Assembly: GCF_014701095.1 (NCBI RefSeq)
Contig: NZ_AP023439.1
Location: 4,948,001 to 5,012,000 of the forward strand
DNA: 64,000 nucleotides
Direction: 5' to 3'
DNA from: Streptomyces tuirus
GTDB lineage: Bacteria > Actinomycetota > Actinomycetes > Streptomycetales > Streptomycetaceae
In this document: piece after piece, positions 1 to 64,000 of the stretch
Numbering within the stretch: the stretch's first letter is position 1
How the letters are laid out: each line of letters opens with the position of its first letter
The notes under the pieces: generated by a model
Databases searched by the model: none
What the model saw: only the letters and a program-made list of their open reading frames with translations
Told to the model about the DNA's origin: nothing
Program-made: the position numbers and the translations under genes

Positions 1-1501
1 TGTACGGGTTCTCCGGCGGGCCGCCCCTCGGCTCCTCGATCTCCGCCTCGGCCGAGAAGGGCCGCAGTGCCTCCGCTGCCGCGGCGTCGACCTGGACGTC
101 GTCCACCACGGGCCGCGCCCCGGCCGCCCCCGCCGCGTACTCGGCCGCGTGCCAGCCGGCCCGGCGCCCGAACACCAGCAGGTCGGACAGGGAGTTGCCG
201 CCGAGCCGGTTGGAGCCGTGCATGCCGCCGGCCACCTCACCGGCCGCGTAGAGACCGGGCACCCCGCGCGCCGCCGCCGTGTCGGACTCGACCGCGATCC
301 CGCCCATCACGTAGTGGCAGGTGGGCCCGACCTCCATCGCCTCGGCCGTGATGTCGACGTCCGCCAGCTCCTTGAACTGGTGGTACATCGACGGCAGCCG
401 GCGCTTGATGACCTCGGCGGGCATCCGGGTCGACACGTCGAGGAACACGCCCCCGTGCGGGGAGCCGCGCCCCTCCTTCACCTCGGCGTTGATCGCCCGC
501 GCGACCTCGTCGCGGGGGAGCAGCTCGGGCGGGCGGCGGTTGTGGTCCGGGTCGTCGTACCAGCGGTCGCCCTCCTCCTCCGTCTCGGCGTACTTGTCCT
601 TGAAGACGTCGGGGATGTAGTCGAACATGAACCGCTTGCCGTCGGAGTTGCGCAGCACACCGCCGTCGCCGCGCACCGACTCGGTGACGAGGATGCCCTT
701 CACCGACGGCGGCCAGACCATGCCGGTCGGGTGGAACTGCACGAACTCCATGTTCAGCAGGGGAGCACCGGCGAGCAGGGCCAGCGCGTGGCCGTCGCCC
801 GTGTACTCCCACGAGTTCGACGTCACCTTGAAGGACTTGCCGATGCCGCCGGTGGCGATCACCACGGCGGGTGCCTCCAGCACGAAGAAGCGGCCCGACT
901 CGCGCTCGTAGCCGAACACCCCGGAGACCCGGCCGCCCGCGGCGGAGCCGCCGCCGGACACCGTCTTCAGCACGCGCGTGACCGTGCACTCCTGGAAGAC
1001 CTTCAGCCGGGACTCGTAGTCGCCGGTCTCCTTGAAGTCCTCCTGCTGCAGTGCGACGATCTTCTGCTGGAGCGTGCGGATCAGCTCGAGGCCCGTGCGG
1101 TCGCCGACGTGGGCGAGGCGCGGGTACTCGTGGCCGCCGAAGTTGCGCTGGGAGATCCGGCCGTCCTCGGTACGGTCGAACAGCGCCCCCCAGGTCTCCA
1201 GCTCCCACACCCGCTGCGGTGCCTCCTGGGCGTGCAGTTCGGCCATCCGCCACTGGTTGAGGAACTTGCCGCCGCGCATGGTGTCGCGGAAGTGCACCTG
1301 CCAGGAGTCGTTCTCGTTGGCGTTGGCCATCGCCGCGGCGATGCCGCCCTCGGCCATCACGGTGTGCGCCTTGCCGAACAGCGACTTGCAGATCACGGCC
1401 GTACGGGCGCCCCGCTCACGGGCCTCGATGGCGGCGCGCAGGCCCGCGCCGCCCGCGCCCACCACGACGACGTCCCACTCCTGCCGGTCGACCACGGACA
1501 T
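1..1501 (-). CDS. sdhA: Succinate dehydrogenase/fumarate reductase flavoprotein subunit, partial (C-terminus outside window)
   Basis: Catalytic FAD subunit that oxidises succinate to fumarate at the inner face of the membrane. The reading frame is open from an ATG at 1501 to the window edge, about 500 residues. Seen: an N-terminal FAD-binding dinucleotide fold (VVVGAGGAGLRAAIEA), a covalent-FAD type HTVMAEGGIAAA stretch, GDGHALALLAGA, the HPTG active-site region, and GLYAAGEVAGGMHGSNRLGG near the C-terminal end. The gene follows the membrane anchor gene by 17 bp on the same strand, so the iron-sulfur subunit is expected just outside the window. The anchor is of the Rv0249c kind, which places this with the mycobacterial Sdh1 class rather than the sdhCDAB class. 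Fumarate reductase is the main alternative name. Confidence 0.93.
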   Translation of the reverse strand, partial: MSVVDRQEWDVVVVGAGGAGLRAAIEARERGARTAVICKSLFGKAHTVMAEGGIAAAMANANENDSWQVHFRDTMRGGKFLNQWRMAELHAQEAPQRVWELETWGALFDRTEDGRISQRNFGGHEYPRLAHVGDRTGLELIRTLQQKIVALQQEDFKETGDYESRLKVFQECTVTRVLKTVSGGGSAAGGRVSGVFGYERESGRFFVLEAPAVVIATGGIGKSFKVTSNSWEYTGDGHALALLAGAPLLNMEFVQFHPTGMVWPPSVKGILVTESVRGDGGVLRNSDGKRFMFDYIPDVFKDKYAETEEEGDRWYDDPDHNRRPPELLPRDEVARAINAEVKEGRGSPHGGVFLDVSTRMPAEVIKRRLPSMYHQFKELADVDITAEAMEVGPTCHYVMGGIAVESDTAAARGVPGLYAAGEVAGGMHGSNRLGGNSLSDLLVFGRRAGWHAAEYAAGAAGARPVVDDVQVDAAAAEALRPFSAEAEIEEPRGGPPENPY

Positions 1502-1518
1502 CAAAAGGCCCCATCCCT

Positions 1519-2355
1519 CTAGAAGAAGCGCGGATCGTCGAAGGCGCCGGACGCGACCAGGTAGACGTAGAAGTCGGCGAGCGCCACGCTCACCAGGGAC
1601 GCCCAGGCGAGCTGCATGTGCCGGGCGTTGAGCTTCCCCGCCCACTGCCACATCCGGTAGCGCACGGGATGCCGGGAGAAGTGCTTGAGCTTGCCGCCGA
1701 CGATGTGCCGGCAGGAGTGGCAGGAGATCGTGTACGCCCAGATCAGCACGATGTTGACCAGGAACACCAGGGTGCCGAGCCCCATGTGGCCCCAGTCGTA
1801 GTTCTCGTCGCGGAAGGCGAGCACGGTGTCGTACGTGAGGATCCCGGCGACGGCCAGCGCGGCGTAGAAGAAGTACCGGTGGATGTTCTGCAGGATCAGC
1901 GGGAAGCGGGTCTCACCGCTGTACTTCTTGTGCGGCTCGGCCACCGCGCAGGCCGGCGGGGACGCCCAGAAGCCCCGGTAGTAGGCCTTGCGGTAGTAGT
2001 AGCAGGTCAGGCGGAAGCCGAGCGGGAAGATCAGGATGATGATCGCGGGCGAGATGCCCCACCAGCTCCCGAAGATCTCCCAGTTCGGGCCGGACCGCAT
2101 CGGCTCGCAGTTCTCCGCCAGACAGGGGGAGTAGAAGGGCGAGACGTAGGGCGCCGCGTAGTAGTCGGTGTTGGCGAAGGCCCGCCAGGTCGAGTAGACG
2201 ATGAAGGCCAACAGACCCGCGGCGGTGCCGGCCGGGGCCAGCCACCAGCGGTCGGTGCGCAGGTGCGGGGCGGCGATCGCGGCCCGCGCGGCGCCCCGCA
2301 CACCGCCGCTCTCAGGTCTGGGTTCGGTGGCAGGGGGTTCCGTACCAGTGGCCAC
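1519..2355 (-). CDS. sdhC: Succinate dehydrogenase membrane anchor subunit (Sdh1 / Rv0249c type)
   Basis: Membrane subunit that anchors the flavoprotein/iron-sulfur pair and passes electrons to quinone. The 278-residue protein starts at GTG 2355 behind a GGAG about 7 bases upstream. It shows roughly five hydrophobic segments (about 38-56, 101-118, 160-178, 190-210, 248-268) with aromatic-rich loops. Cys and His residues cluster in SCHSCRH (residues 211-217), with another His in NIHRY (about 159). Mycobacterial Sdh1 is reported to carry a Rieske-type iron-sulfur cluster inside its membrane subunit; this cluster of Cys/His is a candidate equivalent, which is inference. It is cotranscribed with the flavoprotein gene 17 bp downstream. 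Confidence 0.85.
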   Translation of the reverse strand: MATGTEPPATEPRPESGGVRGAARAAIAAPHLRTDRWWLAPAGTAAGLLAFIVYSTWRAFANTDYYAAPYVSPFYSPCLAENCEPMRSGPNWEIFGSWWGISPAIIILIFPLGFRLTCYYYRKAYYRGFWASPPACAVAEPHKKYSGETRFPLILQNIHRYFFYAALAVAGILTYDTVLAFRDENYDWGHMGLGTLVFLVNIVLIWAYTISCHSCRHIVGGKLKHFSRHPVRYRMWQWAGKLNARHMQLAWASLVSVALADFYVYLVASGAFDDPRFF

Positions 2356-2412
2356 GTGACGACTCCGGTCGGGTTCGGGGGAGGTGCCGGTCGCGCTCGA
2401 CTCCTCCCCGGG

Positions 2413-2703
2413 TCAGGGAGCGCGCCGGTCCCGGGCGCCGAGCCCCTCGTCGTCCGAGTCGCTCCACAGGGCGGAGTCGTACGGCGCGTCCGAGATCGTG
2501 ACCAGCTCGGGACGGGTCGGCGCGGCCGGTGACGCGGCGGCGTCGCGCAGCAGGGCGACGCTCTCGCGCAGGTGATTGGCGTCGGCACGGACGCGGCGCA
2601 TCTCCAGGCCACCGGTGCCGAGCTGCTTCTCCAGGCGTCCCAGCGATCGGAACACTTCGTCGAGACTGCGCTGGACTGACGTCAGTTCGTCGTGAACGGA
2701 CAT
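2413..2703 (-). CDS. Small conserved coiled-coil protein, function unknown
   Basis: A 96-residue protein of unknown function starting at ATG 2703. The first 60 residues are a charged, heptad-like helix (SVQRSLDEVFRSLGRLEKQL) and the C-terminus is acidic and probably disordered. It lies 57 bp upstream of the succinate dehydrogenase anchor gene on the same strand and is probably in the same transcript. No enzymatic motif or membrane segment is visible. The position at the head of an sdh operon may indicate a regulatory or assembly role, but nothing in the sequence proves this. Confidence 0.7.
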   Translation of the reverse strand: MSVHDELTSVQRSLDEVFRSLGRLEKQLGTGGLEMRRVRADANHLRESVALLRDAAASPAAPTRPELVTISDAPYDSALWSDSDDEGLGARDRRAP

Positions 2704-2991
2704 GACTTGCCCTCACTTCCGCGGGTCCTTCATGGCCCAAGGCGGCAACGTTCATGCGCCTGCGAGTGTTGCGCGTCACACCTTGTGCTGTGAAGGGATG
2801 TGCATCGATTGGCCGAGGCGTGTGGGTGCACCGTGCGGTGCATTGAGCCGCATGGGTGGCTTCCCGCCCGTGACCGCCGTGTCGCCCTGTGTTGCCGAAC
2901 CCTTTCCTCTTCAGTGGCCGCATACATCAGATGAACTCCAAATACCGCCAAAAGTGATCATAACGCCCGCGGCTTCCCGGAGGTAGCACAG
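2704..2991. promoter_or_regulatory. Divergent intergenic region, sdh operon / peptide-binding lipoprotein
   Basis: This 288-bp gap separates the minus-strand sdh unit from the plus-strand lipoprotein gene, so promoters for both must lie here. The right half is less GC-rich than the surroundings. The lipoprotein gene has a clear GGAGG (2979-2983) eight bases before its ATG. No -10/-35 pair is convincing enough to place. Confidence 0.4.
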
Positions 2992-5184
2992 ATGTCCCAG
3001 CACGGCGTCGGCCCGCGTGCGGTCACGCGCTCGGTCGCCTTCCTCACCGCGGGCGTGCTCGCGGTGCCCGCGCTCGCCGGATGCGGTTCCGAGGACCCGT
3101 CCGGCAAGCCGCTCGCCGGGCAGGACATCCAGCCCGCGCCCCGCGACCGGATCACCGACGGAGGCACCCTGCGCTGGGCCGTCGACTCCGTACCCGACAC
3201 GCTGAACACGTTCCAGTCGGACGCCGACGCCACCACCACCCGCGTCGCCCAGGCCGTCCTGCCGTCGATGTTCCGCATGGACGCCTCCGGCCGCCCGGAG
3301 CGCAACGCCGACTACCTGGAGTCCGCCAAGGTCGTCGACACCGAGCCCAAGCAGGTCGTGCTGTACAAGCTGAACCAGCAGGCCGTCTGGAGCGACGGCC
3401 GGGAGATCGGCGCCGCCGACTTCGCCGCCCAGTGGCGCGCCCTGTCCGGCAAGGACACCGCGTACTGGACCGCCCGCAACGCCGGCTACGACCGCATCCA
3501 GAAGATCGAGCGCGGCGACAGCGCCCTGGAGGTCCGGGTCACCTTCAGCCGCCCCTACGCGGACTGGCGCTCGCTGTTCTCGCCGCTGTACCCGAAGGAC
3601 GTCATGGGCACCCCGGACTCCTTCAACGACGGGGCGCGCAAGAAGCTCAAGGTCAGCGCCGGACCCTTCACGGTGAAGAAGACCGACCGCGAGGACGGGG
3701 AGATCACCCTCGCCCGGAACCCGCGCTGGTGGGGTGAGCCGGCCAAGCTCTCCGAGATCGTGCTGCGCACCGTCCCGCGTGACAAGCGGGCTTCCGAGCT
3801 GGCCGCCGGCACCCTCGACCTGGCCGAGATCGGCCCCGCCGCGGCCCGCCGCATCACCGTCGCCGCCCGCCCCCAGGCCTCCGGCAGCCCGCTGATGGGC
3901 CCCGGCGCCGACCGCTCCGCCGCGGACGCCCTGGAGTCCTGGGCCGTCGCCAACGGCTCCGACGAGGACGCCGCCGACGAGGAGACCGTCGCCCGCAAGA
4001 AGCTGCGCAAGGCCGCCGTCCGGTACGCCCGGCAGCAGCAGGCCCTCGGCGGCTTCGAGGTCCGCAAGTCCCTGGAGCCGGCCTACACCCAGCTCGCCCT
4101 GAACGGCGCCGAGGGCCCGCTCACCGACGAGCGCGTCCGCAGGGCCGTCGCCCGCGCCTTGGACCGCAAGGAACTGGCCCGGGTCGTCCTCAAGCCGCTC
4201 GGCCTGCCCGCCGTCCCGGTCGGCAGCCATCTCGCCCTGTCCGGCCAGGCCGCCTACGCCGACAACAGCGGCGCCCTCGGCGACCAGGACACCAAGGAGG
4301 CCCAGGCGCTGCTCGCGGACGCCGGGTGGGTGCGCGGCGGCCCGGTCAAGGAGGAGAAGAAGAAGGAGAAGGCCGCCGGCCCCGAGGGCGGGAAGGCCGA
4401 CGACACCGGCGAGGACGGCAAGGCACACGACCCCGGCGAGGACGGCAAGGCACACGACCCCGGCGAGGACGGCAAGGCCCACGACCCCGCGGGGCACCTC
4501 GCCCAGGACGGCAAGCAGTACAAGGCCCCGCACCAGGGTGGTGCCCCCGGCGCGTACGCCCCCGGGGGCACCGCGGCGCCGGCGAACCAGGAGGCCGCCC
4601 CGCTCGCCAAGAACGGCAAGCCCCTCACACTGCGCTTCGTGCTCCCCTCCGGGCCCGGCTCTCAGACGCTGCGCACGGTCGCGGACCGCATCTCCCGGAT
4701 GCTGGAGCGCGTCGGCATCGGCACCGCGATCTCCAAGGTCTCCGACGAGTCCTACTTCAAGGACCACATCGCCTCCGGCCAGTACGACCTCGCCCTGTAC
4801 TCCTGGCCCGCCACGGCCTACCCCGCCACCGACGCCCGCCCCGTCTACGCCAAGCCCGTCCCGGCCGCCGACGGCTCGCTGAACGTCGAGCAGAACTACA
4901 CCCGCGTCGGCACCGACCAGGTCGACCAGCTCTTCGACGAGGCCGTGGCGACGCTCGACGAGGGCGAGTCCCGCTCTCTGATCCGCAAGGCCGACTCGCG
5001 CATCTGGGCCGCGGCCGGCTCGATCCCCCTCTTCCAGCGCCCCCAGCTCCTCGCGGCCCGCAAGAACCTGGTCAACGCCGGCGCCTTCGGCTTCGGCACA
5101 CCGGTCTACGAGGACATGGGCTTCCTGAAGAAGGGCGCGAAGCCCGCGTCCGGCCCGTCGGCGAAGGGCTCCACCGCTCCGTAG
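2992..5184 (+). CDS. ABC transporter family 5 (peptide-type) substrate-binding lipoprotein
   Basis: Extracytoplasmic solute-binding lipoprotein of the DppA/OppA superfamily, 730 residues. The N-terminus has an Arg-containing signal peptide and a lipobox LAGC at about residues 28-31; mature chains would be anchored on the outer face of the membrane. The SBP_bac_5 fold is seen in GGTLRWAVDSVPDTLN, NDGARKKLKVSAGPF and LTDERVRRAVARALDR. Between the lobes, around residues 445-540, lies a charged, low-complexity insertion containing three copies of GEDGKAHDP. No permease or ATPase genes are adjacent, so this is an orphan binding protein. It may share a transporter such as the one at 9839-15680, or act as a sensor; both are inferences. 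Confidence 0.88.
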   Translation: MSQHGVGPRAVTRSVAFLTAGVLAVPALAGCGSEDPSGKPLAGQDIQPAPRDRITDGGTLRWAVDSVPDTLNTFQSDADATTTRVAQAVLPSMFRMDASGRPERNADYLESAKVVDTEPKQVVLYKLNQQAVWSDGREIGAADFAAQWRALSGKDTAYWTARNAGYDRIQKIERGDSALEVRVTFSRPYADWRSLFSPLYPKDVMGTPDSFNDGARKKLKVSAGPFTVKKTDREDGEITLARNPRWWGEPAKLSEIVLRTVPRDKRASELAAGTLDLAEIGPAAARRITVAARPQASGSPLMGPGADRSAADALESWAVANGSDEDAADEETVARKKLRKAAVRYARQQQALGGFEVRKSLEPAYTQLALNGAEGPLTDERVRRAVARALDRKELARVVLKPLGLPAVPVGSHLALSGQAAYADNSGALGDQDTKEAQALLADAGWVRGGPVKEEKKKEKAAGPEGGKADDTGEDGKAHDPGEDGKAHDPGEDGKAHDPAGHLAQDGKQYKAPHQGGAPGAYAPGGTAAPANQEAAPLAKNGKPLTLRFVLPSGPGSQTLRTVADRISRMLERVGIGTAISKVSDESYFKDHIASGQYDLALYSWPATAYPATDARPVYAKPVPAADGSLNVEQNYTRVGTDQVDQLFDEAVATLDEGESRSLIRKADSRIWAAAGSIPLFQRPQLLAARKNLVNAGAFGFGTPVYEDMGFLKKGAKPASGPSAKGSTAP
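4408..4488 (+). repeat. Three in-frame 27-bp tandem repeats inside the lipoprotein gene
   Basis: Units at 4408-4434, 4435-4461 and 4462-4488 are nearly identical and each encodes GEDGKAHDP. A degenerate partial copy precedes them (ADDTGEDGK). They form part of a hydrophilic linker, so a change in copy number would keep the frame. Confidence 0.9.
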
Positions 5185-5225
5185 CTCCGGCATCGCTCAA
5201 GAGCTCCGGCAACGCTCAAGCGCCC

Positions 5226-5279
5226 CGCCCGGCGTCCGCACCATGACCTCGGCAACGATCATGGTCCGGACGCCGGGCG
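5226..5279 (+). terminator. Hairpin terminator after the binding-lipoprotein gene
   Basis: A 13-bp perfect stem (5226-5238 with 5267-5279), extended by a second 6-bp helix (5241-5246 with 5259-5264), follows the stop codon at 5184. There is no long T run, as is normal in Streptomyces. Confidence 0.75.
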
Positions 5280-5492
5280 TTCGCATACCCGGGCGCCCGG
5301 CCCGCCCGGGCCCCGGCACCGGTGCCGAGGCCCCCCGAAGCAGGCCTGACCTGCAGCGACGTATCCCGGCTAACCCCTGCGGCCGCAGCCCCGTACCATG
5401 GGACGTGGCCGTGGCATGTTGAGCCCGGCAGGGCCCGCGCACCGCAGACGTCCGCGCAGGGCATTCCTCACACTCCGGGAGAACGCCGCAAT

Positions 5493-7400
<1,908 letters not shown>

Positions 7401-7412
7401 CGCTCCTCACAA

Positions 7413-7452
7413 CGGCACCGGGCACCCCGCATGGGCGGGGTGCCCGGTGCCG
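7413..7452 (+). terminator. Perfect 18-bp hairpin terminator after typA
   Basis: The arms 7413-7430 and 7435-7452 are perfect complements with an atgg loop, 13 bp after the typA stop codon. It isolates typA from the TnpB-like gene that follows. Confidence 0.9.
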
Positions 7453-7534
7453 TGGTGTGAAGGGAAAAGCGCAAAGAAAAGGGGTTGTTACTGCTGCCGC
7501 TTGGTCGAGCGTAGGCGTGTATGAGCGAGTGTGA

Positions 7535-9313
7535 GTGAGTGCCGGTACTGCCGACGACGGGATGCAGTCGGCTTCGGAGTCAGGGGAACGGAAGTTTGCG
7601 TGTCGAATGGGTGACCTTTACGGCTGGGGCTCGTTGGATGCGGTGACGGATCTTCGATGTCGGGCCGGGGGTGACGGGGTGGGCGGGCTGCGGAAGGTGG
7701 CAGCGCCGTTTGTGGTGCCCGGCCCCTCGGGGGTGGCGGTCCGGGCCCGGTTGCGGGTCTCGGAGACGGACGCGGCCGTATTGGCCGAGGTCGGTACGTT
7801 CCTGGGCGCGCTGGCATCCCGGGATCTCGCGGTGCGCTCCCGCCAAGGGCTGGCCCATGATGCCGCCACGTGGGCTGCTCGTAAGCGGGAGCTGACCGGG
7901 GACTCGTCGGCGCGGTGGGCGGGCAGCGTCACCAAAGCCACCCATGACCAGTGGGCGTTGGCCCGGCGCGGCCAGATGGCGGAGTTGGCGTGGCTGCGTG
8001 GGCAGATCACCGCGATCGAGGCCCGGCTGGCCCGCCCGCTGGGCGCCAAGGCGAACAAACACGAAGGGCTGGTGCGCGGGTACGGCTCGCGGGCGGAGTG
8101 GCACGCCAAGGCCCGCCGCCTGCACACGCTGAAAGCCCGGCTGACGGCTGTGGAGGCGGACTGGGCGGCGGGCCGGGTGCATGTGGTGCGTGGCGGCAAG
8201 CAGCTCGCGCGCCTGCGTCACCACCTGGGCCAGGCCGGGCTGGATCAGGCGGCCTGGCGGGATCGGTGGGAGGCGGCGCGGATGTTCCTGGCCGCCGACG
8301 GGGAGTCCGGCAAACGCTTCGGCAACGAGACCATCCGCATCACCGGCACCGGGCAAGTCTCGATCAGGCTGCCGGCCGCCCTGGCCCATCTGGCCAACGC
8401 CCCGCACGGCCGCTACGTCCTGGACGCCGCCGTGGTGTTCAGGCACCGGGGCGAGGAATGGGCGGACCGGATCAGCGTGAACCGGGCGGTGGCCTACCGC
8501 ATCCACCAGGACTCGGTCCGCCGCCGCTGGTATGTCACCGCCTCCTGGCAGCGCGCAGCTGTCCCGGTCCTGCCGATCGACGCGGCCCTGGCCAAGGGGG
8601 TGGTGGCAGTGGACATGAACGACGACCACCTCGCCGCCTGGCACCTCGACATCCACGGCAACCCCGTCGGCGAACCCCAGCGCTTCTTCTACGACCTGTC
8701 CGGTAATACCTCGCACCGGGACGCCCAGATCCGCCATGTGCTGACCCGGCTGCTGCACCACACCCGCCGCCGCGGGGCTGCCGCCATCGCGATCGAGGAC
8801 CTCGACTTCACCGACGGCACCAGCCGGGAGAAGCACGGCCGTAACAAGCGGTTCCGGCGTCTGATCTCCCGCTTCCCCACCGCGAGGCTGAAGGCGCGGC
8901 TGGTGTCGATGGCCGCCGAGCAGAACATCGCGATCGTCGCGGTGGACCCGGCCTACACCTCCCGATGGGGTGCCCAGCACTGGCAGCAGCCCCTGACCAC
9001 ACCCCACCGTGACACCACTCGCCACGACGCGGCAGCCGTGGCGATCGGACGGCGCGCCCTTGGGCATCCGATCCGGCGACGGACGGCACCGCCCCCGCAC
9101 GACCAGAGTGATCGTGCGGGGCATCGGACCGTCCAGGCCCGACCGGAGACCCGACGGCGCGAGGAAACCCGCCCCCGCATTCCCGGACCACGATCACGAG
9201 TCGTGCCGCCCGGACGCGGAGCGAAAACGGGTGACCAGCGTGCCCAACACCGTTCGGAGCACGCGGCTGAGCATGAGCCCTGGCAACAGGACTCACTCCC
9301 GCTCAGTCTTTAG
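7535..9313 (+). CDS. IS200/IS605-type TnpB-like RuvC protein (OrfB family), zinc finger degenerate
   Basis: RuvC-like protein of the TnpB/OrfB group; characterised TnpBs are RNA-guided DNA nucleases. The 592-residue frame runs from GTG 7535. RuvC motifs are seen as VVAVDMNDDH (Asp about 360), IAIEDLDF (Glu about 421) and RHDAAAVAIG (Asp about 498), so the acidic triad looks intact. Typical TnpBs carry two CxxC pairs between motifs II and III; here YTSRWGAQHW (about 475-484) has no Cys. I recall that a Streptomyces TnpB-related family shares GESGKRFGNETIR and APHGRYVL. No TnpA transposase is adjacent. The true start may be later, because family similarity appears to begin near residue 65. Residues beyond about 515 are Arg/Pro-rich and may overlap a guide RNA. 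Confidence 0.85.
   Translation: MSAGTADDGMQSASESGERKFACRMGDLYGWGSLDAVTDLRCRAGGDGVGGLRKVAAPFVVPGPSGVAVRARLRVSETDAAVLAEVGTFLGALASRDLAVRSRQGLAHDAATWAARKRELTGDSSARWAGSVTKATHDQWALARRGQMAELAWLRGQITAIEARLARPLGAKANKHEGLVRGYGSRAEWHAKARRLHTLKARLTAVEADWAAGRVHVVRGGKQLARLRHHLGQAGLDQAAWRDRWEAARMFLAADGESGKRFGNETIRITGTGQVSIRLPAALAHLANAPHGRYVLDAAVVFRHRGEEWADRISVNRAVAYRIHQDSVRRRWYVTASWQRAAVPVLPIDAALAKGVVAVDMNDDHLAAWHLDIHGNPVGEPQRFFYDLSGNTSHRDAQIRHVLTRLLHHTRRRGAAAIAIEDLDFTDGTSREKHGRNKRFRRLISRFPTARLKARLVSMAAEQNIAIVAVDPAYTSRWGAQHWQQPLTTPHRDTTRHDAAAVAIGRRALGHPIRRRTAPPPHDQSDRAGHRTVQARPETRRREETRPRIPGPRSRVVPPGRGAKTGDQRAQHRSEHAAEHEPWQQDSLPLSL
9081..9134 (+). ncRNA. Possible guide-RNA-like structured segment at the 3' end of the TnpB-like gene
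   Basis: A perfect 10-bp stem (9093-9102 with 9112-9121) with a 9-base loop is nested inside a second helix (9081-9086 with 9129-9134). It lies within the C-terminal coding end. In TnpB systems the guide RNA overlaps and extends beyond the 3' end of the gene, which is why this is flagged. It could equally be chance pairing in GC-rich DNA. Confidence 0.3.
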
Positions 9314-9838
9314 GAACGGTAGGGAAAACCCTCGATTTGCCGGTGGCAGCCGTCAGGGGCGGTTTTCTCCCACTACCCTGCTCCGGAAGCGCCAGGCCTC
9401 CCCGTTCCCGGGGAACGCTCAACGGCCTTGCCGCACAAGCTCCTTGAGCACGCGACAGGCTCCGGTGGCACCCTGCACGGGACCCACGGTACGTCGCAAC
9501 CGGTTTTTCTCACTCTCGCGTCCGGAATGCGGACAGCCGACACCGATAGATGTGTAACAAGTCCGTTTCGCAGGGATCTTTCACCAAACCCTTTGTCCGG
9601 ATTTTGGAAGATGTAGGCGAGAGCTGTGATCGAACCGAGACCTCGAGAGTGTGGTTCGGTCCTGGCGTTTGGCAGATAGTTAGGCGCGTAGAGCTCGGAT
9701 GTACGGGTCAGTAGCCGGCAGCGGCGCGACTCACGAGCGCGGGGGCACTCGACGAATTCCGGCACCGGCGACGGGCGGGGGCCGTGATGTGTCGTGTGCT
9801 CCCTTCGCGGTGAACCAATGACTTCATAGGAGGAACCC
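9314..9838. other. Intergenic region between TnpB-like gene and peptide transport operon
   Basis: A 525-bp non-coding stretch. It should hold the right end of the TnpB-like element, if one exists, and the promoter of the peptide transporter operon. The ribosome binding site AGGAGG (9828-9833) just before ATG 9839 is strong. I could not place element ends, target duplications or a convincing -35/-10 pair. The part after about 9500 is noticeably less GC-rich than its surroundings, as promoter DNA often is. Confidence 0.4.
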
Positions 9839-11452
9839 ATGCGCGGTGCCAAGAGCGCCAAGTGGGTCGCGGGTGCGATAGTCGTCGCCCTGGCTGCCAC
9901 TGCCTGCGGCGGCGGCGGTGACGACGAGGGGAAGAGCAAGGGTTCCGGCCCTGCGGGATACGTCTCGATCGACGTCGGCGAGCCGCAGAAGCCGCTCATC
10001 CCGGCTGACACGAACGAGAGCAACGGCTCGTACGTCATCCAGTCCCTCTTCACCCAGCTGCTGGACTTCGACTCCAAGGGTGACATCGTCTACACGAACG
10101 CCGAGTCGGTCACCACCGACGACTCGAAGACGTGGACGGTCAAGCTCAAGAAGGGCTGGAAGTTCCACAACGGCGAAGAAGTCACCTCCAAGTCGTACAT
10201 CGACGCCTGGAACTGGTACGCCAACATCAAGAACAACCAGCAGAACTCCTTCTGGTTCCAGGACATCAAGGGCTACGACGATGTCCACCCGGAGAAGGGT
10301 GACCCGAAGGCCGAGACCATGTCCGGTCTGAAGGCCGTGGACGACCACACCTTCACCATCGAGCTGAAGTACACGATGCCGTACTTCAACTACAAGCTCG
10401 GCTACACCACCTGGGCCCCGCTGCCCAAGGTCTTCTACGACGACCCGAAGGCCTTCGGCCAGAAGCCGGTCGGCAACGGTCCCTACAAGTTCGAGAAGTG
10501 GGACCACAAGAAGCTCATCCAGGTCAAGGCCTGGGACGAGTACCAGGGCCCGAACAAGGCGAAGAACAAGGGCGTCCAGTTCAAGGCGTACACGACCCTC
10601 GAGGCCGCGTACAAGGACGTCGTCTCCGGCAACCTGGACATGATCCGCCAGGTCGGCCCGACGGACCTGCCGAAGTACAAGCAGGACCTGGGCGACGGCG
10701 CCATCGAGCAGCCGTACGCGGCCATCCAGACGCTGACCCCGGCGTTCTACTCCAAGACCTTCAAGGACATCGACCCGAAGGTCCTGCAGGGTCTGTCGAT
10801 GGCGATCGACCGCGACACGATCACCAAGACGGTTCTGAACAACACCCGCACGCCGGCCAAGGGCTTCACGCCGCCCGGTGTCAAGGGCAACCAGAACCTG
10901 GACACGGACGTGTTCACGTACAACCCGACGAAGGCCAAGCAGCTCATCAAGGAGGGCGGTGGCGTTCCGGGCAACAAGTTCACCGTCCAGTACAACACCG
11001 ACGGTGGGCACAAGGAGTGGGTGACCGCGGTCTGCGAGTCCATCCGCAAGGCCACCGGTGTCGACTGCACGGGTGACCCGAAGCCCGACTTCGCCACGGA
11101 CCTCGAGGCCCGTGACAACGACCAGGTGAAGGGCATGTACCGCGGTGGCTGGGTCGCCGACTACCCGGTCAACGCCAACTTCATGAAGGAGCTGTACCAC
11201 ACCACCGCCGAGGCCAACAACGGTCGCTTCTCCAACAAGGAGATCGACGGGCTGATGAACAAGGCGGACAACGCCAAGTCCCTCGACGCGTCGGTGAAGG
11301 CCTTCCAGGAGGTCGAGAAGAAGCTGGTCGAGCACATGCCGGCCATCCCGCTCTGGTACTACCGCATCAACGGCGGCCACGGTAAGAACGTCGACAACGT
11401 CAACGTCGACTTCCACGGTGACCTCGAAGTGTGGGCCGTCACCACCAAGTAA
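9839..11452 (+). CDS. Oligopeptide ABC transporter substrate-binding lipoprotein
   Basis: Family 5 peptide-binding lipoprotein, 537 residues, first gene of a five-gene importer. Signal peptide and lipobox ATAC (about residues 20-23) are followed by a Gly/Asp-rich linker. Family features include ESNGSYVIQSLFTQLLDFD, NGEEVTSKSYIDAWNWY, PVGNGPYKFEKW and the C-terminal MPAIPLWYYRINGG. Lysines are unusually frequent. The gene has an AGGAGG ribosome site and is followed by a large intercistronic hairpin, a layout expected to give more binding protein than permease. The substrate cannot be read from the sequence; oligopeptides are the family norm. The operon resembles SCO5117-SCO5121 by gene order (recalled). 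Confidence 0.93.
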   Translation: MRGAKSAKWVAGAIVVALAATACGGGGDDEGKSKGSGPAGYVSIDVGEPQKPLIPADTNESNGSYVIQSLFTQLLDFDSKGDIVYTNAESVTTDDSKTWTVKLKKGWKFHNGEEVTSKSYIDAWNWYANIKNNQQNSFWFQDIKGYDDVHPEKGDPKAETMSGLKAVDDHTFTIELKYTMPYFNYKLGYTTWAPLPKVFYDDPKAFGQKPVGNGPYKFEKWDHKKLIQVKAWDEYQGPNKAKNKGVQFKAYTTLEAAYKDVVSGNLDMIRQVGPTDLPKYKQDLGDGAIEQPYAAIQTLTPAFYSKTFKDIDPKVLQGLSMAIDRDTITKTVLNNTRTPAKGFTPPGVKGNQNLDTDVFTYNPTKAKQLIKEGGGVPGNKFTVQYNTDGGHKEWVTAVCESIRKATGVDCTGDPKPDFATDLEARDNDQVKGMYRGGWVADYPVNANFMKELYHTTAEANNGRFSNKEIDGLMNKADNAKSLDASVKAFQEVEKKLVEHMPAIPLWYYRINGGHGKNVDNVNVDFHGDLEVWAVTTK

Positions 11453-11514
11453 GAGGAGCCCGTCGGGCTCTTCCCACTCGGCCGTAGACCCGCCGCCGCT
11501 CCGGCGGCGGTGGG

Positions 11515-11559
11515 AGGTACGGGGGGCCGTCTCGCCGATCGGAGACGGCCCCCGTACCT
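11515..11559 (+). promoter_or_regulatory. Intercistronic stem-loop between binding-protein and permease genes
   Basis: The stretch 11515-11533 pairs with 11542-11559, a long GC-rich stem interrupted by a single unpaired G, closed by an 8-base loop. Smaller hairpins lie upstream (11456-11470 and about 11490-11511). Such structures after a binding-protein gene usually stabilise the upstream message and reduce read-through into the permeases. Confidence 0.7.
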
Positions 11560-11584
11560 GCGTTAACCCCTCACGGAGGCACCT

Positions 11585-12514
11585 ATGGGGCGCTATGTCG
11601 CACGACGACTGCTCCAGATGATCCCGGTGTTCATCGGATCAACCCTGCTCATCTTCTGCATGATGTACGCCCTGCCCGGCGATCCCGTCCGGGCGATGAT
11701 GGGGGATCAGGCGTACGACCCGGCGGTGGTCGCGAGCATCAAGAAGGAGCTCGGGCTCGACCAGCCGCTCCTTCAGCAGTACGTGAACTACATGACGGGC
11801 CTGTTCCAGGGCGACTTCGGTACCCAGATCGCCAGCCAGCGGCCCATCGCGGACATCATCAGCGATGCGTTCCCGGTGACGATCAGACTGACGATCTTCT
11901 CGTTCACCTTCGTCACGGTCGTGGGCATCGGCCTCGGCATCGTCGCGGGCCTGCGCCCCGACACGCTGCGGGACCGCGGACTGCTGACCCTGACGCTGTT
12001 CCTCGTCTCGATGCCGTCCTTCGTGCTGGGCTTCCTGCTGCAGTACCTGCTCGCCTTCAAGTGGTCGGTCACGACTCCCACGGTGACCGACTCGACGGAC
12101 TTCTCCCAGCTCTTCCTGCCGGCCACCGTGCTGGCGTCGCTCTCGCTCGCCTACGTCGCCCGGTTGACCCGCACGTCGATCGCGGAGAACCTGCGGTCCG
12201 ACTACATCCGCACCGCCGTGGCGAAGGGGCTGCCGCGCCGCCGTATCGTCGGCGTCCACCTGATGCGCAACTCGCTGATTCCCGTCGTCACCTTCCTCGG
12301 CATCGAGATCGGCAGCCTGATGACCGGCGCCATCGTGACCGAGGGCATCTTCAACGTTCGCGGCATCGGTATCGAGATCTACGAGGCCCTCAGCCGGCGT
12401 GAGGGCGCCACCGTCGTGGGGATCGCCTCCCTCATGGTGGTCATCTACCTCGTTGCCAGCTTGATCGTCGACCTGCTTTACGCGGTCCTGGACCCGAGGA
12501 TCCGGTATGCCTGA
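11585..12514 (+). CDS. Oligopeptide ABC transporter permease (DppB/OppB type)
   Basis: First transmembrane subunit of the importer, 309 residues, with about six membrane helices. The N-terminal helix begins MGRYVARRLLQMIPVFIGST, typical of DppB. The EAA loop that contacts the ATPases is seen as YIRTAVAKGLPRRRIVGVH (about 200-220). A GGAGG (11575-11579) precedes ATG 11585. It overlaps the next permease gene by 8 bp, which suggests translational coupling. Confidence 0.94.
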   Translation: MGRYVARRLLQMIPVFIGSTLLIFCMMYALPGDPVRAMMGDQAYDPAVVASIKKELGLDQPLLQQYVNYMTGLFQGDFGTQIASQRPIADIISDAFPVTIRLTIFSFTFVTVVGIGLGIVAGLRPDTLRDRGLLTLTLFLVSMPSFVLGFLLQYLLAFKWSVTTPTVTDSTDFSQLFLPATVLASLSLAYVARLTRTSIAENLRSDYIRTAVAKGLPRRRIVGVHLMRNSLIPVVTFLGIEIGSLMTGAIVTEGIFNVRGIGIEIYEALSRREGATVVGIASLMVVIYLVASLIVDLLYAVLDPRIRYA

Positions 12515-13469
12515 CAAGACCGTCGTGAAGAAGGTCGAAGCCCTTCCCGGTGACACGGTGAGCACCGCGGGCGTGGTCGTGACCGACGCGGGACCGGCTC
12601 CCGAGAAGGCGCGCAGCCTGTGGTCCGACGCCTGGCACGACCTGCGGCGCAACCCGCTCTTCCTGATCTCGGCCGTGCTGATCGTGTTCCTGCTGGTGAT
12701 GTCGGTCTGGCCGGGACTGTTCACCAGTGCCTCGCCCCGCGACGCCGATCTGGCCAAGCACTATCTGGGGAAGCCGAACTGGGGCCATGTCTTCGCCCCG
12801 GACTGGCTCGGCTACGACGTCCAGGGCCGTTCCGTCTACGCCCGTGTCGTCTACGGTGCCCGTGCCTCGATCACCGTCGGCGTGGGTGTCACCCTCGCCG
12901 TCACCGTCATCGGCACGATCATCGGCATGATCGCCGGCTACTTCGGCGGCTGGACCGACACCCTGCTCTCGCGGGTGACCGACATCTTCCTCGGCATCCC
13001 GTTCCTGCTCGGTGCCCTGGTGGTGCTCAACTCCTTCGACGACCGCACCGTCTGGGTCGTCATCATGGCCCTCGCCTTCCTCGGCTGGACCCAGATCGCC
13101 CGAGTCGCCCGCGGTGCCGTGATCACCATCAAGCAGGCCGACTACGTCGTGGCCGCCAAGGCGCTCGGCGCCTCGACCTCGCGGATCCTGTTCCGGCACA
13201 TCCTGCCCAACGCGCTCGCGCCCATCATCGTCGTGGCGACCATCGCCCTCGGCGGCTACATCGCGGCCGAGGCCACCCTGTCCTTCCTGGGCGTGGGTCT
13301 CGGAGACACGGCGGTAAGCTGGGGCGGCGACGTGGCGCGAGGACGTGAGCAGCTCCGTATCGCCCCGCACACCCTGATCATCCCCTCGGTGATGGTCTCG
13401 ATCACGGTGCTGTCGTTCCTGATGTTCGGCGATGCGGTACGCAACGCCCTCGATCCCAAGCTGCGCTGA
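12507..13469 (+). CDS. Oligopeptide ABC transporter permease (DppC/OppC type)
   Basis: Second transmembrane subunit, 320 residues. A cytoplasmic N-terminal extension of about 45 residues precedes the first helix (LFLISAVLIVFLLVMSVWPG), as in DppC proteins. The characteristic periplasmic stretch LGYDVQGRSVYARVVYGAR and the EAA loop QADYVVAAKALGASTSRILF (about 210-230) are present. The start codon overlaps the end of the preceding permease gene by 8 bp. Confidence 0.94.
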   Translation: MPDKTVVKKVEALPGDTVSTAGVVVTDAGPAPEKARSLWSDAWHDLRRNPLFLISAVLIVFLLVMSVWPGLFTSASPRDADLAKHYLGKPNWGHVFAPDWLGYDVQGRSVYARVVYGARASITVGVGVTLAVTVIGTIIGMIAGYFGGWTDTLLSRVTDIFLGIPFLLGALVVLNSFDDRTVWVVIMALAFLGWTQIARVARGAVITIKQADYVVAAKALGASTSRILFRHILPNALAPIIVVATIALGGYIAAEATLSFLGVGLGDTAVSWGGDVARGREQLRIAPHTLIIPSVMVSITVLSFLMFGDAVRNALDPKLR

Positions 13470-13480
13470 GGGAGGCGTAC

Positions 13481-14539
13481 GTGACCATCATCGATGAAGT
13501 GGCCGAGAGTCCCGCACCGGACGGCTCGGAGGGCACGGACCGCCCGCTGCTCGAAGTCCGCGACCTGCACGTGGAGTTCCACACCCGCGACGGCGTGGCC
13601 AAGGCCGTCAACGGCGTCAACTACTCCGTGTCCGCGGGTGAGACGCTCGCCGTGCTCGGCGAATCCGGCTCCGGCAAGTCCGTCACCGCGCAGGCCATCA
13701 TGGGCATCCTCGACATGCCGCCCGGCCGTATCCCCCAGGGTGAGATCCTCTTCCGCGGCCAGGACATGCTGAAGATGTCCGCCGAGGAGCGCCGCAAGAT
13801 CCGCGGCCGGCGCATCGCCATGATCTTCCAGGACGCGCTGTCCTCACTGAACCCGGTACTGACCGTCGGCTACCAGCTCGCCGAGATGTTCCGCGTCCAC
13901 CAGGGCATGTCCAAGAAGGACGCCAAGGTCAAGGCGATCGAGCTGATGGACCGGGTGAAGATCCCGGCCGCCGCGGCCCGGGTGAACGACTACCCGCACC
14001 AGTTCTCGGGCGGTATGCGCCAGCGCATCATGATCGCGATGGCGCTCGCCCTGGAGCCGGACCTGATCATCGCCGACGAGCCGACGACGGCCCTCGACGT
14101 GACGGTCCAGGCTCAGGTCATGGACCTGCTCGCGGACTTGCAGCGCGAGTACAACATGGGTCTGATCCTGATCACCCACGACCTCGGCGTGGTCGCCGAC
14201 GTCGCGGACAAGATCGCCGTGATGTACGCGGGCCGCATCGTGGAGCGCGCTCCGGTCCGCGAGCTGTACAAGCGCCCCGCGCACCCGTACACCAAGGGTC
14301 TGCTGGACTCGATCCCGCGTCTGGACCAGAAGGGCCAGGAGCTGTACGCGATCAAGGGCCTGCCGCCCAACCTGACGCGTATCCCGTCCGGCTGCGCCTT
14401 CAACCCGCGCTGCCCCAAGGCCCAGGACGTCTGCCGTACGGACGTCCCGGCGCTGTTCCCCGTCACCGAGCGGGACGGCGGCGAGCTCGTCGGCCGCGGC
14501 AGCGCGTGCCACTTCTGGAAGGAGACGATCCATGGCTGA
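13481..14539 (+). CDS. Oligopeptide ABC transporter ATP-binding protein (DppD/OppD type)
   Basis: ATPase subunit of 352 residues starting at GTG 13481 after GGGAGGCGTAC. Walker A is GESGSGKS (about 60-67), the signature motif [15 protein letters not shown] (about 170-184), Walker [14 protein letters not shown] and the switch His in ITHDLG. The OppD-type C-terminal Cys-rich region ([15 protein letters not shown]) is intact; in family members this region can carry an iron-sulfur cluster. It overlaps the next ATPase gene by 8 bp. Together the two ATPases would form the heterodimeric motor. Confidence 0.95.
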
Positions 14540-15680
14540 GCTCGGCAAGACCGACGAGCCCCAGGACGCCACGCCGAACGTCTCCGAGGTCGAGGTCGTC
14601 GACGCCTCCTCCGAGACGGAGGCGGTCGCCGCTATCGAGGCGCCGGTGCAGCGGGGCGAGCCGATCCTGCAGGTGCGCAACCTGGTGAAGCACTTCCCGC
14701 TCACCCAGGGCATCCTGTTCAAGAAGCAGGTCGGCGCGGTCAAGGCGGTCGACGGCATCTCCTTCGACCTCTACCAGGGCGAGACGCTCGGCATCGTGGG
14801 CGAGTCCGGCTGTGGCAAGTCCACGGTCGCCAAGCTGCTGATGCTGCTGGAGAAGCCGACCGCGGGCGAGATCTTCTACAAGGGCCAGGACATCACCAAG
14901 CTGTCCGGGCGTGCGCTGAAGGCGGTCCGCCGGAACATCCAGATGGTGTTCCAGGACCCGTACACCTCGCTCAACCCCCGTATGACGGTGGGCGACATCA
15001 TCGGGGAGACCTTCGAGATCCACCCCGAGGTGGCACCGAAGGGCGACCGCCGCCGCAAGGTCCAGGAGCTCCTGGACGTCGTCGGCCTCAACCCCGAGTA
15101 CATCAACCGCTATCCGCACCAGTTCTCGGGCGGTCAGCGCCAGCGCATCGGCATCGCCCGCGGCCTGGCCCTGAACCCCGAGATCATCATCTGCGACGAG
15201 CCGGTCTCCGCGCTGGACGTGTCCGTCCAGGCGCAGGTCATCAACCTGATGGAGAAGCTGCAGAACGAGTTCAACCTCTCGTATCTCTTCATCGCGCACG
15301 ACCTGTCGATCGTCCGGCACATCTCGGACCGCGTGGGTGTGATGTACCTCGGCAAGATGGCCGAGATCGGGACGGACGAGCAGATCTACGACCACCCGAC
15401 GCATCCGTACACCCAGGCGCTGCTCTCCGCGGTCCCGGTGCCGGATCCGGAGGCCCGTGAAGGCCGCGAGCGGATCATCCTGACCGGCGACGTCCCGTCC
15501 CCGGCCAACCCGCCCTCCGGCTGCCGCTTCCGTACCCGCTGCTGGAAGGCGGAGGACAGGTGCGCGGAGGAGGTGCCCCTGCTGGCGGTACCTGCGCGTT
15601 TCGAGGGCGTGGACACGCCGGCGGCGCACGAGTCGGCGTGCCACTTCGCCGAGGAGAAGGACGTCGTCCACGCGGTGTGA
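14532..15680 (+). CDS. Oligopeptide ABC transporter ATP-binding protein (DppF/OppF type)
   Basis: Second ATPase subunit, 382 residues, last gene of the operon. An acidic N-terminal extension of about 45 residues precedes the nucleotide-binding domain. Seen: Walker A GESGCGKS, signature FSGGQRQRIGIARGL, Walker B IIICDEPVSALDV, switch His in IAHDLS, and the C-terminal Cys motif GCRFRTRCWKAEDRC. The overlap with the preceding gene indicates coupling. The operon then meets the S9 peptidase gene head to tail across a shared hairpin. Confidence 0.95.
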   Translation: MAELGKTDEPQDATPNVSEVEVVDASSETEAVAAIEAPVQRGEPILQVRNLVKHFPLTQGILFKKQVGAVKAVDGISFDLYQGETLGIVGESGCGKSTVAKLLMLLEKPTAGEIFYKGQDITKLSGRALKAVRRNIQMVFQDPYTSLNPRMTVGDIIGETFEIHPEVAPKGDRRRKVQELLDVVGLNPEYINRYPHQFSGGQRQRIGIARGLALNPEIIICDEPVSALDVSVQAQVINLMEKLQNEFNLSYLFIAHDLSIVRHISDRVGVMYLGKMAEIGTDEQIYDHPTHPYTQALLSAVPVPDPEAREGRERIILTGDVPSPANPPSGCRFRTRCWKAEDRCAEEVPLLAVPARFEGVDTPAAHESACHFAEEKDVVHAV

Positions 15681-15813
15681 GCCGCCGTCGGACCGGCAGC
15701 AGGTACCGGTCGAACCCCCGCCAACTGCGTTAACACGCAGGCAACTTCGCCGACCCGGTTCCGATATACGGACGCGTCACGCTGGTGGGCGTACGGCCGT
15801 GCGGGTGCCGTAG

Positions 15814-15845
15814 CGGGCCGGAGCGCTGTGAGGCGTTCCGGCCCG
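15814..15845. terminator. Shared hairpin between the peptide importer operon and the S9 peptidase gene
   Basis: A stem of nine perfect pairs (15814-15822 with 15837-15845), extended inward with one mismatch, lies between two convergent stop codons and can terminate from both sides. Confidence 0.7.
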
Positions 15846-15854
15846 TCGCCGTGT

Positions 15855-17981
15855 TCAGGCGGTGGTGATGCCCAGGGAGCGCTTCAGGAAGTCGACCTGG
15901 AGGAGGAGCAGGTTCTCGGCGACCTGTTCCTGCGGGGTCATGTGTGTGACACCGGACAGCGGCAGCACCTCGTGCGGGCGGCCGGCGGCCAGCAGTGCTG
16001 AGGACAGGCGCAGGGCGTGGGCGACCACCACGTTGTCGTCGGCGAGGCCGTGCACGATCATCAGGGGGCGGTGCGGCTCGGCGGGGGACGACAGCCCCTC
16101 GGCGGTGACCAGGGAGCTCTTCGCGTACGACTCCGGGTGCTCGGCCGGCGTGCCCAGGTAGCGCTCCGTGTAGTGGGTGTCGTACAGGCTCCAGTCGGTC
16201 ACCGGCGCGCCCGCGATGCCCGCGTGGAAGACGTCGGGGCGGCGCAGCACCGCCAGGCCCGCCAGCCAGCCGCCGTAGGACCAGCCGCGGATCGCCACCC
16301 GGGACAGGTCCAGGGGGTGGCGCTGCGCGAGGTCCTCGAGCGCGTCCACCTGGTCGTCCAGCGACAGCGTGAAGTCGTGGTGGATCGCCTTCTCCCAGGC
16401 GGGGGAGCGGCCCGGGGTGCCGCGGCCGTCCGCGACCACGACCGCGAAGCCCTGGTCCGCGAACCACTGCGACGTGAGGTGTGCGTTGTGCGCGGCGACC
16501 ACCCGCTGGCCGTGGGGACCCCCATAGGGGTCCATGAGCACCGGCAGGGGGGTGTCACCGTCGTAGTCCCGAGGCATAAGCACGGCGCACGGGACACGGC
16601 GTGCGCCCCCCTCCGTGAGCGTCACGCGGGGGGACATACCAGGATCTTCGGCGTACGAAGGGACAGTCGTGGTCGGTTTTCCGTCGCGCAGGATCCGCAC
16701 CAGTGAACCTGGCCGGTTCAGTGTCGCCGAGACCAGAACCGTCACCTCCCCGGCCCGCACCGCGGCGTGCACGCCCGGCTCCTGCGACACCCGCTCCACG
16801 CCCAGTTCGTTCACCCGGTACACGTGCACCTGGCCCGTCTCCGCCTCCCCGGTGGCCTCCGCGCCCGCCGACGCCGAGACCAGCACGTCGTGCGCGGAGA
16901 CGTCCAGCACGGCCCGGACGTGCAACTGCGCTCCGGTGAGCGGCCGGTCCCCGACCGCCAGCACCCGTGCACCGCCCTCGTCCGCGATCCGCACCAGCTG
17001 CCCCGAGGGGCTCCAGCACGGCACCCCGGGGAAAAGATCCAGCCATGTTGGATCTTCGTCGGCGTGCACCATCCGCGTCGCGCCGGTGTCCGGATCCACG
17101 GCCAGGATCAGCTGACTGCGCTGGTCGCGCGCCTGTACGAGCAGCAGCGGCGCGCCCGCCGCTGACCAGTGGACATGCGCCAGATACGGGTAGCGCGCCC
17201 GGTCCCAGGCGACCTCCGTGCGCGGCCCGTCCAGCCCGATCACGAACAGCCGCACCTCCGCGTTGTCCGTGCCCGCCGCCGGATACGGCACCCGCTGCGG
17301 CTTCCGCTCCGGATGCGCGGGGTCGGCGATCCACCACCGCTGCACCGGCGTGTCGTCCACCCGCGCCATGAGCAGCCGGTCCGACTCCGGAGCCCACCAG
17401 AACCCCCGGGACCGCCCCATCTCCTCGGCCGCGATGAACTCGGCCAGCCCGTATGAGACATTCTCCGACTCGGGCTCGGCGAGCGCCCGGTCACCCTCCC
17501 CCTCGGCGCCCACCACCCGCAGGGCCCCCTGCGCGACGTACGCGACGTGCCGTCCGTCGGGTGAGGGACGGGGGTCGATCACCGGCCCCGGCGTGGGCAG
17601 TTCACGCGCCGTCCCGGCCCGCAGTTCGGCCGCGAAAAGCCGCCCTGACAAGGCGAAAGAGGCCAGTTCGACCGCTGTGTCGGTGGCGTACCCGACGATG
17701 CCGGCCCCGCCCTCACGGCTGCGCTCGCGCCGGGCCCGCTCCTCGGGCGAGAGGTCCTCCGAGGTACCGCCCAGCAGGGTGCGCGGGTCGGCGGCCAGGC
17801 GCTCCCCGCCCTCCTCCGTGTCGAGGACCCAGAGCGAATTCGCCCGGTCCGTACCGGAAGCGGAGCGCAGGAACACGACACGCGAACCGTCGGGCGCCAC
17901 GGTGAACGAACGGGGCGCGCCGAGGGTGAAGCGCTGGGTACGGGCGTGCCGTCGGGGGAAGGAGTGAGGCTCGGTCGTCAT
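15855..17981 (-). CDS. S9 family prolyl oligopeptidase-type peptidase (DPP IV-like)
   Basis: Cytoplasmic serine peptidase of 708 residues. The N-terminal two thirds form a DPP IV-like beta-propeller and the last 250 residues an alpha/beta-hydrolase domain. The catalytic triad is visible as GWSYGG (Ser about 568), HGLADDN (first Asp about 648) and GVTHMT (His about 680). The start is ATG 17981 (MTTEPHSFPRR); the same frame extends upstream to 18647 but without family similarity. There is no signal peptide, so it probably trims imported or intracellular peptides. Its position beside a peptide importer fits that role (inference). The ribosome binding site is weak. Confidence 0.92.
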   Translation of the reverse strand: MTTEPHSFPRRHARTQRFTLGAPRSFTVAPDGSRVVFLRSASGTDRANSLWVLDTEEGGERLAADPRTLLGGTSEDLSPEERARRERSREGGAGIVGYATDTAVELASFALSGRLFAAELRAGTARELPTPGPVIDPRPSPDGRHVAYVAQGALRVVGAEGEGDRALAEPESENVSYGLAEFIAAEEMGRSRGFWWAPESDRLLMARVDDTPVQRWWIADPAHPERKPQRVPYPAAGTDNAEVRLFVIGLDGPRTEVAWDRARYPYLAHVHWSAAGAPLLLVQARDQRSQLILAVDPDTGATRMVHADEDPTWLDLFPGVPCWSPSGQLVRIADEGGARVLAVGDRPLTGAQLHVRAVLDVSAHDVLVSASAGAEATGEAETGQVHVYRVNELGVERVSQEPGVHAAVRAGEVTVLVSATLNRPGSLVRILRDGKPTTTVPSYAEDPGMSPRVTLTEGGARRVPCAVLMPRDYDGDTPLPVLMDPYGGPHGQRVVAAHNAHLTSQWFADQGFAVVVADGRGTPGRSPAWEKAIHHDFTLSLDDQVDALEDLAQRHPLDLSRVAIRGWSYGGWLAGLAVLRRPDVFHAGIAGAPVTDWSLYDTHYTERYLGTPAEHPESYAKSSLVTAEGLSSPAEPHRPLMIVHGLADDNVVVAHALRLSSALLAAGRPHEVLPLSGVTHMTPQEQVAENLLLLQVDFLKRSLGITTA

Positions 17982-18158
17982 GCCCTGACCATATTGGCCA
18001 TGCGCCCCCTTGTGCGGCCGTGCGCCGATCGATGCGCGCAGAGGGATAGTTATGATCAATGTCGCATAGTGGGTATGAACCTGCTGGCTGCTGTACGGAT
18101 TTGATGCCCCCATAGTCCGACCCCCCGCGCCCTCGTGGATCTTTGGAGGTGAGCCGCC
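17982..18158. promoter_or_regulatory. Divergent promoter region, S9 peptidase / small membrane protein
   Basis: A 177-bp divergent gap with a locally AT-rich core (about 18045-18110). Several TANNNT-like -10 candidates occur in that core, but none is paired with a good -35. GGAGGTGA (18144-18151) serves the downstream GTG start at 18159. Confidence 0.4.
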
Positions 18159-18353
18159 GTGGCACTCTCGATTTCGGCGGTGGTGCTGCTGGCGATCATC
18201 GTCTTCCTGCTCATCAAGAAGTCGGGGCTGAAGGCGGGGCATGCGATCGTCTGCATGCTGCTCGGCTTCTACCTCGCCTCCTCGACCGTCGCTCCCACGA
18301 TCAACGAGCTGACGACGAACATCGCGGGCATGATCGGCAGCATCAAGTTCTGA
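18159..18353 (+). CDS. Small conserved membrane protein, 64 residues
   Basis: A tiny protein starting at GTG 18159 behind a near-perfect GGAGGTGA. It has two hydrophobic helices: about 4-18, then a Lys-Lys turn, then about 27-45, ending with a short polar tail. Function is unknown. I recall a similarly sized product just upstream of mshB in S. coelicolor, which supports it being a real gene. With 28 bp to mshB it is probably cotranscribed with the mycothiol gene. Confidence 0.75.
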   Translation: MALSISAVVLLAIIVFLLIKKSGLKAGHAIVCMLLGFYLASSTVAPTINELTTNIAGMIGSIKF

Positions 18354-18381
18354 CCGGCGTGGGACCTCGTAGGCTGGTCCC

Positions 18382-19284
18382 ATGACGGAACTGCCCTCCC
18401 CCAAGCTCTCCGAGCAGGGGGGACCCCCACCTCGCTCCGCGAGGCGTCTGCTGCTGGTGCACGCGCACCCGGACGACGAGTCGATCAACAACGGCGCGAC
18501 CATGGCCAGGTACGCGGCCGAGGGTGCCCACGTCACCCTGGTCACCTGCACCCTCGGCGAGCGCGGCGAGGTCATCCCGCCCGAGCTCGCGCACCTGACG
18601 GGCGCCGCCCTGGGCCAGTACCGCCGCCGTGAGCTCACCGCCGCCATGGCCGAGCTCGGCGTGACGGACTTCCGCCTGCTCGGCGGCGCCGGCCGCTACA
18701 GCGACTCCGGGATGATGGGCCTGCCCGACAACGACGACCCCGGCTGCTTCTGGCAGGCCGACGTCGACGAGGCCGCCGCACACCTCGTCGAGGTGATCCG
18801 CGAGGTACGCCCCCAGGTCCTCGTCACCTACGACGACCACGGCGGCTACGGCCACCCCGACCACATCCAGGCCCACCGGGTCGCCATGCGCGCCGCGGAA
18901 CTGTCCGCCGACGCCGGCGTCCCCATCCCCAAGGTCTACTGGAACCGGGTCCCCCGGCCCGTTGTGGAGGCGTCCTTCGCGCGCCTGAGGGAGGACCTGC
19001 CCGGCACGCCCTTCGCCAAGGCCGCCGACGTCGACGACGTCCCGGGTGTGGTGCCCGAGGAGCGGATCACCACCGTGGTCGACGGCACCGCCCACGCCGC
19101 CGCCAAGGCCGCCGCGATGCGCGCCCACGCCACCCAGATCACCGTGGCCGAGCCGTACTTCGCGCTGTCCAACGAACTCGCCCAGCCGATCCTCACCACC
19201 GAGTACTACGAGCTGGTGCGGGGCGAGCGGGGCTCCGCCGAACCGGAGACGGACCTCTTCGCCGGTCTCGGGGAGGCCTCATGA
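18382..19284 (+). CDS. mshB: N-acetyl-1-D-myo-inosityl-2-amino-2-deoxy-alpha-D-glucopyranoside deacetylase
   Basis: Zinc-dependent deacetylase (LmbE/PIG-L fold) that converts GlcNAc-inositol to GlcN-inositol, the second committed step of mycothiol synthesis. The 300-residue protein has HAHPDDE (27-33) and GHPDH (157-161). By comparison with M. tuberculosis MshB, His29, Asp32 and His161 would bind zinc, with Asp31 and His158 catalytic. The mycothiol conjugate amidase Mca is a paralogue; the residue order and isolation from cysteine genes favour MshB. The stop codon overlaps the start of the next gene as ATGA, so the two are translationally coupled. Confidence 0.95.
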
Positions 19285-19691
19285 GCGACCGGACGCCGAT
19301 GCTCGCCCAGCCGATGCGCCCGCCCACCGCCGGACGCGTCGGTGCCTGCCTCGGGTTCTTCGTGCTCGGCGTCCTGGTGGGCGTGGCCGGGGCCCTGGTG
19401 CAGCCCGGATGGTTCCCGGGCGGGCTGCTGCTCGCCCTGGCCGGTGAGGCCGGAGCCGTCCTGGGCGCCAGTCGTGTCCTGCGCGGCCGGGCCGGGGGCG
19501 TCTCGGTCGCGGCCGGCTGGATGCTCTCGGTCGTGCTGCTGACCGCCAGCCGCCCCGAGGGCGACTTCCTCTTCGCCGCGGGGAGCGGCTCCTATCTCTT
19601 CCTCCTCGGGGGCATCGCCGTGGCTGTGATCTGCGCCACCATCGCCCCGGGGCGGCAACCGGACGGCGGCCCCGTCCGACTTGCCAAGTGA
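19281..19691 (+). CDS. Conserved membrane protein coupled to mshB, function unknown
   Basis: A 136-residue integral membrane protein with four predicted helices (about 18-40, 44-62, 72-90, 98-118). It overlaps mshB by four bases (ATGA). No catalytic or transport motif is recognisable. Coupling to mshB is probably historical, since a membrane step is not known in mycothiol synthesis. Confidence 0.75.
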
Positions 19692-19847
19692 CGTACCACT
19701 TCGCCAGGACGTGGCCGTGGGGGTCCGGTGTGAGTTTCCACGGCGGTCACGGGATACGGGCGAGAAGTGGCCAGTATGGTGGTGCGCGCCGCCGAGCTGC
19801 CCGCGTGAGGTTGTGTCGGGCGGCGGAGCCAACCGGGAGAACCTGCC

Positions 19848-22397
19848 TTGAGCCGTGAAACTGACACTCCGTCCTCCGGGCCCAACGGGCGCGGTGGAGC
19901 CGCCTACCCGTCGGGTACGCCGCCGTACGGGACCCCGACGGTCTCCGACGCCGGTACGGACGCGGGCCGTTCCGCCACGCGGCCGGAGGAACGCAAGACC
20001 GAGACCACGCTGACGACCCGGATCCGGATCAACATCCCCGGGTCGCGGCCCATTCCGCCCGTGGTGGTGCGCAAGCCCGTCGCGGAGGCGGAGAGCCCGG
20101 CCCGCACCGACACGCACGGTGAGGCGTCGACGGCGCCGGACACCGCCCCCTCCACGGGCGCGGGCCCGGTCGAGCCTCCCGCCGAGCCCGTGCAGCAGGG
20201 CGACGACAAGCCGGCCAGCGACTGGTTCGCCCCCCGCAAGTCGGGCGGCGGCAAGGGCGGTCCGGGCGGCGGCTCCACCAACGGGGGCGGGCTGCCGGGC
20301 GGTTCGCGTCCGGCGCCGGGCGGCTCCGGAGCGGGCGCTCCCGCCGCCGGTGCGTCCGGAGGGGCGCGGCCGGGTGCCGGGCGGCCCGGAGGCGTGGTCG
20401 GCTCCATGGGCGCGCCGGGTGGCTCCCGCTCCGGCGGTACGAACGGTGCCGGGCTCCCGGGCGGCGCGACCGGCGGCCCCGTCGCGCCCGGGCACGGCGG
20501 TGGCACCGGCTCCTTCGACGTCACCGAGGCCCTGGCGGCGGGCCCGCTGGGCAACGGCTCGCGTTCCACCCCCGGCGGCGGCGAACCGCGCCGCGACGAC
20601 CTGCCGTACTTCTCGGAGAACGGCCGCGACGGGCAGAGCGGGCAGAACGGACAGGCCGGTTACGGCGGTCAGCCCGGTGGCCCGAGCGCCGCGGACGGCT
20701 TCGGCACGCCCGGCGGCCCCGGCTCCCGCCCTGCCGGCCCGACGGGCGGACCGGTCACCGGTGACGGCCCGATGGTGCCGCCGGCCGGAGCGGGCTTCGA
20801 CGAGCAGGTCGGTCCCGGGCGGACGAGCGGCTTCACCGCGCAGGGAGGCCCGGGCGCACCCGGCAGCTTCGACGCACCCGGCGGCCCTGGCGGCCCCGGC
20901 GGCTTCGGTATCGAGCCGGGCGGCCCGGCAGGCCCCGGCGCCTTCGACGCCCCTGGCGGGCGCAGCGGCCCTGACGGCTTCGGCGACCCGGCCCGGCCCG
21001 GTGCCCCCGAGGCCTTCAACGACCCCGGCGGCCCCGGCGCCTTCAACGCCCCCGGCCGGTCCGGAGGCCCCGGAGCCATAGGCGGCGGCCCCGGTGGCCC
21101 CGGCTCCCCCGCCGGTGGGGGCGTACCCGGCGCTCCTGGTGGCCCGGCGGGCCCGGGCGGCACTCCCGCTCCCGGCGCCGCGGGCACCGGCCCCGGCGGT
21201 GGCATGAGCGACGACACCGCCATCCTGACCCCGCAGAAGCCGGCCCCCGAACCACCGGACGGCCAGGGCTACGGCCCCCGGCACGACAACGTCTCGGGGC
21301 ACACGGTCACCAGCGGCATCCCCGTCGTACCGTCCGGTGCCGCCTCGCCGTTCGGCCCGGGCGCGCCCGGTGACGGCCCGGTGCCCCACACGGCACCGAA
21401 GCTGCCCGAGCCGGTGTCGCCGCCCCCCGCGAGCTCCTCCAAGGCGCCGAAGAAGAAGGGCCGCAACAAGCTCGTGCTGCTGGCCGTCGGCGCGGTCGTC
21501 CTCGCCGGTGGCGTCTACGGCGCCGGGCTGCTGATGAACCGCACCGACGTGCCCAAGGGCACCACCGTGCTCGGCGTCGACATCGGCGGCACCACGCGCG
21601 ACGGCGCGGTCAGGAAGCTCGACGAGGCCTTCGACAAGAACGCCGGCAAGGAGCTGAAGCTGTCCCTGGGCGGCAAGACCGTCGCCCTCGACCCGGACAA
21701 CGCGGGCCTGCAGTTCGACATGGACGCCACGGCCGACGCGGCGGCCAAGAGCGACTACAACCCGGTCTCCGTGATCGCCTCGCTGTTCGGCAACCACCGT
21801 GTGGTCACTCCCGTCATGCCCATCGACGAGGAGAAGCTGCACGCCTCCCTGGAGACCGCCGCCGGAGGCTCCGGCGCGACGACCGACGGCACGATCGAGT
21901 TCAAGGGCGGCAAGGCCGTCCCCGTGTACGGCAAGGCCGGCAAGGGCGTCGACCTCGCCAAGTCGACGGCCGCGGTGGAGGAGGCATACCGCACCCAGGT
22001 GGAGACCGGCACGGCCGGCACGGTCAGCCTCCCGACCACCACCCGGCAGCCGACGGTCTCCAACGCCGAGGTCGACCGGATGCTCAAGGAGTTCGCGCAG
22101 CCGGCGATGTCCGACCTCGTCACCATCCGGACCGACGCGGCGCACAGCATCGACTTCGGCCCGGTGTCCCTGCCGAAGATCCTCAGCTTCAAGGCCGTCG
22201 ACGGCAAGCTCGTGGACACCTACAACCTGAAGGCGCTCCAGGAGGCCTACGGCAAGACCTTCGAGGGCGTGCAGATCGAGGGTGCCGGCGGCAAGCGGGA
22301 CGTCCTCCCGCAGGACGTCGTCACGGCGCTGCGCAAGGCCCTGCGCGGCAAGACGTCCGCGGAGCGCGTCGGAGTCATCGACACCAAGCCGAACTGA
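19848..22397 (+). CDS. Large membrane-anchored protein with disordered Gly/Pro-rich N-terminus and PG_binding_4-like C-terminal domain
   Basis: An 849-residue protein starting at TTG 19848 behind GGGAGA. Residues 1 to about 530 are low complexity, dominated by Gly, Pro and Ala (repeated GGPGGPG and APGG motifs), and lie on the cytoplasmic side. A Lys-rich stop-transfer stretch (KAPKKKGRNK) precedes one membrane helix at about 541-560. The outer part (about 565-849) resembles the YoaR/VanW-associated peptidoglycan-binding domain (GTTVLGVDIGGTTRDGAV). It is probably a cell-wall-linked protein. The organisation, with the disordered part inside, resembles envelope proteins tethered to cytosolic partners. 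Confidence 0.8.
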   Translation: MSRETDTPSSGPNGRGGAAYPSGTPPYGTPTVSDAGTDAGRSATRPEERKTETTLTTRIRINIPGSRPIPPVVVRKPVAEAESPARTDTHGEASTAPDTAPSTGAGPVEPPAEPVQQGDDKPASDWFAPRKSGGGKGGPGGGSTNGGGLPGGSRPAPGGSGAGAPAAGASGGARPGAGRPGGVVGSMGAPGGSRSGGTNGAGLPGGATGGPVAPGHGGGTGSFDVTEALAAGPLGNGSRSTPGGGEPRRDDLPYFSENGRDGQSGQNGQAGYGGQPGGPSAADGFGTPGGPGSRPAGPTGGPVTGDGPMVPPAGAGFDEQVGPGRTSGFTAQGGPGAPGSFDAPGGPGGPGGFGIEPGGPAGPGAFDAPGGRSGPDGFGDPARPGAPEAFNDPGGPGAFNAPGRSGGPGAIGGGPGGPGSPAGGGVPGAPGGPAGPGGTPAPGAAGTGPGGGMSDDTAILTPQKPAPEPPDGQGYGPRHDNVSGHTVTSGIPVVPSGAASPFGPGAPGDGPVPHTAPKLPEPVSPPPASSSKAPKKKGRNKLVLLAVGAVVLAGGVYGAGLLMNRTDVPKGTTVLGVDIGGTTRDGAVRKLDEAFDKNAGKELKLSLGGKTVALDPDNAGLQFDMDATADAAAKSDYNPVSVIASLFGNHRVVTPVMPIDEEKLHASLETAAGGSGATTDGTIEFKGGKAVPVYGKAGKGVDLAKSTAAVEEAYRTQVETGTAGTVSLPTTTRQPTVSNAEVDRMLKEFAQPAMSDLVTIRTDAAHSIDFGPVSLPKILSFKAVDGKLVDTYNLKALQEAYGKTFEGVQIEGAGGKRDVLPQDVVTALRKALRGKTSAERVGVIDTKPN

Positions 22398-22417
22398 CCT
22401 CCGGCCACCCGCCGTAC

Positions 22418-22450
22418 GAGAGCCCCCGCCCGACGAGGACGGGGGCTCTC
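22418..22450 (+). terminator. Perfect 11-bp hairpin terminator
   Basis: Arms 22418-22428 and 22440-22450 are perfect complements 21 bp after the stop codon of the preceding gene. Confidence 0.85.
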
Positions 22451-22518
22451 CCCGTCACCCCGCGGACATCACAACCGGCCTGCGGCACTCCGCCCGCCCG
22501 ACACGGACCCCGCCCACG

Positions 22519-23391
22519 TCAGTTGAGCATCGCCCTGGCCGCAAAGGCCTCCCCCCGCACCCGCTCGGCAGCCCCCTCGTCCACCGCCGAGACAACCTCC
22601 GCATAGGCCTCCAACTCCGAGGCCCCGCCCAGGAACTCCCCCCGCCGCACCAGCAACTGCGCCCGCTCGTACCGCAGCCGAGCCGGATGCGAGGGCAGCA
22701 GCAGCGACAACTCCACCGCCCACAGCGAGACGTCCGACCGCTCGGGCCGGGCCGCCGCCCACGCCCGCACGTTGTTCAGGATCCGCAGCACCACATCCAG
22801 CGGATCCGCCGGCCGCAGCATCGACGGATCGATCCCCGACCCCGTCGCCCCGGCCACCAGCACCTCCGCGTCCGCCCCCGTCAGCACCCGCCCGCCGTCG
22901 AACGGATCCGCCAGCACCTGCCCCTCGTCGGGCCCGAACCCGACCACGAAGTGCCCCGGCAGGGCCACCCCGTACACCGGCGCTCCGGCCCGCCGGGCCA
23001 CCTCCAGCCACACCACCGACAGCAGGATCGGGAGCCCCCTGCGCCGCACCAGCACCTCGTGCAGCAGCGAGGACTCCAGCCGCCGGTAGTCGGCGGGGGT
23101 GCCGTGGAACCCCATCCGCTCACCGAGCAGCTCCCGCAGGGCCAGCGCCCACGCCCGCGGCCCGCCGGGCCGGTACGGCAGCAGCCCGGCCAGCCGGTCC
23201 AGCTCGACCTGCGCGGCGTCCAGGCCGGCCTCGTCCAGCTCCCCGTCCGCCACCGCGCCCACCAGCAGGCACAGCGTCGACAGATCGGGCCGCTCGGACC
23301 GGGCCTCTTCGGCGAACCGCCGCCGCAGCTCGGCGGAGCGCTCGGGGGAGGGGGGAAACGGGGGACGCATGACTGGCTCGTGCCCTCTCAC
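22519..23391 (-). CDS. SirB1-type transglutaminase-like protein
   Basis: A 290-residue protein with the SirB1/transglutaminase-like fold in the first 190 residues (ESSLLHEVLVRRRGLPILLS, GVALPGHFVVGF) and a tetratricopeptide-like helical C-terminus (LRYERAQLLVRRGEFLGGASELEAYA). Family members are non-enzymatic or of unknown activity. GTG 23391 overlaps the stop codon of the upstream acetyltransferase gene as GTGA; an ATG seven codons later (23370) is possible. Confidence 0.82.
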   Translation of the reverse strand: MRGHEPVMRPPFPPSPERSAELRRRFAEEARSERPDLSTLCLLVGAVADGELDEAGLDAAQVELDRLAGLLPYRPGGPRAWALALRELLGERMGFHGTPADYRRLESSLLHEVLVRRRGLPILLSVVWLEVARRAGAPVYGVALPGHFVVGFGPDEGQVLADPFDGGRVLTGADAEVLVAGATGSGIDPSMLRPADPLDVVLRILNNVRAWAAARPERSDVSLWAVELSLLLPSHPARLRYERAQLLVRRGEFLGGASELEAYAEVVSAVDEGAAERVRGEAFAARAMLN

Positions 23392-24416
23392 AACGATCGG
23401 TTACCGGCCGCTGCGGCGCCGTCCGGCGCCCGGTAGTGGTGGTAGGCGTGGTGCGCCGAGAAGCCCATCCCGGCGTACAGCGCCCGCGCTGCCGCGTTGC
23501 CGGCCTCGACCTGGAGCCACGCGGCCGACGCGCCCTCGTCGAGCGCCTGACGGGCCAGTGCGGCCATCACGGCCGTGCCGAGCCCCCGCCGCCGCAGCGC
23601 AGGGTCGACCTCGACGGCGGCGAACCCGGCCCACCGCCCGTCGACGACACACCGCCCGATGGCGGCGGGAGGCGCCTGCGCGCTGTCCCCGGGCACGGTC
23701 GCGAACCACACGGAGGGCCCGCTCTCCAGCACGCGCAGCGCCACCTCGCTCACGCCCTTGCGCTGGTACCGGGCCAGCCACCCCTCACCGGCCTGCCGGG
23801 ACAGCACGACCCCCGCCGGATCACCCCGGTCGGCGATCGGCGCCAGCGGCCCGGCCCACAGCTCGGCCGTCACCTCCCGCACCCAGCCCCGCCGCTCCAG
23901 CTCGGCGCAGAGCAGCTCCTGCGTGCCCTCGGCCCCCGTCGCGGTCTGGACGTAGGCGGGCAGTCCGCGCTCGCCGTACCACCGCCGCACGGCGTCCAGG
24001 GCCTCGTCGAGCGGCCTGTCCGGCGCGCCCAGCGGCAGCACCGAGTTGGCCCGCCGCGTGAACCCGGACGCGGCCCGCAGCTCCCACCCGCCGAGCCGCT
24101 CGCTCTCGACGGGCGGCCAGGCCCGCGCGGCGACCCGCGCCAGCTCCTCGTAGGAGGCGGCGGGACCGCGGCGACGCGCCGGTGCGGCGGGCACGGTCTT
24201 GCCCGCGACCAGCGCCGATTCCGCGATGCGGACGCTCTCGCCACTCTTGCGTGTGATCAGCAGCACACCGTTGTCCCATGATGTGAGAACACCGACCGTG
24301 TCGGTGAACTTCTCACCCGGAGCCTCATGTTCGATCAAGCTCCGCACGGAGACCCGTTTGCCCACGTCAGCAGCGGTGATGCGGACCTCGAGTCGCCCGG
24401 CGGCAGAGATTTCCAC
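23388..24416 (-). CDS. GNAT family N-acetyltransferase
   Basis: A 342-residue protein. The first 70 residues form a small beta-rich domain (VGKRVSVRSLIEHEAPGE), and the C-terminal half holds the GNAT fold with the acetyl-CoA loop RRRGLGTAVMAAL (about 275-287) and the following GMGFSAHHAYHHYR. The substrate is unknown; M. tuberculosis Rv0428c has a similar arrangement (recalled). The gene overlaps the SirB1-type gene by four bases, so the two are produced together. It is divergent from the ferredoxin gene. Confidence 0.85.
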   Translation of the reverse strand: MEISAAGRLEVRITAADVGKRVSVRSLIEHEAPGEKFTDTVGVLTSWDNGVLLITRKSGESVRIAESALVAGKTVPAAPARRRGPAASYEELARVAARAWPPVESERLGGWELRAASGFTRRANSVLPLGAPDRPLDEALDAVRRWYGERGLPAYVQTATGAEGTQELLCAELERRGWVREVTAELWAGPLAPIADRGDPAGVVLSRQAGEGWLARYQRKGVSEVALRVLESGPSVWFATVPGDSAQAPPAAIGRCVVDGRWAGFAAVEVDPALRRRGLGTAVMAALARQALDEGASAAWLQVEAGNAAARALYAGMGFSAHHAYHHYRAPDGAAAAGNRSL

Positions 24417-24556
24417 AGGTCAGTTCACCCCTCCTGTTCGGATCATGCCCAGGAACGGAGATACTAGGGGCGGGCATCGACGACGCCGCGCTCCCGCGCG
24501 CCAGGCGGCGGAGCCTGAGGAGGCCCGCCAGCGCCCTATCGAGGAGGAACGACAGC

Positions 24557-24877
24557 GTGACCTACGTCATCGCGCAGCCTTGTGTCGACGTGAAGGACAA
24601 GGCGTGCATCGAGGAGTGCCCGGTCGACTGCATCTACGAGGGCCAGCGGTCCTTGTACATCCACCCGGACGAATGCGTCGACTGCGGCGCCTGTGAACCG
24701 GTCTGCCCGGTCGAGGCCATCTTCTACGAGGACGACACTCCCGAGGAGTGGAAGGACTACTACAAGGCGAACGTCGAGTTCTTCGACGAGCTCGGTTCGC
24801 CCGGCGGAGCCAGCAAGCTGGGGCTGATCGAGCGCGACCACCCCTTCATCGCCGCGCTGCCGCCGCAGAACCAGTAA
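24557..24877 (+). CDS. fdxA: Seven-iron ferredoxin
   Basis: Small soluble electron carrier of 106 residues. Cys patterns CVDVKDKACIEECPVDC and CVDCGACEPVCP match the 3Fe-4S plus 4Fe-4S type of mycobacterial FdxA. The start is GTG 24557 behind GAGGAGGAA. A long hairpin terminator follows immediately. Its redox partner, for example a P450 or an oxidoreductase, is not encoded nearby. Confidence 0.95.
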   Translation: MTYVIAQPCVDVKDKACIEECPVDCIYEGQRSLYIHPDECVDCGACEPVCPVEAIFYEDDTPEEWKDYYKANVEFFDELGSPGGASKLGLIERDHPFIAALPPQNQ

Positions 24878-24899
24878 GAGCGGCCCGCACTCCGTGCCG

Positions 24900-24951
24900 C
24901 CTCGGTCCCGTACGGCCCGATCAGCCCCCTGATCGCCGTACGGGGCCGAGG
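24900..24951 (+). terminator. Long hairpin terminator after fdxA
   Basis: Arms 24900-24924 and 24929-24951 form a stem of more than 20 pairs with a small internal asymmetry and a CCCC loop. It sits directly before the dapC gene and separates the two units. Confidence 0.88.
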
Positions 24952-24998
24952 CGTTTGCCGTGACCGGCTCGTACGTGCCAGAAAGTGAGCCCGAACCC

Positions 24999-26090
24999 GT
25001 GTCCGCAGTCTCCGACCGCCTCCCCACCTTCCCCTGGGACAAGCTGGCCCCGTACAAGGCCACGGCCGCCGCCCATCCGGACGGCATCGTCGACCTGTCC
25101 GTCGGCACCCCGGTCGACCCGGTGCCCGAGCTGATCCAGAAAGCGCTGGTGGCCGCGGCCGACTCGCCGGGCTATCCGACCGTCTGGGGCACCCCCGAGC
25201 TGCGCGACGCGATCACCGGCTGGGCCGAGCGCCGCCTCGGCGCCCGGGAGCTCACCCACCGCCACGTGCTGCCGGTCGTCGGCTCCAAGGAGCTCGTCGC
25301 CTGGCTGCCCACCCAGCTGGGCCTCGGCCCCGGCGACCGGGTGGCCTACCCGCGCCTGGCCTACCCGACGTACGAGGTCGGCGCCCGCCTGGCACGCGCC
25401 GGCCACGAGGCCTACGACGACCCGACGGAGCTGGACCCCGAGGGCCTGAAGCTCCTCTGGCTGAACTCCCCGTCGAACCCCACGGGCAAGGTCCTCTCCC
25501 AGGAGGAGCTGACCCGGATCGTCGCCTGGGCCCGCGCGCACGGCATCCTGCTCTTCTCCGACGAGTGCTACCTGGAGCTGGGCTGGGAGGCCGACCCGGT
25601 CTCGGTGCTGCACCCGGACGTCAACGGCGGCTCGTACGACGGCATCGTCGCCGTCCACTCCCTCTCCAAGCGCTCGAACCTCGCCGGCTACCGCGCGGCC
25701 TTCCTGGCCGGTGACCCGGCGGTCCTCGGCCCGCTCCTGGAGATCCGCAAGCACGGCGGCATGATGACGTCGGCTCCGACGCAGGCGGCGGTGATCGCGG
25801 CCCTCGGCGACGACGGCCACGTGCGCGTCCAGCGCGAGCGCTACGCGTCCCGCCGTGAGCTGCTGCGCGAGGCCCTGGTCACCCACGGCTTCCGCATCGA
25901 GCACAGCGAGGCCAGCCTCTACCTGTGGGCCACCCGGGGCGAATCCTGCTGGGACACGGTCGACCACCTCGCCAAGCGCGGCATCCTCGTGGCCCCCGGC
26001 GACTTCTACGGCCCGGCGGGCGCGCAGTTCGTGCGCGTGGCGCTGACGGCCACGGACGAGAGGGTGGCGGCGGCCGTACAGCGGCTGTGA
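24999..26090 (+). CDS. dapC: N-succinyldiaminopimelate aminotransferase (class I/II PLP enzyme)
   Basis: PLP-dependent aminotransferase acting in the succinylase branch of lysine/diaminopimelate synthesis. I choose GTG 24999 (363 residues, MSAVSDRLPTFPWDKL); an ATG 13 codons earlier lies against the upstream terminator and is less likely. Seen: the PLP-phosphate and substrate motifs SPSNPTGK, DECYLELGWE, and the Schiff-base Lys in SLSKRSNLAGYR (about 224). The actinobacterial DapC signature TPVDPVPE is present. dapE, the next step in the same branch, lies 2.1 kb downstream on the same strand but in a different unit. Confidence 0.93.
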   Translation: MSAVSDRLPTFPWDKLAPYKATAAAHPDGIVDLSVGTPVDPVPELIQKALVAAADSPGYPTVWGTPELRDAITGWAERRLGARELTHRHVLPVVGSKELVAWLPTQLGLGPGDRVAYPRLAYPTYEVGARLARAGHEAYDDPTELDPEGLKLLWLNSPSNPTGKVLSQEELTRIVAWARAHGILLFSDECYLELGWEADPVSVLHPDVNGGSYDGIVAVHSLSKRSNLAGYRAAFLAGDPAVLGPLLEIRKHGGMMTSAPTQAAVIAALGDDGHVRVQRERYASRRELLREALVTHGFRIEHSEASLYLWATRGESCWDTVDHLAKRGILVAPGDFYGPAGAQFVRVALTATDERVAAAVQRL

Positions 26091-26107
26091 CCGCGGCCGA
26101 GCACACC

Positions 26108-26140
26108 GAAGGGGTCCGGGGAGCTTCCCCGGACCCCTTC
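26108..26140. terminator. Bidirectional 15-bp hairpin terminator
   Basis: Perfect arms 26108-26122 and 26126-26140 lie between the convergent dapC gene and the minus-strand secreted-protein gene. Confidence 0.9.
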
Positions 26141-26160
26141 GCCGTCACGACGCCGTGGCG

Positions 26161-26607
26161 TCAGCCGACCGGCAGGCTCTTCACCGGCAGGGAGTCCGCG
26201 GACGGCACGCCGCCCTTGGTGAGGGAGTCCGTCGGCAGGCCGCCCTTGGCCGAACCGGCGGTGTCGCCGACGAGCTGCCCGGCGGAGCCCGCCGCGTCAC
26301 CGGCCGCCTTCTGCGCCACGGGCGTGGTCTTCTTGACCGCCTTGCCACCGGTCTTGCCCGCGGCCGGCACCGCCTTCTTGACGGTCTTGCCGCCGGTGTC
26401 ACCCGCGGACTCGGTGACCTTCTGCGCCGCGCCGTCGACGGTGTTGCCGACGTTGGCCCCGTCCAGGGCGGTCAGGCCACCGAGGTTCGGGGCGGCGGGC
26501 AGCTCGGGGGCCGCGCTGGCGGAGCCGGCCGCACCGACCCCGGCAGCCGCTCCCGCAGCGACGATCAGCGCGGCACGGGCGATACGGCGGGTCAGAGGCA
26601 GGGACAT
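26161..26607 (-). CDS. Small secreted Ala/Gly/Lys-rich protein
   Basis: A 148-residue exported protein. The N-terminus has an RRIAR charge cluster, a hydrophobic helix (about 12-25) and an ASA-type signal peptidase site near residue 33. The mature part is repetitive, with several GDTGGKTVKKAVPAAGKTGG-like segments and no Cys. Names such as ATP-binding protein used for similar Streptomyces proteins are not supported by any motif here. A GGAG lies about eight bases before ATG 26607. Function is unknown; surface or extracellular location is expected. Confidence 0.72.
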   Translation of the reverse strand: MSLPLTRRIARAALIVAAGAAAGVGAAGSASAAPELPAAPNLGGLTALDGANVGNTVDGAAQKVTESAGDTGGKTVKKAVPAAGKTGGKAVKKTTPVAQKAAGDAAGSAGQLVGDTAGSAKGGLPTDSLTKGGVPSADSLPVKSLPVG

Positions 26608-26957
26608 GGTGCTCCTTCGACGGGAGAGAACTGTGAGCTTCGTGAAGTGTCCGACCGGGTCCGGCAGTTGATCGACTGGCTGTGGATCACCCCGGCTCGG
26701 ACGCAGTGACTACCGCTCGAAGCCCGCGAAGGTTGCGGCGCCGCAACGTAAAGAGTTGGTAATGCGTCGCATTATCGGCTGCGGATAAAAACGGTCAAAG
26801 AGGCTTCCGGGGGAAACGCTGCCGAAACCTTCCAGCCCTGTCCTCCCAAGGGATTTCGCGGCTTCCCGGCTGAGGGCGCGCCATCCTGCGCACACCGTCG
26901 CCGAAGCACCCCTCGGGTAACCCTCCCGTGTGAGGCCCCGCACCCGTGCGCGATCTG
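26608..26957. other. Intergenic region upstream of the secreted-protein gene
   Basis: About 350 bp without a gene. The centre (about 26745-26800) is AT-rich for this genome and most likely holds the promoter of the minus-strand secreted-protein gene. No clear RNA structure was found. Confidence 0.4.
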
Positions 26958-27141
26958 GGGCCTGTCGTTTGGATCAGGTCGCAGACGCGGGGCCTGGCAC
27001 GCGCATCTGCCGCGTTGTCGTCAGTCCTCGACGCTCCGCGTCGACTCCCTCCTCCGCCTTGCAGCTACACGCACCAGGCCCCGCTCACCGGCATCGAGAC
27101 GCACCGCCGATTCCCTGCGACCTGATCCAAACGACAGGCCC
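26958..27141. mobile_element. 184-bp palindromic MITE-like element
   Basis: A perfect 27-bp inverted repeat (26958-26984 and 27115-27141) encloses an inner 11-bp inverted repeat (26987-26997 and 27074-27084). The centre has no reading frame. I recall closely similar elements in many Streptomyces genomes. The right end coincides with the first base of the stop codon (27141-27143) of the minus-strand lysozyme-like gene, so the insertion supplies or abuts the gene end. No target duplication was seen. The transcript could fold into one long hairpin and act as a terminator. Confidence 0.85.
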
Positions 27142-28124
27142 TAACCCATCGTGACGACACGGACCGCGTCCGCGTCCCGTTCCGCGCCCGCGGTGCCCTT
27201 CGCAGCGGGCTCCCGCCACTGGCCGGCGGTGGTCCCGGCGACCCATTCCCGCCCCGCGTAGGTGACGCGTGCGATGTGCAGCTCGGAGGCGTTGGCCACG
27301 GCCCAGTGCGCCAGCTGCCAGCCCCGCTGGTCCAGGCTCCGCCCGGTCGCCGTGCTGGTGTCCGCGGTCACCGGCAGGGTCACGGTCCGCCCCCCGGCCC
27401 CGTCCCCGGCGCTCGGGGACGGCGCGGGCGTGGCCGTCGACGCACCGCCGCCGACCTCGGCACCGGCCGGCTCCAGCACATCCCGCCCGAAGTCCCGCAC
27501 GAGCGCGGCCCGCACCCCGTCCGGGCCCGAGGCCCGGGTCGCGGCCGGGCGGCCCTCGCAGGTCAGCGTGGCCGCCGACTGCCCGGTGAGGGCCGCGGCG
27601 AGCAGCGCGGCGTCCGGCTCGTGCTTGGCGTAGGCCTGCGGGAAACCGCTGCGCTGCACGCGCTGCGCGGCGACGGTGAGCGGCAGCCGGGTGTAGCCGG
27701 TCACCTTGACCAGGTGGTCGTAGAACTCACCGGCCGAGTACGTCGGGTCCATGATCTCCTTCGGCGTTCCCCAGCCCTGCGAGGGCCGCTGCTGGAACAG
27801 GCCGAGGGAGTCCCGGTCGCCGTGCTTGATGTTGCGCAGGGCGGATTCCTGAAGCGCTGTCGCCAGCGCGATGGTCACGGCCCGCTCGGGCAGGCCGCGC
27901 GCGGTCCCCACGGCGGTGATCGTCGCCGCGTTCACCGCCTGCTCGGGCGTGAACTCGTACGACGCTCCGTCGCCCTTGCCGGAGACCACCTTGCAGCCCG
28001 GTCCACCCGAGCCCCCGGTGACGTACTGCACGACGAGGTAACCGGCGACCGCGAGCAGGGCCATGAAGGCGGCTCCGCATCGGAAGAGGCGGCCACGACG
28101 CTTGGGAGAGGACGGCTCTGGCAC
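27141..28124 (-). CDS. Membrane-anchored lysozyme-like (transglycosylase-fold) protein
   Basis: A 327-residue protein anchored by one N-terminal helix (about 21-38) with the rest outside the membrane. Start GTG 28124 (MPEPSSPKRRGRL); the same frame runs further upstream without conserved content. The lysozyme-like fold is indicated by ALATALQESALRNI with a Glu placed like the transglycosylase catalytic acid, then DSLGLFQQRPSQGWG and the helical MDPTYSAGEFYDHL. A Ser/Pro linker and a small C-terminal domain follow. Similar proteins are often mislabelled heavy metal transporter. Peptidoglycan remodelling is likely but unproven. The stop codon abuts an inverted-repeat element. Confidence 0.78.
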   Translation of the reverse strand: MPEPSSPKRRGRLFRCGAAFMALLAVAGYLVVQYVTGGSGGPGCKVVSGKGDGASYEFTPEQAVNAATITAVGTARGLPERAVTIALATALQESALRNIKHGDRDSLGLFQQRPSQGWGTPKEIMDPTYSAGEFYDHLVKVTGYTRLPLTVAAQRVQRSGFPQAYAKHEPDAALLAAALTGQSAATLTCEGRPAATRASGPDGVRAALVRDFGRDVLEPAGAEVGGGASTATPAPSPSAGDGAGGRTVTLPVTADTSTATGRSLDQRGWQLAHWAVANASELHIARVTYAGREWVAGTTAGQWREPAAKGTAGAERDADAVRVVTMG

Positions 28125-28196
28125 GCCGTACAAGGTACTGGAGAGTACGGAGTGGCATGAGCCGGGTGTGGACAGTGAGGCCGTGGTCTGGCGCGT

Positions 28197-28202
28197 TAGG
28201 GT
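28197..28202 (+). promoter_or_regulatory. Candidate -10 for leaderless dapE transcript
   Basis: TAGGGT ends eight bases before the dapE ATG at 28210, which places the expected start of transcription at or within one or two bases of the start codon. There is no usable ribosome site. No clear -35 was found. Confidence 0.4.
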
Positions 28203-28209
28203 CGACGGC

Positions 28210-29289
28210 ATGGCCGACACCTCGCTTGACCTCACGCTGGACGCCGCGGAGCTCACCGCCCGGCTCGTCGACTTCCGCTCCGAGAGCGGTGGCGAGAAGC
28301 CGCTCGCGGACGCGATCGAGACCGCGCTGCGCGCGCTGCCGCACCTGACGGTCGACCGGTACGGCAACAACGTCGTGGCCCGCACGAACCTCGGCCGCGC
28401 GGAGCGGGTGATCCTGGCCGGCCACATCGACACCGTCCCCGTGGCGGACAACGTCCCCTCCCGCCTCGACGAGGACGGCGTCCTGTGGGGCTGCGGCACC
28501 TGCGACATGAAGTCCGGCGTCGCGGTCCAGCTGCGCATCGCGGCCACGGTCCCCGCCCCCAACCGCGACCTGACCTTCGTCTTCTACGACAACGAGGAGG
28601 TCGCCGCGGAGCTGAACGGCCTCAAGCACGTCTCCGAGACGCACCCCGAGTGGCTGGAGGGCGATTTCGCGGTGCTCCTGGAGCCGTCGGACGGCCAGGT
28701 CGAGGGCGGCTGCCAGGGCACCCTGCGGGTGCTGCTGAAGACCACGGGGGAGCGGGCCCACTCGGCACGCGGCTGGATGGGCTCCAACGCGATCCACGCC
28801 GCGGCCCCGATCCTCGCCCGTCTGGCCTCCTACGAACCCCGCTGGCCGGTCATCGACGGCCTGGAGTACCGCGAGGGCCTGAACGCGGTCGGCATCACCG
28901 GGGGAGTGGCCGGCAACGTGATCCCCGACGAGTGCGTCGTCACCGTCAATTTCCGCTACGCACCCGACCGCACGCCGGAGGAGGCGATCGCCCACGTCCG
29001 TGAGGTCTTCGCGGACTGCGGGGTGGAGGAGTTCGAGGTCGTCGACCACAGCGGCGCGGCGATGCCCGGTCTGTCCCATCCGGCGGCCAAGGCGTTCATC
29101 GAAGCGGTCGGCGGCACCCCGATGCCGAAGTACGGCTGGACGGACGTCTCCCGCTTCTCCGCGCTCGGCGTCCCCGCGGTCAACTACGGCCCCGGCAACC
29201 CCCACTTGGCGCACAAGCGGGACGAGCGCGTGGAGACTGCCAAGATCCTCGCGGGCGAGGAGCGCCTGCGGAACTGGCTGACCGCCTGA
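28210..29289 (+). CDS. dapE: Succinyl-diaminopimelate desuccinylase
   Basis: M20-family zinc hydrolase that removes succinate from N-succinyl-LL-diaminopimelate, providing diaminopimelate for lysine and cell wall. 359 residues from ATG 28210; the frame extends upstream to 28063 but the family begins here. Seen: AGHIDTVP (metal His and Asp), GTCDMKSG, FVFYDNEEVA (catalytic Glu and metal Glu), the dimerisation domain with RAHSARGWMG, and the final metal His in GPGNPHLAHK. It is followed by a GC-rich hairpin and TTTA. dapC is close by. Confidence 0.95.
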   Translation: MADTSLDLTLDAAELTARLVDFRSESGGEKPLADAIETALRALPHLTVDRYGNNVVARTNLGRAERVILAGHIDTVPVADNVPSRLDEDGVLWGCGTCDMKSGVAVQLRIAATVPAPNRDLTFVFYDNEEVAAELNGLKHVSETHPEWLEGDFAVLLEPSDGQVEGGCQGTLRVLLKTTGERAHSARGWMGSNAIHAAAPILARLASYEPRWPVIDGLEYREGLNAVGITGGVAGNVIPDECVVTVNFRYAPDRTPEEAIAHVREVFADCGVEEFEVVDHSGAAMPGLSHPAAKAFIEAVGGTPMPKYGWTDVSRFSALGVPAVNYGPGNPHLAHKRDERVETAKILAGEERLRNWLTA

Positions 29290-29290
29290 C

Positions 29291-29310
29291 CCCGCCGGCC
29301 CGCCGGCGGG
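29291..29310 (+). terminator. Hairpin terminator after dapE
   Basis: Eight-base arms 29291-29298 and 29303-29310 with a four-base loop, followed by TTTA, directly after the dapE stop codon. Confidence 0.7.
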
Positions 29311-29408
29311 TTTACGGCGCTTCATCGCGGACATGCTCACGTCCCTCGTTCGTAACCCGCGTAGATCTACGCTGAGGTGGAAAGACAGGCACGACGGAGG
29401 GAGCGCAC

Positions 29409-30167
29409 ATGGCGACCGGCAACCCCGAGGGGAAGAAGCAGCCGCCGGAGGAAAAGCGCCTGGGCCCGGTCCTCCAGAGGCGGGACCAGGTGCAGCCCAG
29501 CACCACCGACCAACGGCTGCTCGACGAGCGGGCCCCCTCCGACTGGGTCCACACCGACCCCTGGCGGGTGCTGCGCATCCAGTCGGAGTTCATCGAGGGT
29601 TTCGGCACGCTCGCCGAACTCCCGCCCGCGATCAGCGTGTTCGGCTCGGCCCGGACCCCGGCGGACTCGCCCGAGTACGAGGCGGGCGTCCGGCTGGGGC
29701 AGGGCCTGGTCGACGCGGGCTTCGCCGTCATCACCGGCGGCGGCCCGGGCGCGATGGAGGCGGCCAACAAGGGCGCCCTGGAGGCGAAGGGCATCTCGGT
29801 CGGCCTCGGCATCGAGCTGCCGTTCGAGCAGGGCCTGAATCCGTACGTCGACATCGGTCTGAACTTCCGCTACTTCTTCGTGCGGAAGATGATGTTCGTG
29901 AAGTACGCGCAGGGCTTCGTGGTGCTCCCCGGGGGCCTCGGCACCCTCGACGAGCTCTTCGAGGCCCTCACACTGGTCCAGACGCAGAAGGTCACGCGCT
30001 TCCCGATCGTCCTCTTCGGCAGCGACTACTGGGGCGGCCTGGTCGACTGGCTCCGCGACACGGTGATCGCCCAGGGCAAGGCGTCGGAGAAGGACCTGCT
30101 GCTCTTCCACGTGACGGACGACGTGGACGAGGCGGTGGCACTGGTGTCGAAGGAGGCGGGGCGCTGA
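29409..30167 (+). CDS. LOG family protein (cytokinin riboside 5'-monophosphate phosphoribohydrolase type)
   Basis: 252-residue Rossmann-fold protein of the LOG/TIGR00730 group, whose characterised members release free base from nucleoside monophosphates. The nucleotide motifs GGGPGAMEAANKGA (about 109-122) and PGGLGTLDELFEAL (about 177-190) are intact. An N-terminal hydrophilic extension of about 60 residues precedes the fold. Synteny with M. tuberculosis Rv1205 (between dapE and folP2) is recalled. GGAGGGAGC lies before ATG 29409. Confidence 0.9.
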   Translation: MATGNPEGKKQPPEEKRLGPVLQRRDQVQPSTTDQRLLDERAPSDWVHTDPWRVLRIQSEFIEGFGTLAELPPAISVFGSARTPADSPEYEAGVRLGQGLVDAGFAVITGGGPGAMEAANKGALEAKGISVGLGIELPFEQGLNPYVDIGLNFRYFFVRKMMFVKYAQGFVVLPGGLGTLDELFEALTLVQTQKVTRFPIVLFGSDYWGGLVDWLRDTVIAQGKASEKDLLLFHVTDDVDEAVALVSKEAGR

Positions 30168-30234
30168 GGGGCTTTTCGAGCTCGGCCTTCTGCCCGACCG
30201 ATTCAGGCTCCGGGCGGGCGTAGGTTCCGGAGGT

Positions 30235-30255
30235 CCAGGGGGCGGAGCCCCCTGG
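30235..30255. terminator. Hairpin between the LOG-protein and folP2-like genes
   Basis: Eight-base arms 30235-30242 and 30248-30255 between convergent genes. The flanking sequence resembles a common Streptomyces intergenic hairpin. Confidence 0.7.
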
Positions 30256-30264
30256 TACCCGGGG

Positions 30265-31125
30265 CTACGCCAGCCCCCGCCGGGCAACGGCAGGTGCCCG
30301 ATGCCCCGCGATCGCCGAGACCATCTCCAGCACCTGCCGCGTCTCGGCGACCTCGTGCACCCGGTACACCTGCGCCCCGAGCCACGCCGACACCGCCGTC
30401 GTCGCCAGCGTCCCGACGACCCGTTCCTTCACGGGCCGGTCCAGCGTCTCCCCGACGAAGTCCTTGTTGGACAGCGACACCAGCACCGGCCACCCCGTGG
30501 CGACCATCTCGTCCAGCCGCCGCGTCGCCTCCAGGCTGTGCCGCGTGTTCTTCCCGAAGTCATGGCCCGGGTCGATCAGGATCGACTCCCGTGGCACGCC
30601 CAGCGCGAGCGCCCGCTCGGCCAGCCCGACCGTCACGTCCAGGATGTCCGCCATGACGTCGTCGTACTCGATCCGGTGCGGCCGCGTCCGCGGCTGCGCC
30701 CCGCCGGCGTGGGTGCACACCAGCCCCACCCCGTAGCGTGCGGCGACCTCTGCCAGCCCGGGATCGACACCGCCCCACGCGTCGTTCAGCAGATCGGCCC
30801 CGGCCTCGCACACGGCCTCGCCGACCTCGGCCCGCCAGGTGTCCACGCTGATGATCACGTCCGGGAAGCGCCGACGCACCTCGGCGACGAACCCGACCGT
30901 CCGCCGGGCCTCCTCCTCGGCCGTGACCTCCTCGCCCGGCCCGGCCTTGACCCCGCCGATGTCGATGATCGCGGCGCCCTCGGCCACAGCCTGCTCCACG
31001 CGCGCGAGGGCCGGCTCGTCGCGGAAGGTGGCGCCCTGGTCGTAGAAGGAGTCCGGGGTGCGGTTCACGATCGCCATGATCACCGGCTCATGCGTCCCGA
31101 ATTCCCGCCTGCCCAGCCTGAGCAT
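30265..31125 (-). CDS. folP2: Dihydropteroate synthase-like protein, FolP2 type
   Basis: 286-residue pterin-binding TIM-barrel protein from ATG 31125. Pterin-site residues are conserved: MAIVNRTPDSFYDQG, SVDTW, LLNDAWGG, IDPGHDFGKN and YRVHEV. The loop that in true dihydropteroate synthase reads GGESTRPG is here GGVKAGPG, and the GxSRK motif reads LSNKDF. The same substitutions mark M. tuberculosis FolP2, for which synthase activity has not been found. So the label dihydropteroate synthase should not be taken as function; folate synthesis probably relies on another gene. Convergent with the LOG gene and divergent from the DivIVA-motif gene. Confidence 0.88.
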   Translation of the reverse strand: MLRLGRREFGTHEPVIMAIVNRTPDSFYDQGATFRDEPALARVEQAVAEGAAIIDIGGVKAGPGEEVTAEEEARRTVGFVAEVRRRFPDVIISVDTWRAEVGEAVCEAGADLLNDAWGGVDPGLAEVAARYGVGLVCTHAGGAQPRTRPHRIEYDDVMADILDVTVGLAERALALGVPRESILIDPGHDFGKNTRHSLEATRRLDEMVATGWPVLVSLSNKDFVGETLDRPVKERVVGTLATTAVSAWLGAQVYRVHEVAETRQVLEMVSAIAGHRAPAVARRGLA

Positions 31126-31269
31126 CCCCTGTGACCTTTCCTGGTACGAGCCGTCTTCCGCCGCCTGCGACCCTAACTGTCGGACTCGCATGGCACGATC
31201 GGAGCCTGACAACATCCGACTCGGTGGACTCCCGGGGAGTCCGATCCATCCGACCGTGGGGGCCCCGCG

Positions 31270-31650
31270 ATGGTTATGTTCCTGTTCCTGGTCGTCGCGC
31301 TGGCCGTCGTGGTCGGCGCGGTGACGCTCGCCGTGGTGGGCGGCGGTGAGAACGGCCCGCTGCCCGAGGCCGCCCCCGAGCGGCTGCGGGACCCGCTGCC
31401 CCCGGACCGCCCGGTCGACCGCGCCGATGTGGAGGGCCTGCGCTTCCCGCTCGCCGCCCGCGGCTACCGCATGGCGGACGTGGACGACGCCCTCGGCCGC
31501 CTGGGCGCCGAGCTCGCCGAGCGTGACGCCCGGATCGCCGACCTGGAGTCGGCCCTGGCCGGCGCCCGGTCGGCCGCCGCCCACGGGCCGGTGCACCCTT
31601 CCGGGGACAACCACGTCTCCATGGACAAGCGGCAGGAGGACCGGCCGTGA
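31270..31650 (+). CDS. DivIVA-motif membrane protein
   Basis: 126-residue protein with one N-terminal membrane helix (about 3-22), a proline-rich linker, and a DivIVA-like segment LRFPLAARGYRMADVDDAL (about 57-75) that continues as a short coiled coil. This resembles M. tuberculosis Rv1209 by position and make-up. A second ATG two codons later (31276) is an equal start candidate. It overlaps tag by four bases (GTGA), so the pair is coupled. Confidence 0.82.
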   Translation: MVMFLFLVVALAVVVGAVTLAVVGGGENGPLPEAAPERLRDPLPPDRPVDRADVEGLRFPLAARGYRMADVDDALGRLGAELAERDARIADLESALAGARSAAAHGPVHPSGDNHVSMDKRQEDRP

Positions 31651-32309
31651 GCGACGGCACCGCCCTGGCCGGCCCGGACGGCGGGCTGCGCTGCCCCTGG
31701 GCCCTGTCCGCCCCGGAGTACGTGGCGTACCACGACGAGGAGTGGGGCCGTCCGGTCCACGGCGACGACGCGCTGTTCGAGCGGCTCAGCCTGGAGGCTT
31801 TCCAGTCCGGCCTGTCCTGGATCACGATCCTGCGCCGCCGCCCCGGCTTCCGCGCCGCCTTCGCCGATTTCAAGATCGCCTCGGTGGCCGCCTTCACCGA
31901 CGAGGACCGCGAGCGGCTGCTCGCCGACGCCGGCATCATCCGCAACCGCGCCAAGATCGACGCGACCCTCGCCAACGCGCGTGCGCTGACCGCATGGTCC
32001 CCGGGCGAACTGGACGAGCTGATCTGGTCCCACGCCCCCGACCCGGCCGGCCGCCCGGTCCCGAAGACCCTCTCCGACGTCCCGCCGGTCACCCCCGAGT
32101 CGACAGCGCTGTCCAAGGCGCTGAAGAAGCGGGGCCTGCGGTTCGTCGGGCCGACGACGGCGTACGCGCTGATGCAGGCGTGCGGGCTGGTCGACGATCA
32201 CTTGGAAACCTGCGTGGCCAGGCGCGCCCCGTCAGAGGCGCGGGCCCATGCCGACCAGCGGCTTCGCCGGGTGAGGGCGACCGGCGACATGGGTCCCGCG
32301 GCTCCCTGA
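31647..32309 (+). CDS. tag: DNA-3-methyladenine glycosylase I
   Basis: Base-excision repair enzyme that removes 3-methyladenine, 220 residues. The zinc-binding residues expected from E. coli Tag are present: Cys in RCPW, His in YHDEEWG, and His and Cys in DDHLETC. The catalytic Glu sits in FERLSLEAFQSGLSW. After the last zinc ligand, the C-terminus continues for about 35 basic residues, longer than E. coli Tag. It starts at GTG 31647 inside the preceding stop codon. Confidence 0.93.
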   Translation: MSDGTALAGPDGGLRCPWALSAPEYVAYHDEEWGRPVHGDDALFERLSLEAFQSGLSWITILRRRPGFRAAFADFKIASVAAFTDEDRERLLADAGIIRNRAKIDATLANARALTAWSPGELDELIWSHAPDPAGRPVPKTLSDVPPVTPESTALSKALKKRGLRFVGPTTAYALMQACGLVDDHLETCVARRAPSEARAHADQRLRRVRATGDMGPAAP

Positions 32310-32328
32310 CGGCGCCGGAGCGCCGGGC

Positions 32329-33132
32329 TCAGCGGCCCAGATACTTCGGCTTCTCCTTGTTGACGAAGGCCTGGACCGCGATCGCGTGGTCCTCGGAGGA
32401 GCCCGCCCGGGTCTGGAGCTCGTCCTCCTTCTCCAGGGTCTCCTCCAGGGAGTGCGTCAGCCCGTACGCCACCGACTCCTTCAGCGCGGCCAGCGCCACC
32501 GTCGGCCCCTCGGCCAGCGCCCGCGCCACCTTCTCGGCCTCCGCCCGCAGCTCACCGGCGGGCACCAGCCGGTTCGCGACGCCCAGCTCGTACGCCTCCT
32601 GCGCGCTGATGGTCCGCGGGAAGAGCAGCAGGTCGGTGGCGCGCCCGGGGCCGACGACCCTCGGCAGGGTCCAGGAGATCCCCGAGTCCGCGGTCAGGGC
32701 GACACCGGCGAACGAGGTGTTGAACGACGCCGTGTCCGCCACGATCCGGTAGTCCGCGGCGAGCGCGAAGCCGAAGCCCGCCCCGGCCGCGACCCCGTTC
32801 ACCGCCGCGACGACCGGCTTCGCCGCCCCGGCCAGCGCCCGCACGATCGGGTTGTAGTGCTCCCGCACCGTGCTCATGGTCTGCCCCGACCCGGCCTCCC
32901 GGTCCGCCGCCAGCAGGCCGATGTGTTCCTTGAGGTCCTGCCCGACGCAGAACGCCCGGTCACCCGCGGCGGTCAGCAGCACCGCCCGCACGGCCGGGTC
33001 CTCGGCCGCGGACCGGACCGCCTCCCGCAGGGCGACCTTGGCCTCCACGTTCAGCGCGTTCATCGCCTCCGGGCGGTTCAGCGTGATCGTCGCGAGTCCG
33101 TCGCTCACCTCGTAGAGCACGGTGTCGGTCAT
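32329..33132 (-). CDS. Enoyl-CoA hydratase/isomerase family protein
   Basis: Crotonase-fold protein of 267 residues from ATG 33132, preceded by GGAGGGG. Seen: ITLNRPEAMNALN, the oxyanion-hole segment DRAFCVGQDLKE (about 62-73) and VNGVAAGAGFGFALAADYRI. At the second catalytic position of hydratases the sequence is FAGVALTADSGISWTLPRVVG, with Asp rather than the usual Glu pair, which is closer to PaaG/PaaB-like isomerases. The substrate cannot be assigned. Convergent with tag across a small hairpin (32311-32324). Confidence 0.85.
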   Translation of the reverse strand: MTDTVLYEVSDGLATITLNRPEAMNALNVEAKVALREAVRSAAEDPAVRAVLLTAAGDRAFCVGQDLKEHIGLLAADREAGSGQTMSTVREHYNPIVRALAGAAKPVVAAVNGVAAGAGFGFALAADYRIVADTASFNTSFAGVALTADSGISWTLPRVVGPGRATDLLLFPRTISAQEAYELGVANRLVPAGELRAEAEKVARALAEGPTVALAALKESVAYGLTHSLEETLEKEDELQTRAGSSEDHAIAVQAFVNKEKPKYLGR

Positions 33133-33517
33133 GGCGTATCCCCTCCGAGTCGCGGATCGGGGGCCTACCGGCCGGTACGCCCCGGGTCTGCAGGACAGCA
33201 TGACGGAGATCATCGACGCGGAACCGGACCGGACGTGTGACCTGCGTCAAAGAATTCTCGCCCGGATTGGTTCGGCGGACGTGTGTGCGGTGGCGGAGTA
33301 TCGCAGTCTCATCGCCGAATTGAGTGGTTTTGCTCGCGTGCGTTGCCCAAGCGATGCCTACTGATGTTGGTCATCGGGTCCTGAGATGCGGGATAATGGC
33401 TTGGAAGCAATGTGTTCGATGCCGGTGTCGCGTGTCCTGCCACAAGGACCGCACGTGTCCCCATCTCAGGGGCCGTCGGCTTTGACGATGAGCTGGGTTT
33501 CAGGAAGGGGAACGAGC
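33133..33517. other. Intergenic region before the DUF3117 gene
   Basis: 385 bp holding the promoter of the minus-strand hydratase gene and that of the DUF3117 gene. The region from about 33240 is less GC-rich. A TAATGG (33394-33399) could be a -10 for the DUF3117 transcript. A 54-codon frame at 33200-33364 is present but lacks coding signs. Confidence 0.4.
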
Positions 33518-33685
33518 ATGGCGGCCATGAAGCCGCGAACGGGTGATGGCCCGCTCGAGGTGACCAAGGAGGGGCGGGGCATCGTCATGCGCGTTCCGCT
33601 CGAAGGCGGCGGTCGGCTCGTCGTCGAGCTGACCCCGGACGAGGCCGACGCGCTCGGCGACGCCCTCAAGAAGGTCGTCGGCTGA
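33518..33685 (+). CDS. DUF3117 protein, 55 residues
   Basis: Very small conserved actinobacterial protein starting at ATG 33518 behind AGGGGAA. The family pattern is clear: MAAMKPRTGDGPLEVTKEG then VMRVPLEGGGRLVVELTPDE. It corresponds to M. tuberculosis Rv1211, which also follows tag. Function is unknown; it is predicted soluble and mostly beta. The frame is open from 33386 but the upstream part is not conserved. It is followed by a strong terminator, consistent with a short, abundant transcript. Confidence 0.9.
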   Translation: MAAMKPRTGDGPLEVTKEGRGIVMRVPLEGGGRLVVELTPDEADALGDALKKVVG

Positions 33686-33712
33686 CGCGCAAGCGACCAT
33701 ACCCTTTCAGTC

Positions 33713-33740
33713 GCCCCGGCATCACATGTGGTGCCGGGGC
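33713..33740 (+). terminator. Hairpin terminator after the DUF3117 gene
   Basis: The arms around 33713-33724 and 33729-33740 pair with one G-U, followed by a T-rich GGCTGTTTTCTC. This is one of few terminators here with a T run. Confidence 0.85.
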
Positions 33741-33803
33741 GGCTGTTTTCTCACCGACGACACTCGCGTGCTGCCCCGGCTCCCGCCCGGCCGGCGTGCG
33801 GCC

Positions 33804-34436
33804 CTAGCGTTTCACCGCGCACAGCAGCCCGTCGCCCACCGGCAGCAGGGACGGCACCAGCTCCTGGCTCTCGCGCACCGCGCGCAGCAGCTCCCGCAGC
33901 CGCAGCACCTCGGTCGGCTGCGGCCCGGAGTCGACCGTCCGGCCGTTGGCGAAGGCGCCCTCGAAGACGACCAGCCCGCCGGTGCGCAGCAGACGCAACG
34001 ATTCAGCGAGGTAGTCCATGACCTCCAGGCGGTCACCGTCGCAGAAGACCAGGTCGTAGCCGGCGTCCGCGAGGCGCGGCAGCACGTCCAGGGCGCGGCC
34101 CGGGATGAAGCGGGCCCGGTTGCTGGCGAAGCCGGAGGCGCGGAAGGCCTGCCGGGCGAACTGCTGGTGCTCGGGCTCGGGGTCGACGGTCGTCAGGACG
34201 CCGTCGGGCCGCATACCGTGCAGGAGGTGGATCCCGGAGACGCCGCAGCCCGTCCCGATCTCCGCGACGGCCTTCGCGTCGACCGACGCGGCCAGCAACC
34301 GCAGCGCGGCGCCCGTGCCGGGCGTCACCGAGCGCAGCCCTGCCTCACGGGCGCGGTCCCGGGCCCAGTGCAGCGCTTCGTCCTCGGCGACATAGGCGTC
34401 GGCGAACGCCCAGCTCGTCTGCCGGTTGCCGGTAAT
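33804..34436 (-). CDS. O-methyltransferase (Rv1220c type), apparent ATT start
   Basis: SAM-dependent O-methyltransferase, 210 residues if started at 34436. Motif I is AVAEIGTGCGVSGIHLL; DPEPEHQ and the acidic motif LVFCDGDRLE follow. The first standard start (GTG 34328) would remove about 36 residues that match the family (NRQTSWAFADAYVAEDEAL). Reading upstream, no ATG, GTG, TTG or CTG occurs before the in-frame TAA near 34515. GGAG (34446-34443) stands six bases before ATT 34436, and a TACAGT -10 (34476-34471) places the message start near 34464. ATT is therefore the best start; GTC 34439 and ATC 34502 are weaker. It is divergent from the sigma factor gene. Confidence 0.88.
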   Translation of the reverse strand: MTGNRQTSWAFADAYVAEDEALHWARDRAREAGLRSVTPGTGAALRLLAASVDAKAVAEIGTGCGVSGIHLLHGMRPDGVLTTVDPEPEHQQFARQAFRASGFASNRARFIPGRALDVLPRLADAGYDLVFCDGDRLEVMDYLAESLRLLRTGGLVVFEGAFANGRTVDSGPQPTEVLRLRELLRAVRESQELVPSLLPVGDGLLCAVKR

Positions 34437-34470
34437 GACCCTCTCCTGTCCCCGTGAATGCCTGGGCGTG

Positions 34471-34476
34471 ACTGTA
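34471..34476 (-). promoter_or_regulatory. Candidate -10 for the O-methyltransferase gene
   Basis: TACAGT on the minus strand, with TGCGGG 17 bases upstream as a poor -35. It would give a leader of about 28 bases to the ATT start. Confidence 0.4.
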
Positions 34477-34488
34477 TCCGTTGGGCAC

Positions 34489-34515
34489 GGGAACCCGCAG
34501 ATGGGACCGGTCGTT
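34489..34515 (+). promoter_or_regulatory. ECF sigma-type promoter (GGGAACC - 16 bp - CGTT)
   Basis: GGGAACC at 34489-34495 and CGTT at 34512-34515 match the promoter type of SigE/SigH-like ECF factors in actinobacteria. It points into the ECF sigma gene, suggesting positive autoregulation. Transcription would begin near 34523, leaving about 140 bases before ATG 34665. Confidence 0.65.
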
Positions 34516-34664
34516 TAAAGGGATGAGCAAGTGGCGCGGGCCGGGACGGGGGGCGGGCGGTGGATCGGATCGGCGAGCAAGTGCCAACGCAGCAGTACGA
34601 GGGGTATCCACCCACATCAAATTCTCGTAAAACCGCTTATCCGGTCCTAACGGGCGAGGTGGCT

Positions 34665-35438
34665 ATGGTAGGGGCTCCACTGGACACCACCAGAGCTGAC
34701 AGGGGAGGTGCGGCTGCGCCTGTGGATCGCGGAGGAGTGCTCCGGCGCTTCCTCGGACCGGCGGGCAGGCCGACATCCGTGAACGACACCGCTGCTGACC
34801 ACAGTCACGCCGCTGACTTCGCCCAGACCGCGACCTTCACCACCGACGCGGACGGGCAGGCGTGGACTCCGCCCACGTGGGAGGAGATCGTCAGCACGCA
34901 CAGCGGCCGGGTCTACCGGCTCGCCTACCGTCTGACCGGCAACCAGCACGACGCGGAGGACCTCACGCAGGAGGTCTTCGTCCGCGTCTTCCGCTCCCTG
35001 TCGACCTACACGCCCGGCACCTTCGAGGGCTGGCTGCACCGCATCACCACGAACCTGTTCCTGGACATGGTCCGCCGCAAGCAGCGCATCCGCTTCGACG
35101 CGCTCGGCGAGGACGCGGCCGAGCGCCTGCCCAGCAAGGAGCCCACGCCGCAGCAGGTCTTCAACGACGCGCACTTCGACGCGGACGTCCAGCAGGCCCT
35201 CGACACCCTCGCCCCCGAATTCCGCGCCGCGGTCGTCCTGTGCGACATCGAAGGACTGTCGTACGAGGAGATCGCCGCGACCCTCGGGGTCAAGCTCGGC
35301 ACGGTCCGCTCGCGGATCCACCGTGGGCGCTCGCAGCTGCGCAAGGCACTCGCGCACCGCTCCCCGGAGGCGCGTGCCGAGCGCCGCTCCTTCGTGCCCC
35401 GTGTTCCGGCCCTGGGAGGAGGGGGCGCGAGCGCGTGA
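34665..35438 (+). CDS. sigE: ECF RNA polymerase sigma factor, SigE-like
   Basis: Extracytoplasmic function sigma factor, 257 residues from ATG 34665 with GAGGTGG upstream. Region 2 is ARG-Leu rich: [34 protein letters not shown] and the DNA-melting segment [18 protein letters not shown]. Region 4 holds the helix-turn-helix [24 protein letters not shown] at 34560 and a GTG at 34779 in frame are alternative starts; the N-terminal 70 residues are poorly ordered in either case. The gene order sigma, ZAS protein, HtrA, TatB matches mycobacterial sigE (Rv1221-Rv1224), not S. coelicolor SigE of the cseABC locus. The symbol is by synteny only. Confidence 0.92.
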
Positions 35439-36472
35439 GCGGATCTCGGCCGAAAGCCTCCGAGGGTCACCTCGCAGAGCAGCATCTGGGAGACCGACTC
35501 TCCGCCCTGGTGGACGGAGAGCTCGGTCATGACGCGCGTGAGCGCGTACTGGCGCATGTGGCCACCTGCCCGAAGTGCAAGGCGGAAGTGGACGCACAGC
35601 GCCGGCTGAAGAACGTCTTCGCGGAGGCGGCCCCGCCGCCCCCGTCCGAGAGCTTCCTGGCCCGCCTGCAGGGACTACCCGCGGGCGGCGGCCCGGACGG
35701 TGATGCCACACCGCCGGGCGGAGGAGGGCTGCCCGGAGGCCTGTCCGGACGGTTCGGATCGTCCGGCGCCTTCGGCGTGAAGCGCGCTGAGCGGTTCGAC
35801 TTCGGGTACGCGCCGTCCCGGCCGCACCTGCCGGTGTCCGCCTCCCCGGGAGACCGGAGTCTCCCCTCCGGCTCCGGCGGTCTGCCCTCCGGCCACCGCG
35901 GCCCAGCCCCGGGGAGGGGTTTCCGCATCCACGACGTCGGCCGGCCCGACGGCGACCGGTCCTCCTCGCGGCTGCGGTTCGCGTTCGCGGCCGCCGGTGC
36001 CGTCTCCCTGGCCGCGATCGCGCTGGGCGGCGTCACCACGATCACCCCGGCCGACACGGAGGCCCGCGGCGGCCAGGGCACGGGGAGCAACGTCACACCG
36101 ATGCGCACCCAGGGCACCGGTGCCGCGACCCCGCCCGAATCCCAGCGCCGCCGGACCGCGCCGCTGCTCGGACAGGTGCACGGCCAGAACATGCTCGGCC
36201 CCGCCCCGGTCGCCCCGACCGAGGTGTCCGCTCCGCTCCTGCCCGGGGTGCCGTCCGCCACCCGGCACCAGGCGCTGCACGCGCTGACCGCCCCGGTGAT
36301 GGCCGGTGCCGCGGTCATGTCCCCGCTGATACGACCGCTCGAAGCGGCGACACCGGCCGCCCTGACCTCATGGTCGTCGGTTCCCGAGATGGCGGCTCCC
36401 CTGTTCGCCGCGCCCCCGCCCGACCCGACCTCGTCCCCCTCGTCCTCCGCCTCCTCAGGCACGGCTCACTGA
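35435..36472 (+). CDS. rseA: Zinc-associated anti-sigma factor (RseA-like)
   Basis: 345-residue partner of the preceding sigma factor; GTG 35435 overlaps the sigma stop codon by four bases. The N-terminal domain has the ZAS motif HVATCPKC (His-x3-Cys-x2-Cys, about 37-44) after a helix [14 protein letters not shown] Gly/Pro-rich linker leads to one possible membrane helix (about 180-200, [20 protein letters not shown]) and a Pro/Ala-rich tail. In mycobacteria RseA holds SigE inactive until stress; the same role is expected here. The long low-complexity tail is unlike mycobacterial RseA. Confidence 0.88.
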
Positions 36473-36606
36473 CCGGCCTCTGCGCAGCGGCCCGCGAACC
36501 TGATTGAATCCGGGGGTTGTCGCCCGCCGCCGAGGTGTGTTGGCCGGGCGCCGATTCGACGAACCGCGGCCACCGCGACGAGCCGTGCCGCGGCTGTGGG
36601 GAGAGC

Positions 36607-38520
36607 ATGAACGAGGGGAAGCCCACGAAGGCGAAGTGGTGGAGCCGTCCACGGCCGCAGGACCCTTCGGGGGGCCCGGACGGTACGGGCGGGGCGCAGG
36701 AGCCGACGTCGGCCCCTGCGCACCTGACCGACGGTGACGGCGATTTCGAGCTGGCCCGTCCCACGGCTCCGACCGACGGGGACGGTGACTACGAGCTGAG
36801 GCGTCCCGAGGCGGCGCCTGCCGCCGCCTCGACCGCCTCGACCGCCTCGACCGCCTCGACCGTCCCCGGCGAGGCACCTGCGGAGGCCGCTGCCTCGGTA
36901 CCCGCTGCCCGGGAGGCCGAACAGGATGCCCCGGTCGTCTCCGCGGCACCCGCCGGGGGAGCTCCCAAGCCGCTGCACGACCCCGACCCGTACAGCACCC
37001 CGCCCTACGGCGAACCGGGCCCCTGGGCACCGGCGCCACCCGTCCAGCACCCGGCGACCGCGGCAACCGCGGCGACCGCGGTGACTCCGGCGGCTCCGGT
37101 GCAGGGCGTGGCGATACCGGGGCAGCCGCCGCTGCTGGGCAACCCGCCCCTGCCGGGCAGCCCAGCCATGCCGGGCAGCCCGACCGTGTCCGCCGAGATG
37201 CCGCCGCCCGCTGTCCCCACTGTCCCCGCTGCCCCCGGCGCCCCCGCGCCCCTCCCGGCCGCTCCGCTCCACGCCGAGCCCCCGGCACCCGCCCCCGCCC
37301 CCGCCCCCGACCCCTGGCAGCGCTACGACCCCTGGGCGGCTCCCGCTGCCGCAGGGGGGCACGGCCCTCTCCAGCAGACCGGCGCCGCCGTGCTCAGCAC
37401 GGAACAGCGGCGCAAGCGCGGCAAGAAGTCCCTGGTGCTCGGAGCCGTGCTGCTCGCGCTCGTGTCCGGGGGCTTCGGCGGCGCCGTAGGGACGTATCTG
37501 GAGCGGAACGGGGGTGTGGGGACGGTCGAGCTGCCGCAGGCCGGGAAAGAGGCCTCCGCGCGGGACGCGGACAGTGTGGCCGGGATCGCCGCGCGGGCGC
37601 TGCCCAGCGTGGTCACCCTGCATGTCAGCGGCTCCGGCGAGCAGGGCACGGGCACCGGCTTCGTGCTCGACACCCGCGGGCACATCCTGACCAACAACCA
37701 CGTCGTGCAGCCCGGCGGCTCGGGCGGCGAGATCACCGTGACCTTCAACGGCGGGCAGACCGCCCAGGCCGAGGTCGTCGGCCGGGACAGCGGCTACGAC
37801 CTCGCCGTCGTGAAGGTGAAGGGCGTCGGCGGACTCACCCCGCTGCCCCTCGGCAACTCGGACAACGTGCAGGTCGGCGACCCGGTCGTGGCCATCGGCG
37901 CCCCCTTCGACCTGGCCGGTACGGTCACCTCCGGCATCATCAGCGCCAAGCAGCGGCCCATCACGGCCGGCGGCGAGAAGGGCGACGGCAGCGACGTGTC
38001 GTACGTCGACGCGCTGCAGACCGACGCGCCCATCAACCCCGGCAACTCCGGCGGTCCCCTGCTGGACGCCCGGGCCCGGGTCATCGGCATCAACTCGGCC
38101 ATCCGCTCGGCGGACAGCGGCTCCACACAGGACAGCAGCCGGTCGGGTTCGATAGGCCTCGGCTTCGCCATACCCATCAATCAGGGCAAGCGCGTCGCGG
38201 AAGAGCTGATCAACACCGGAAGGGCCACCCACCCGGTCATCGGCATCACCCTGGACATGGACTACTCGGGCGACGGCGCGCGCGTCGCGACCGAGGGCAG
38301 CGAGGGCGGAGCACCGGTCACCGCGGGCGGTCCGGGCGCCAAGGCCGGGATCACATCGGGCGACGTCATCACGGAGGTCGACGGCCGGCGGGTGCACTCC
38401 GGTGAGGAACTGATCGTCAAGACCCGTGCGCACCGCCCCGGCGACCGGCTGGAGCTGACCGTCGAGCGCGGCGGCAAGGAGCGGAAGGTCTCGCTGGTCC
38501 TCGGATCGTCGGGTGGCTGA
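36607..38520 (+). CDS. htrA: HtrA/DegP-like membrane serine protease with PDZ domain
   Basis: 637-residue envelope protease started at ATG 36607 (GGGGAG upstream). Residues 1 to about 265 are cytoplasmic, disordered and repetitive, with two DGDGD(F/Y)EL motifs and a four-copy 9-bp repeat. One membrane helix follows (about 274-295). The trypsin-like domain has TNNHVV (His365), YDLAVV (Asp398) and NPGNSGGPLL (Ser481). A PDZ domain follows (IGITLDMDYSG to about residue 630). It probably degrades misfolded envelope proteins and may act on the anti-sigma factor, as proposed for mycobacterial homologues. A weak GAACC/GGTT pair upstream (36496-36518) has poor ECF spacing. Confidence 0.93.
   Translation: MNEGKPTKAKWWSRPRPQDPSGGPDGTGGAQEPTSAPAHLTDGDGDFELARPTAPTDGDGDYELRRPEAAPAAASTASTASTASTVPGEAPAEAAASVPAAREAEQDAPVVSAAPAGGAPKPLHDPDPYSTPPYGEPGPWAPAPPVQHPATAATAATAVTPAAPVQGVAIPGQPPLLGNPPLPGSPAMPGSPTVSAEMPPPAVPTVPAAPGAPAPLPAAPLHAEPPAPAPAPAPDPWQRYDPWAAPAAAGGHGPLQQTGAAVLSTEQRRKRGKKSLVLGAVLLALVSGGFGGAVGTYLERNGGVGTVELPQAGKEASARDADSVAGIAARALPSVVTLHVSGSGEQGTGTGFVLDTRGHILTNNHVVQPGGSGGEITVTFNGGQTAQAEVVGRDSGYDLAVVKVKGVGGLTPLPLGNSDNVQVGDPVVAIGAPFDLAGTVTSGIISAKQRPITAGGEKGDGSDVSYVDALQTDAPINPGNSGGPLLDARARVIGINSAIRSADSGSTQDSSRSGSIGLGFAIPINQGKRVAEELINTGRATHPVIGITLDMDYSGDGARVATEGSEGGAPVTAGGPGAKAGITSGDVITEVDGRRVHSGEELIVKTRAHRPGDRLELTVERGGKERKVSLVLGSSGG
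36826..36861 (+). repeat. Four-copy 9-bp microsatellite in htrA
   Basis: Four perfect copies of GCCTCGACC code for AST/TAS repeats in the cytoplasmic part of HtrA. Unit length is a multiple of three, so copy changes keep the frame. Confidence 0.9.
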
Positions 38521-38660
38521 ATCATGACGCCCGCCCCCGGACGTCCCGGGGCAGTACCGGTCGGACGGGATCGCCGGGTACCGTGGATCCGGCCCGGACC
38601 ACGGCAAGACCCGCACCGACCACGAGGGCCGAGGACCGAGGACATCGCGAGGAGCTTCAG

Positions 38661-39101
38661 GTGTTCAATGACATAGGACCACTCGAGCTGGTGACGCTCA
38701 TCGTCCTCGCCGTGCTCGTCTTCGGTCCGGACAAGCTCCCCAAGGTCATCCAGGACGTGACGCGCACGATCCGGAAGATCCGTGAGTTCTCGGATAGTGC
38801 CAAGCACGACATCCGGGAGGAACTCGGCCCGGAGTTCAAGGACTTCGAGTTCGAGGACCTCAACCCCAAGACGTTCATCCGCAAGCAGCTGGACAACGAG
38901 GACCTGGGGCTCAAGGAGATCCGCAACGGCTTCGACCTGAAGAAGGAGATGGCCGAGGTCACCGACGCCGTCCACAGCCGTGAGTCCGACGCGTCGCCCG
39001 CCGGTGCCGCCGGGTCGTCAGGCGGCCGCATCGACATGACGAAGAAGCCGGAGGCGCCCGGCCCGGACGACCGGCCGCCTTTCGACGCGGACGCCACCTG
39101 A
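38661..39101 (+). CDS. tatB: Twin-arginine translocase subunit TatB
   Basis: Sec-independent translocase component, 146 residues, starting at GTG 38661 with GAGGAG upstream. One N-terminal helix (about 4-21) is followed by the TatA/B hinge FGPDKLPKVIQDV and an amphipathic helix rich in Lys/Arg. A long hydrophilic tail follows. The length, the Glu/Pro at the helix border (IGPLEL) and synteny with mycobacterial tatB next to htrA favour TatB over TatA. Confidence 0.93.
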   Translation: MFNDIGPLELVTLIVLAVLVFGPDKLPKVIQDVTRTIRKIREFSDSAKHDIREELGPEFKDFEFEDLNPKTFIRKQLDNEDLGLKEIRNGFDLKKEMAEVTDAVHSRESDASPAGAAGSSGGRIDMTKKPEAPGPDDRPPFDADAT

Positions 39102-39328
39102 GCGACACGCCCAGGGGCGTACGCCCCCGCGCGCGTGACGCGTTTCATACTCCGGTCGGGCTGTGTACGGCCTGAACCGGGCGCCCGTGCGGCCCACGCG
39201 CCGGGCGGTTTCCCTGCTGCTCGCAGCGGTGTGGCTATGCTGCCGAGTTGTTGTGCGGACCGTGACGAGTACGCCCGAAGGGGGGCGGGCCGTTCCGGTC
39301 CGACTAGAGCGAGGAGGCGTCCGGGCAC

Positions 39329-40000
39329 ATGGAGACGACGAGTCAGGCAGTCGCGCAGACGCCGGCCGCGGAGGGTGGACAACAGTTCTCCTCCGCCCGG
39401 CGTACGGTCGACGGCTACCTGCGTGCGGCCTTCCCCTGGTACGGCCTCGACGAGGCCTTCACGGGACCGCGCTGGCTGATGCAGGTCGGTACGACGGCCG
39501 ACGGCGCCGTGGAACACGGGTCGATCGGTCACGGGGACGAACCCACGGTGCGCAACGAGCACGCCGCCGGGGGCGACCAGGACGCCAAGGAGAAGTTCGC
39601 GGTCGTCGTGACCGTGGCGGCGAACCCCTCACGGCGCACGGCGGACGGCACGGGGCTCCTGGAAGCCACGTCGGTGTCCTCCGCGGCGTGGCTCGCGGGG
39701 GTGGGGCTGCTGTCCTTCACCTGGCCGGGGCAGATGGACCACACGCTGCGGGACGACTGGCTGGAGCAGCAGACCGAGACGGCGTGGGTGCTGGCGGACG
39801 ACCTCGACGGGGACGACTGGTCGACGCTGTCGCTGCCCGTGGACGGGGTGCCGACGGCGTTCCACTACCGGGAGTCCGAGTTCGGCTGGGTGCTGGCCGG
39901 GTCCACCTCGTCGGGGGTCCACGTCGGGGCGTACGGCAGGGGCATGAGTGCGTACGGGCTCGGCTTCGCCGTGGTGAAGGACATCGCCGCGTACGCGTGA
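39329..40000 (+). CDS. Conserved hypothetical protein
   Basis: 223-residue protein with no membrane helix or known motif that I recognise. The C-terminal part contains VHVGAYGRGMSAYGLGFAVV, glycine-rich and hydrophobic. No Cys. It sits alone between tatB and mrp, ends with a strong hairpin and starts at an ATG with GAGGAGG upstream. I cannot assign a function. Confidence 0.72.
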   Translation: METTSQAVAQTPAAEGGQQFSSARRTVDGYLRAAFPWYGLDEAFTGPRWLMQVGTTADGAVEHGSIGHGDEPTVRNEHAAGGDQDAKEKFAVVVTVAANPSRRTADGTGLLEATSVSSAAWLAGVGLLSFTWPGQMDHTLRDDWLEQQTETAWVLADDLDGDDWSTLSLPVDGVPTAFHYRESEFGWVLAGSTSSGVHVGAYGRGMSAYGLGFAVVKDIAAYA

Positions 40001-40007
40001 GCTCCCT

Positions 40008-40030
40008 GGGGCGCCGGGTTTCGGCGCCCC
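40008..40030 (+). terminator. Hairpin terminator after the hypothetical gene
   Basis: Perfect eight-base arms 40008-40015 and 40023-40030 with a seven-base loop, starting seven bases after the stop codon. Confidence 0.8.
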
Positions 40031-40060
40031 TTCGCCGTGGTGCCACGGCCCCGTGGGCGA

Positions 40061-40103
40061 CCGCGGGTGCGTCGTGGCCCGTCGCGCAGTTCCCCGCGGC
40101 CCC
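40061..40103. repeat. Streptomyces intergenic repeat (cgcgcagttccccgcg type), copy 1
   Basis: Contains CGCGCAGTTCCCCGCG, also present at 48976-48991. I recall this core as one of the most abundant intergenic repeats in Streptomyces. It lies between convergent genes. Confidence 0.7.
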
Positions 40104-40135
40104 CAGGAAGGGCGCTCGCGGCCACCCGCGTCAGA

Positions 40136-41269
40136 TCAGAACTTGTTCCTCGGAGTGATCCCCAGCGACAGGCCCGACAGGCCCCGCTGCCGTCCGCCCA
40201 GCTTGCCCGCGATCGCGCGCAGGGCCGAGCCCGCCGGGGAGTCCGGGTCGGACAGGACGACCGGCTTGCCGTCGTCGCCGCCCTCGCGCAGACGGACGTC
40301 GATGGGGATGCTGCCGAGGACCGGGACGTTCGCGCCGGTCGTGCGGGTGAGGCCGTCGGCGACCGTCTGACCGCCGCCCGTGCCGAAGACGTCGACCATC
40401 TCGTCGCAGTGCGGGCAGGGCAGGCCGGACATGTTCTCGACCACGCCGACGATCTTCTGGTGGGTCTGGACGGCGATGGAGCCCGCGCGCTCGGCGACCT
40501 CGGCCGCCGCCTGCTGCGGAGTCGTCACGACCAGGATCTCGGCGTTCGGGACCAGCTGGGCCACGGAGATCGCGATGTCGCCGGTGCCGGGCGGCAGGTC
40601 CAGCAGCAGCACGTCCAGGTCGCCCCAGTAGACGTCCGCGAGGAACTGCTGCAGGGCGCGGTGGAGCATCGGGCCGCGCCAGACGACCGGGGCGTTGCCC
40701 GGCGTGAACATGCCGATCGAGATGACCTTCACGCCGTTCGCCGACGGCGGCATGATCATGTTCTCGACCTGGGTGGGACGGCCGTCGGCGCCCAGCATGC
40801 GCGGCACGGAGTGGCCGTAGATGTCGGCGTCGACGACACCGACCTTGAGGCCGTCGGCGGCCATCGCGGCCGCCAGGTTGACCGTCACCGAGGACTTGCC
40901 GACGCCGCCCTTGCCGGAGGCGACCGCGTAGACGCGGGTCAGGCTGCCCGGCTTGGCGAAGGGGACCTCGCGCTCGGTCTGGCCGCCGCGCAGGGCGGAC
41001 GCCAGCTCCTTGCGCTGCTCGTCGCTCATCACATCGAGCGTGACGTCGACGCGGGTGACGCCCTCGACGGCGGACACCGCGTCGGTCACGCGCTGCGTGA
41101 TCGTGTCCCGCATCGGGCAGCCCGAGACCGTGAGGTACACGGTGACCGCGACCGCCCCGTCCGCGCCGATCTCCACCGACTTGACCATCCCGAGTTCGGT
41201 GATGGGCTTGTGGATCTCGGGGTCGTTCACCGTCGCCAGTGCCTCGCGCACCGCGTCTTCCGTAGCCAT
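40136..41269 (-). CDS. mrp: Iron-sulfur carrier P-loop ATPase Mrp/ApbC
   Basis: 377-residue protein that binds and delivers Fe-S clusters. An N-terminal MIP18/DUF59 domain (1 to about 85) is joined to a ParA/MinD-like ATPase with the deviant P-loop SGKGGVGKSS (118-127). The cluster-binding CxxC is seen in LPCPHC (about 276-281). ATG 41269 is chosen; a TACCAT hexamer seven bases upstream suggests a leaderless message. Synteny with M. tuberculosis mrp (Rv1229c) is recalled. Confidence 0.95.
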   Translation of the reverse strand: MATEDAVREALATVNDPEIHKPITELGMVKSVEIGADGAVAVTVYLTVSGCPMRDTITQRVTDAVSAVEGVTRVDVTLDVMSDEQRKELASALRGGQTEREVPFAKPGSLTRVYAVASGKGGVGKSSVTVNLAAAMAADGLKVGVVDADIYGHSVPRMLGADGRPTQVENMIMPPSANGVKVISIGMFTPGNAPVVWRGPMLHRALQQFLADVYWGDLDVLLLDLPPGTGDIAISVAQLVPNAEILVVTTPQQAAAEVAERAGSIAVQTHQKIVGVVENMSGLPCPHCDEMVDVFGTGGGQTVADGLTRTTGANVPVLGSIPIDVRLREGGDDGKPVVLSDPDSPAGSALRAIAGKLGGRQRGLSGLSLGITPRNKF

Positions 41270-41312
41270 AAGGACGATGGTACGGCGCTGTACCGGTGCG
41301 TAGGAAAGCGTC

Positions 41313-41912
41313 TCAGCGGTCGTCTGCGTCACGTCCCCGTGACCGTTCCGCCGGGAATACGACGGGGTCGTGCCGGTGGCCGTTGTGCCGTTCCTCCATC
41401 TCCTTGACCATGTCCTGCAGCTCCGAGCGGATCCAGTCGCGGGTGGCGACCTCGCCCAGGCCGATGCGCAGGGCGGCGATCTCGCGGGTCAGGTACTCGG
41501 TGTCCGCGATCGACCGCTCGTTCTGCTTGCGGTCCTGCTCCAGGTTGACCCGGTCGCGGTCGTCCTGCCGGTTCTGCGCGAGCAGGATCAGCGGGGCGGC
41601 ATAGGAGGCCTGGAGGGACAGCATCAGGGTCAGGAAGATGAACGGGTACTCGTCGAAGCGCAGGCCGCTCGGCGCGAAGACGTTCCACACCACCCACAGG
41701 ATGATGGCGACCGTCATCCAGACGATGAACCGCCCGGTGCCCAGGAAGCGCGCGATGCGCTCCGACAGGCGCCCGAAGGCTTCCGGGTCGTACTCGGGCA
41801 GGAACCGGCGCCGACGCGGGAGCGGCTGGTCGAGACGGGTGGTGCGGGGCCGGGAGGCGGCCGTGGCGCCCGTCGGCGTGCGGTCGCGCAGGCTCTCGCG
41901 CTCAGGAGCCAT
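41313..41912 (-). CDS. DUF1003 membrane protein
   Basis: 199-residue protein with two membrane helices (about 63-80 and 91-112) and a cytosolic coiled-coil C-terminus (NRQDDRDRVNLEQDRKQNER), typical of DUF1003. It overlaps the MgtE_N/CBS gene by 11 bp, so the two are coupled. In mycobacteria the same pair occurs as Rv1231c-Rv1232c (recalled). Function is unknown; the pairing suggests a link with divalent cation handling. Confidence 0.85.
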   Translation of the reverse strand: MAPERESLRDRTPTGATAASRPRTTRLDQPLPRRRRFLPEYDPEAFGRLSERIARFLGTGRFIVWMTVAIILWVVWNVFAPSGLRFDEYPFIFLTLMLSLQASYAAPLILLAQNRQDDRDRVNLEQDRKQNERSIADTEYLTREIAALRIGLGEVATRDWIRSELQDMVKEMEERHNGHRHDPVVFPAERSRGRDADDR

Positions 41913-43185
41913 CGGTGGCCACCTCCTCGTCCAGGTGGAACTCCGTCTCCCGCCAGTCCTCCGGGAGCATGTGGTCGAGCACGTCGTCCACGGTCACCGC
42001 GCCCAGCAGCGAGCCGGCCTCGTCGACGACGGGCGCAGCGACCATGTCGTACGTGGCGAAGAAGCCGGCGATGGCAGGAAGGTCCGCCTCCGGGTCGAGC
42101 GGCTGGAGGTCGTTGTCCAGGATGGAGCTGACCAGGGAGGGCGGTGGTTCGCGCAGCAGGCGCTGGAAGTGGACCGTGCCCAGGTACTTGCCGGTCGGCG
42201 TCTCGTCCGGGGGCCGGCAGACGTAGACCTGGGCGGCCAGGGCGGGGGAGAGGTCGGCGTTGCGGACGCGGGCCAGGGCGTCGGCGACGGTGGCGTCCGG
42301 GCGCAGCACGATCGGCTCGGTGGTCATCAGACCGCCCGCCGTGCGGTCCTCGTACGACATCAGGCGCCGCATGTCGGCCGCGTCGCCGGGCTGCATCAGG
42401 CTCAGCAGCCGCTCCTGCTCGTCCGTCGGCAGCTCGCCCAGCAGGTCGGCCGCGTCGTCCGGGTCCATGGCCTCCAGGACGTCGGCGGCGCGCTCCTCCT
42501 TCAGCTTGCCGAGGATCTCGATCTGGTCGTCCTCGGGCAGCTCCTCCAGCACGTCGGCGAGCCGGTCGTCGTCGAGGGCGGCGGCGACCTCGGCCCGGCG
42601 CTTGGGGGAGAGGTGGTGCAGGACGTTGGCCAGGTCGGCGGGGCGCAGCTGCTCGAACGTGGCGAGCAGGTTCTCGGCGCCCTGGCCCTGCTCCTCCAGG
42701 GAGAACCCGGTGACGGCGGTCCACTCGACGGTCAGCGCCTCGCCCTTGGCGCGCCGGAAGGCACCGCCCTTCTTGCCCTTGCGGACGAAGACCCGGTCGA
42801 TCTCCCACTCCCGGCGGGCCGGCAGCTGATGCACCGACAGGTCGAGGACGGTGACCTCCTCGCCGGTCTCGGTGAGCGTCACACGCCGGTCCAGCAGCTC
42901 CCCGAAGACCAGCCGCTCGGTGGGCCGCTGCTCGAAGCGCCGCACGTTGAGCACGCCGGTGGTGATGATCTGGCCGGACTGGATGGCGGTGACCCGGGTC
43001 ATCGGCAGGAAGATCCGGCGGCGGTTGGCGAGTTCGACGACGAGGCCGAGCAGCCTCGGGGGGCGCTGCCCCACCCGCAGCATGACGACCAGATCGCGCA
43101 CCCGCCCCACCTGGTCGCCGGCTGGGTCGAAGACGGCGACACCTTGGAGGTGCGATACGAAGATCCGGGGGGCGCCCGCTGCCAT
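41902..43185 (-). CDS. Soluble MgtE_N/CBS-domain protein (no transporter domain)
   Basis: 427-residue cytosolic protein from ATG 43185. The first 140 residues look like PRC-barrel modules (FVSHLQGVAVFDPAGDQVG, QIITTGVLNVRRFEQRP). The middle is an MgtE N-terminal superhelix (ELRPADLANVLHHLSPKRR, LDDDRLADVLEEL, MDPDDAADLLGEL), followed by a pair of CBS domains (MTTEPIVLRPDATVADAL and AAPVVDEAGSLLGAVTVDDV). The MgtE membrane domain is absent. In MgtE these parts sense magnesium, so this protein may be a free sensor for another channel, perhaps CorA 1.5 kb away. That link is inference. Confidence 0.88.
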   Translation of the reverse strand: MAAGAPRIFVSHLQGVAVFDPAGDQVGRVRDLVVMLRVGQRPPRLLGLVVELANRRRIFLPMTRVTAIQSGQIITTGVLNVRRFEQRPTERLVFGELLDRRVTLTETGEEVTVLDLSVHQLPARREWEIDRVFVRKGKKGGAFRRAKGEALTVEWTAVTGFSLEEQGQGAENLLATFEQLRPADLANVLHHLSPKRRAEVAAALDDDRLADVLEELPEDDQIEILGKLKEERAADVLEAMDPDDAADLLGELPTDEQERLLSLMQPGDAADMRRLMSYEDRTAGGLMTTEPIVLRPDATVADALARVRNADLSPALAAQVYVCRPPDETPTGKYLGTVHFQRLLREPPPSLVSSILDNDLQPLDPEADLPAIAGFFATYDMVAAPVVDEAGSLLGAVTVDDVLDHMLPEDWRETEFHLDEEVATDGS

Positions 43186-43410
43186 GGCCGCGGCTCCTTT
43201 TCGTGCGGGGTGGTTCGTGGTGGCTGTGTGGATGGCTTTCTTTGTGCCTGTGTCTTCCGAATTGCCCGCTCGGGTGGGCTTCAGGCTAGCCCGTCCCGAT
43301 CGGTGACGCGTCGGCGGGCGGTCCGGACGGACTGGCTCCGAACTGCCTGTACGAGCCCGGTACCCTGCGGTACGCCGTTCAGGTCTCCCGTCAGAGAGGC
43401 AGCCCCACCT

Positions 43411-44166
43411 GTGACTCCGATTCGCCAGAACTGTGGCCGCGGTGCCGCTCTCGCCGGCGCGATGTGCGCGCTGCTCGTGACGGGAACGGTGCTCACCGGC
43501 TGCGCGGAGGATCCGAACGAGGGCACCAACGGGGTCGGCAGACTCCCCGCCGCCAAGATCCAGGGCAAGACCCGCTCGGCCGCCGAATCCGCCGGGGCGG
43601 TCCGGTTGCACGGCAACGTCGTCAGCGGCGGGCGGACCTACGCGCTCGACGTGCGGCTGAAGGACGACGGCGGCGACGGTTCGGTCACCTCCGAGGGCGC
43701 GACCTTCAAGCTGCTGCGCATCGGCGAGCAGCTCTACGTCAAGGCGGACGCCGAGTTCTGGGCTCATGGCGACGGCAAGGGCGACAGCGGCAAGGGGGAC
43801 GCGGCGGCGGCCTCCAAGCTCGGCGGCAAGTACGTGAAGGTGCCGCAGGGCGACCCCTCGTACAAGAAGTTCAGCGGATTCACGGACAAGGGTCTCCTCC
43901 TCGACAGTCTGCTGACCCTGCACGGGACGCTCGCGACGGACGGCCACGACGAGGAGGCGGGCGTGCGCACCATCCGCGTCACCGGTGACAAGGGCTCCGG
44001 CGGCACCCTGGAGGTCTCCCTCGAGGGCAAGCCGTACCCGCTGCGCCTGGAGCGGGCCGGCGGGGCGGGCACCCTCACGTTCTCCGGCTGGGGCGAGGAC
44101 TTCTCCCTCAGGGAGCCGGAGAAGAACGAGACGGTGGACTACGGCAAGCAGCTGCCGGCGTCGTAG
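43411..44166 (+). CDS. Secreted lipoprotein, LppX/LprG-like
   Basis: 251-residue lipoprotein beginning at GTG 43411. The signal peptide ends with the lipobox VLTGC (about 27-31). The mature part is a single beta-rich domain (AGAVRLHGNVVSGGRTYALD, GEQLYVKADAEFW) with a Gly/Lys/Asp loop in the middle. It resembles actinobacterial lipid-binding lipoproteins (LppX/LprAFG), though the match is by pattern only. It is convergent with the next gene, with only four bases between stop codons. Confidence 0.78.
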   Translation: MTPIRQNCGRGAALAGAMCALLVTGTVLTGCAEDPNEGTNGVGRLPAAKIQGKTRSAAESAGAVRLHGNVVSGGRTYALDVRLKDDGGDGSVTSEGATFKLLRIGEQLYVKADAEFWAHGDGKGDSGKGDAAAASKLGGKYVKVPQGDPSYKKFSGFTDKGLLLDSLLTLHGTLATDGHDEEAGVRTIRVTGDKGSGGTLEVSLEGKPYPLRLERAGGAGTLTFSGWGEDFSLREPEKNETVDYGKQLPAS

Positions 44167-44170
44167 GCCG

Positions 44171-44680
44171 TCAGGCCCGTTTGCGCTTCTTCAGCAGGCG
44201 GGGCAGACCGGCCGGGACCGGTCGGCGGGTGAGCGCCGGGGACGGCAGGGGAGGCTCGGACAGGGAGCCGTCGGGCAGCGGCGCCGTCGCCCCGGTCGGT
44301 TCCAGGCGCAGCACCCGGCACTCGCGGGCCCAGCGTCCGGGCATGGCCTCGCCGTCGGGGGCGTTCAGCCGTTTGCCCTTGAGCTCGGCGACCGCCGCGT
44401 CCCACGCCTCGGAGCCCGGCGCGAGCTCGGCGACCCGCGCCGTCCAGGTGACCAGCCGGCCGCCCTTGTCCTTGCTGCGGACCGTCACCTTCGCCTCGGC
44501 GCCGTCGGCAAGACCCGGCAGCGGCTGCTCGCCCGGCCCGTCGCCGACCAGGCACGCGGCACCCTCGTGCCACACGTGCCACAGGGCACGCGCCGGGCCG
44601 TCGGGGCCCTGGACCCAGACGAGGCCGGACTTCTTCGTGGCCTCCTCGACGAGGGCCTGGTCGAGCAGCTCGCTTGTCAT
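44171..44680 (-). CDS. Conserved hypothetical protein, possible split-barrel fold
   Basis: 169-residue soluble protein from ATG 44680. The sequence ARALWHVWHEGAACLVGDGP followed by KVTVRSKDKGGRLVTWTARV resembles FMN-binding split-barrel proteins, but no clear flavin site can be shown. The C-terminus is basic (LPRLLKKRKRA). It ends four bases from the convergent lipoprotein gene and begins 23 bp after corA on the same strand, so cotranscription with corA is likely. Confidence 0.65.
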   Translation of the reverse strand: MTSELLDQALVEEATKKSGLVWVQGPDGPARALWHVWHEGAACLVGDGPGEQPLPGLADGAEAKVTVRSKDKGGRLVTWTARVAELAPGSEAWDAAVAELKGKRLNAPDGEAMPGRWARECRVLRLEPTGATAPLPDGSLSEPPLPSPALTRRPVPAGLPRLLKKRKRA

Positions 44681-44703
44681 GGGGCTCAGCCTAACCAGGC
44701 CGC

Positions 44704-45822
44704 TCACAGCCAGCCGTTCCGCTTCAGCGTGCGGTGGATGCCGAGACAGACGACGACCGTGAAGCCCAGGATCACCGGGTAGCCGTACCGCCAGTGCAGC
44801 TCCGGCATGTGGTCGAAGTTCATGCCGTACACGCCGCACACCATGGTCGGCACGGCGATGATCGCGGCCCAGGAGGTGATCTTGCGCATGTCCTCGTTCT
44901 GGGCGACGGAGGCCTGCGCGAGGTTGGCCTGGAGGATGGAGTTGAGCAGCTCGTCGAAGCCGAGGACCTGCTCCTGGACGCGGGCCAGGTGGTCGGCGAC
45001 GTCCCGGAAGTACTTCTGGATGTCGGGGTCGACCAGCCGCATCGGCCGCTCGCTCAGCAGCTGCATGGGCCGCAGCAGGGGCGACACGGCCCGCTTGAAC
45101 TCCAGCACCTCGCGCTTGAGTTGGTAGATCCGGCCGGCGTCCGAACCGCGCGGGGAGCCCTTGCGGCCGGGGGAGAACACCTCGGTCTCCACCTCGTCGA
45201 TGTCGTCCTGCACCGCGTCGGCGACGGCGATGTACCCGTCGACGACGTGGTCCGCGATGGCGTGCAGCACGGCCGAGGGGCCCTTGGCGAGCAGCTCGGG
45301 GTCGTCCTGGAGGCGGTGCCTGAGGGCCCGCAGGGAGCCCTGTCCGCCGTGCCGGACGGTGATGAAGAAGTCCCGTCCGGTGAAGCACATGACCTCGCCG
45401 GACTCGACGACCTCGCTGTTGGCGTCGAGCTGGTCGTGCTCGACGTAGTGGATGGTCTTGAAGACCGTGAAGAGGGAGTCGTCGTAGCGCTCCAGCTTGG
45501 GCCGCTGGTGGGCCTGGACGGCGTCCTCCACGGCCAGCGGGTGCAGTCCGAACTCACTGGCGATGCCGGAGAATTCGGCCTCCGTCGGCTCGTGCAGGCC
45601 GATCCACACGAATCCCCCGTCGCGGCGCACCAGGCGCACCGCCTCGTGCGGGGTCAGGGCGGTCTCGGTCTCGATGCGGCGGCCGTCCCGGTAGACGGCG
45701 CAGTCGACGACGGCCGAGGCGGCCGCGGGGCTGCGGGTGGTGTCGTACGTCCCGCCGTCCTTGCGCAGCGACACGCGGGACGGACGGACGACTGCGGCGC
45801 GCAGGTCGCGGATCATCGACAT
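44704..45822 (-). CDS. corA: CorA family magnesium/cobalt channel
   Basis: 372-residue pentameric channel subunit. The N-terminal cytosolic domain and the long stalk helix are followed by two C-terminal helices, with the signature YGMNF in the loop between them (the GMN selectivity motif) and the basic tail HRTLKRNGWL. ATG 45822 follows AGGAG. A leader of about 385 bases with a mini-ORF precedes it. Synteny with Rv1239c is recalled. The nearby MgtE_N/CBS protein makes a small magnesium-related cluster. Confidence 0.95.
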   Translation of the reverse strand: MSMIRDLRAAVVRPSRVSLRKDGGTYDTTRSPAAASAVVDCAVYRDGRRIETETALTPHEAVRLVRRDGGFVWIGLHEPTEAEFSGIASEFGLHPLAVEDAVQAHQRPKLERYDDSLFTVFKTIHYVEHDQLDANSEVVESGEVMCFTGRDFFITVRHGGQGSLRALRHRLQDDPELLAKGPSAVLHAIADHVVDGYIAVADAVQDDIDEVETEVFSPGRKGSPRGSDAGRIYQLKREVLEFKRAVSPLLRPMQLLSERPMRLVDPDIQKYFRDVADHLARVQEQVLGFDELLNSILQANLAQASVAQNEDMRKITSWAAIIAVPTMVCGVYGMNFDHMPELHWRYGYPVILGFTVVVCLGIHRTLKRNGWL

Positions 45823-46056
45823 GGCGGGCTCCTTCGCGGGCGTGCGACGAACGGCGCCGGCGACGGGTGGAACCACCCGGAATGAGGACGTAGTGACTAC
45901 GGATGTTTGGCACGTCCACAAAGCGGGGAGCACCGCACCGTCGCGGTGGCCGGTTTCGTCACTGATTCAGCTACTGAGGCAGATCAGGCAAAGCGAAACG
46001 AAGCGCTCTTCCGCGGTGAAGCGAGTGCGAGAGGTGGCAGCCAGAGACAGAAGCAG

Positions 46057-46110
46057 CTACATCGGCGGCGCGAAGAGCGTGGTGCTACTGCACGGTCGAC
46101 TTCGATCCAT
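46057..46110 (-). CDS. Candidate 17-residue leader peptide upstream of corA
   Basis: ATG 46110 is preceded at ten bases by GGAGGAGG (46128-46121), the best ribosome site in this part of the window. The 17-codon frame MDRSRPCSSTTLFAPPM ends at TAG 46057. It includes a Pro-Pro pair near the end and a run of Ser/Thr. A regulatory role, for example coupling ribosome movement to corA expression, is inference. An overlapping 45-codon frame begins at a GTG just upstream but is less well placed. Confidence 0.35.
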   Translation of the reverse strand: MDRSRPCSSTTLFAPPM

Positions 46111-46265
46111 TGCAGCCCCACCTCCTCCGGCCGGTCCCTCGTAAGGGAGTTCCTTCGGCGTCGGGGCTTGATCGCGACGCTTCTGCGTGCTGCCCCGAAC
46201 CACCGGGCAAGAGTAGCAGCCGACACAACTGTCAAGGTGCTGCTTTGCCCGCTACTGGCGAGTTC

Positions 46266-46271
46266 TATGCT
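46266..46271 (+). promoter_or_regulatory. Candidate -10 for leaderless SUFU gene transcript
   Basis: TATGCT ends seven bases before ATG 46278, with TTTGCC 16 bases upstream (46244-46249). The start codon would be the first bases of the message. Confidence 0.5.
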
Positions 46272-46277
46272 CGCCGC

Positions 46278-46862
46278 ATGGCAGATGTTCTTCCTCTGGT
46301 CGAAGCCCGGTTGCGCACCGCACTGGGCGAACCGGACGCGCGGGCGGCGGTCACCTTCCTCGGCACGGACCGTATCGAGGTGCTCCGCTTCCAGGAGGGC
46401 GGCATCGCCCGCTACGCCTCGCTCGGCATGTCCGCGCACCCCATGACGGACCCCACGTCGGTGGTCGCCGACCCGGTCAAGGGCCCGCGCGCCGAGCTGG
46501 TGCTCTCGGTCCGCACCGGGATCGCCGACACCGACAAGGTGCTCCGGCCGCTCGCCGTGCTCGCCGCGTCTCCGCAGGTGGAGGGGTTGGTCGTGGCCCC
46601 CGGTGCCTCCCTCGACGTCGGTGAGCCGCTGTGGCCCGGCGCCCCGTTCACCTCGGTCCTGGTCGCCGAGCCGGGCGGTCTGGTGGAGGACCTGGAGCTC
46701 GACGAACCCCTCGACCCGGTGCGCTTCCTGCCGCTGCTGCCGATGACCCCGAACGAGGCCGCCTGGAAGCGGGTGCACGGCGCGCAGGCACTTCAGGAGC
46801 GGTGGCTGAACCAGGGGACGGACCTGCGGGATCCGTCCCGGAGGTCCGTCCCGCTGGAGTGA
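46278..46862 (+). CDS. Suppressor of fused (SUFU)-domain protein
   Basis: 194-residue cytosolic protein of the bacterial SUFU-like family, from ATG 46278. Recognised by the order of conserved hydrophobic/aromatic positions (PRAELVLSVR, GAPFTSVLVAEPG and LDPVRFLPLLPMTPNEAAW, which is characteristic). In bacteria this domain is common in toxin-immunity sets, but standalone copies are widespread. No toxin gene is adjacent. Convergent with the MFS gene. Confidence 0.75.
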   Translation: MADVLPLVEARLRTALGEPDARAAVTFLGTDRIEVLRFQEGGIARYASLGMSAHPMTDPTSVVADPVKGPRAELVLSVRTGIADTDKVLRPLAVLAASPQVEGLVVAPGASLDVGEPLWPGAPFTSVLVAEPGGLVEDLELDEPLDPVRFLPLLPMTPNEAAWKRVHGAQALQERWLNQGTDLRDPSRRSVPLE

Positions 46863-46892
46863 GCAAGGTCACCAACACCAGCCCACGGGGCG

Positions 46893-48116
46893 TCAGTTGG
46901 CGAACACGGTGACGCCGTCCTCGGTCGCGTGCTTCGGCTCCAGCTCCTCGGCCTCGTCGGTGAGGGCCTTGCGCCGTACGACGACCACGGCCGCGCCCGC
47001 GACCGCGGTGAGCGCCGCCACCACGAACGGGATGTGGAGGTCGGTCCACTCCTCGATCTTCGGCGCGAAGTACGGAGCGGCCGCCGCCGCGAACCAGCGC
47101 ACGAAGTTGTAGCCCGCGCTCGCCACCGGCCGGGGCGCGTCCGAGACGCCGAGGGCCAGCTCGGTGTAGACGGTGTTGTTCACACCGATGAAGGCACCGG
47201 ACAGGATCGTGCAGACGACGGCGGTCGTGTGGGAGCCGTAGCCGAGCACCAGCACGTCGGCCGCGAGCAGCACCAGCGAGCCGCCGAGCACCTTCAGCGA
47301 TCCGAACCGCTTCTGGAGCCGGGGTGCCACGATCACCGAGAAGACGGCGAGCAGCACACCCCAGGCGAAGAACACCGCACCCGACCGGTACGGGCTCATG
47401 TCCAGTACGAACGGCGTGAAGGCCAGCACGGTGAAGAACGTGTAGTTGTAGAAGAACGCCGAGACCGCCGCGGAGGCGAGCCCGCCGTGGCCGAGGGCCT
47501 TGAGGGGGTCCAGCAGCGAGGTCTTGCGGGCCGGCTTCGGCTGCTCCTTCAGGAACACCGTGATGCACAGGAAGCCGACGGCCATCAGGAACGCCGTGCC
47601 GAAGAACGGATAGCGCCAGCTGGCGTCGCCGAGCAGGGCGCCCAGCAGCGGGCCGCAGGCCATGCCGAGGCCGAGGGCCGACTCGTACAGCAGGATCGCC
47701 GCGGCGCTGCCGCCGGCCGCCGCGCCGACGATGACGGCGAGCGCCGTCGAGACGAACAGCGCGTTGCCGAGGCCCCATCCGGCCCGGAAACCCACCAGTT
47801 CGCCGACGGATCCGGAGGTGCCCGCGAGCCCGGCGAACACCACGACGAACGCGAGGCCGAGCAGCAGCGTCTTCTTCCCGCCGATCCGGCTGGAGACGAA
47901 GCCGGTGACCAGCATCGCGACGGCGGTGATGAGGAAGTACGAGGTGAAGAGCAGGGAGACCTGGCTCGCCGTGGCGTTCAGGCCCTGGGCGATGGACGGC
48001 AGGATCGGGTCGACGAGCCCGATGCCCATGAAGGCGACGACCGCTGCCCCGGCGGTGGCCCACACGGACGTGGGCTGCTTCAGGAGGCCGCCCGATCCGG
48101 CGTCGAAGGGGTCCAT
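46893..48116 (-). CDS. MFS drug/metabolite exporter (DHA1-like)
   Basis: 407-residue permease with 12 predicted helices. Motif A is seen as GFVSSRIGGKKTLLLG (about 70-85) and the motif C-like region as GLGMACGPLLGALLG, which marks antiporter-type exporters. ATG 48116 (MDPFDAGSGGL) is chosen; the frame extends 26 codons upstream through AT-rich operator-like DNA. An AT-rich promoter with palindromes lies directly upstream, suggesting control by a repressor encoded elsewhere. Substrate unknown. Confidence 0.88.
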   Translation of the reverse strand: MDPFDAGSGGLLKQPTSVWATAGAAVVAFMGIGLVDPILPSIAQGLNATASQVSLLFTSYFLITAVAMLVTGFVSSRIGGKKTLLLGLAFVVVFAGLAGTSGSVGELVGFRAGWGLGNALFVSTALAVIVGAAAGGSAAAILLYESALGLGMACGPLLGALLGDASWRYPFFGTAFLMAVGFLCITVFLKEQPKPARKTSLLDPLKALGHGGLASAAVSAFFYNYTFFTVLAFTPFVLDMSPYRSGAVFFAWGVLLAVFSVIVAPRLQKRFGSLKVLGGSLVLLAADVLVLGYGSHTTAVVCTILSGAFIGVNNTVYTELALGVSDAPRPVASAGYNFVRWFAAAAAPYFAPKIEEWTDLHIPFVVAALTAVAGAAVVVVRRKALTDEAEELEPKHATEDGVTVFAN

Positions 48117-48129
48117 TGCGTGCCCTTTC

Positions 48130-48195
48130 CCGAGACATAGATAGTTGGTGTATACACGCATTAAGTTAGCCGAGCTAATTAATGCAAGATGCATC
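48130..48195 (-). promoter_or_regulatory. AT-rich promoter/operator of the MFS gene
   Basis: Two palindromes are visible: GTGTATACAC (48148-48157) and TTAGC-CGA-GCTAA (48166-48178). The first contains GTGTATAC, which fits the GTNTANAC core used by HutC-type GntR regulators. On the minus strand it falls between CTTAAT and TATCTA, a possible -35/-10 pair 16 bases apart. No regulator gene is adjacent. Confidence 0.5.
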
Positions 48196-48275
48196 TAGTG
48201 TGGGTGGTGAGGGGTTCCCTCCGGATGGGTGATCGTCCTTGACGCGGCGGGGCGGGGGTAGGACCGTGGGGCCCT

Positions 48276-48917
48276 ATGAGGGGCGAACCCAGTTGCCCGA
48301 AGTGCGGTGGCCGGGTCAGGGCTCCCGGCCTCTTCTCCGATTCCTGGCAGTGCGATGTGCACGGCACCGTTCACCCGGTGCAGCCGGTGATACCGCCCAG
48401 CGTCGATGCCCTCAATGTCGTGGTGCACCGCACCCAGGTGCCGCTGTGGATGCCGTGGCCGCTGCCCGTGGGATGGCTCTTCACGGGGGTGGCCTGCGCC
48501 GGGGACGACCGCACGGGCGGCCGTGCGACCGCCGTCGCCTGCACGGGACCCGGGCCGCTCGGCGGCATGGGTGAGCTGATCCTGGTGGCCGAGGAGCTCG
48601 GGGTCGGGCTCGGGGCGCGCTACGCCGGCATGGACGGTCCCGACCCGGGGCCGCACATGAACGTCGAGAAGCCGCCCCAGGCGAAGGTGCTGGCCGCCGG
48701 GCGTCCCACGCCGCTGTGGCATGTGGCCGGGGCGCCCGAGGACCGGGCGGTGTTCGCGGGTGAGGCACTCGGGATGTGGCTGTGGGCCGTGGTGTGGCCC
48801 GAGCAGTCCGGGCTGCTGATGTACGACGAGCTGGTCCTGGCGGATCTGCGGGAGGCGGGGGCCGAGGTGGAGCTGGTGCCCTGCGGGGCGTTGTCGCCGC
48901 GCTTGCTTCAGCCGTAA
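48276..48917 (+). CDS. Conserved protein with N-terminal zinc ribbon
   Basis: 213-residue soluble protein from ATG 48276. The N-terminus has CPKCGGRVRAPG and a further Cys and His in WQCDVHG, a partial zinc-ribbon pattern. The rest is a conserved Streptomyces protein rich in Gly/Pro (PVGWLFTGVACAGDDRTGG) without a catalytic motif I recognise. It is transcribed divergently from the MFS gene and ends before an intergenic repeat. Confidence 0.75.
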   Translation: MRGEPSCPKCGGRVRAPGLFSDSWQCDVHGTVHPVQPVIPPSVDALNVVVHRTQVPLWMPWPLPVGWLFTGVACAGDDRTGGRATAVACTGPGPLGGMGELILVAEELGVGLGARYAGMDGPDPGPHMNVEKPPQAKVLAAGRPTPLWHVAGAPEDRAVFAGEALGMWLWAVVWPEQSGLLMYDELVLADLREAGAEVELVPCGALSPRLLQP

Positions 48918-48954
48918 TGCCTACCGGGGTGGCGGTCCGGGGGCATCGGCGGCT

Positions 48955-49003
48955 GCGGATTCGCCGTGGCCGGTCGCGCAGTTCCCCGCGCCCCTTCGGG
49001 GCC
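48955..49003. repeat. Streptomyces intergenic repeat (cgcgcagttccccgcg type), copy 2
   Basis: Shares CGCGCAGTTCCCCGCG with 40086-40101 and continues with a short CCCC-TTC-GGGG hairpin. It lies between the zinc-ribbon gene and the PHP gene. Confidence 0.75.
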
Positions 49004-49109
49004 GCAGGTGTAGGGGGCGCTGGTCTGTTTCAGGTGTGACATCGGGCGTTGAAAGTGTGGTTATCCTTGAGCAGCCCTGTTCGTGCCGTCCGTGTCTGGA
49101 GCTCGTGTC

Positions 49110-49970
49110 GTGCGTATCGACCTGCACACCCACTCCACCGCTTCCGACGGTACGGACTCGCCCGCCGAGCTGGTGCGCAAGGCCGCCGCGACCGGGCTGG
49201 ACGTCATCGCACTCACCGACCACGACACCACCCGCGGGCACGCCGAGGCGATCGCCGCGCTGCCCGAGGGCGTCACGCTGGTCACCGGGGCCGAGCTCTC
49301 CTGCCGGATCGACGGCATCAGCATGCACATGCTGGCCTACCTCTTCGACGCCGAGGAGCCGCAGCTGCTCGCCGAGCGGGAGCTGGTCCGGGACGACCGG
49401 GTGCCGCGCGCCCAGGGGATGATCGCCAAGCTCCAGGAGCTGGGTGTGCCGGTGACGTGGGAGCAGGTGGCGCGGATCGCCGGTGACGGGTCCGTCGGAC
49501 GCCCGCACGTGGCGAGCGCGCTGGTCGAGCTGGGTGTCGTGCCCACCGTGAACGACGCCTTCACACAGGACTGGCTCGCCGACGGAGGCCGGGTCTTCGT
49601 GGAGAAGCACGAGACCGACCCCCTCGAGGCCATCCGGCTGATCAAGGGCGCCGGCGGAGTAGCGGTGTTCGCGCACCCCGGGGCGAGCAAGCGGGGGCTC
49701 ACGGTGCCGGAGGACGCCATCGCCGAGATGGCCGCGGCCGGACTGGACGGCCTCGAGGTCGACCACATGGACCACGACGCGGACACCCGGGCGCGGCTGC
49801 GGGGGCTGGCCAAGGAGCTGGGGCTCCTCGTGACCGGGTCGTCGGACTACCACGGCAGCCGCAAGACGTGCGTGCTCGGTGAGTACACGACCGATCCCGA
49901 GGTGTACGGGGAGATCACCCGGCGGGCCTTCGGGGCGTTTCCCGTGCCGGGAGCCGGCGGGGCTCACTGA
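49110..49970 (+). CDS. PHP-domain phosphoesterase (RNase AM / YciV type)
   Basis: 286-residue metal-dependent phosphoesterase. I choose GTG 49110 (MRIDLHTHSTASDG), with GGAG eight bases upstream; the frame starts at 49083. PHP metal-site motifs are present: DLHTHSTASDGT, ALTDHDT, GAELSC, VFAHPG and SSDYHG. Related E. coli YciV acts on nucleoside 3',5'-bisphosphates and trims 5' ends of rRNA. The same activity here is inferred from the motifs. Confidence 0.9.
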   Translation: MRIDLHTHSTASDGTDSPAELVRKAAATGLDVIALTDHDTTRGHAEAIAALPEGVTLVTGAELSCRIDGISMHMLAYLFDAEEPQLLAERELVRDDRVPRAQGMIAKLQELGVPVTWEQVARIAGDGSVGRPHVASALVELGVVPTVNDAFTQDWLADGGRVFVEKHETDPLEAIRLIKGAGGVAVFAHPGASKRGLTVPEDAIAEMAAAGLDGLEVDHMDHDADTRARLRGLAKELGLLVTGSSDYHGSRKTCVLGEYTTDPEVYGEITRRAFGAFPVPGAGGAH

Positions 49971-50112
49971 GCTTTCTCTCGCCCGGATCTCTTTTCAGGC
50001 ACCCGGTGTCGCCGGCTGTGCCCATCCGTTCCGCCGTGCGGAACGCCCGCCCACAGCGGTCGCGGCTCGCTGCTGCCCACCGCGCGTTTCAGCAATCCCG
50101 CAAGGCTCACTC

Positions 50113-50718
50113 ATGTTCGACCTCGCCGTCTTCGGCTCCCTGTTCCTGACCCTCTTCGTCATCATGGATCCCCCCGGGATCACGCCGATCTTCCTCGCGC
50201 TCACCGCCGGCCGCCCCGGCAAGGTGCAGAAGCGGATGGCCTTCCAGGCCGTCTGTGTCGCCGGTGGTGTGATCACCGTGTTCGGGCTCCTCGGGCACCA
50301 GATCCTGAACTATCTGCACGTGTCCGTGCCCGCGCTGATGATCGCGGGCGGTCTGCTGCTTCTGCTGATCGCGCTGGATCTGCTCACCGGGAAGACCGAC
50401 GAGCCGAAGCAGACCAAGGACGTGAACGTCGCCCTCGTGCCGCTGGGCATGCCGCTGCTGGCCGGGCCCGGCGCGATCGTGTCGGTCATCCTCGCCGTGC
50501 AGAAGGCCCACAGCGTCGCCACCCAGGTGTCCGTGTGGACCGCGATCCTCGCCATCCACGTCGTGCTGTGGCTGGTGATGCGCTACTCGCTGGTGATCAT
50601 CCGGATCATCAAGGACGGCGGTGTGGTCCTGGTGACCCGTCTGGCCGGCATGATGCTCTCCGCGATCGCCGTGCAGCAGATCATCAACGGCGTCACACAG
50701 GTGATCCAGGGGAGCTGA
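50113..50718 (+). CDS. MarC family integral membrane protein
   Basis: 201-residue protein with six predicted helices, starting MFDLAVFGSLFLTLFVIMDP. Conserved MarC features DPPGITPIFLALT and GMPLLAGPGAIVSVIL are present. Function of the family is unclear; MarC itself is not needed for drug resistance. It is convergent with the protease-hydrolase gene, nine bases between stop codons. Confidence 0.92.
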   Translation: MFDLAVFGSLFLTLFVIMDPPGITPIFLALTAGRPGKVQKRMAFQAVCVAGGVITVFGLLGHQILNYLHVSVPALMIAGGLLLLLIALDLLTGKTDEPKQTKDVNVALVPLGMPLLAGPGAIVSVILAVQKAHSVATQVSVWTAILAIHVVLWLVMRYSLVIIRIIKDGGVVLVTRLAGMMLSAIAVQQIINGVTQVIQGS

Positions 50719-50727
50719 CGATCCCCG

Positions 50728-52845
50728 TCAGGGCCTCAGGATGCCGCCGATCTCCTGGGCCGCCTCGGGGTGGCCGAGGTACTCCTCGATGTCGTGCGCG
50801 CGGTCGCGGCCGTTGGTGACGGGCGGCTGGGTGAGCTTCCCCCACCGTTCGTCCTCCAGGGGGCAGCCGATGGCCACCGCGTCGGTGGGGCACCAGACGT
50901 TCACCCAGTCACGCACCCGGGGCGGCTGGTGCGGGCCCCGGGTCAGAAGCCGCTCGTTGACACCGTCCAGGCCGAGCGGGCTGCCCGCGGTGACCAGCAG
51001 GACGGGGTCGAGGCCCTCCGGGAGCCGGTTCAGGAGGTCCATGCCCACGACCGTGCCCAGGCTGTGCGTGACCAGCACCAGCTCGCCGCTGGTCGGCATC
51101 GTCTCCATGACGCAGTCCAGCACCGCCTGCCGCACGGCGCTGTCGCCGAGGTACAGGTCGACGTCCCGCAGGAACGTGGCGATGGTCCACTCGTCCAGGT
51201 CGGACCGGGCGGCCAGCCAGCTCAGCGGCCGGTGCAGCGCCCCGACCAGACCCGAACCAAAGCCCTCGGTGGAGGCCGGACCGTTCTGGGGCATGCCGGC
51301 CCGGGCGGCCGCCTCGTAGAGCAGCTGCTCGTAGGAACCCGTGGGGGACTCCGCGGCGAACACCTCGGCGGCAGCGGCGGCGCTCACCCGGTCGAGGCCG
51401 ATGGGCTCCGCCGTGCTCTCCCTGCCGCTCACGAGGCCGTGCAGTCTCGTGCCGTAGAACGGGAACCACACGTCCTGCGGGTCGAGCGTGGGCATCGACG
51501 CGAGGGTGAGCCCGCGGTTCAGGCCGGCCGTCCAGGACCGGCGGCGTTCGTCGGGGCATTTCTCCTGCTGGGCCCGGCCGTGCAGGAAGACCAGGTGCCG
51601 ACGGCCGCCGAAGGCGGTGCTGCGGGCCCGGAGCCCGACCCTGGGCCGCTGGGCCCCGGTCTCGCTCTCGGTGATCGGGACCGTCACCGGCACCCCGGGG
51701 ACCGGCGGGGTCGTGACGCCCGGTACCGCGCCCGCTACCGCGCTCGGCCGCTCGGGCCGGGCCCCGGGGGCCGCAGCGGGGACGGCCGGTGCGGTGGCCA
51801 TGGTCTGGTCCAGGCCGGCGTCCGGGCCCATCTCGGCCAGCAGGGCACGCCGAGCCGGGTCGAGGCCCAGCCCGGCCAGGTGCTTCAGGATCGAGCTGAT
51901 CCGGATGCCCTCGTTGGCGACCCACTCGATGGCGTCGTCGCCGTCGCCCTGCTGCCAGGGCCGGCCGTCCTTGCGCAGGACGCGGCCCTGGTCGTCCTTC
52001 TTCGGCACGCCGCTGTGGTGCAGCGCCACGACCTCCCACTGGTCGTTGAAGACGGGGGAGCCGGAGTTCCCCGGTTCGGTGTCGGTCGTGTAGTGGACGA
52101 AGTCGTCCAGCCGGACCAGCACCGCGTTGTCACGCAGCGCGATCTCCTTCAGCCGCCCCGAGGGGTGGCCGATGATGTTCACCTTCTCGCCGAGCACCAG
52201 CTTGCCGGTCTGCACGCTCAGCCGGTTCCAGCCGAAGATCTCGCCCGGGGCGGGGCCGTCCTGGGCGGGCTTCACCGCGACCAGGGCGAAGTCGAGCCGC
52301 CGGTCCGCGGCGAAGAACGTCCCGGGGTCGAGCTCCATCCGGACGACGGTGTCGGGCAGGTTGTCGGCCGTGACCTGGGCGTTGAACTCGGCGAAGCAGG
52401 TGCGGGCGAAGGCTTCGTCGGGCAGGACGTGGTGGTTGGTCATCAGCAGCCGCGGCGAGACCAGGAAGCCGGTGCCGTGCGGCAGCTCCCGGCCGTTGCG
52501 CCGCAGGGTGATCCGGGCGACCGTGGCTCCGGCACGGACCCCGCGCGGCAGGAAGCTCCAGGCCTGGAGCTCGTTGGACAGGTCGATGATCCGCTCGTTG
52601 GCGTCCGGCAGGTCCATGGCCTCGCGGTGGATGTCCGCCACCACCGCCGAGGGCGACAGACCACCCCGGCCGAGGATCCGGTCGGCGCGCACCGCCAGCG
52701 CGTCCGGGGAGTCCGGGAACCGCACGCCGGCCGCCATCCGGTCCTCGACCCGTTCGCGTTCCGTGGCCGAGTCCTCGTAGCGCCGCGCGGCCGCGTCGGC
52801 GGCCTGCTGGTGCAGTTCCTCGTGCGGCCGGTCCGTCACCGACAT
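50728..52845 (-). CDS. Fusion of trypsin-like serine protease and alpha/beta hydrolase
   Basis: 705-residue protein joining two hydrolases. A helical N-terminus (1 to about 100) precedes a V8/S1-type protease domain: GTGFLVSPRLLMTNHHV (His139), RLDFALVAV (Asp185) and TEPGNSGSPVF (Ser261). A Pro/Ala/Val-rich linker (about 365-435) leads to an alpha/beta-hydrolase half with ELVLVTHSLGTVVGMDLL (Ser about 595), a strand-loop LVTAGSPLGLDG and a later Asp/His-rich end. There is no signal peptide or membrane helix, so it is probably cytoplasmic. ATG 52845 has only a weak ribosome site. A small ORF with a terminator lies just upstream on the same strand. Protease-effector fusions of this kind occur in actinobacterial conflict systems; that assignment is inference. 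Confidence 0.85.
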   Translation of the reverse strand: MSVTDRPHEELHQQAADAAARRYEDSATERERVEDRMAAGVRFPDSPDALAVRADRILGRGGLSPSAVVADIHREAMDLPDANERIIDLSNELQAWSFLPRGVRAGATVARITLRRNGRELPHGTGFLVSPRLLMTNHHVLPDEAFARTCFAEFNAQVTADNLPDTVVRMELDPGTFFAADRRLDFALVAVKPAQDGPAPGEIFGWNRLSVQTGKLVLGEKVNIIGHPSGRLKEIALRDNAVLVRLDDFVHYTTDTEPGNSGSPVFNDQWEVVALHHSGVPKKDDQGRVLRKDGRPWQQGDGDDAIEWVANEGIRISSILKHLAGLGLDPARRALLAEMGPDAGLDQTMATAPAVPAAAPGARPERPSAVAGAVPGVTTPPVPGVPVTVPITESETGAQRPRVGLRARSTAFGGRRHLVFLHGRAQQEKCPDERRRSWTAGLNRGLTLASMPTLDPQDVWFPFYGTRLHGLVSGRESTAEPIGLDRVSAAAAAEVFAAESPTGSYEQLLYEAAARAGMPQNGPASTEGFGSGLVGALHRPLSWLAARSDLDEWTIATFLRDVDLYLGDSAVRQAVLDCVMETMPTSGELVLVTHSLGTVVGMDLLNRLPEGLDPVLLVTAGSPLGLDGVNERLLTRGPHQPPRVRDWVNVWCPTDAVAIGCPLEDERWGKLTQPPVTNGRDRAHDIEEYLGHPEAAQEIGGILRP

Positions 52846-52921
52846 GCTCCACCGTCCTGTTCCGTTCGCGCCTTGCCCCCTACGGCCAGTACGCCCCCGA
52901 CCAGGGACGTCCGCAACATCA

Positions 52922-52957
52922 CAAGCCCCCGCACGGCCGATGCCGGGCGGGGGCTTG
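52922..52957 (-). terminator. Hairpin between the small ORF and the protease-hydrolase gene
   Basis: Perfect 11-bp arms 52922-52932 and 52947-52957. It lies after the stop codon of the small ORF and before the start of the protease gene, so it would limit read-through or process the message. Confidence 0.8.
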
Positions 52958-52997
52958 CGAAGTCTGGGAGATGCGAAGTCCGGGAGAGCTGCGCGCG

Positions 52998-53150
52998 TTA
53001 TGAGGCCGTGGTCTCGGCCGGGCGGATCCAGAGGCGCTGCCCTACGGCGGCCGCCTGCTGGACGATGCGGTTGACGGAGGCGGCGTCCACAACGGTCGAG
53101 TCCACGGGTGTGCCGTCGACGTCGTCGAGTCGCATGATTTCGAAGCGCAA
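52998..53150 (-). CDS. Small conserved peptide, 50 residues, upstream of the protease-hydrolase gene
   Basis: The frame encodes a peptide containing FEIMRLDDVDGTPVDSTVVD and ending QRLWIRPAETTAS. TTG 53150 is favoured: AGGGAG stands six bases before it. The upstream ATG 53174 would give 58 residues, but GGAGG abuts it with no spacer. I recall near-identical short proteins in many Streptomyces genomes, which supports a real gene. There is no Cys and no signal peptide. Its place before a protease with its own terminator resembles a precursor or adaptor gene ahead of its enzyme. Function unknown. Confidence 0.65.
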   Translation of the reverse strand: MRFEIMRLDDVDGTPVDSTVVDAASVNRIVQQAAAVGQRLWIRPAETTAS

Positions 53151-53374
53151 GGGCTTCTCCCTTCGTCTGGTCATCCTCCTGAGGAGAACTACTTGTGTGC
53201 GGCCACCAGGCCCGTGCCAGGTGTTCCGTATGGGTCAACAGAGATGTGGGGGTCAAACATTCCCTACGCTAAGGAAATTTTTCGAACGGCTAATTACTGA
53301 CTCGTAAGAGTGTCGTTACGGGACCGACGGGGACCGGTTGTGTTCGCAGCGTGACCACCGGGACAATGGGGGTG

Positions 53375-54268
53375 ATGAACGACGACCTCGCGGCCCTCCA
53401 CACCCGCATCGACCACACCAACGAGCTGCTCCAGCGCATGCTCGCCGAGGTGGCGAAGACGCCCTCGACCCACGCGATCTTCGTCGATGCCGGGTATCTG
53501 TACGCGGCCGCGGGACGCCTCGTCGCCGGCACGGAGGACCGCCGCGCCTTCGACCTCGACGCCGAAGGCCTGATCGACGCGCTCATCGACAGGGCCCGCA
53601 CGATCTTCGCGGACAGCCGGCTGCTGCGCGTCTACTGGTACGACGGTGCCCGGCGCCGCATCCACACGGCCGAGCAGCAGACCATCGCGGAACTGCCGGA
53701 CGTCAAGGTGCGCCTCGGCAACCTCAACGCCAACAACCAGCAGAAGGGCGTCGACTCGCTCATCCGCTCCGACCTGGAGTCCCTCGCCCGGCACCGCGCC
53801 ATCAGCGACGCGGCCCTGCTCGGCGGCGACGAGGACCTGGTCTCGGCGGTGGAGGCGGCGCAGGGGTACGGCGCCCGGGTCCACCTCTGGGGCATCGAGG
53901 CGCCGGAGGGCCGCAACCAGGCCGAGCCCCTCCTGTGGGAGGTCGACAGCCAGCGCACCTTCGACCTCGACTTCTTCAAGCCGTACGTCTCCCGCCGCAC
54001 CGCCCCCGGCCATGAGACGACCGCGAACCGGCCCACCCGCGAGGACGTGCGGTTCGTGGGCGCGCAGATCGCCGCGAAGTGGCTGGCGGCACGCGGCCGG
54101 GACACGCTGATGGAGCTGCTGCCCGGGCATCCGTACCTGCCCGGGTCGGTGGACCAGGACCTGCTCGTGGAGGCGGAGGGCCTCCTGCAGTACTCGCTGC
54201 GCGGCCAGGCGGACCTCAGACGGGCGCTGCGCGACGGCTTCTGGGAGCATCTGCGAACGCAGTACTAG
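53375..54268 (+). CDS. NYN (LabA/PIN-like) domain nuclease-type protein
   Basis: 297-residue protein; ATG 53375 (MNDDLAALHTRIDHT) is preferred over GTG 53351, eight codons upstream. A short coiled-coil N-terminus is followed by the NYN fold: HAIFVDAGYLYAAAGRL (first acidic residue), YWYDGARRR, KVRLGN...KGVDSLIRSDL and LLGGDEDLVSAVEAAQ (paired Asp/Glu), which match the metal-binding acidic sites of PIN-like RNases. The C-terminus is helical (FVGAQIAAKWLAARG) and may bind RNA. Bacterial homologues are poorly studied. Confidence 0.85.
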   Translation: MNDDLAALHTRIDHTNELLQRMLAEVAKTPSTHAIFVDAGYLYAAAGRLVAGTEDRRAFDLDAEGLIDALIDRARTIFADSRLLRVYWYDGARRRIHTAEQQTIAELPDVKVRLGNLNANNQQKGVDSLIRSDLESLARHRAISDAALLGGDEDLVSAVEAAQGYGARVHLWGIEAPEGRNQAEPLLWEVDSQRTFDLDFFKPYVSRRTAPGHETTANRPTREDVRFVGAQIAAKWLAARGRDTLMELLPGHPYLPGSVDQDLLVEAEGLLQYSLRGQADLRRALRDGFWEHLRTQY

Positions 54269-54270
54269 GC

Positions 54271-54387
54271 GGGGAGCGGGCCGGAGTCGTCGGGAGCGGG
54301 GAGCGGGCCGGAGTAGTCGGGAGCGGGGAGTGGTCTGTAGTCGTCGGGATCGGTCTGACGCCGTCGGGATCGGTCTGACGTCGTCGG
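54271..54387 (+). repeat. Tandem repeats downstream of the NYN gene
   Basis: Three 27-bp units (54271-54297, 54298-54324, 54325-54351; the third diverged) are followed by one 20-bp unit and a 16-base partial copy that share the GTCGGGATC end. The array fills the gap between two convergent genes and has no coding frame of note. Confidence 0.85.
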
Positions 54388-54395
54388 CCAGGTGA

Positions 54396-55280
54396 CTACA
54401 TCCGACCCAGGCCGTCCCAGAAGTCGGCGAGGGCGTGGGCCGTGGGGAGCGGCTGGTCGGCGTTGGGGGAGTGCTCGGCTCCGGTGATGACCGTGCGATG
54501 CGCGTCCAGCCGCAGGGCCATGTCGTCCAGGATCGCCACCGGCCAGGTGTCGTCGTGCGCGCCCGACAGCACGTGGAACGGCAGCGGGACCGCGGCGAGT
54601 TCGGCCACGCGGTCCGGCTCGGTGCACAACTGGCGTCCGGTCGCGAGGAGTTGGGCAGGGCTGTGGCCCAGCCAGCGGCGGCGCAACTGGTCCTGGTCGC
54701 CGGGGCCGCGGGCGGGCCCGCCGACCTCCTCCGGCGGTCCCATGGCCTGGATGGCCTCCCACACCTGCGCCATCGACAGCACGGCGAGCGCGTCCCGCAG
54801 CAGCTTCACGCGCTGCTGCTGGGAGACGGAGATCTCCGCGGGGCCGGACGAGACCAGGGTGAACGAGATGAACGGGGAGTGGTCGAGCAGCACGGCCGCA
54901 CGGGCGATCTGCCCGCCGAGCGAATGCCCCACGAGGTGCACGGGCCCACCCAGCGCCTCGGCCTGCGCGAGCACGTCCCGCGCGAGTTCCCGCTGGGCGT
55001 AGGCGGACTCGTCGTCCAGGGGGCCGACCGACTCGTGCTGCCCCCGCCCGTCCACGGCGACGACCCGGTACCCGCGCTGTGCGAGCGGCTCGTGGAGCAG
55101 CCTGAAGTCCTCCTTGCTGCCGGTGAATCCGGGCAGCATCAGGACGACTCCCCGCGCCTGCGCACCCGCTTCCGGCGACGCCGCCGAGTCGACGACGGCG
55201 AACTCGCCGCGTGTGGTGCGCAAGGGGTAGGCGCGGGCGCCCGGGGGCGGGGGGAAGGCGGGCTGGGGGTGGGTGGTCAC
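54396..55280 (-). CDS. Alpha/beta-hydrolase
   Basis: 294-residue protein starting at GTG 55280. The fold is clear: VVLMLPGFTGSKEDF (oxyanion loop), GHSLGGQIAR (nucleophile Ser about 119), and SGAHDDTWPV with ITGAEHSPN giving Asp and His. No signal peptide. It could be an esterase or a haloperoxidase-like enzyme; the substrate is not predictable. Convergent with the NYN gene through the tandem repeats. Confidence 0.88.
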   Translation of the reverse strand: MTTHPQPAFPPPPGARAYPLRTTRGEFAVVDSAASPEAGAQARGVVLMLPGFTGSKEDFRLLHEPLAQRGYRVVAVDGRGQHESVGPLDDESAYAQRELARDVLAQAEALGGPVHLVGHSLGGQIARAAVLLDHSPFISFTLVSSGPAEISVSQQQRVKLLRDALAVLSMAQVWEAIQAMGPPEEVGGPARGPGDQDQLRRRWLGHSPAQLLATGRQLCTEPDRVAELAAVPLPFHVLSGAHDDTWPVAILDDMALRLDAHRTVITGAEHSPNADQPLPTAHALADFWDGLGRM

Positions 55281-55580
55281 GGGGCGAGGGTAGCGGGTGG
55301 GGGTGGGCGGGGAGGGGTGTTGTGCGTCGGGGGGGCGGTGGGGGTCGGTGGAAGGCTGGAGCTGTGCCCGGGCGGATTGGCGGGGTCGGGGCCTGTGTGC
55401 GGGGTGGGGATCAAAGGGGTCGGGCCCTGTGTCCCGGGTGGGGGGCGACGGGGAGCGGCGCTGTGCGGCGGGCGGGATCGGCGGGGCGCGCTGCGCGTGG
55501 GTGGGGATCGGCGGGGATCGGCGCCGTGCCCTGGTGGCTGGGCGGGGTCGGGCCCTGTGTGCGGGGTGAACTGTGAACGC
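55281..55580. repeat. G-rich degenerate repeat region
   Basis: About 300 bp of very G-rich plus-strand sequence. A segment related to GGCGGGGTCGGG-CCTGTGTGCGGGGTG occurs near 55379 and again near 55542, with a diverged copy around 55416-55440. Many runs of four or more G could support G-quadruplexes. No coding sign. Confidence 0.6.
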
Positions 55581-55617
55581 CGACGGCCCGGCTCCCCGTG
55601 AGGGGGCCGGGCCGTCG
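55581..55617 (-). terminator. Hairpin terminator of the DEAD-box helicase gene
   Basis: Perfect 12-bp arms 55581-55592 and 55606-55617, extended by an inner CCCC/GGGG helix, 17 bases beyond the helicase stop codon. Confidence 0.9.
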
Positions 55618-55633
55618 CAGAGGGGTGAGTGGG

Positions 55634-58411
55634 TCAGCCCTCCGTGGGCTCCGCGGTGGCGGCGGCCTTGCGGGTGCGCCGAGCCTTGGGCTTCGCCTCC
55701 GCCGCGTCCTCCGAAGCGGCAGCCGTGGCTGCCGTAGCAGCCGTGGTCGCCTTGCGCGTGCGACGCGGCTTGGCGGCGGCCTCCGGCTCCTGATCCGCCT
55801 GTGCGGGGATCTCGGTGGGCTCGGCGGCCTTGCGGGTGCGGCGGCGCGGCTTGGCCTCCGTGCCCTCGGCCGTGTCGACGACGGCCTCCGCCGCCGCAGC
55901 GGCGGTCTTGCGCGTCCGGCGCGGCTTGGCCTCGGCGGCCTCCGCGTCCGGGGCGGCGGCGGCCGTCTTGCGCGTCCGCCGCGGCTTGGCCTCGGCGGCC
56001 TCCGGCTCATGAACCGTCTGGGCCGGGATCTCGGCGACTGCCACAGCGGCCTCGGCGGCCTCGGCGGCCTCGGCGGCCTTGCGGGTGCGGCGGCGCGGCT
56101 TGGCCTCCGTGCCCTCGGCCGTGTCGACGGCGGCCTCCGCCGGGGCGGCGGCCTTGCGCGTCCGGCGCGGCTTGGCCTCCACGGCCTCCGCGTCCGGGGC
56201 GGCGGTGGCCGTGCCCGTGGCGTCGGTGCTCTCGACGGCCTTGCGGGTGCGGCGGCGCGGCTTGGCCTCGGTGGCCTCCGCCGTGTCGAGTGCGGTCTCG
56301 GCCGCCGCCGTCGCCTTGCGCGTACGCCGGGGCTTCGCCTCGGCCGTCTCGGCCGGCTCGGCGGCGGTGTCCTCCACCGCGACCGCGGCCTTGCGGGCGC
56401 GGCGCGGCTTGGCCTCGGTCGCCTCCGCCGTGTCGACGCCCGTCTCGGCCTTCGCGGCCGTCTTGCGGGTGCGACGCGGCTTCGTCTCCGCCGGCTCCGG
56501 CGAGGACGCGACGGTCCCCTCGGCTGTGTCGACAGCCGCCTCGGCCGTGGACGCGGCGGCCTTGCGGGTGCGGCGGCGCGGCGTGGCGGCTGCCTCGGGC
56601 AGTGCCGTCTCCGCGGCGGCCGGGGCTTCGGCGACGATCGCCGGCTCCACGGCCGACGGCGTCACCGCTGACGCCTCGGTCTGCTCCGCAGGCGTCACCG
56701 CGGCCTCGGTCGCCACCGCCGGCGTCTCCGACGACCGGCGGGTGCGGCGCCGGCGCGGCTTCGAGGCCGCCTCGGCGGCTTCCGCGGCCGTGCCCTCCGC
56801 CGTGGCGACAGCGGTCTCCGCCTGCTCGGAGGCGGGGGACTCGACCGCCGCGACCTGAGCCTGCTCGGACTGCGCCCCACCGCGGGTGCGGCGACGGCGA
56901 CGCGGAGTGCGCGGACCGGTCACGGCGTCGGCCTCGGCGGCACCGCCGGTGGCCGTGGTGCCCGGCGCGGTGCTGCCGGTGGACTCCGGCGCACCGTCCA
57001 CCGTGGCCCCGCCACGGGTGCGGCGGCGACGACGCGGCGTACGCGACGACGGCTCGCGGTCGGCCGAACGGGACTCGTCCCGGTCGCCGCGGCCACCCCG
57101 GCCGCCGCGCCCGCGCGGCCCGCGGCCGCCCGGCTCGCCCAGGTCCTCCAGCTGCTCCGCGTCCAGCCCGGCGCGCGTGCGCTCCGAGCGCGGCAGGACG
57201 CCCTTCGTGCCCTCGGGGATGCCGAGGTCGGAGTAGAGGTGCGGGGAGGTGGAGTACGTCTCCGGCGGGTCGTTGAAGTCCAGCTCCAGCGCCTTGTTGA
57301 TCAGCTGCCAGCGCGGGATGTCGTCCCAGTCGACCAGCGTGATCGCCGTACCCTTCGCGCCCGCGCGGCCCGTACGGCCGATGCGGTGCAGGTACGTCTT
57401 CTCCTCTTCGGGCGACTGGTAGTTGATGACGTGCGTCACGCCCTCGACGTCGATGCCGCGTGCGGCGACGTCGGTGCAGACGAGCACGTCGACCTTGCCG
57501 TTGCGGAAGGCCCGCAGCGCCTGCTCACGGGCGCCCTGGCCGAGGTCGCCGTGGACCGCGCCGGAGGCGAAACCGCGCTGCTTCAGCTGGTCCGCGAGAT
57601 CGGCCGCCGTGCGCTTGGTACGGCAGAAGACCATGGCCAGCCCCCGGCCCTCGGCCTGGAGGATGCGCGCGACCATCTCGGGCTTGTCCATGTTGTGCGC
57701 GCGGTAGACGTACTGCTTGGTGTTCGCGACCGTCGCGCCCGCGTCGTCCGGCGACGTGGCACTGATGTGCGTGGGCTGCGACATGTAGCGGCGGGCGAGG
57801 CCGATGACCGCGCCCGGCATGGTCGCCGAGAACAGCATGGTCTGACGCCGCACCGGCAGCATGTTGATGATCTTCTCGACGTCGGGCAGGAAGCCCAGGT
57901 CGAGCATCTCGTCGGCCTCGTCGAGGACGAGGGACTTGACGTGCTTCAGGTTCAGCTTCTTCTGCCCGGCGAGGTCCAGCAGCCGGCCCGGGGTGCCGAC
58001 GACCACGTCGACGCCCTTCTTGAGGGCCTCGACCTGGGGCTCGTAGGCCCGGCCGCCGTAGATGGCGAGGACGCGGACGTTGCGCACCTTGCCCGCGGTC
58101 AGCAGGTCGTTGGTGACCTGCGTGCACAGCTCGCGCGTGGGGACGACGACGAGCGCCTGCGGGGCCTCGGTGAGAGCCTCGGGCTCGGCGCGCCCGGCCT
58201 CGACGTCGGCGGGGACGGTGACGCGCTCGAGGAGCGGGAGACCGAAGCCCAGCGTCTTGCCGGTGCCGGTCTTGGCCTGGCCGATGACGTCCTTGCCCGA
58301 CAGGGCCACGGGGAGCGTCATCTCCTGGATGGGGAAGGGGGTCATGATGCCGACGGCCTCAAGGGCCTCGGCGGTCTCGGGAAGGATTCCGAGCTCTCGG
58401 AACGTAGTCAG
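55634..58411 (-). CDS. DEAD-box RNA helicase with long basic repeat tail, apparent CTG start
   Basis: 925-residue RNA helicase when started at CTG 58411. The first ATG (58345) would cut the 22 residues TTFRELGILPETAEALEAVG that hold the Q-motif aromatic; upstream of CTG there is no ATG, GTG or TTG before an in-frame TGA, and AGAAGAGG stands seven bases before the CTG. Core motifs: GQAKTGTGKT (Walker A), PTRELCTQV, GTPGRLLD, DEAD (164-167), FSATM, and HRIGRTGR. After about residue 400 the tail of 500 residues carries about 15 copies of a (K/T)PRR(R)TRK motif between Ala/Glu-rich spacers, likely an RNA-binding region. It corresponds to mycobacterial RhlE (Rv3211) by neighbours. Confidence 0.93.
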   Translation of the reverse strand: MTTFRELGILPETAEALEAVGIMTPFPIQEMTLPVALSGKDVIGQAKTGTGKTLGFGLPLLERVTVPADVEAGRAEPEALTEAPQALVVVPTRELCTQVTNDLLTAGKVRNVRVLAIYGGRAYEPQVEALKKGVDVVVGTPGRLLDLAGQKKLNLKHVKSLVLDEADEMLDLGFLPDVEKIINMLPVRRQTMLFSATMPGAVIGLARRYMSQPTHISATSPDDAGATVANTKQYVYRAHNMDKPEMVARILQAEGRGLAMVFCRTKRTAADLADQLKQRGFASGAVHGDLGQGAREQALRAFRNGKVDVLVCTDVAARGIDVEGVTHVINYQSPEEEKTYLHRIGRTGRAGAKGTAITLVDWDDIPRWQLINKALELDFNDPPETYSTSPHLYSDLGIPEGTKGVLPRSERTRAGLDAEQLEDLGEPGGRGPRGRGGRGGRGDRDESRSADREPSSRTPRRRRRTRGGATVDGAPESTGSTAPGTTATGGAAEADAVTGPRTPRRRRRTRGGAQSEQAQVAAVESPASEQAETAVATAEGTAAEAAEAASKPRRRRTRRSSETPAVATEAAVTPAEQTEASAVTPSAVEPAIVAEAPAAAETALPEAAATPRRRTRKAAASTAEAAVDTAEGTVASSPEPAETKPRRTRKTAAKAETGVDTAEATEAKPRRARKAAVAVEDTAAEPAETAEAKPRRTRKATAAAETALDTAEATEAKPRRRTRKAVESTDATGTATAAPDAEAVEAKPRRTRKAAAPAEAAVDTAEGTEAKPRRRTRKAAEAAEAAEAAVAVAEIPAQTVHEPEAAEAKPRRTRKTAAAAPDAEAAEAKPRRTRKTAAAAAEAVVDTAEGTEAKPRRRTRKAAEPTEIPAQADQEPEAAAKPRRTRKATTAATAATAAASEDAAEAKPKARRTRKAAATAEPTEG
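55650..57060 (-). repeat. Basic-motif repeats in the helicase tail
   Basis: About 15 copies of a PRR-TRK or PRRRRRTRGG motif, spaced by 15 to 45 residues of Ala/Glu/Thr-rich sequence. Codon choice varies between copies, so they are not a recent perfect duplication. Confidence 0.85.
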
Positions 58412-58796
58412 GGTGCTGCCTCTTCTGTGTGGGCGGCGCGAGGCGAGCGCGGGGTCGTGTCAGACCGTGCCGGGGACGTCGGCTGCCTACGGGCGGGCCG
58501 TAGAGCACGGGACCGCGCCGACGCTCTAGCGCTCGTGCCGCTGAGGGTGTCCCCCTCCGGGTCTCGTACGCACTGTGGCGGACGGCCGGGGAGGGCTGTC
58601 GGGTCGGAGCCGATCGGGCCACCGACCGGGCATCCTCATACGTGCGGCCTGTCGAGGTACGTCGACGTACCAGCAGGCGCATTACCACCATACCCCGGAT
58701 TCGCGCACATGCGATGGCCGATTCGGTCACGTAGTCGTCGTCACAGTGATTCACCAGGGCCTTACGCCTCCCGGCGGGCGGGCTATTGTGCGCTTC
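58412..58796. promoter_or_regulatory. Divergent region, DEAD-box helicase / ferritin-like gene
   Basis: 385 bp. On the plus side TTACGC (58762-58767) and TATTGT (58784-58789), 16 bases apart, place the start at ATG 58797. On the minus side TATGGT near 58694 is a candidate -10, which would give a helicase leader of about 275 bases. A perfect 16-bp palindrome (58656-58671, GGTACGTCGACGTACC) lies between, in the leader. Confidence 0.5.
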
Positions 58797-59546
58797 ATGA
58801 CGAGCTCTGACAAGCCTGAGAACGCCTCGGACACCGCCGCCGCCGAACCCACCTCAGTCGCCGCCCGGGACTGGGCGACGGCCTCCGCCGACCCGCAGTA
58901 CCGCGCCGCTGTCGTGGACCTGCTCGGTGCGCTCGCCTACGGGGAGCTGGCGGCGTTCGAGCGGCTCGCGGAGGACGCCAAGCTGGCGCCGACGCTGGCG
59001 GACAAGGCGGAGCTGGCGAAGATGGCGTCGGCGGAGTTCCACCACTTCGAGAGGCTGCGCGACCGGCTCGCCGAGATCGGTGAGGAGCCGACGCGGGCGA
59101 TGGAGCCGTTCGTCGCCGCGTACGACGGGTTCCACAAGCAGACGGCCCCCTCGGACTGGCTGGAGGGACTGGTCAAGGCCTACGTCGGCGACTCCATCGC
59201 CAGCGACTTCTACCGCGAGGTCGCCGCCCGGCTGGACTCCGACTCCCGCGATCTGGTGCTGGCCGTGCTCGACGACACGGGGCACGGCGGCTTCGCCGTG
59301 GAGAAGGTACGGGCCGCGATCGAGGCCGATCCGCGCGTCGGCGGGCGGCTCGCGCTGTGGGCGCGGCGGCTGATGGGCGAGGCCCTGTCGCAGTCCCAGC
59401 GGGTGGTCGCCGACCGGGACGCGCTGTCGACCATGCTGGTGGGCGGTGTCGCGGACGGCTTCGATCTCGCCGAGGTCGGCAAGATGTTCTCGCGGATCAC
59501 CGAGGCCCACACCAAGCGGATGGCCGCACTGGGGCTGGCCGCCTAG
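58797..59546 (+). CDS. Ferritin-like fold protein
   Basis: 249-residue helical protein. Metal-ligand-like residues occur in GELAAFERLAEDA and AEFHHFERLRDRL (Glu, His, His, Glu), with the second half carrying a further pattern (AYVGDSIASDFYREVA and DDTGHGGFAVEKV). This matches actinobacterial ferritin-like proteins annotated near MiaE-type hydroxylases; activity unknown. The transcript appears leaderless from TATTGT. The neighbour order, helicase then this gene, is as in M. tuberculosis Rv3211-Rv3210c. Confidence 0.85.
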   Translation: MTSSDKPENASDTAAAEPTSVAARDWATASADPQYRAAVVDLLGALAYGELAAFERLAEDAKLAPTLADKAELAKMASAEFHHFERLRDRLAEIGEEPTRAMEPFVAAYDGFHKQTAPSDWLEGLVKAYVGDSIASDFYREVAARLDSDSRDLVLAVLDDTGHGGFAVEKVRAAIEADPRVGGRLALWARRLMGEALSQSQRVVADRDALSTMLVGGVADGFDLAEVGKMFSRITEAHTKRMAALGLAA

Positions 59547-59600
59547 GCCTGCGCCGTCCGGCCGGTCCACGAGGTCACAAGCGCCACCATCGGCGGCCCG

Positions 59601-59870
59601 TCACGCGGTCGCCGATCGGCGGCGCAGTCTTCCCGCGGGGCGCAGCAGCAGCGACAGCGAGGCCACGGAGACGATGGCCGCGCCGAGCAGGACCAGCAGC
59701 ACATGCCCCGCGTCGAGCGCGCTGTGCATGACGAAGGCCCCGAAGAGGGCACCGGCGACGCCGGTCGACAGGACCATGGGGCGGGCCGGGAGACGGTGCG
59801 GCAGACGTTGCGTCGCCGCCCACGCCAGAGCGAGGCCGAGGATCGCGGAACTCAGCGCTTCCAGGAGCAT
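59601..59870 (-). CDS. Small membrane protein, 89 residues
   Basis: A hydrophobic protein with three predicted helices (about 2-20, 33-52, 55-75) and a basic tail (RPAGRLRRR). It starts at ATG 59870 behind GGAGGG. No recognisable family; it is conserved enough in codon pattern to be coding. Convergent with the ferritin-like gene. Confidence 0.7.
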   Translation of the reverse strand: MLLEALSSAILGLALAWAATQRLPHRLPARPMVLSTGVAGALFGAFVMHSALDAGHVLLVLLGAAIVSVASLSLLLRPAGRLRRRSATA

Positions 59871-60043
59871 GTCGGGGTCCCTCCCACATGGCCGGCCTGC
59901 CCAAATCGGTCGTAGCCCGTCTTACCCCTGACCTGCGGAATCCAATCCACCCCTGTGGGCGACTTGTGCTCCATCCGTGAAGGAACCGGTGCGCCGCAAG
60001 GGGAAGCCGAGGGCTACGCGGGAGGGGTGTCCGGGAGAGGGCG

Positions 60044-60182
60044 ACGCAAACGGGGGGCGTGCAAACGGGGCGGGACCGGGGGCACGCGAACGGCGCGGGA
60101 CGGACGGCACGCGAACGGGGCGGGACGGACGGCACGCGAACGGGGCGGGACGGCCGAAGCCGTCCCGCCCCGTTCGCGTGCC
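60044..60182. repeat. Amplified terminator arm: direct repeats plus one inverted copy
   Basis: Three 24-25-bp direct copies (60081-60105, 60106-60130, 60131-60154) and two degenerate copies upstream (about 60044-60080) are followed by one inverted copy (60159-60182). The last direct copy and the inverted copy form a perfect 24-bp stem with a CGAA loop, which serves as the terminator of the DUF3107 gene (stop 60188, minus strand). Confidence 0.92.
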
Positions 60183-60187
60183 TGCGC

Positions 60188-60415
60188 CTACAGCGCGCCG
60201 AAGCCCACCTTGCGCGGGGCCGGCTCACCGATCTCGACGTACGCGAGACGGTCGGCCGGGACGAGGAGCTTGCGGCCGTGCTCGTCCACGAGGCTCAGCA
60301 GCTGAGACTTACCAGCCAGCGCCTCGGCGACCACGCGCTCGACCTCCTCGGCAGTCTGACCGCTCTCCAGAACGATCTCGCGGGGCGCGTGCTGCACGCC
60401 GATCTTGACCTCCAC
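60188..60415 (-). CDS. DUF3107 protein, 75 residues
   Basis: Small conserved actinobacterial protein, counterpart of M. tuberculosis TB9.4 (Rv3208A). GTG 60415 follows GGAGGG by eight bases, giving MEVKIGVQHAPREI; a longer frame to 60472 is not conserved. The sequence forms an alternating beta/alpha pattern. Its function is unknown. The neighbouring TetR gene is in the same orientation, as in mycobacteria. Confidence 0.9.
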   Translation of the reverse strand: MEVKIGVQHAPREIVLESGQTAEEVERVVAEALAGKSQLLSLVDEHGRKLLVPADRLAYVEIGEPAPRKVGFGAL

Positions 60416-60568
60416 GGCTATGTCCCTCCGACGGTCAGTGATGTGCGCGGCCTTCCGCGCCGTACGCAGCACACATTAGCCCGGTGAGGGGACGTACATG
60501 CTCCGCCCGAGAACGCCACGAGCGAACATCGGGCGGGAACAAGAACATCGGGCGGGAACAAGAGGCCG

Positions 60569-61216
60569 TCAGTGGTTCGGCTGGTCCATGCCGTGCAGCG
60601 GGAAGCCCGCGATGCCGCGCCACGCCAGCGAGGTCAGCAGCTGCACGGCCTGGTCGCGCGGCACGCTGCGGTCGCTGTGCAGCCAGGACCGCGCCACCAC
60701 CTGGGCGAGGCCGCCCATGCCCGAAGCGAGCAGCATCGACTCCGCGCGCGACAGGCCGGTGTCCTCGGCGATGACGTCGCAGATCGCCTCCGCGCACTCG
60801 TTCGTGACCTTGTCGACGCGCTCGCGCACGGCGGGCTCGTTCGTCAGGTCCGACTCGAAGACGAGGCGGAACGCGCCGCCGTCGTCCTCGACGTAGGCGA
60901 AGTAGGCGTCCATCGTCGCCCGGACGCGCTGCTTGTTGTCGGTCGTCGACGCGAGCGCGTTCCGTACGGACTGGATGAGCGACTCGCAGTGCTGGTCCAG
61001 CAGCGCGAGATAGAGGTCGAGCTTGCCCGGGAAGTGCTGGTAGAGCACCGGCTTGCTGACGCCCGCGCGCTCCGCGATGTCGTCCATCGCTGCCGCGTGG
61101 TAGCCCTGGGCCACGAAGACCTCCTGGGCGGCACCCAGGAGCTGGTTGCGTCGGGCACGGCGCGGCAGGCGTGTGCCCCGCGGGCGAACCGCCTCTGTCT
61201 GCTCGATGGCTGTCAC
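60569..61216 (-). CDS. TetR/AcrR family transcriptional regulator
   Basis: 215-residue repressor-type regulator from GTG 61216 (MTAIEQTEAVRPRGT); ATG 61228 four codons upstream is possible. The helix-turn-helix is AMDDIAERAGVSKPVLYQHF (about 43-62). The C-terminal ligand-binding part belongs to the actinobacterial group next to DUF3107 (Rv3208-like). The target is unknown; it may control itself and the divergent genes. No palindromic operator was identified with confidence. Confidence 0.92.
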   Translation of the reverse strand: MTAIEQTEAVRPRGTRLPRRARRNQLLGAAQEVFVAQGYHAAAMDDIAERAGVSKPVLYQHFPGKLDLYLALLDQHCESLIQSVRNALASTTDNKQRVRATMDAYFAYVEDDGGAFRLVFESDLTNEPAVRERVDKVTNECAEAICDVIAEDTGLSRAESMLLASGMGGLAQVVARSWLHSDRSVPRDQAVQLLTSLAWRGIAGFPLHGMDQPNH

Positions 61217-61423
61217 GCCGCCTCCCATAGTCGTCCACGTGCGGATCTGGCCGCGTCGCCATCGTACTTTTCGGTAACCGTGGTGTGCGCGGTGAGAACG
61301 CAGAATTTCACGGACCGGACGGATACGAAAGCGGTTGCGAAAGTTTCAAACAGGGGCAGAGCGGGCAAAATGCTGCCTCTTTCCCGTTCGGTGAAGCTGT
61401 TCGTCGCCCGTCGGCGGCGAATC

Positions 61424-61648
61424 TCACCGGTAGTCGTCCTCGTCGAGCGAGACGATCCGGGCCTGCTCCACCAGATCGGCCTCGTTGGCGCGGAGCGGGT
61501 CGACGCCGGTCAGCGGGTCGTCGTGGTCCGGCGCGAGCTCCGCATGCTGCTCGGCCGCGTCGACCTCGGGGGCCTCGACGTCGAACTCCTGCGGCTCGGG
61601 CGCTTCCTCGGCCTCGAACGTCTCCGGGTCGGTGGGGTCTACGGCCAT
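61424..61648 (-). CDS. Small acidic protein, 74 residues
   Basis: A strongly acidic, Glu/Asp/Ala-rich protein starting at ATG 61648 with GGGAG upstream and ending SLDEDDYR. No Cys, no hydrophobic core; probably disordered. Short acidic proteins with the same ending occur in other Streptomyces genomes (recalled). Function unknown. Confidence 0.7.
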   Translation of the reverse strand: MAVDPTDPETFEAEEAPEPQEFDVEAPEVDAAEQHAELAPDHDDPLTGVDPLRANEADLVEQARIVSLDEDDYR

Positions 61649-61903
61649 GCTGGGCTCCCTTCCTACGAACGTCCCTGGGAATGCAGGGGCCACACGCGGG
61701 TGCCCTCTCCATGAGCCTAGGAGACACCCGATCCGGACGCTATGCGATCCGCGTCCAGGACGTGACGCAGTGCTCGTCCCGTCGACTGCTACCCACGCAC
61801 CCCCGGGTGCCTCCCTTTCCGGCACCTCAACTGGCCGATTCCTGTGACGGCGAACACAGGCGAACACATGAGTCACTGCGTGATCGTCTCGTAACATTGC
61901 CGC

Positions 61904-62950
61904 ATGTCTTCGACCGAGCTGCCGTTCGTGCCGCCCGCCAATGTGCTGCCGAAGGTGGGGACCGTCCGGGTCGCGGAGGGCGAGCGCCTGCGGTCGGTCG
62001 AACTGCCCGGGGTCACCCTGACGGTCCGGTCGAGACCACCCGCGCGCGAGGGGCTGCCGCCCGCGCTGTACGTGCACGGGCTCGGCGGTTCCTCGCAGAA
62101 CTGGTCGGCACTGATGGCGCTGCTGGACGGTGACGTCGACGGTGAGGCCCTCGACCTGCCGGGCTTCGGCGACTCCCCGCCACCGGACGACGGCAACTAC
62201 TCCGTCACGGGGCACGCGCGCGCGGTGATCCGTTTCCTCGACGCCTCCGGCCGTGGTCCCGTGCACCTGTTCGGGAACTCCCTCGGTGGCGCCGTCACCA
62301 CCCGTGTCGCCGCGGTTCGGCCCGATCTGGTCCGTACGCTCACGCTTGTGTCGCCCGCTCTGCCGGAAATCCGAGTGCAGCGCGCCGCCGTGCCCACGGG
62401 GCTGCTGGCGGTGCCGGGTGTCGCCCTGCTCTTCACGCGGCTCACCCGGGAGTGGACGGCGGAGCAGCGGGTCCGCGGCGTGATGGCGCTCTGTTACGGG
62501 GATCCCGGGCGGGTGACGCCGGAAGGATTCCGCAACGCCGTGCAGGAGATGGAGCGGCGGCTGCGGCTGCCGTACTTCTGGGACGCGATGGCGCGCTCCG
62601 CGCGCGGGATCGTCAACGCCTACACGCTGGGCGGCCAGCAGGGGCTGTGGCGTCAGGCCGAACGGGTTCTGGCGCCGACCCTCCTCGTCTACGGAGGCCG
62701 TGACCAGCTCGTCGGCTTCCGTATGGCCCAGAAGGCGGCCCGGGCCTTCCGTGACTCCCGGCTGGTGACGTTGCCCGATGCGGGTCACGTGGCGATGATG
62801 GAGTACCCGGAGACCGTGGCCATGGCGTTTCGCGAACTCCTCGAAGATGCGGGAGAGTTGGGCGCGCAGCGAGCGAAGCGGGCCGACCGGGCGAGAGCCG
62901 GGGGCGACGCCTTCGACGAAGAAGGCACCGACGAGAGCATGGGGGGCTGA
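61904..62950 (+). CDS. Alpha/beta-hydrolase
   Basis: 348-residue hydrolase from ATG 61904. Seen: LYVHGLGGSSQNW (oxyanion hole), FGNSLGGAV (nucleophile Ser about 131), YGGRDQLVGF (Asp) and DAGHVAMME (His). The C-terminus is a charged, unordered extension of 30 residues. TAACAT (61892-61897) ends seven bases before the ATG, which suggests a leaderless message. In mycobacteria a related lipase-like gene lies nearby; the substrate is unknown. Confidence 0.9.
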   Translation: MSSTELPFVPPANVLPKVGTVRVAEGERLRSVELPGVTLTVRSRPPAREGLPPALYVHGLGGSSQNWSALMALLDGDVDGEALDLPGFGDSPPPDDGNYSVTGHARAVIRFLDASGRGPVHLFGNSLGGAVTTRVAAVRPDLVRTLTLVSPALPEIRVQRAAVPTGLLAVPGVALLFTRLTREWTAEQRVRGVMALCYGDPGRVTPEGFRNAVQEMERRLRLPYFWDAMARSARGIVNAYTLGGQQGLWRQAERVLAPTLLVYGGRDQLVGFRMAQKAARAFRDSRLVTLPDAGHVAMMEYPETVAMAFRELLEDAGELGAQRAKRADRARAGGDAFDEEGTDESMGG

Positions 62951-62958
62951 GGCGCGAC

Positions 62959-64000
62959 GTGGGACGCCACAGCCGCCGCGGGCCGGTCGCCAAGGGCGAC
63001 AGCGCGGACACAGCAGCAGTACGGGCCGGCCGGACCGGTGCCGCGCAGGGGCAGAGGCCGGGCCAGGGCCAGGGCCAGCCACCCGAGGCCCGCCGGGAAG
63101 CCCGGACCGCACCACCGGGCGCGCCGCAGGGTGGCTGGCCGCCGCCAGGAGAGCGCCGCGTGCCGGGGCCGCGGCCCGCATCCATGGACGGCAGCCTGCC
63201 GCACGGCACGCCGCCGCACGGCATGCCGCGCCTGCCCGACGGCTGGCACCCTGACGGCACACCGGCGCAGGGCGTTCCGCGCCTGCCCGACGGGACTCCG
63301 GCACGCGGTGGGCCGAGGCTGCCTGACGGGACTCCGGCGCCGGGCGTTCCCCGGATGGCCGACGGGACTCCGGCGTGGGGCGTTCCGCGGTTCCCGGACG
63401 GAACTCCGGCACGGGGCGTTCCGAGGCCGGCCGACGGAAGTCCGCAACGCGGCGTTCCGCGCTTCCCGGACGGGACTCCCGCGCAGGGCGTTCCCCGGCT
63501 GCCGGACGGTACCCCCGCGCACGGCACGCCCCGGGTTCCCGGGGGCACGCCGCCGCACGGTGTGCCGAGGCTGCCCGACGGGACTCCCGCGCACGGCTTT
63601 CCGCACGCGCGTGGCGCCCATCCCGAGCAGCGGGAAGCCGGGGGCGGCTGGGGTGAGTTGAGGGGGAGTGGCGGGGGGCCCGCCGGTGTCGGTGTTCCCA
63701 TACCGCGGCAGCGCCGGGCCTCCGTGCCCGGGCCGCGGCAGGACTACCTCGACGCCTTCCACGAGGAGGACGACGTCTTCGCGCCCCGTACGCCCGCCTC
63801 CGCGCACGCCGCGGACGCCTACGCCTCCGTCGCGGACTGGACCGTCGGCACCCCGGCCGACTCCGGGTCCGGCGGCCACGACGAGGCGGGGCCCACCGGT
63901 ACGCCCGTTCCGGGCAGGGGCGGCAAGGGCCGCGCCTTCACCGGTATCGCGGCCGCGGCCGTCACCACCGTGCTGGCCGTCATCGTCGCCGGCCAGGTCG
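62959..64000 (+). CDS. DUF3152-type protein, N-terminal part (gene continues past the window)
   Basis: The frame starts at GTG 62959 eight bases after the hydrolase gene and remains open at the window end (347 codons seen). Residues 75-215 contain about ten copies of a 12-residue motif, such as RLPDGTPAHGTP. A charged segment then leads to a membrane helix near the window end (GRAFTGIAAAAVTTVLAVIV). Position next to TetR, DUF3107 and helicase matches Rv3207c, a DUF3152 metallopeptidase-like protein, whose domain would lie beyond the edge. That assignment is by synteny. Confidence 0.75.
   Translation, partial: MGRHSRRGPVAKGDSADTAAVRAGRTGAAQGQRPGQGQGQPPEARREARTAPPGAPQGGWPPPGERRVPGPRPASMDGSLPHGTPPHGMPRLPDGWHPDGTPAQGVPRLPDGTPARGGPRLPDGTPAPGVPRMADGTPAWGVPRFPDGTPARGVPRPADGSPQRGVPRFPDGTPAQGVPRLPDGTPAHGTPRVPGGTPPHGVPRLPDGTPAHGFPHARGAHPEQREAGGGWGELRGSGGGPAGVGVPIPRQRRASVPGPRQDYLDAFHEEDDVFAPRTPASAHAADAYASVADWTVGTPADSGSGGHDEAGPTGTPVPGRGGKGRAFTGIAAAAVTTVLAVIVAGQV
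63190..63610 (+). repeat. 36-bp in-frame repeats in the DUF3152-type gene
   Basis: About ten tandem copies encode LPDGTPA-G-PR variants. Copies differ mainly in the residues after TPA (H, Q, R, P or W), so the array is moderately diverged. Confidence 0.85.

Follow-up and report, generated by a model that had tools for sequence, protein, structure and literature searches.

The 64,000-nt stretch of Streptomyces tuirus DNA analysed here (the window) contains, on its minus strand, a short open reading frame located above a gene for a trypsin-like protease with a hydrolase-like C-terminal part. This arrangement raises the question of whether the small gene serves the enzyme or constitutes a unit of its own. 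The elements on which the original prediction was built are present in the sequence as described: the frame itself (from TTG 53150 or ATG 53174 to 52998), the 152 bp that separate its stop codon from the ATG of the protease gene (52845) on the same strand, and a perfect 11-bp hairpin (52922-52957) between the two genes. The reading that we favour, and regard as rather probable, is that the gene stands alone as a transcription unit, has a stress promoter of the SigR type and encodes a binding protein with a predicted compact beta-beta-alpha-beta fold. The features of the locus are summarized in Table 1.

Table 1. Features of the peptide locus (positions refer to the window).
Feature	Position	Strand	Remarks
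MarC-family membrane protein gene	50113..50718	+	usual convergent downstream neighbour
Trypsin-like protease with C-terminal hydrolase-like part	50728..52845	-	at this site in few relatives; outside the peptide unit
Perfect 11-bp hairpin, terminator-like	52922..52957	-	conserved stem downstream of the peptide gene, assigned to the peptide unit
Peptide CDS (50 residues)	52998..53150	-	TTG start, TAA stop; NTG start kept, codon-position bias, intact in relatives
Ribosome-binding site GGGAG	53157..53161	-	within conserved GACGAAGGGAGAAGCC; kept ahead of the start codon
Leader hairpin GTTCTCC-TCA-GGAGGAT	53173..53189	-	ATG 53174 in its 3' arm
Putative SigR-type promoter	53236..53264	-	-35 GGGAAT (53259-53264), 19-bp spacer, -10 GTTG (53236-53239)
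Conserved 33-bp block, GTAATTAG..CGAAAAATTTCCTTAGCGTA	53265..53297	-	abuts the -35 on its upstream side
NYN-domain protein gene	53375..54268	+	divergently oriented next to the peptide gene in most Streptomyces loci; in several other genera, no copy detected here
Alpha/beta hydrolase gene	54396..55280	-	same-strand upstream neighbour across the family

The peptide gene is, with near certainty, real and easily missed. As judged from sequence comparison, its frame is under strong purifying selection at the protein level. When 49 other same-genus loci were compared with the window over 44 codons, substitutions at codon positions 1, 2 and 3 numbered 180, 46 and 509, respectively, and 438 codon changes were synonymous versus 165 non-synonymous. 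Lack of conservation, or stop codons within the frame, had been named beforehand as grounds for discarding it; neither was encountered, the frame being conserved and intact in relatives.

The codon at position 53150 is NTG in 189 of the 190 distinct loci (ATG, TTG and GTG in 148, 31 and 10, respectively, with a single GCG) and, without exception, in a set of 50 same-genus loci (29, 15 and 6). The alternative start, ATG 53174, was rejected: among 160 loci with at least 80% identity, just 65 carry an ATG in the same frame at a distance of exactly 24 nt on the upstream side. Because the NTG is kept while the upstream ATG is found in so few of the loci, the protein is taken to be the 50-residue form. 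The TTG 53150 start, for which a good ribosome site had been noted, is upheld by the conservation of the NTG. The early codons of the frame are unusually fixed, codon 7 being CGA in 117 of 138 distinct frames; CGA is a rare codon in Streptomyces.

Of 122 distinct leaders, 113 can form a stem of at least 5 pairs ahead of the ribosome site, versus a shuffled mean of 32.6. This leader is conserved as DNA and, in some lineages, its hairpin is altered on both sides (ATCCCC/GGGGAT, CCCGTG/CGCGGG), as would be expected if the product were the RNA itself, acting in regulation through its leader hairpin, and the frame were incidental. We find this reading scarcely credible, since substitutions concentrate on third positions and amino-acid motifs are retained between genera. 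Some lineages have short leaders. In other genera (including L178, L180, L184, L187-L190, L198, L199, L203 and L204) a longer leader was observed, with a motif of approximately TNAC-N6-GCAA-N7-GANGC in 15 aligned sequences, up to ~220 nt upstream of the start codon; it is possibly a structured leader RNA. A search of 15 loci gave no Rfam family at gathering score. In the window, one sub-threshold hit, to Pseudomonas P6 on the opposite strand at a hairpin of the locus (17.9 bits versus 50), was dismissed.

We also examined the distribution of the peptide. Matches were obtained in 272 of 295 same-genus genomes (E up to 0.001), which substantiates the view that this is a family common in Streptomyces; the peptide is absent from the other 23. 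Among the same-genus genomes listed, all but two have a single match. At the level of the family, 57 of 61 genomes representing 17 of 17 genera are positive, two of these genera (g2 and g5) by weak matches alone (E 0.00007 to 0.009). Five of the g2 and g5 matches were fetched: four (L195, L206, L207 and L217) lie inside the usual gene block and one (L194) outside it. In these figures the unnamed and named genome sets overlap, identical sequences alone having been merged, and in all counts a lineage is judged from neighbour identity.

Class-level searches outside the family (246 and 394 genomes) revealed no convincing member. They scored 28 and 17 candidates, respectively, in each genome, a depth at which distant members could be missed. 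The weak matches that they produced, in 4 genomes (E 0.0009-0.008) and in 10 (E 0.003-0.007), were all partial and were taken as chance. No credible paralogue was detected within the genome of the window. A phage search with the peptide gave no match, and a plasmid search gave one, on a replicon of Embleya at a place where nothing is annotated. Genome G319 has two further weak peptide relatives (L196 and L197) at places without the gene block, which may represent paralogues in its genus.

In a complementary search for marC, 30 genomes were examined, most of them picked because the peptide was missing there; 19 were positive at the E limit. No peptide match was present beside marC in 15 of these 19 loci (L256-L263 and L265-L271), of which 13 have the alpha/beta hydrolase gene within ~560 bp of marC. 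Several of the genomes with peptide-less marC loci are smaller than 6.5 Mb. Given its absence from the 23 genomes and from these 15 marC loci, the gene is dispensable in some lineages.

Gene order was checked in 37 loci, mostly from other genera. The usual order comprises (i) a miaE-like gene, (ii) a DEAD helicase gene, (iii) the alpha/beta hydrolase gene, (iv) sometimes the NYN gene, (v) the peptide gene and (vi) marC, PHP and DUF6758, the last part being inverted in several genera. In S. coelicolor, SCO5166 is described in the literature as a putative helicase. Many of the 3-kb loci from other genera contain the peptide and alpha/beta hydrolase genes, with NYN not found. Of the 37 loci, L194, L196 and L197 have none of the usual block genes.

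The protease-hydrolase gene is not a regular component of this block. The N-terminal part of its product matches Pfam Trypsin_2. The C-terminal half resembles a lipase-type hydrolase by its HSLG motif, recognized by eye, and has no Pfam match. In a rival reading that follows the original prediction of a link with the enzyme, the peptide would be its precursor, activator or inhibitor, and both would be expressed from one operon in which the hairpin stops part of the transcripts. Besides the common strand and the short interval seen in the window, this proposal can draw on 5 of the 80 named loci, where the protease adjoins the peptide; each of the 5 has NYN and marC genes close to those of the window. 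Adjacency was also noted in 7 of 50 same-genus loci (one fragment included), a set weighted towards close relatives of the window. A broader search of 150 same-genus genomes, with 25 candidates scored per genome, detected relatives of the N-terminal part of the protease in only 7; they adjoin the peptide in 4 genomes, while in the other 3 they are located on another contig or megabases away, which argues against a functional pairing. The same is true of L208, where the protease is reduced to scraps beside an intact peptide. The suggested check, namely whether peptide matches lie next to trypsin-like proteases, therefore revealed no co-occurrence beyond close relatives, and a functional unit of peptide and protease was not borne out.

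The distance between marC and the peptide gene is ~100 bp in most loci and ~2.25 kb in the protease-bearing named loci (L107, L109, L124, L127 and L177). L174, a close relative of the window by its neighbours, has no protease, and the two sequences diverge, by eye, shortly past the hairpin. From these comparisons, the protease looks like a recent insertion at the locus.

The hairpin downstream of the peptide gene is retained far more widely than the protease. Stems of at least 8 were found in 186 of 189 distinct downstream regions and of at least 10 in 161, versus 31 and 2 of 189, respectively, with one shuffle per region; the median position is 25 nt past the stop codon. A simple scan revealed no T-run terminator, and the stem is not followed by a T run, which sets the hairpin apart from terminators of the E. 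coli type. Since it is present with or without the protease, its most likely role is to terminate the peptide unit, and not to attenuate an operon; the view that the small gene has a terminator-like hairpin of its own is supported. We consequently judge a role of the peptide as precursor, activator or inhibitor of the protease to be very improbable.

The published SigR consensus is GGAAT-N18-19-GTT (PMC9205884). Upstream sequences were counted as 190 distinct 250-nt regions derived from 233 loci (tblastn E up to 1e-8, a limit that excludes the most distant peptide members) and compared with 20 Markov-simulated sets. GGGAAT-N18/19-GTT occurs in 161 of the 190 regions versus a simulated mean of 0.3, with a spacer of 18 in 142 of them and of 19 in the remaining 19; the shorter form GGAAT-N18/19-GTT occurs in 176 versus a mean of 1.0. 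The 14 regions lacking the latter form inside 250 nt include 6 in which it lies farther upstream, at 269-328 nt, possibly by chance, 2 that carry GGGAAG in place of GGGAAT, and 6 that show none. A looser promoter pattern is absent from 6 of 46 upstream regions of other genera, and the element is present also at loci where the NYN gene was not found.

Within the genome of the window, GGGAATN{18,19}GTTG gives 20 matches versus 4 for a reversed control pattern. The frames below these matches (picked by script, with the first 110 residues scanned) include those of thioredoxin reductase (trxB), a SigR homologue, a proteasome ATPase, RbpA and a Rv2466c-like protein; other matches sit in open frames and may be due to chance. 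It is likely, on the strength of these promoter elements, that the peptide gene is under SigR-type control.

The 33-bp block adjoining the -35 element is more conserved than a sigma site needs, and is a candidate activator site or UP-type element. Among the aligned rows listed, the upstream alignment reads GTAATTAG-n-CGTTCGAAAAATTTC-n-TTAGCGTAGGGAATGTTTG, then CGTTG. A 26-nt core (AAATTTCNTTAGCGTAGGGAATGTTT), spanning the block and the -35, has a single occurrence in this genome even when as many as 3 mismatches are allowed, and the block was not seen upstream of the 19 other promoter matches. This uniqueness speaks for another ECF sigma factor, or chiefly an activator bound at the block, as the driver of the gene, with SigR not being the main regulator. 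We consider such regulation unlikely, though well worth bearing in mind: the spacing and both promoter elements fit SigR, and neither the full HrdB consensus pattern nor the WblC pattern (GAAAWY / TKGMNN / TANNNT) occurs in any of the 190 upstream regions.

The protein that this SigR-type unit would produce was characterized by alignment and modelling. In the rows from other genera, the alignment begins with MRFEI and closes with an IRP motif, and residues A33, G37, I42, R43 and P44 are invariant in the 29 aligned rows. From the same 29 rows, AlphaFold2 predicted a beta-beta-alpha-beta arrangement (strands 2-8, 15-22 and 39-44, helix 23-36) with a mean pLDDT of 90.9. When the peptide was searched as a single sequence, neither NCBIfam nor Pfam assigned it a family at E values up to 1, and it represents, by these comparisons, a family without an entry in the protein libraries searched. 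A PDB sequence search with the alignment gave chance-level matches only (best E 0.22), and two fold searches with the predicted model gave no significant match (none at E up to 0.001 in one, a best Z of 5.2 in the other), so that no partner is indicated. As a lead, several small docking or inhibitor proteins are present among the low-scoring fold rows, including weak matches of the RNA polymerase epsilon / Gp2-like fold (4njc_A, E 0.71; 4llg_M, Z 4.3). A literature text search for the string MRLDDVDGTPVD found no match, and nothing tied to the peptide appeared in those parts of the literature that we consulted on S. coelicolor genes and RNAs near its guessed place, or on SigR and small RNAs. 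Cysteine is absent from 40 distinct Streptomyces peptide sequences; a C-terminal cysteine occurs in some other genera and is not conserved. A role as a thiol carrier is thus unlikely. We give about even chances to the peptide acting by docking on a partner.

In the proposed mechanism, the gene would be transcribed in thiol-oxidative or antibiotic stress by SigR, or by an ECF sigma factor closely resembling it. SigR controls the thiol-oxidative stress response of S. coelicolor, and antibiotics that inhibit translation induce it as well (PMC4921905). The GGGAAT-N18/19-GTT promoter would drive a single-gene unit, probably helped by the AT-containing conserved block just upstream. The resulting mRNA would be short, begin with a leader that holds a hairpin and a strong ribosome site, encode the 50-residue protein and end at the conserved downstream hairpin. 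The peptide may then be an adaptor or inhibitor that docks on another protein or on a complex, and not an enzyme or redox carrier. A bolder version, which we regard as improbable, is that this family-wide effector, made by SigR under stress, binds RNA polymerase or the ribosome much as Gp2 or the epsilon subunit does and resets gene expression, its composite promoter using a dedicated upstream block. If the main reading is true, a family-wide 50-residue protein without a library family would be a missing part of the SigR response, and one that is simple to test. The conservation of the block beyond the sigma elements raises the question of whether a further activator operates at some SigR promoters.

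Several known systems may be compared with this unit. In published WblC promoters (PMC7157823), GAAAWY precedes a TKGMNN -35 by three bases, and the -10 is TANNNT. The AT-containing sequence upstream of the peptide -35 recalls WblC/WhiB7 promoters; the published layout, however, is that missing from the upstream regions counted above. RNA polymerase epsilon (YkzG), T7 Gp2, the UDG inhibitor p56 and ApcC-type linkers appear in the fold lists of the peptide at low scores. With Z values under 5 and no sequence match, they point to no more than a common arrangement. RbpA, an RNA polymerase-binding protein and SigR target, is likewise a small protein with the same promoter type, but no sequence relation to the peptide was seen, Pfam, which includes RbpA, having assigned the peptide to no family. 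The SigR regulon of S. coelicolor includes trxB, hrdD, moeB, rbpA and sigR, according to the literature. The peptide gene differs from it in the extra conserved block abutting the -35, and in a product with neither a conserved cysteine nor a library family. It resembles the regulon in having GGAAT-N18-19-GTT elements at the published spacing, a pattern shared in this genome by trxB, the SigR homologue, rbpA and the proteasome ATPase.
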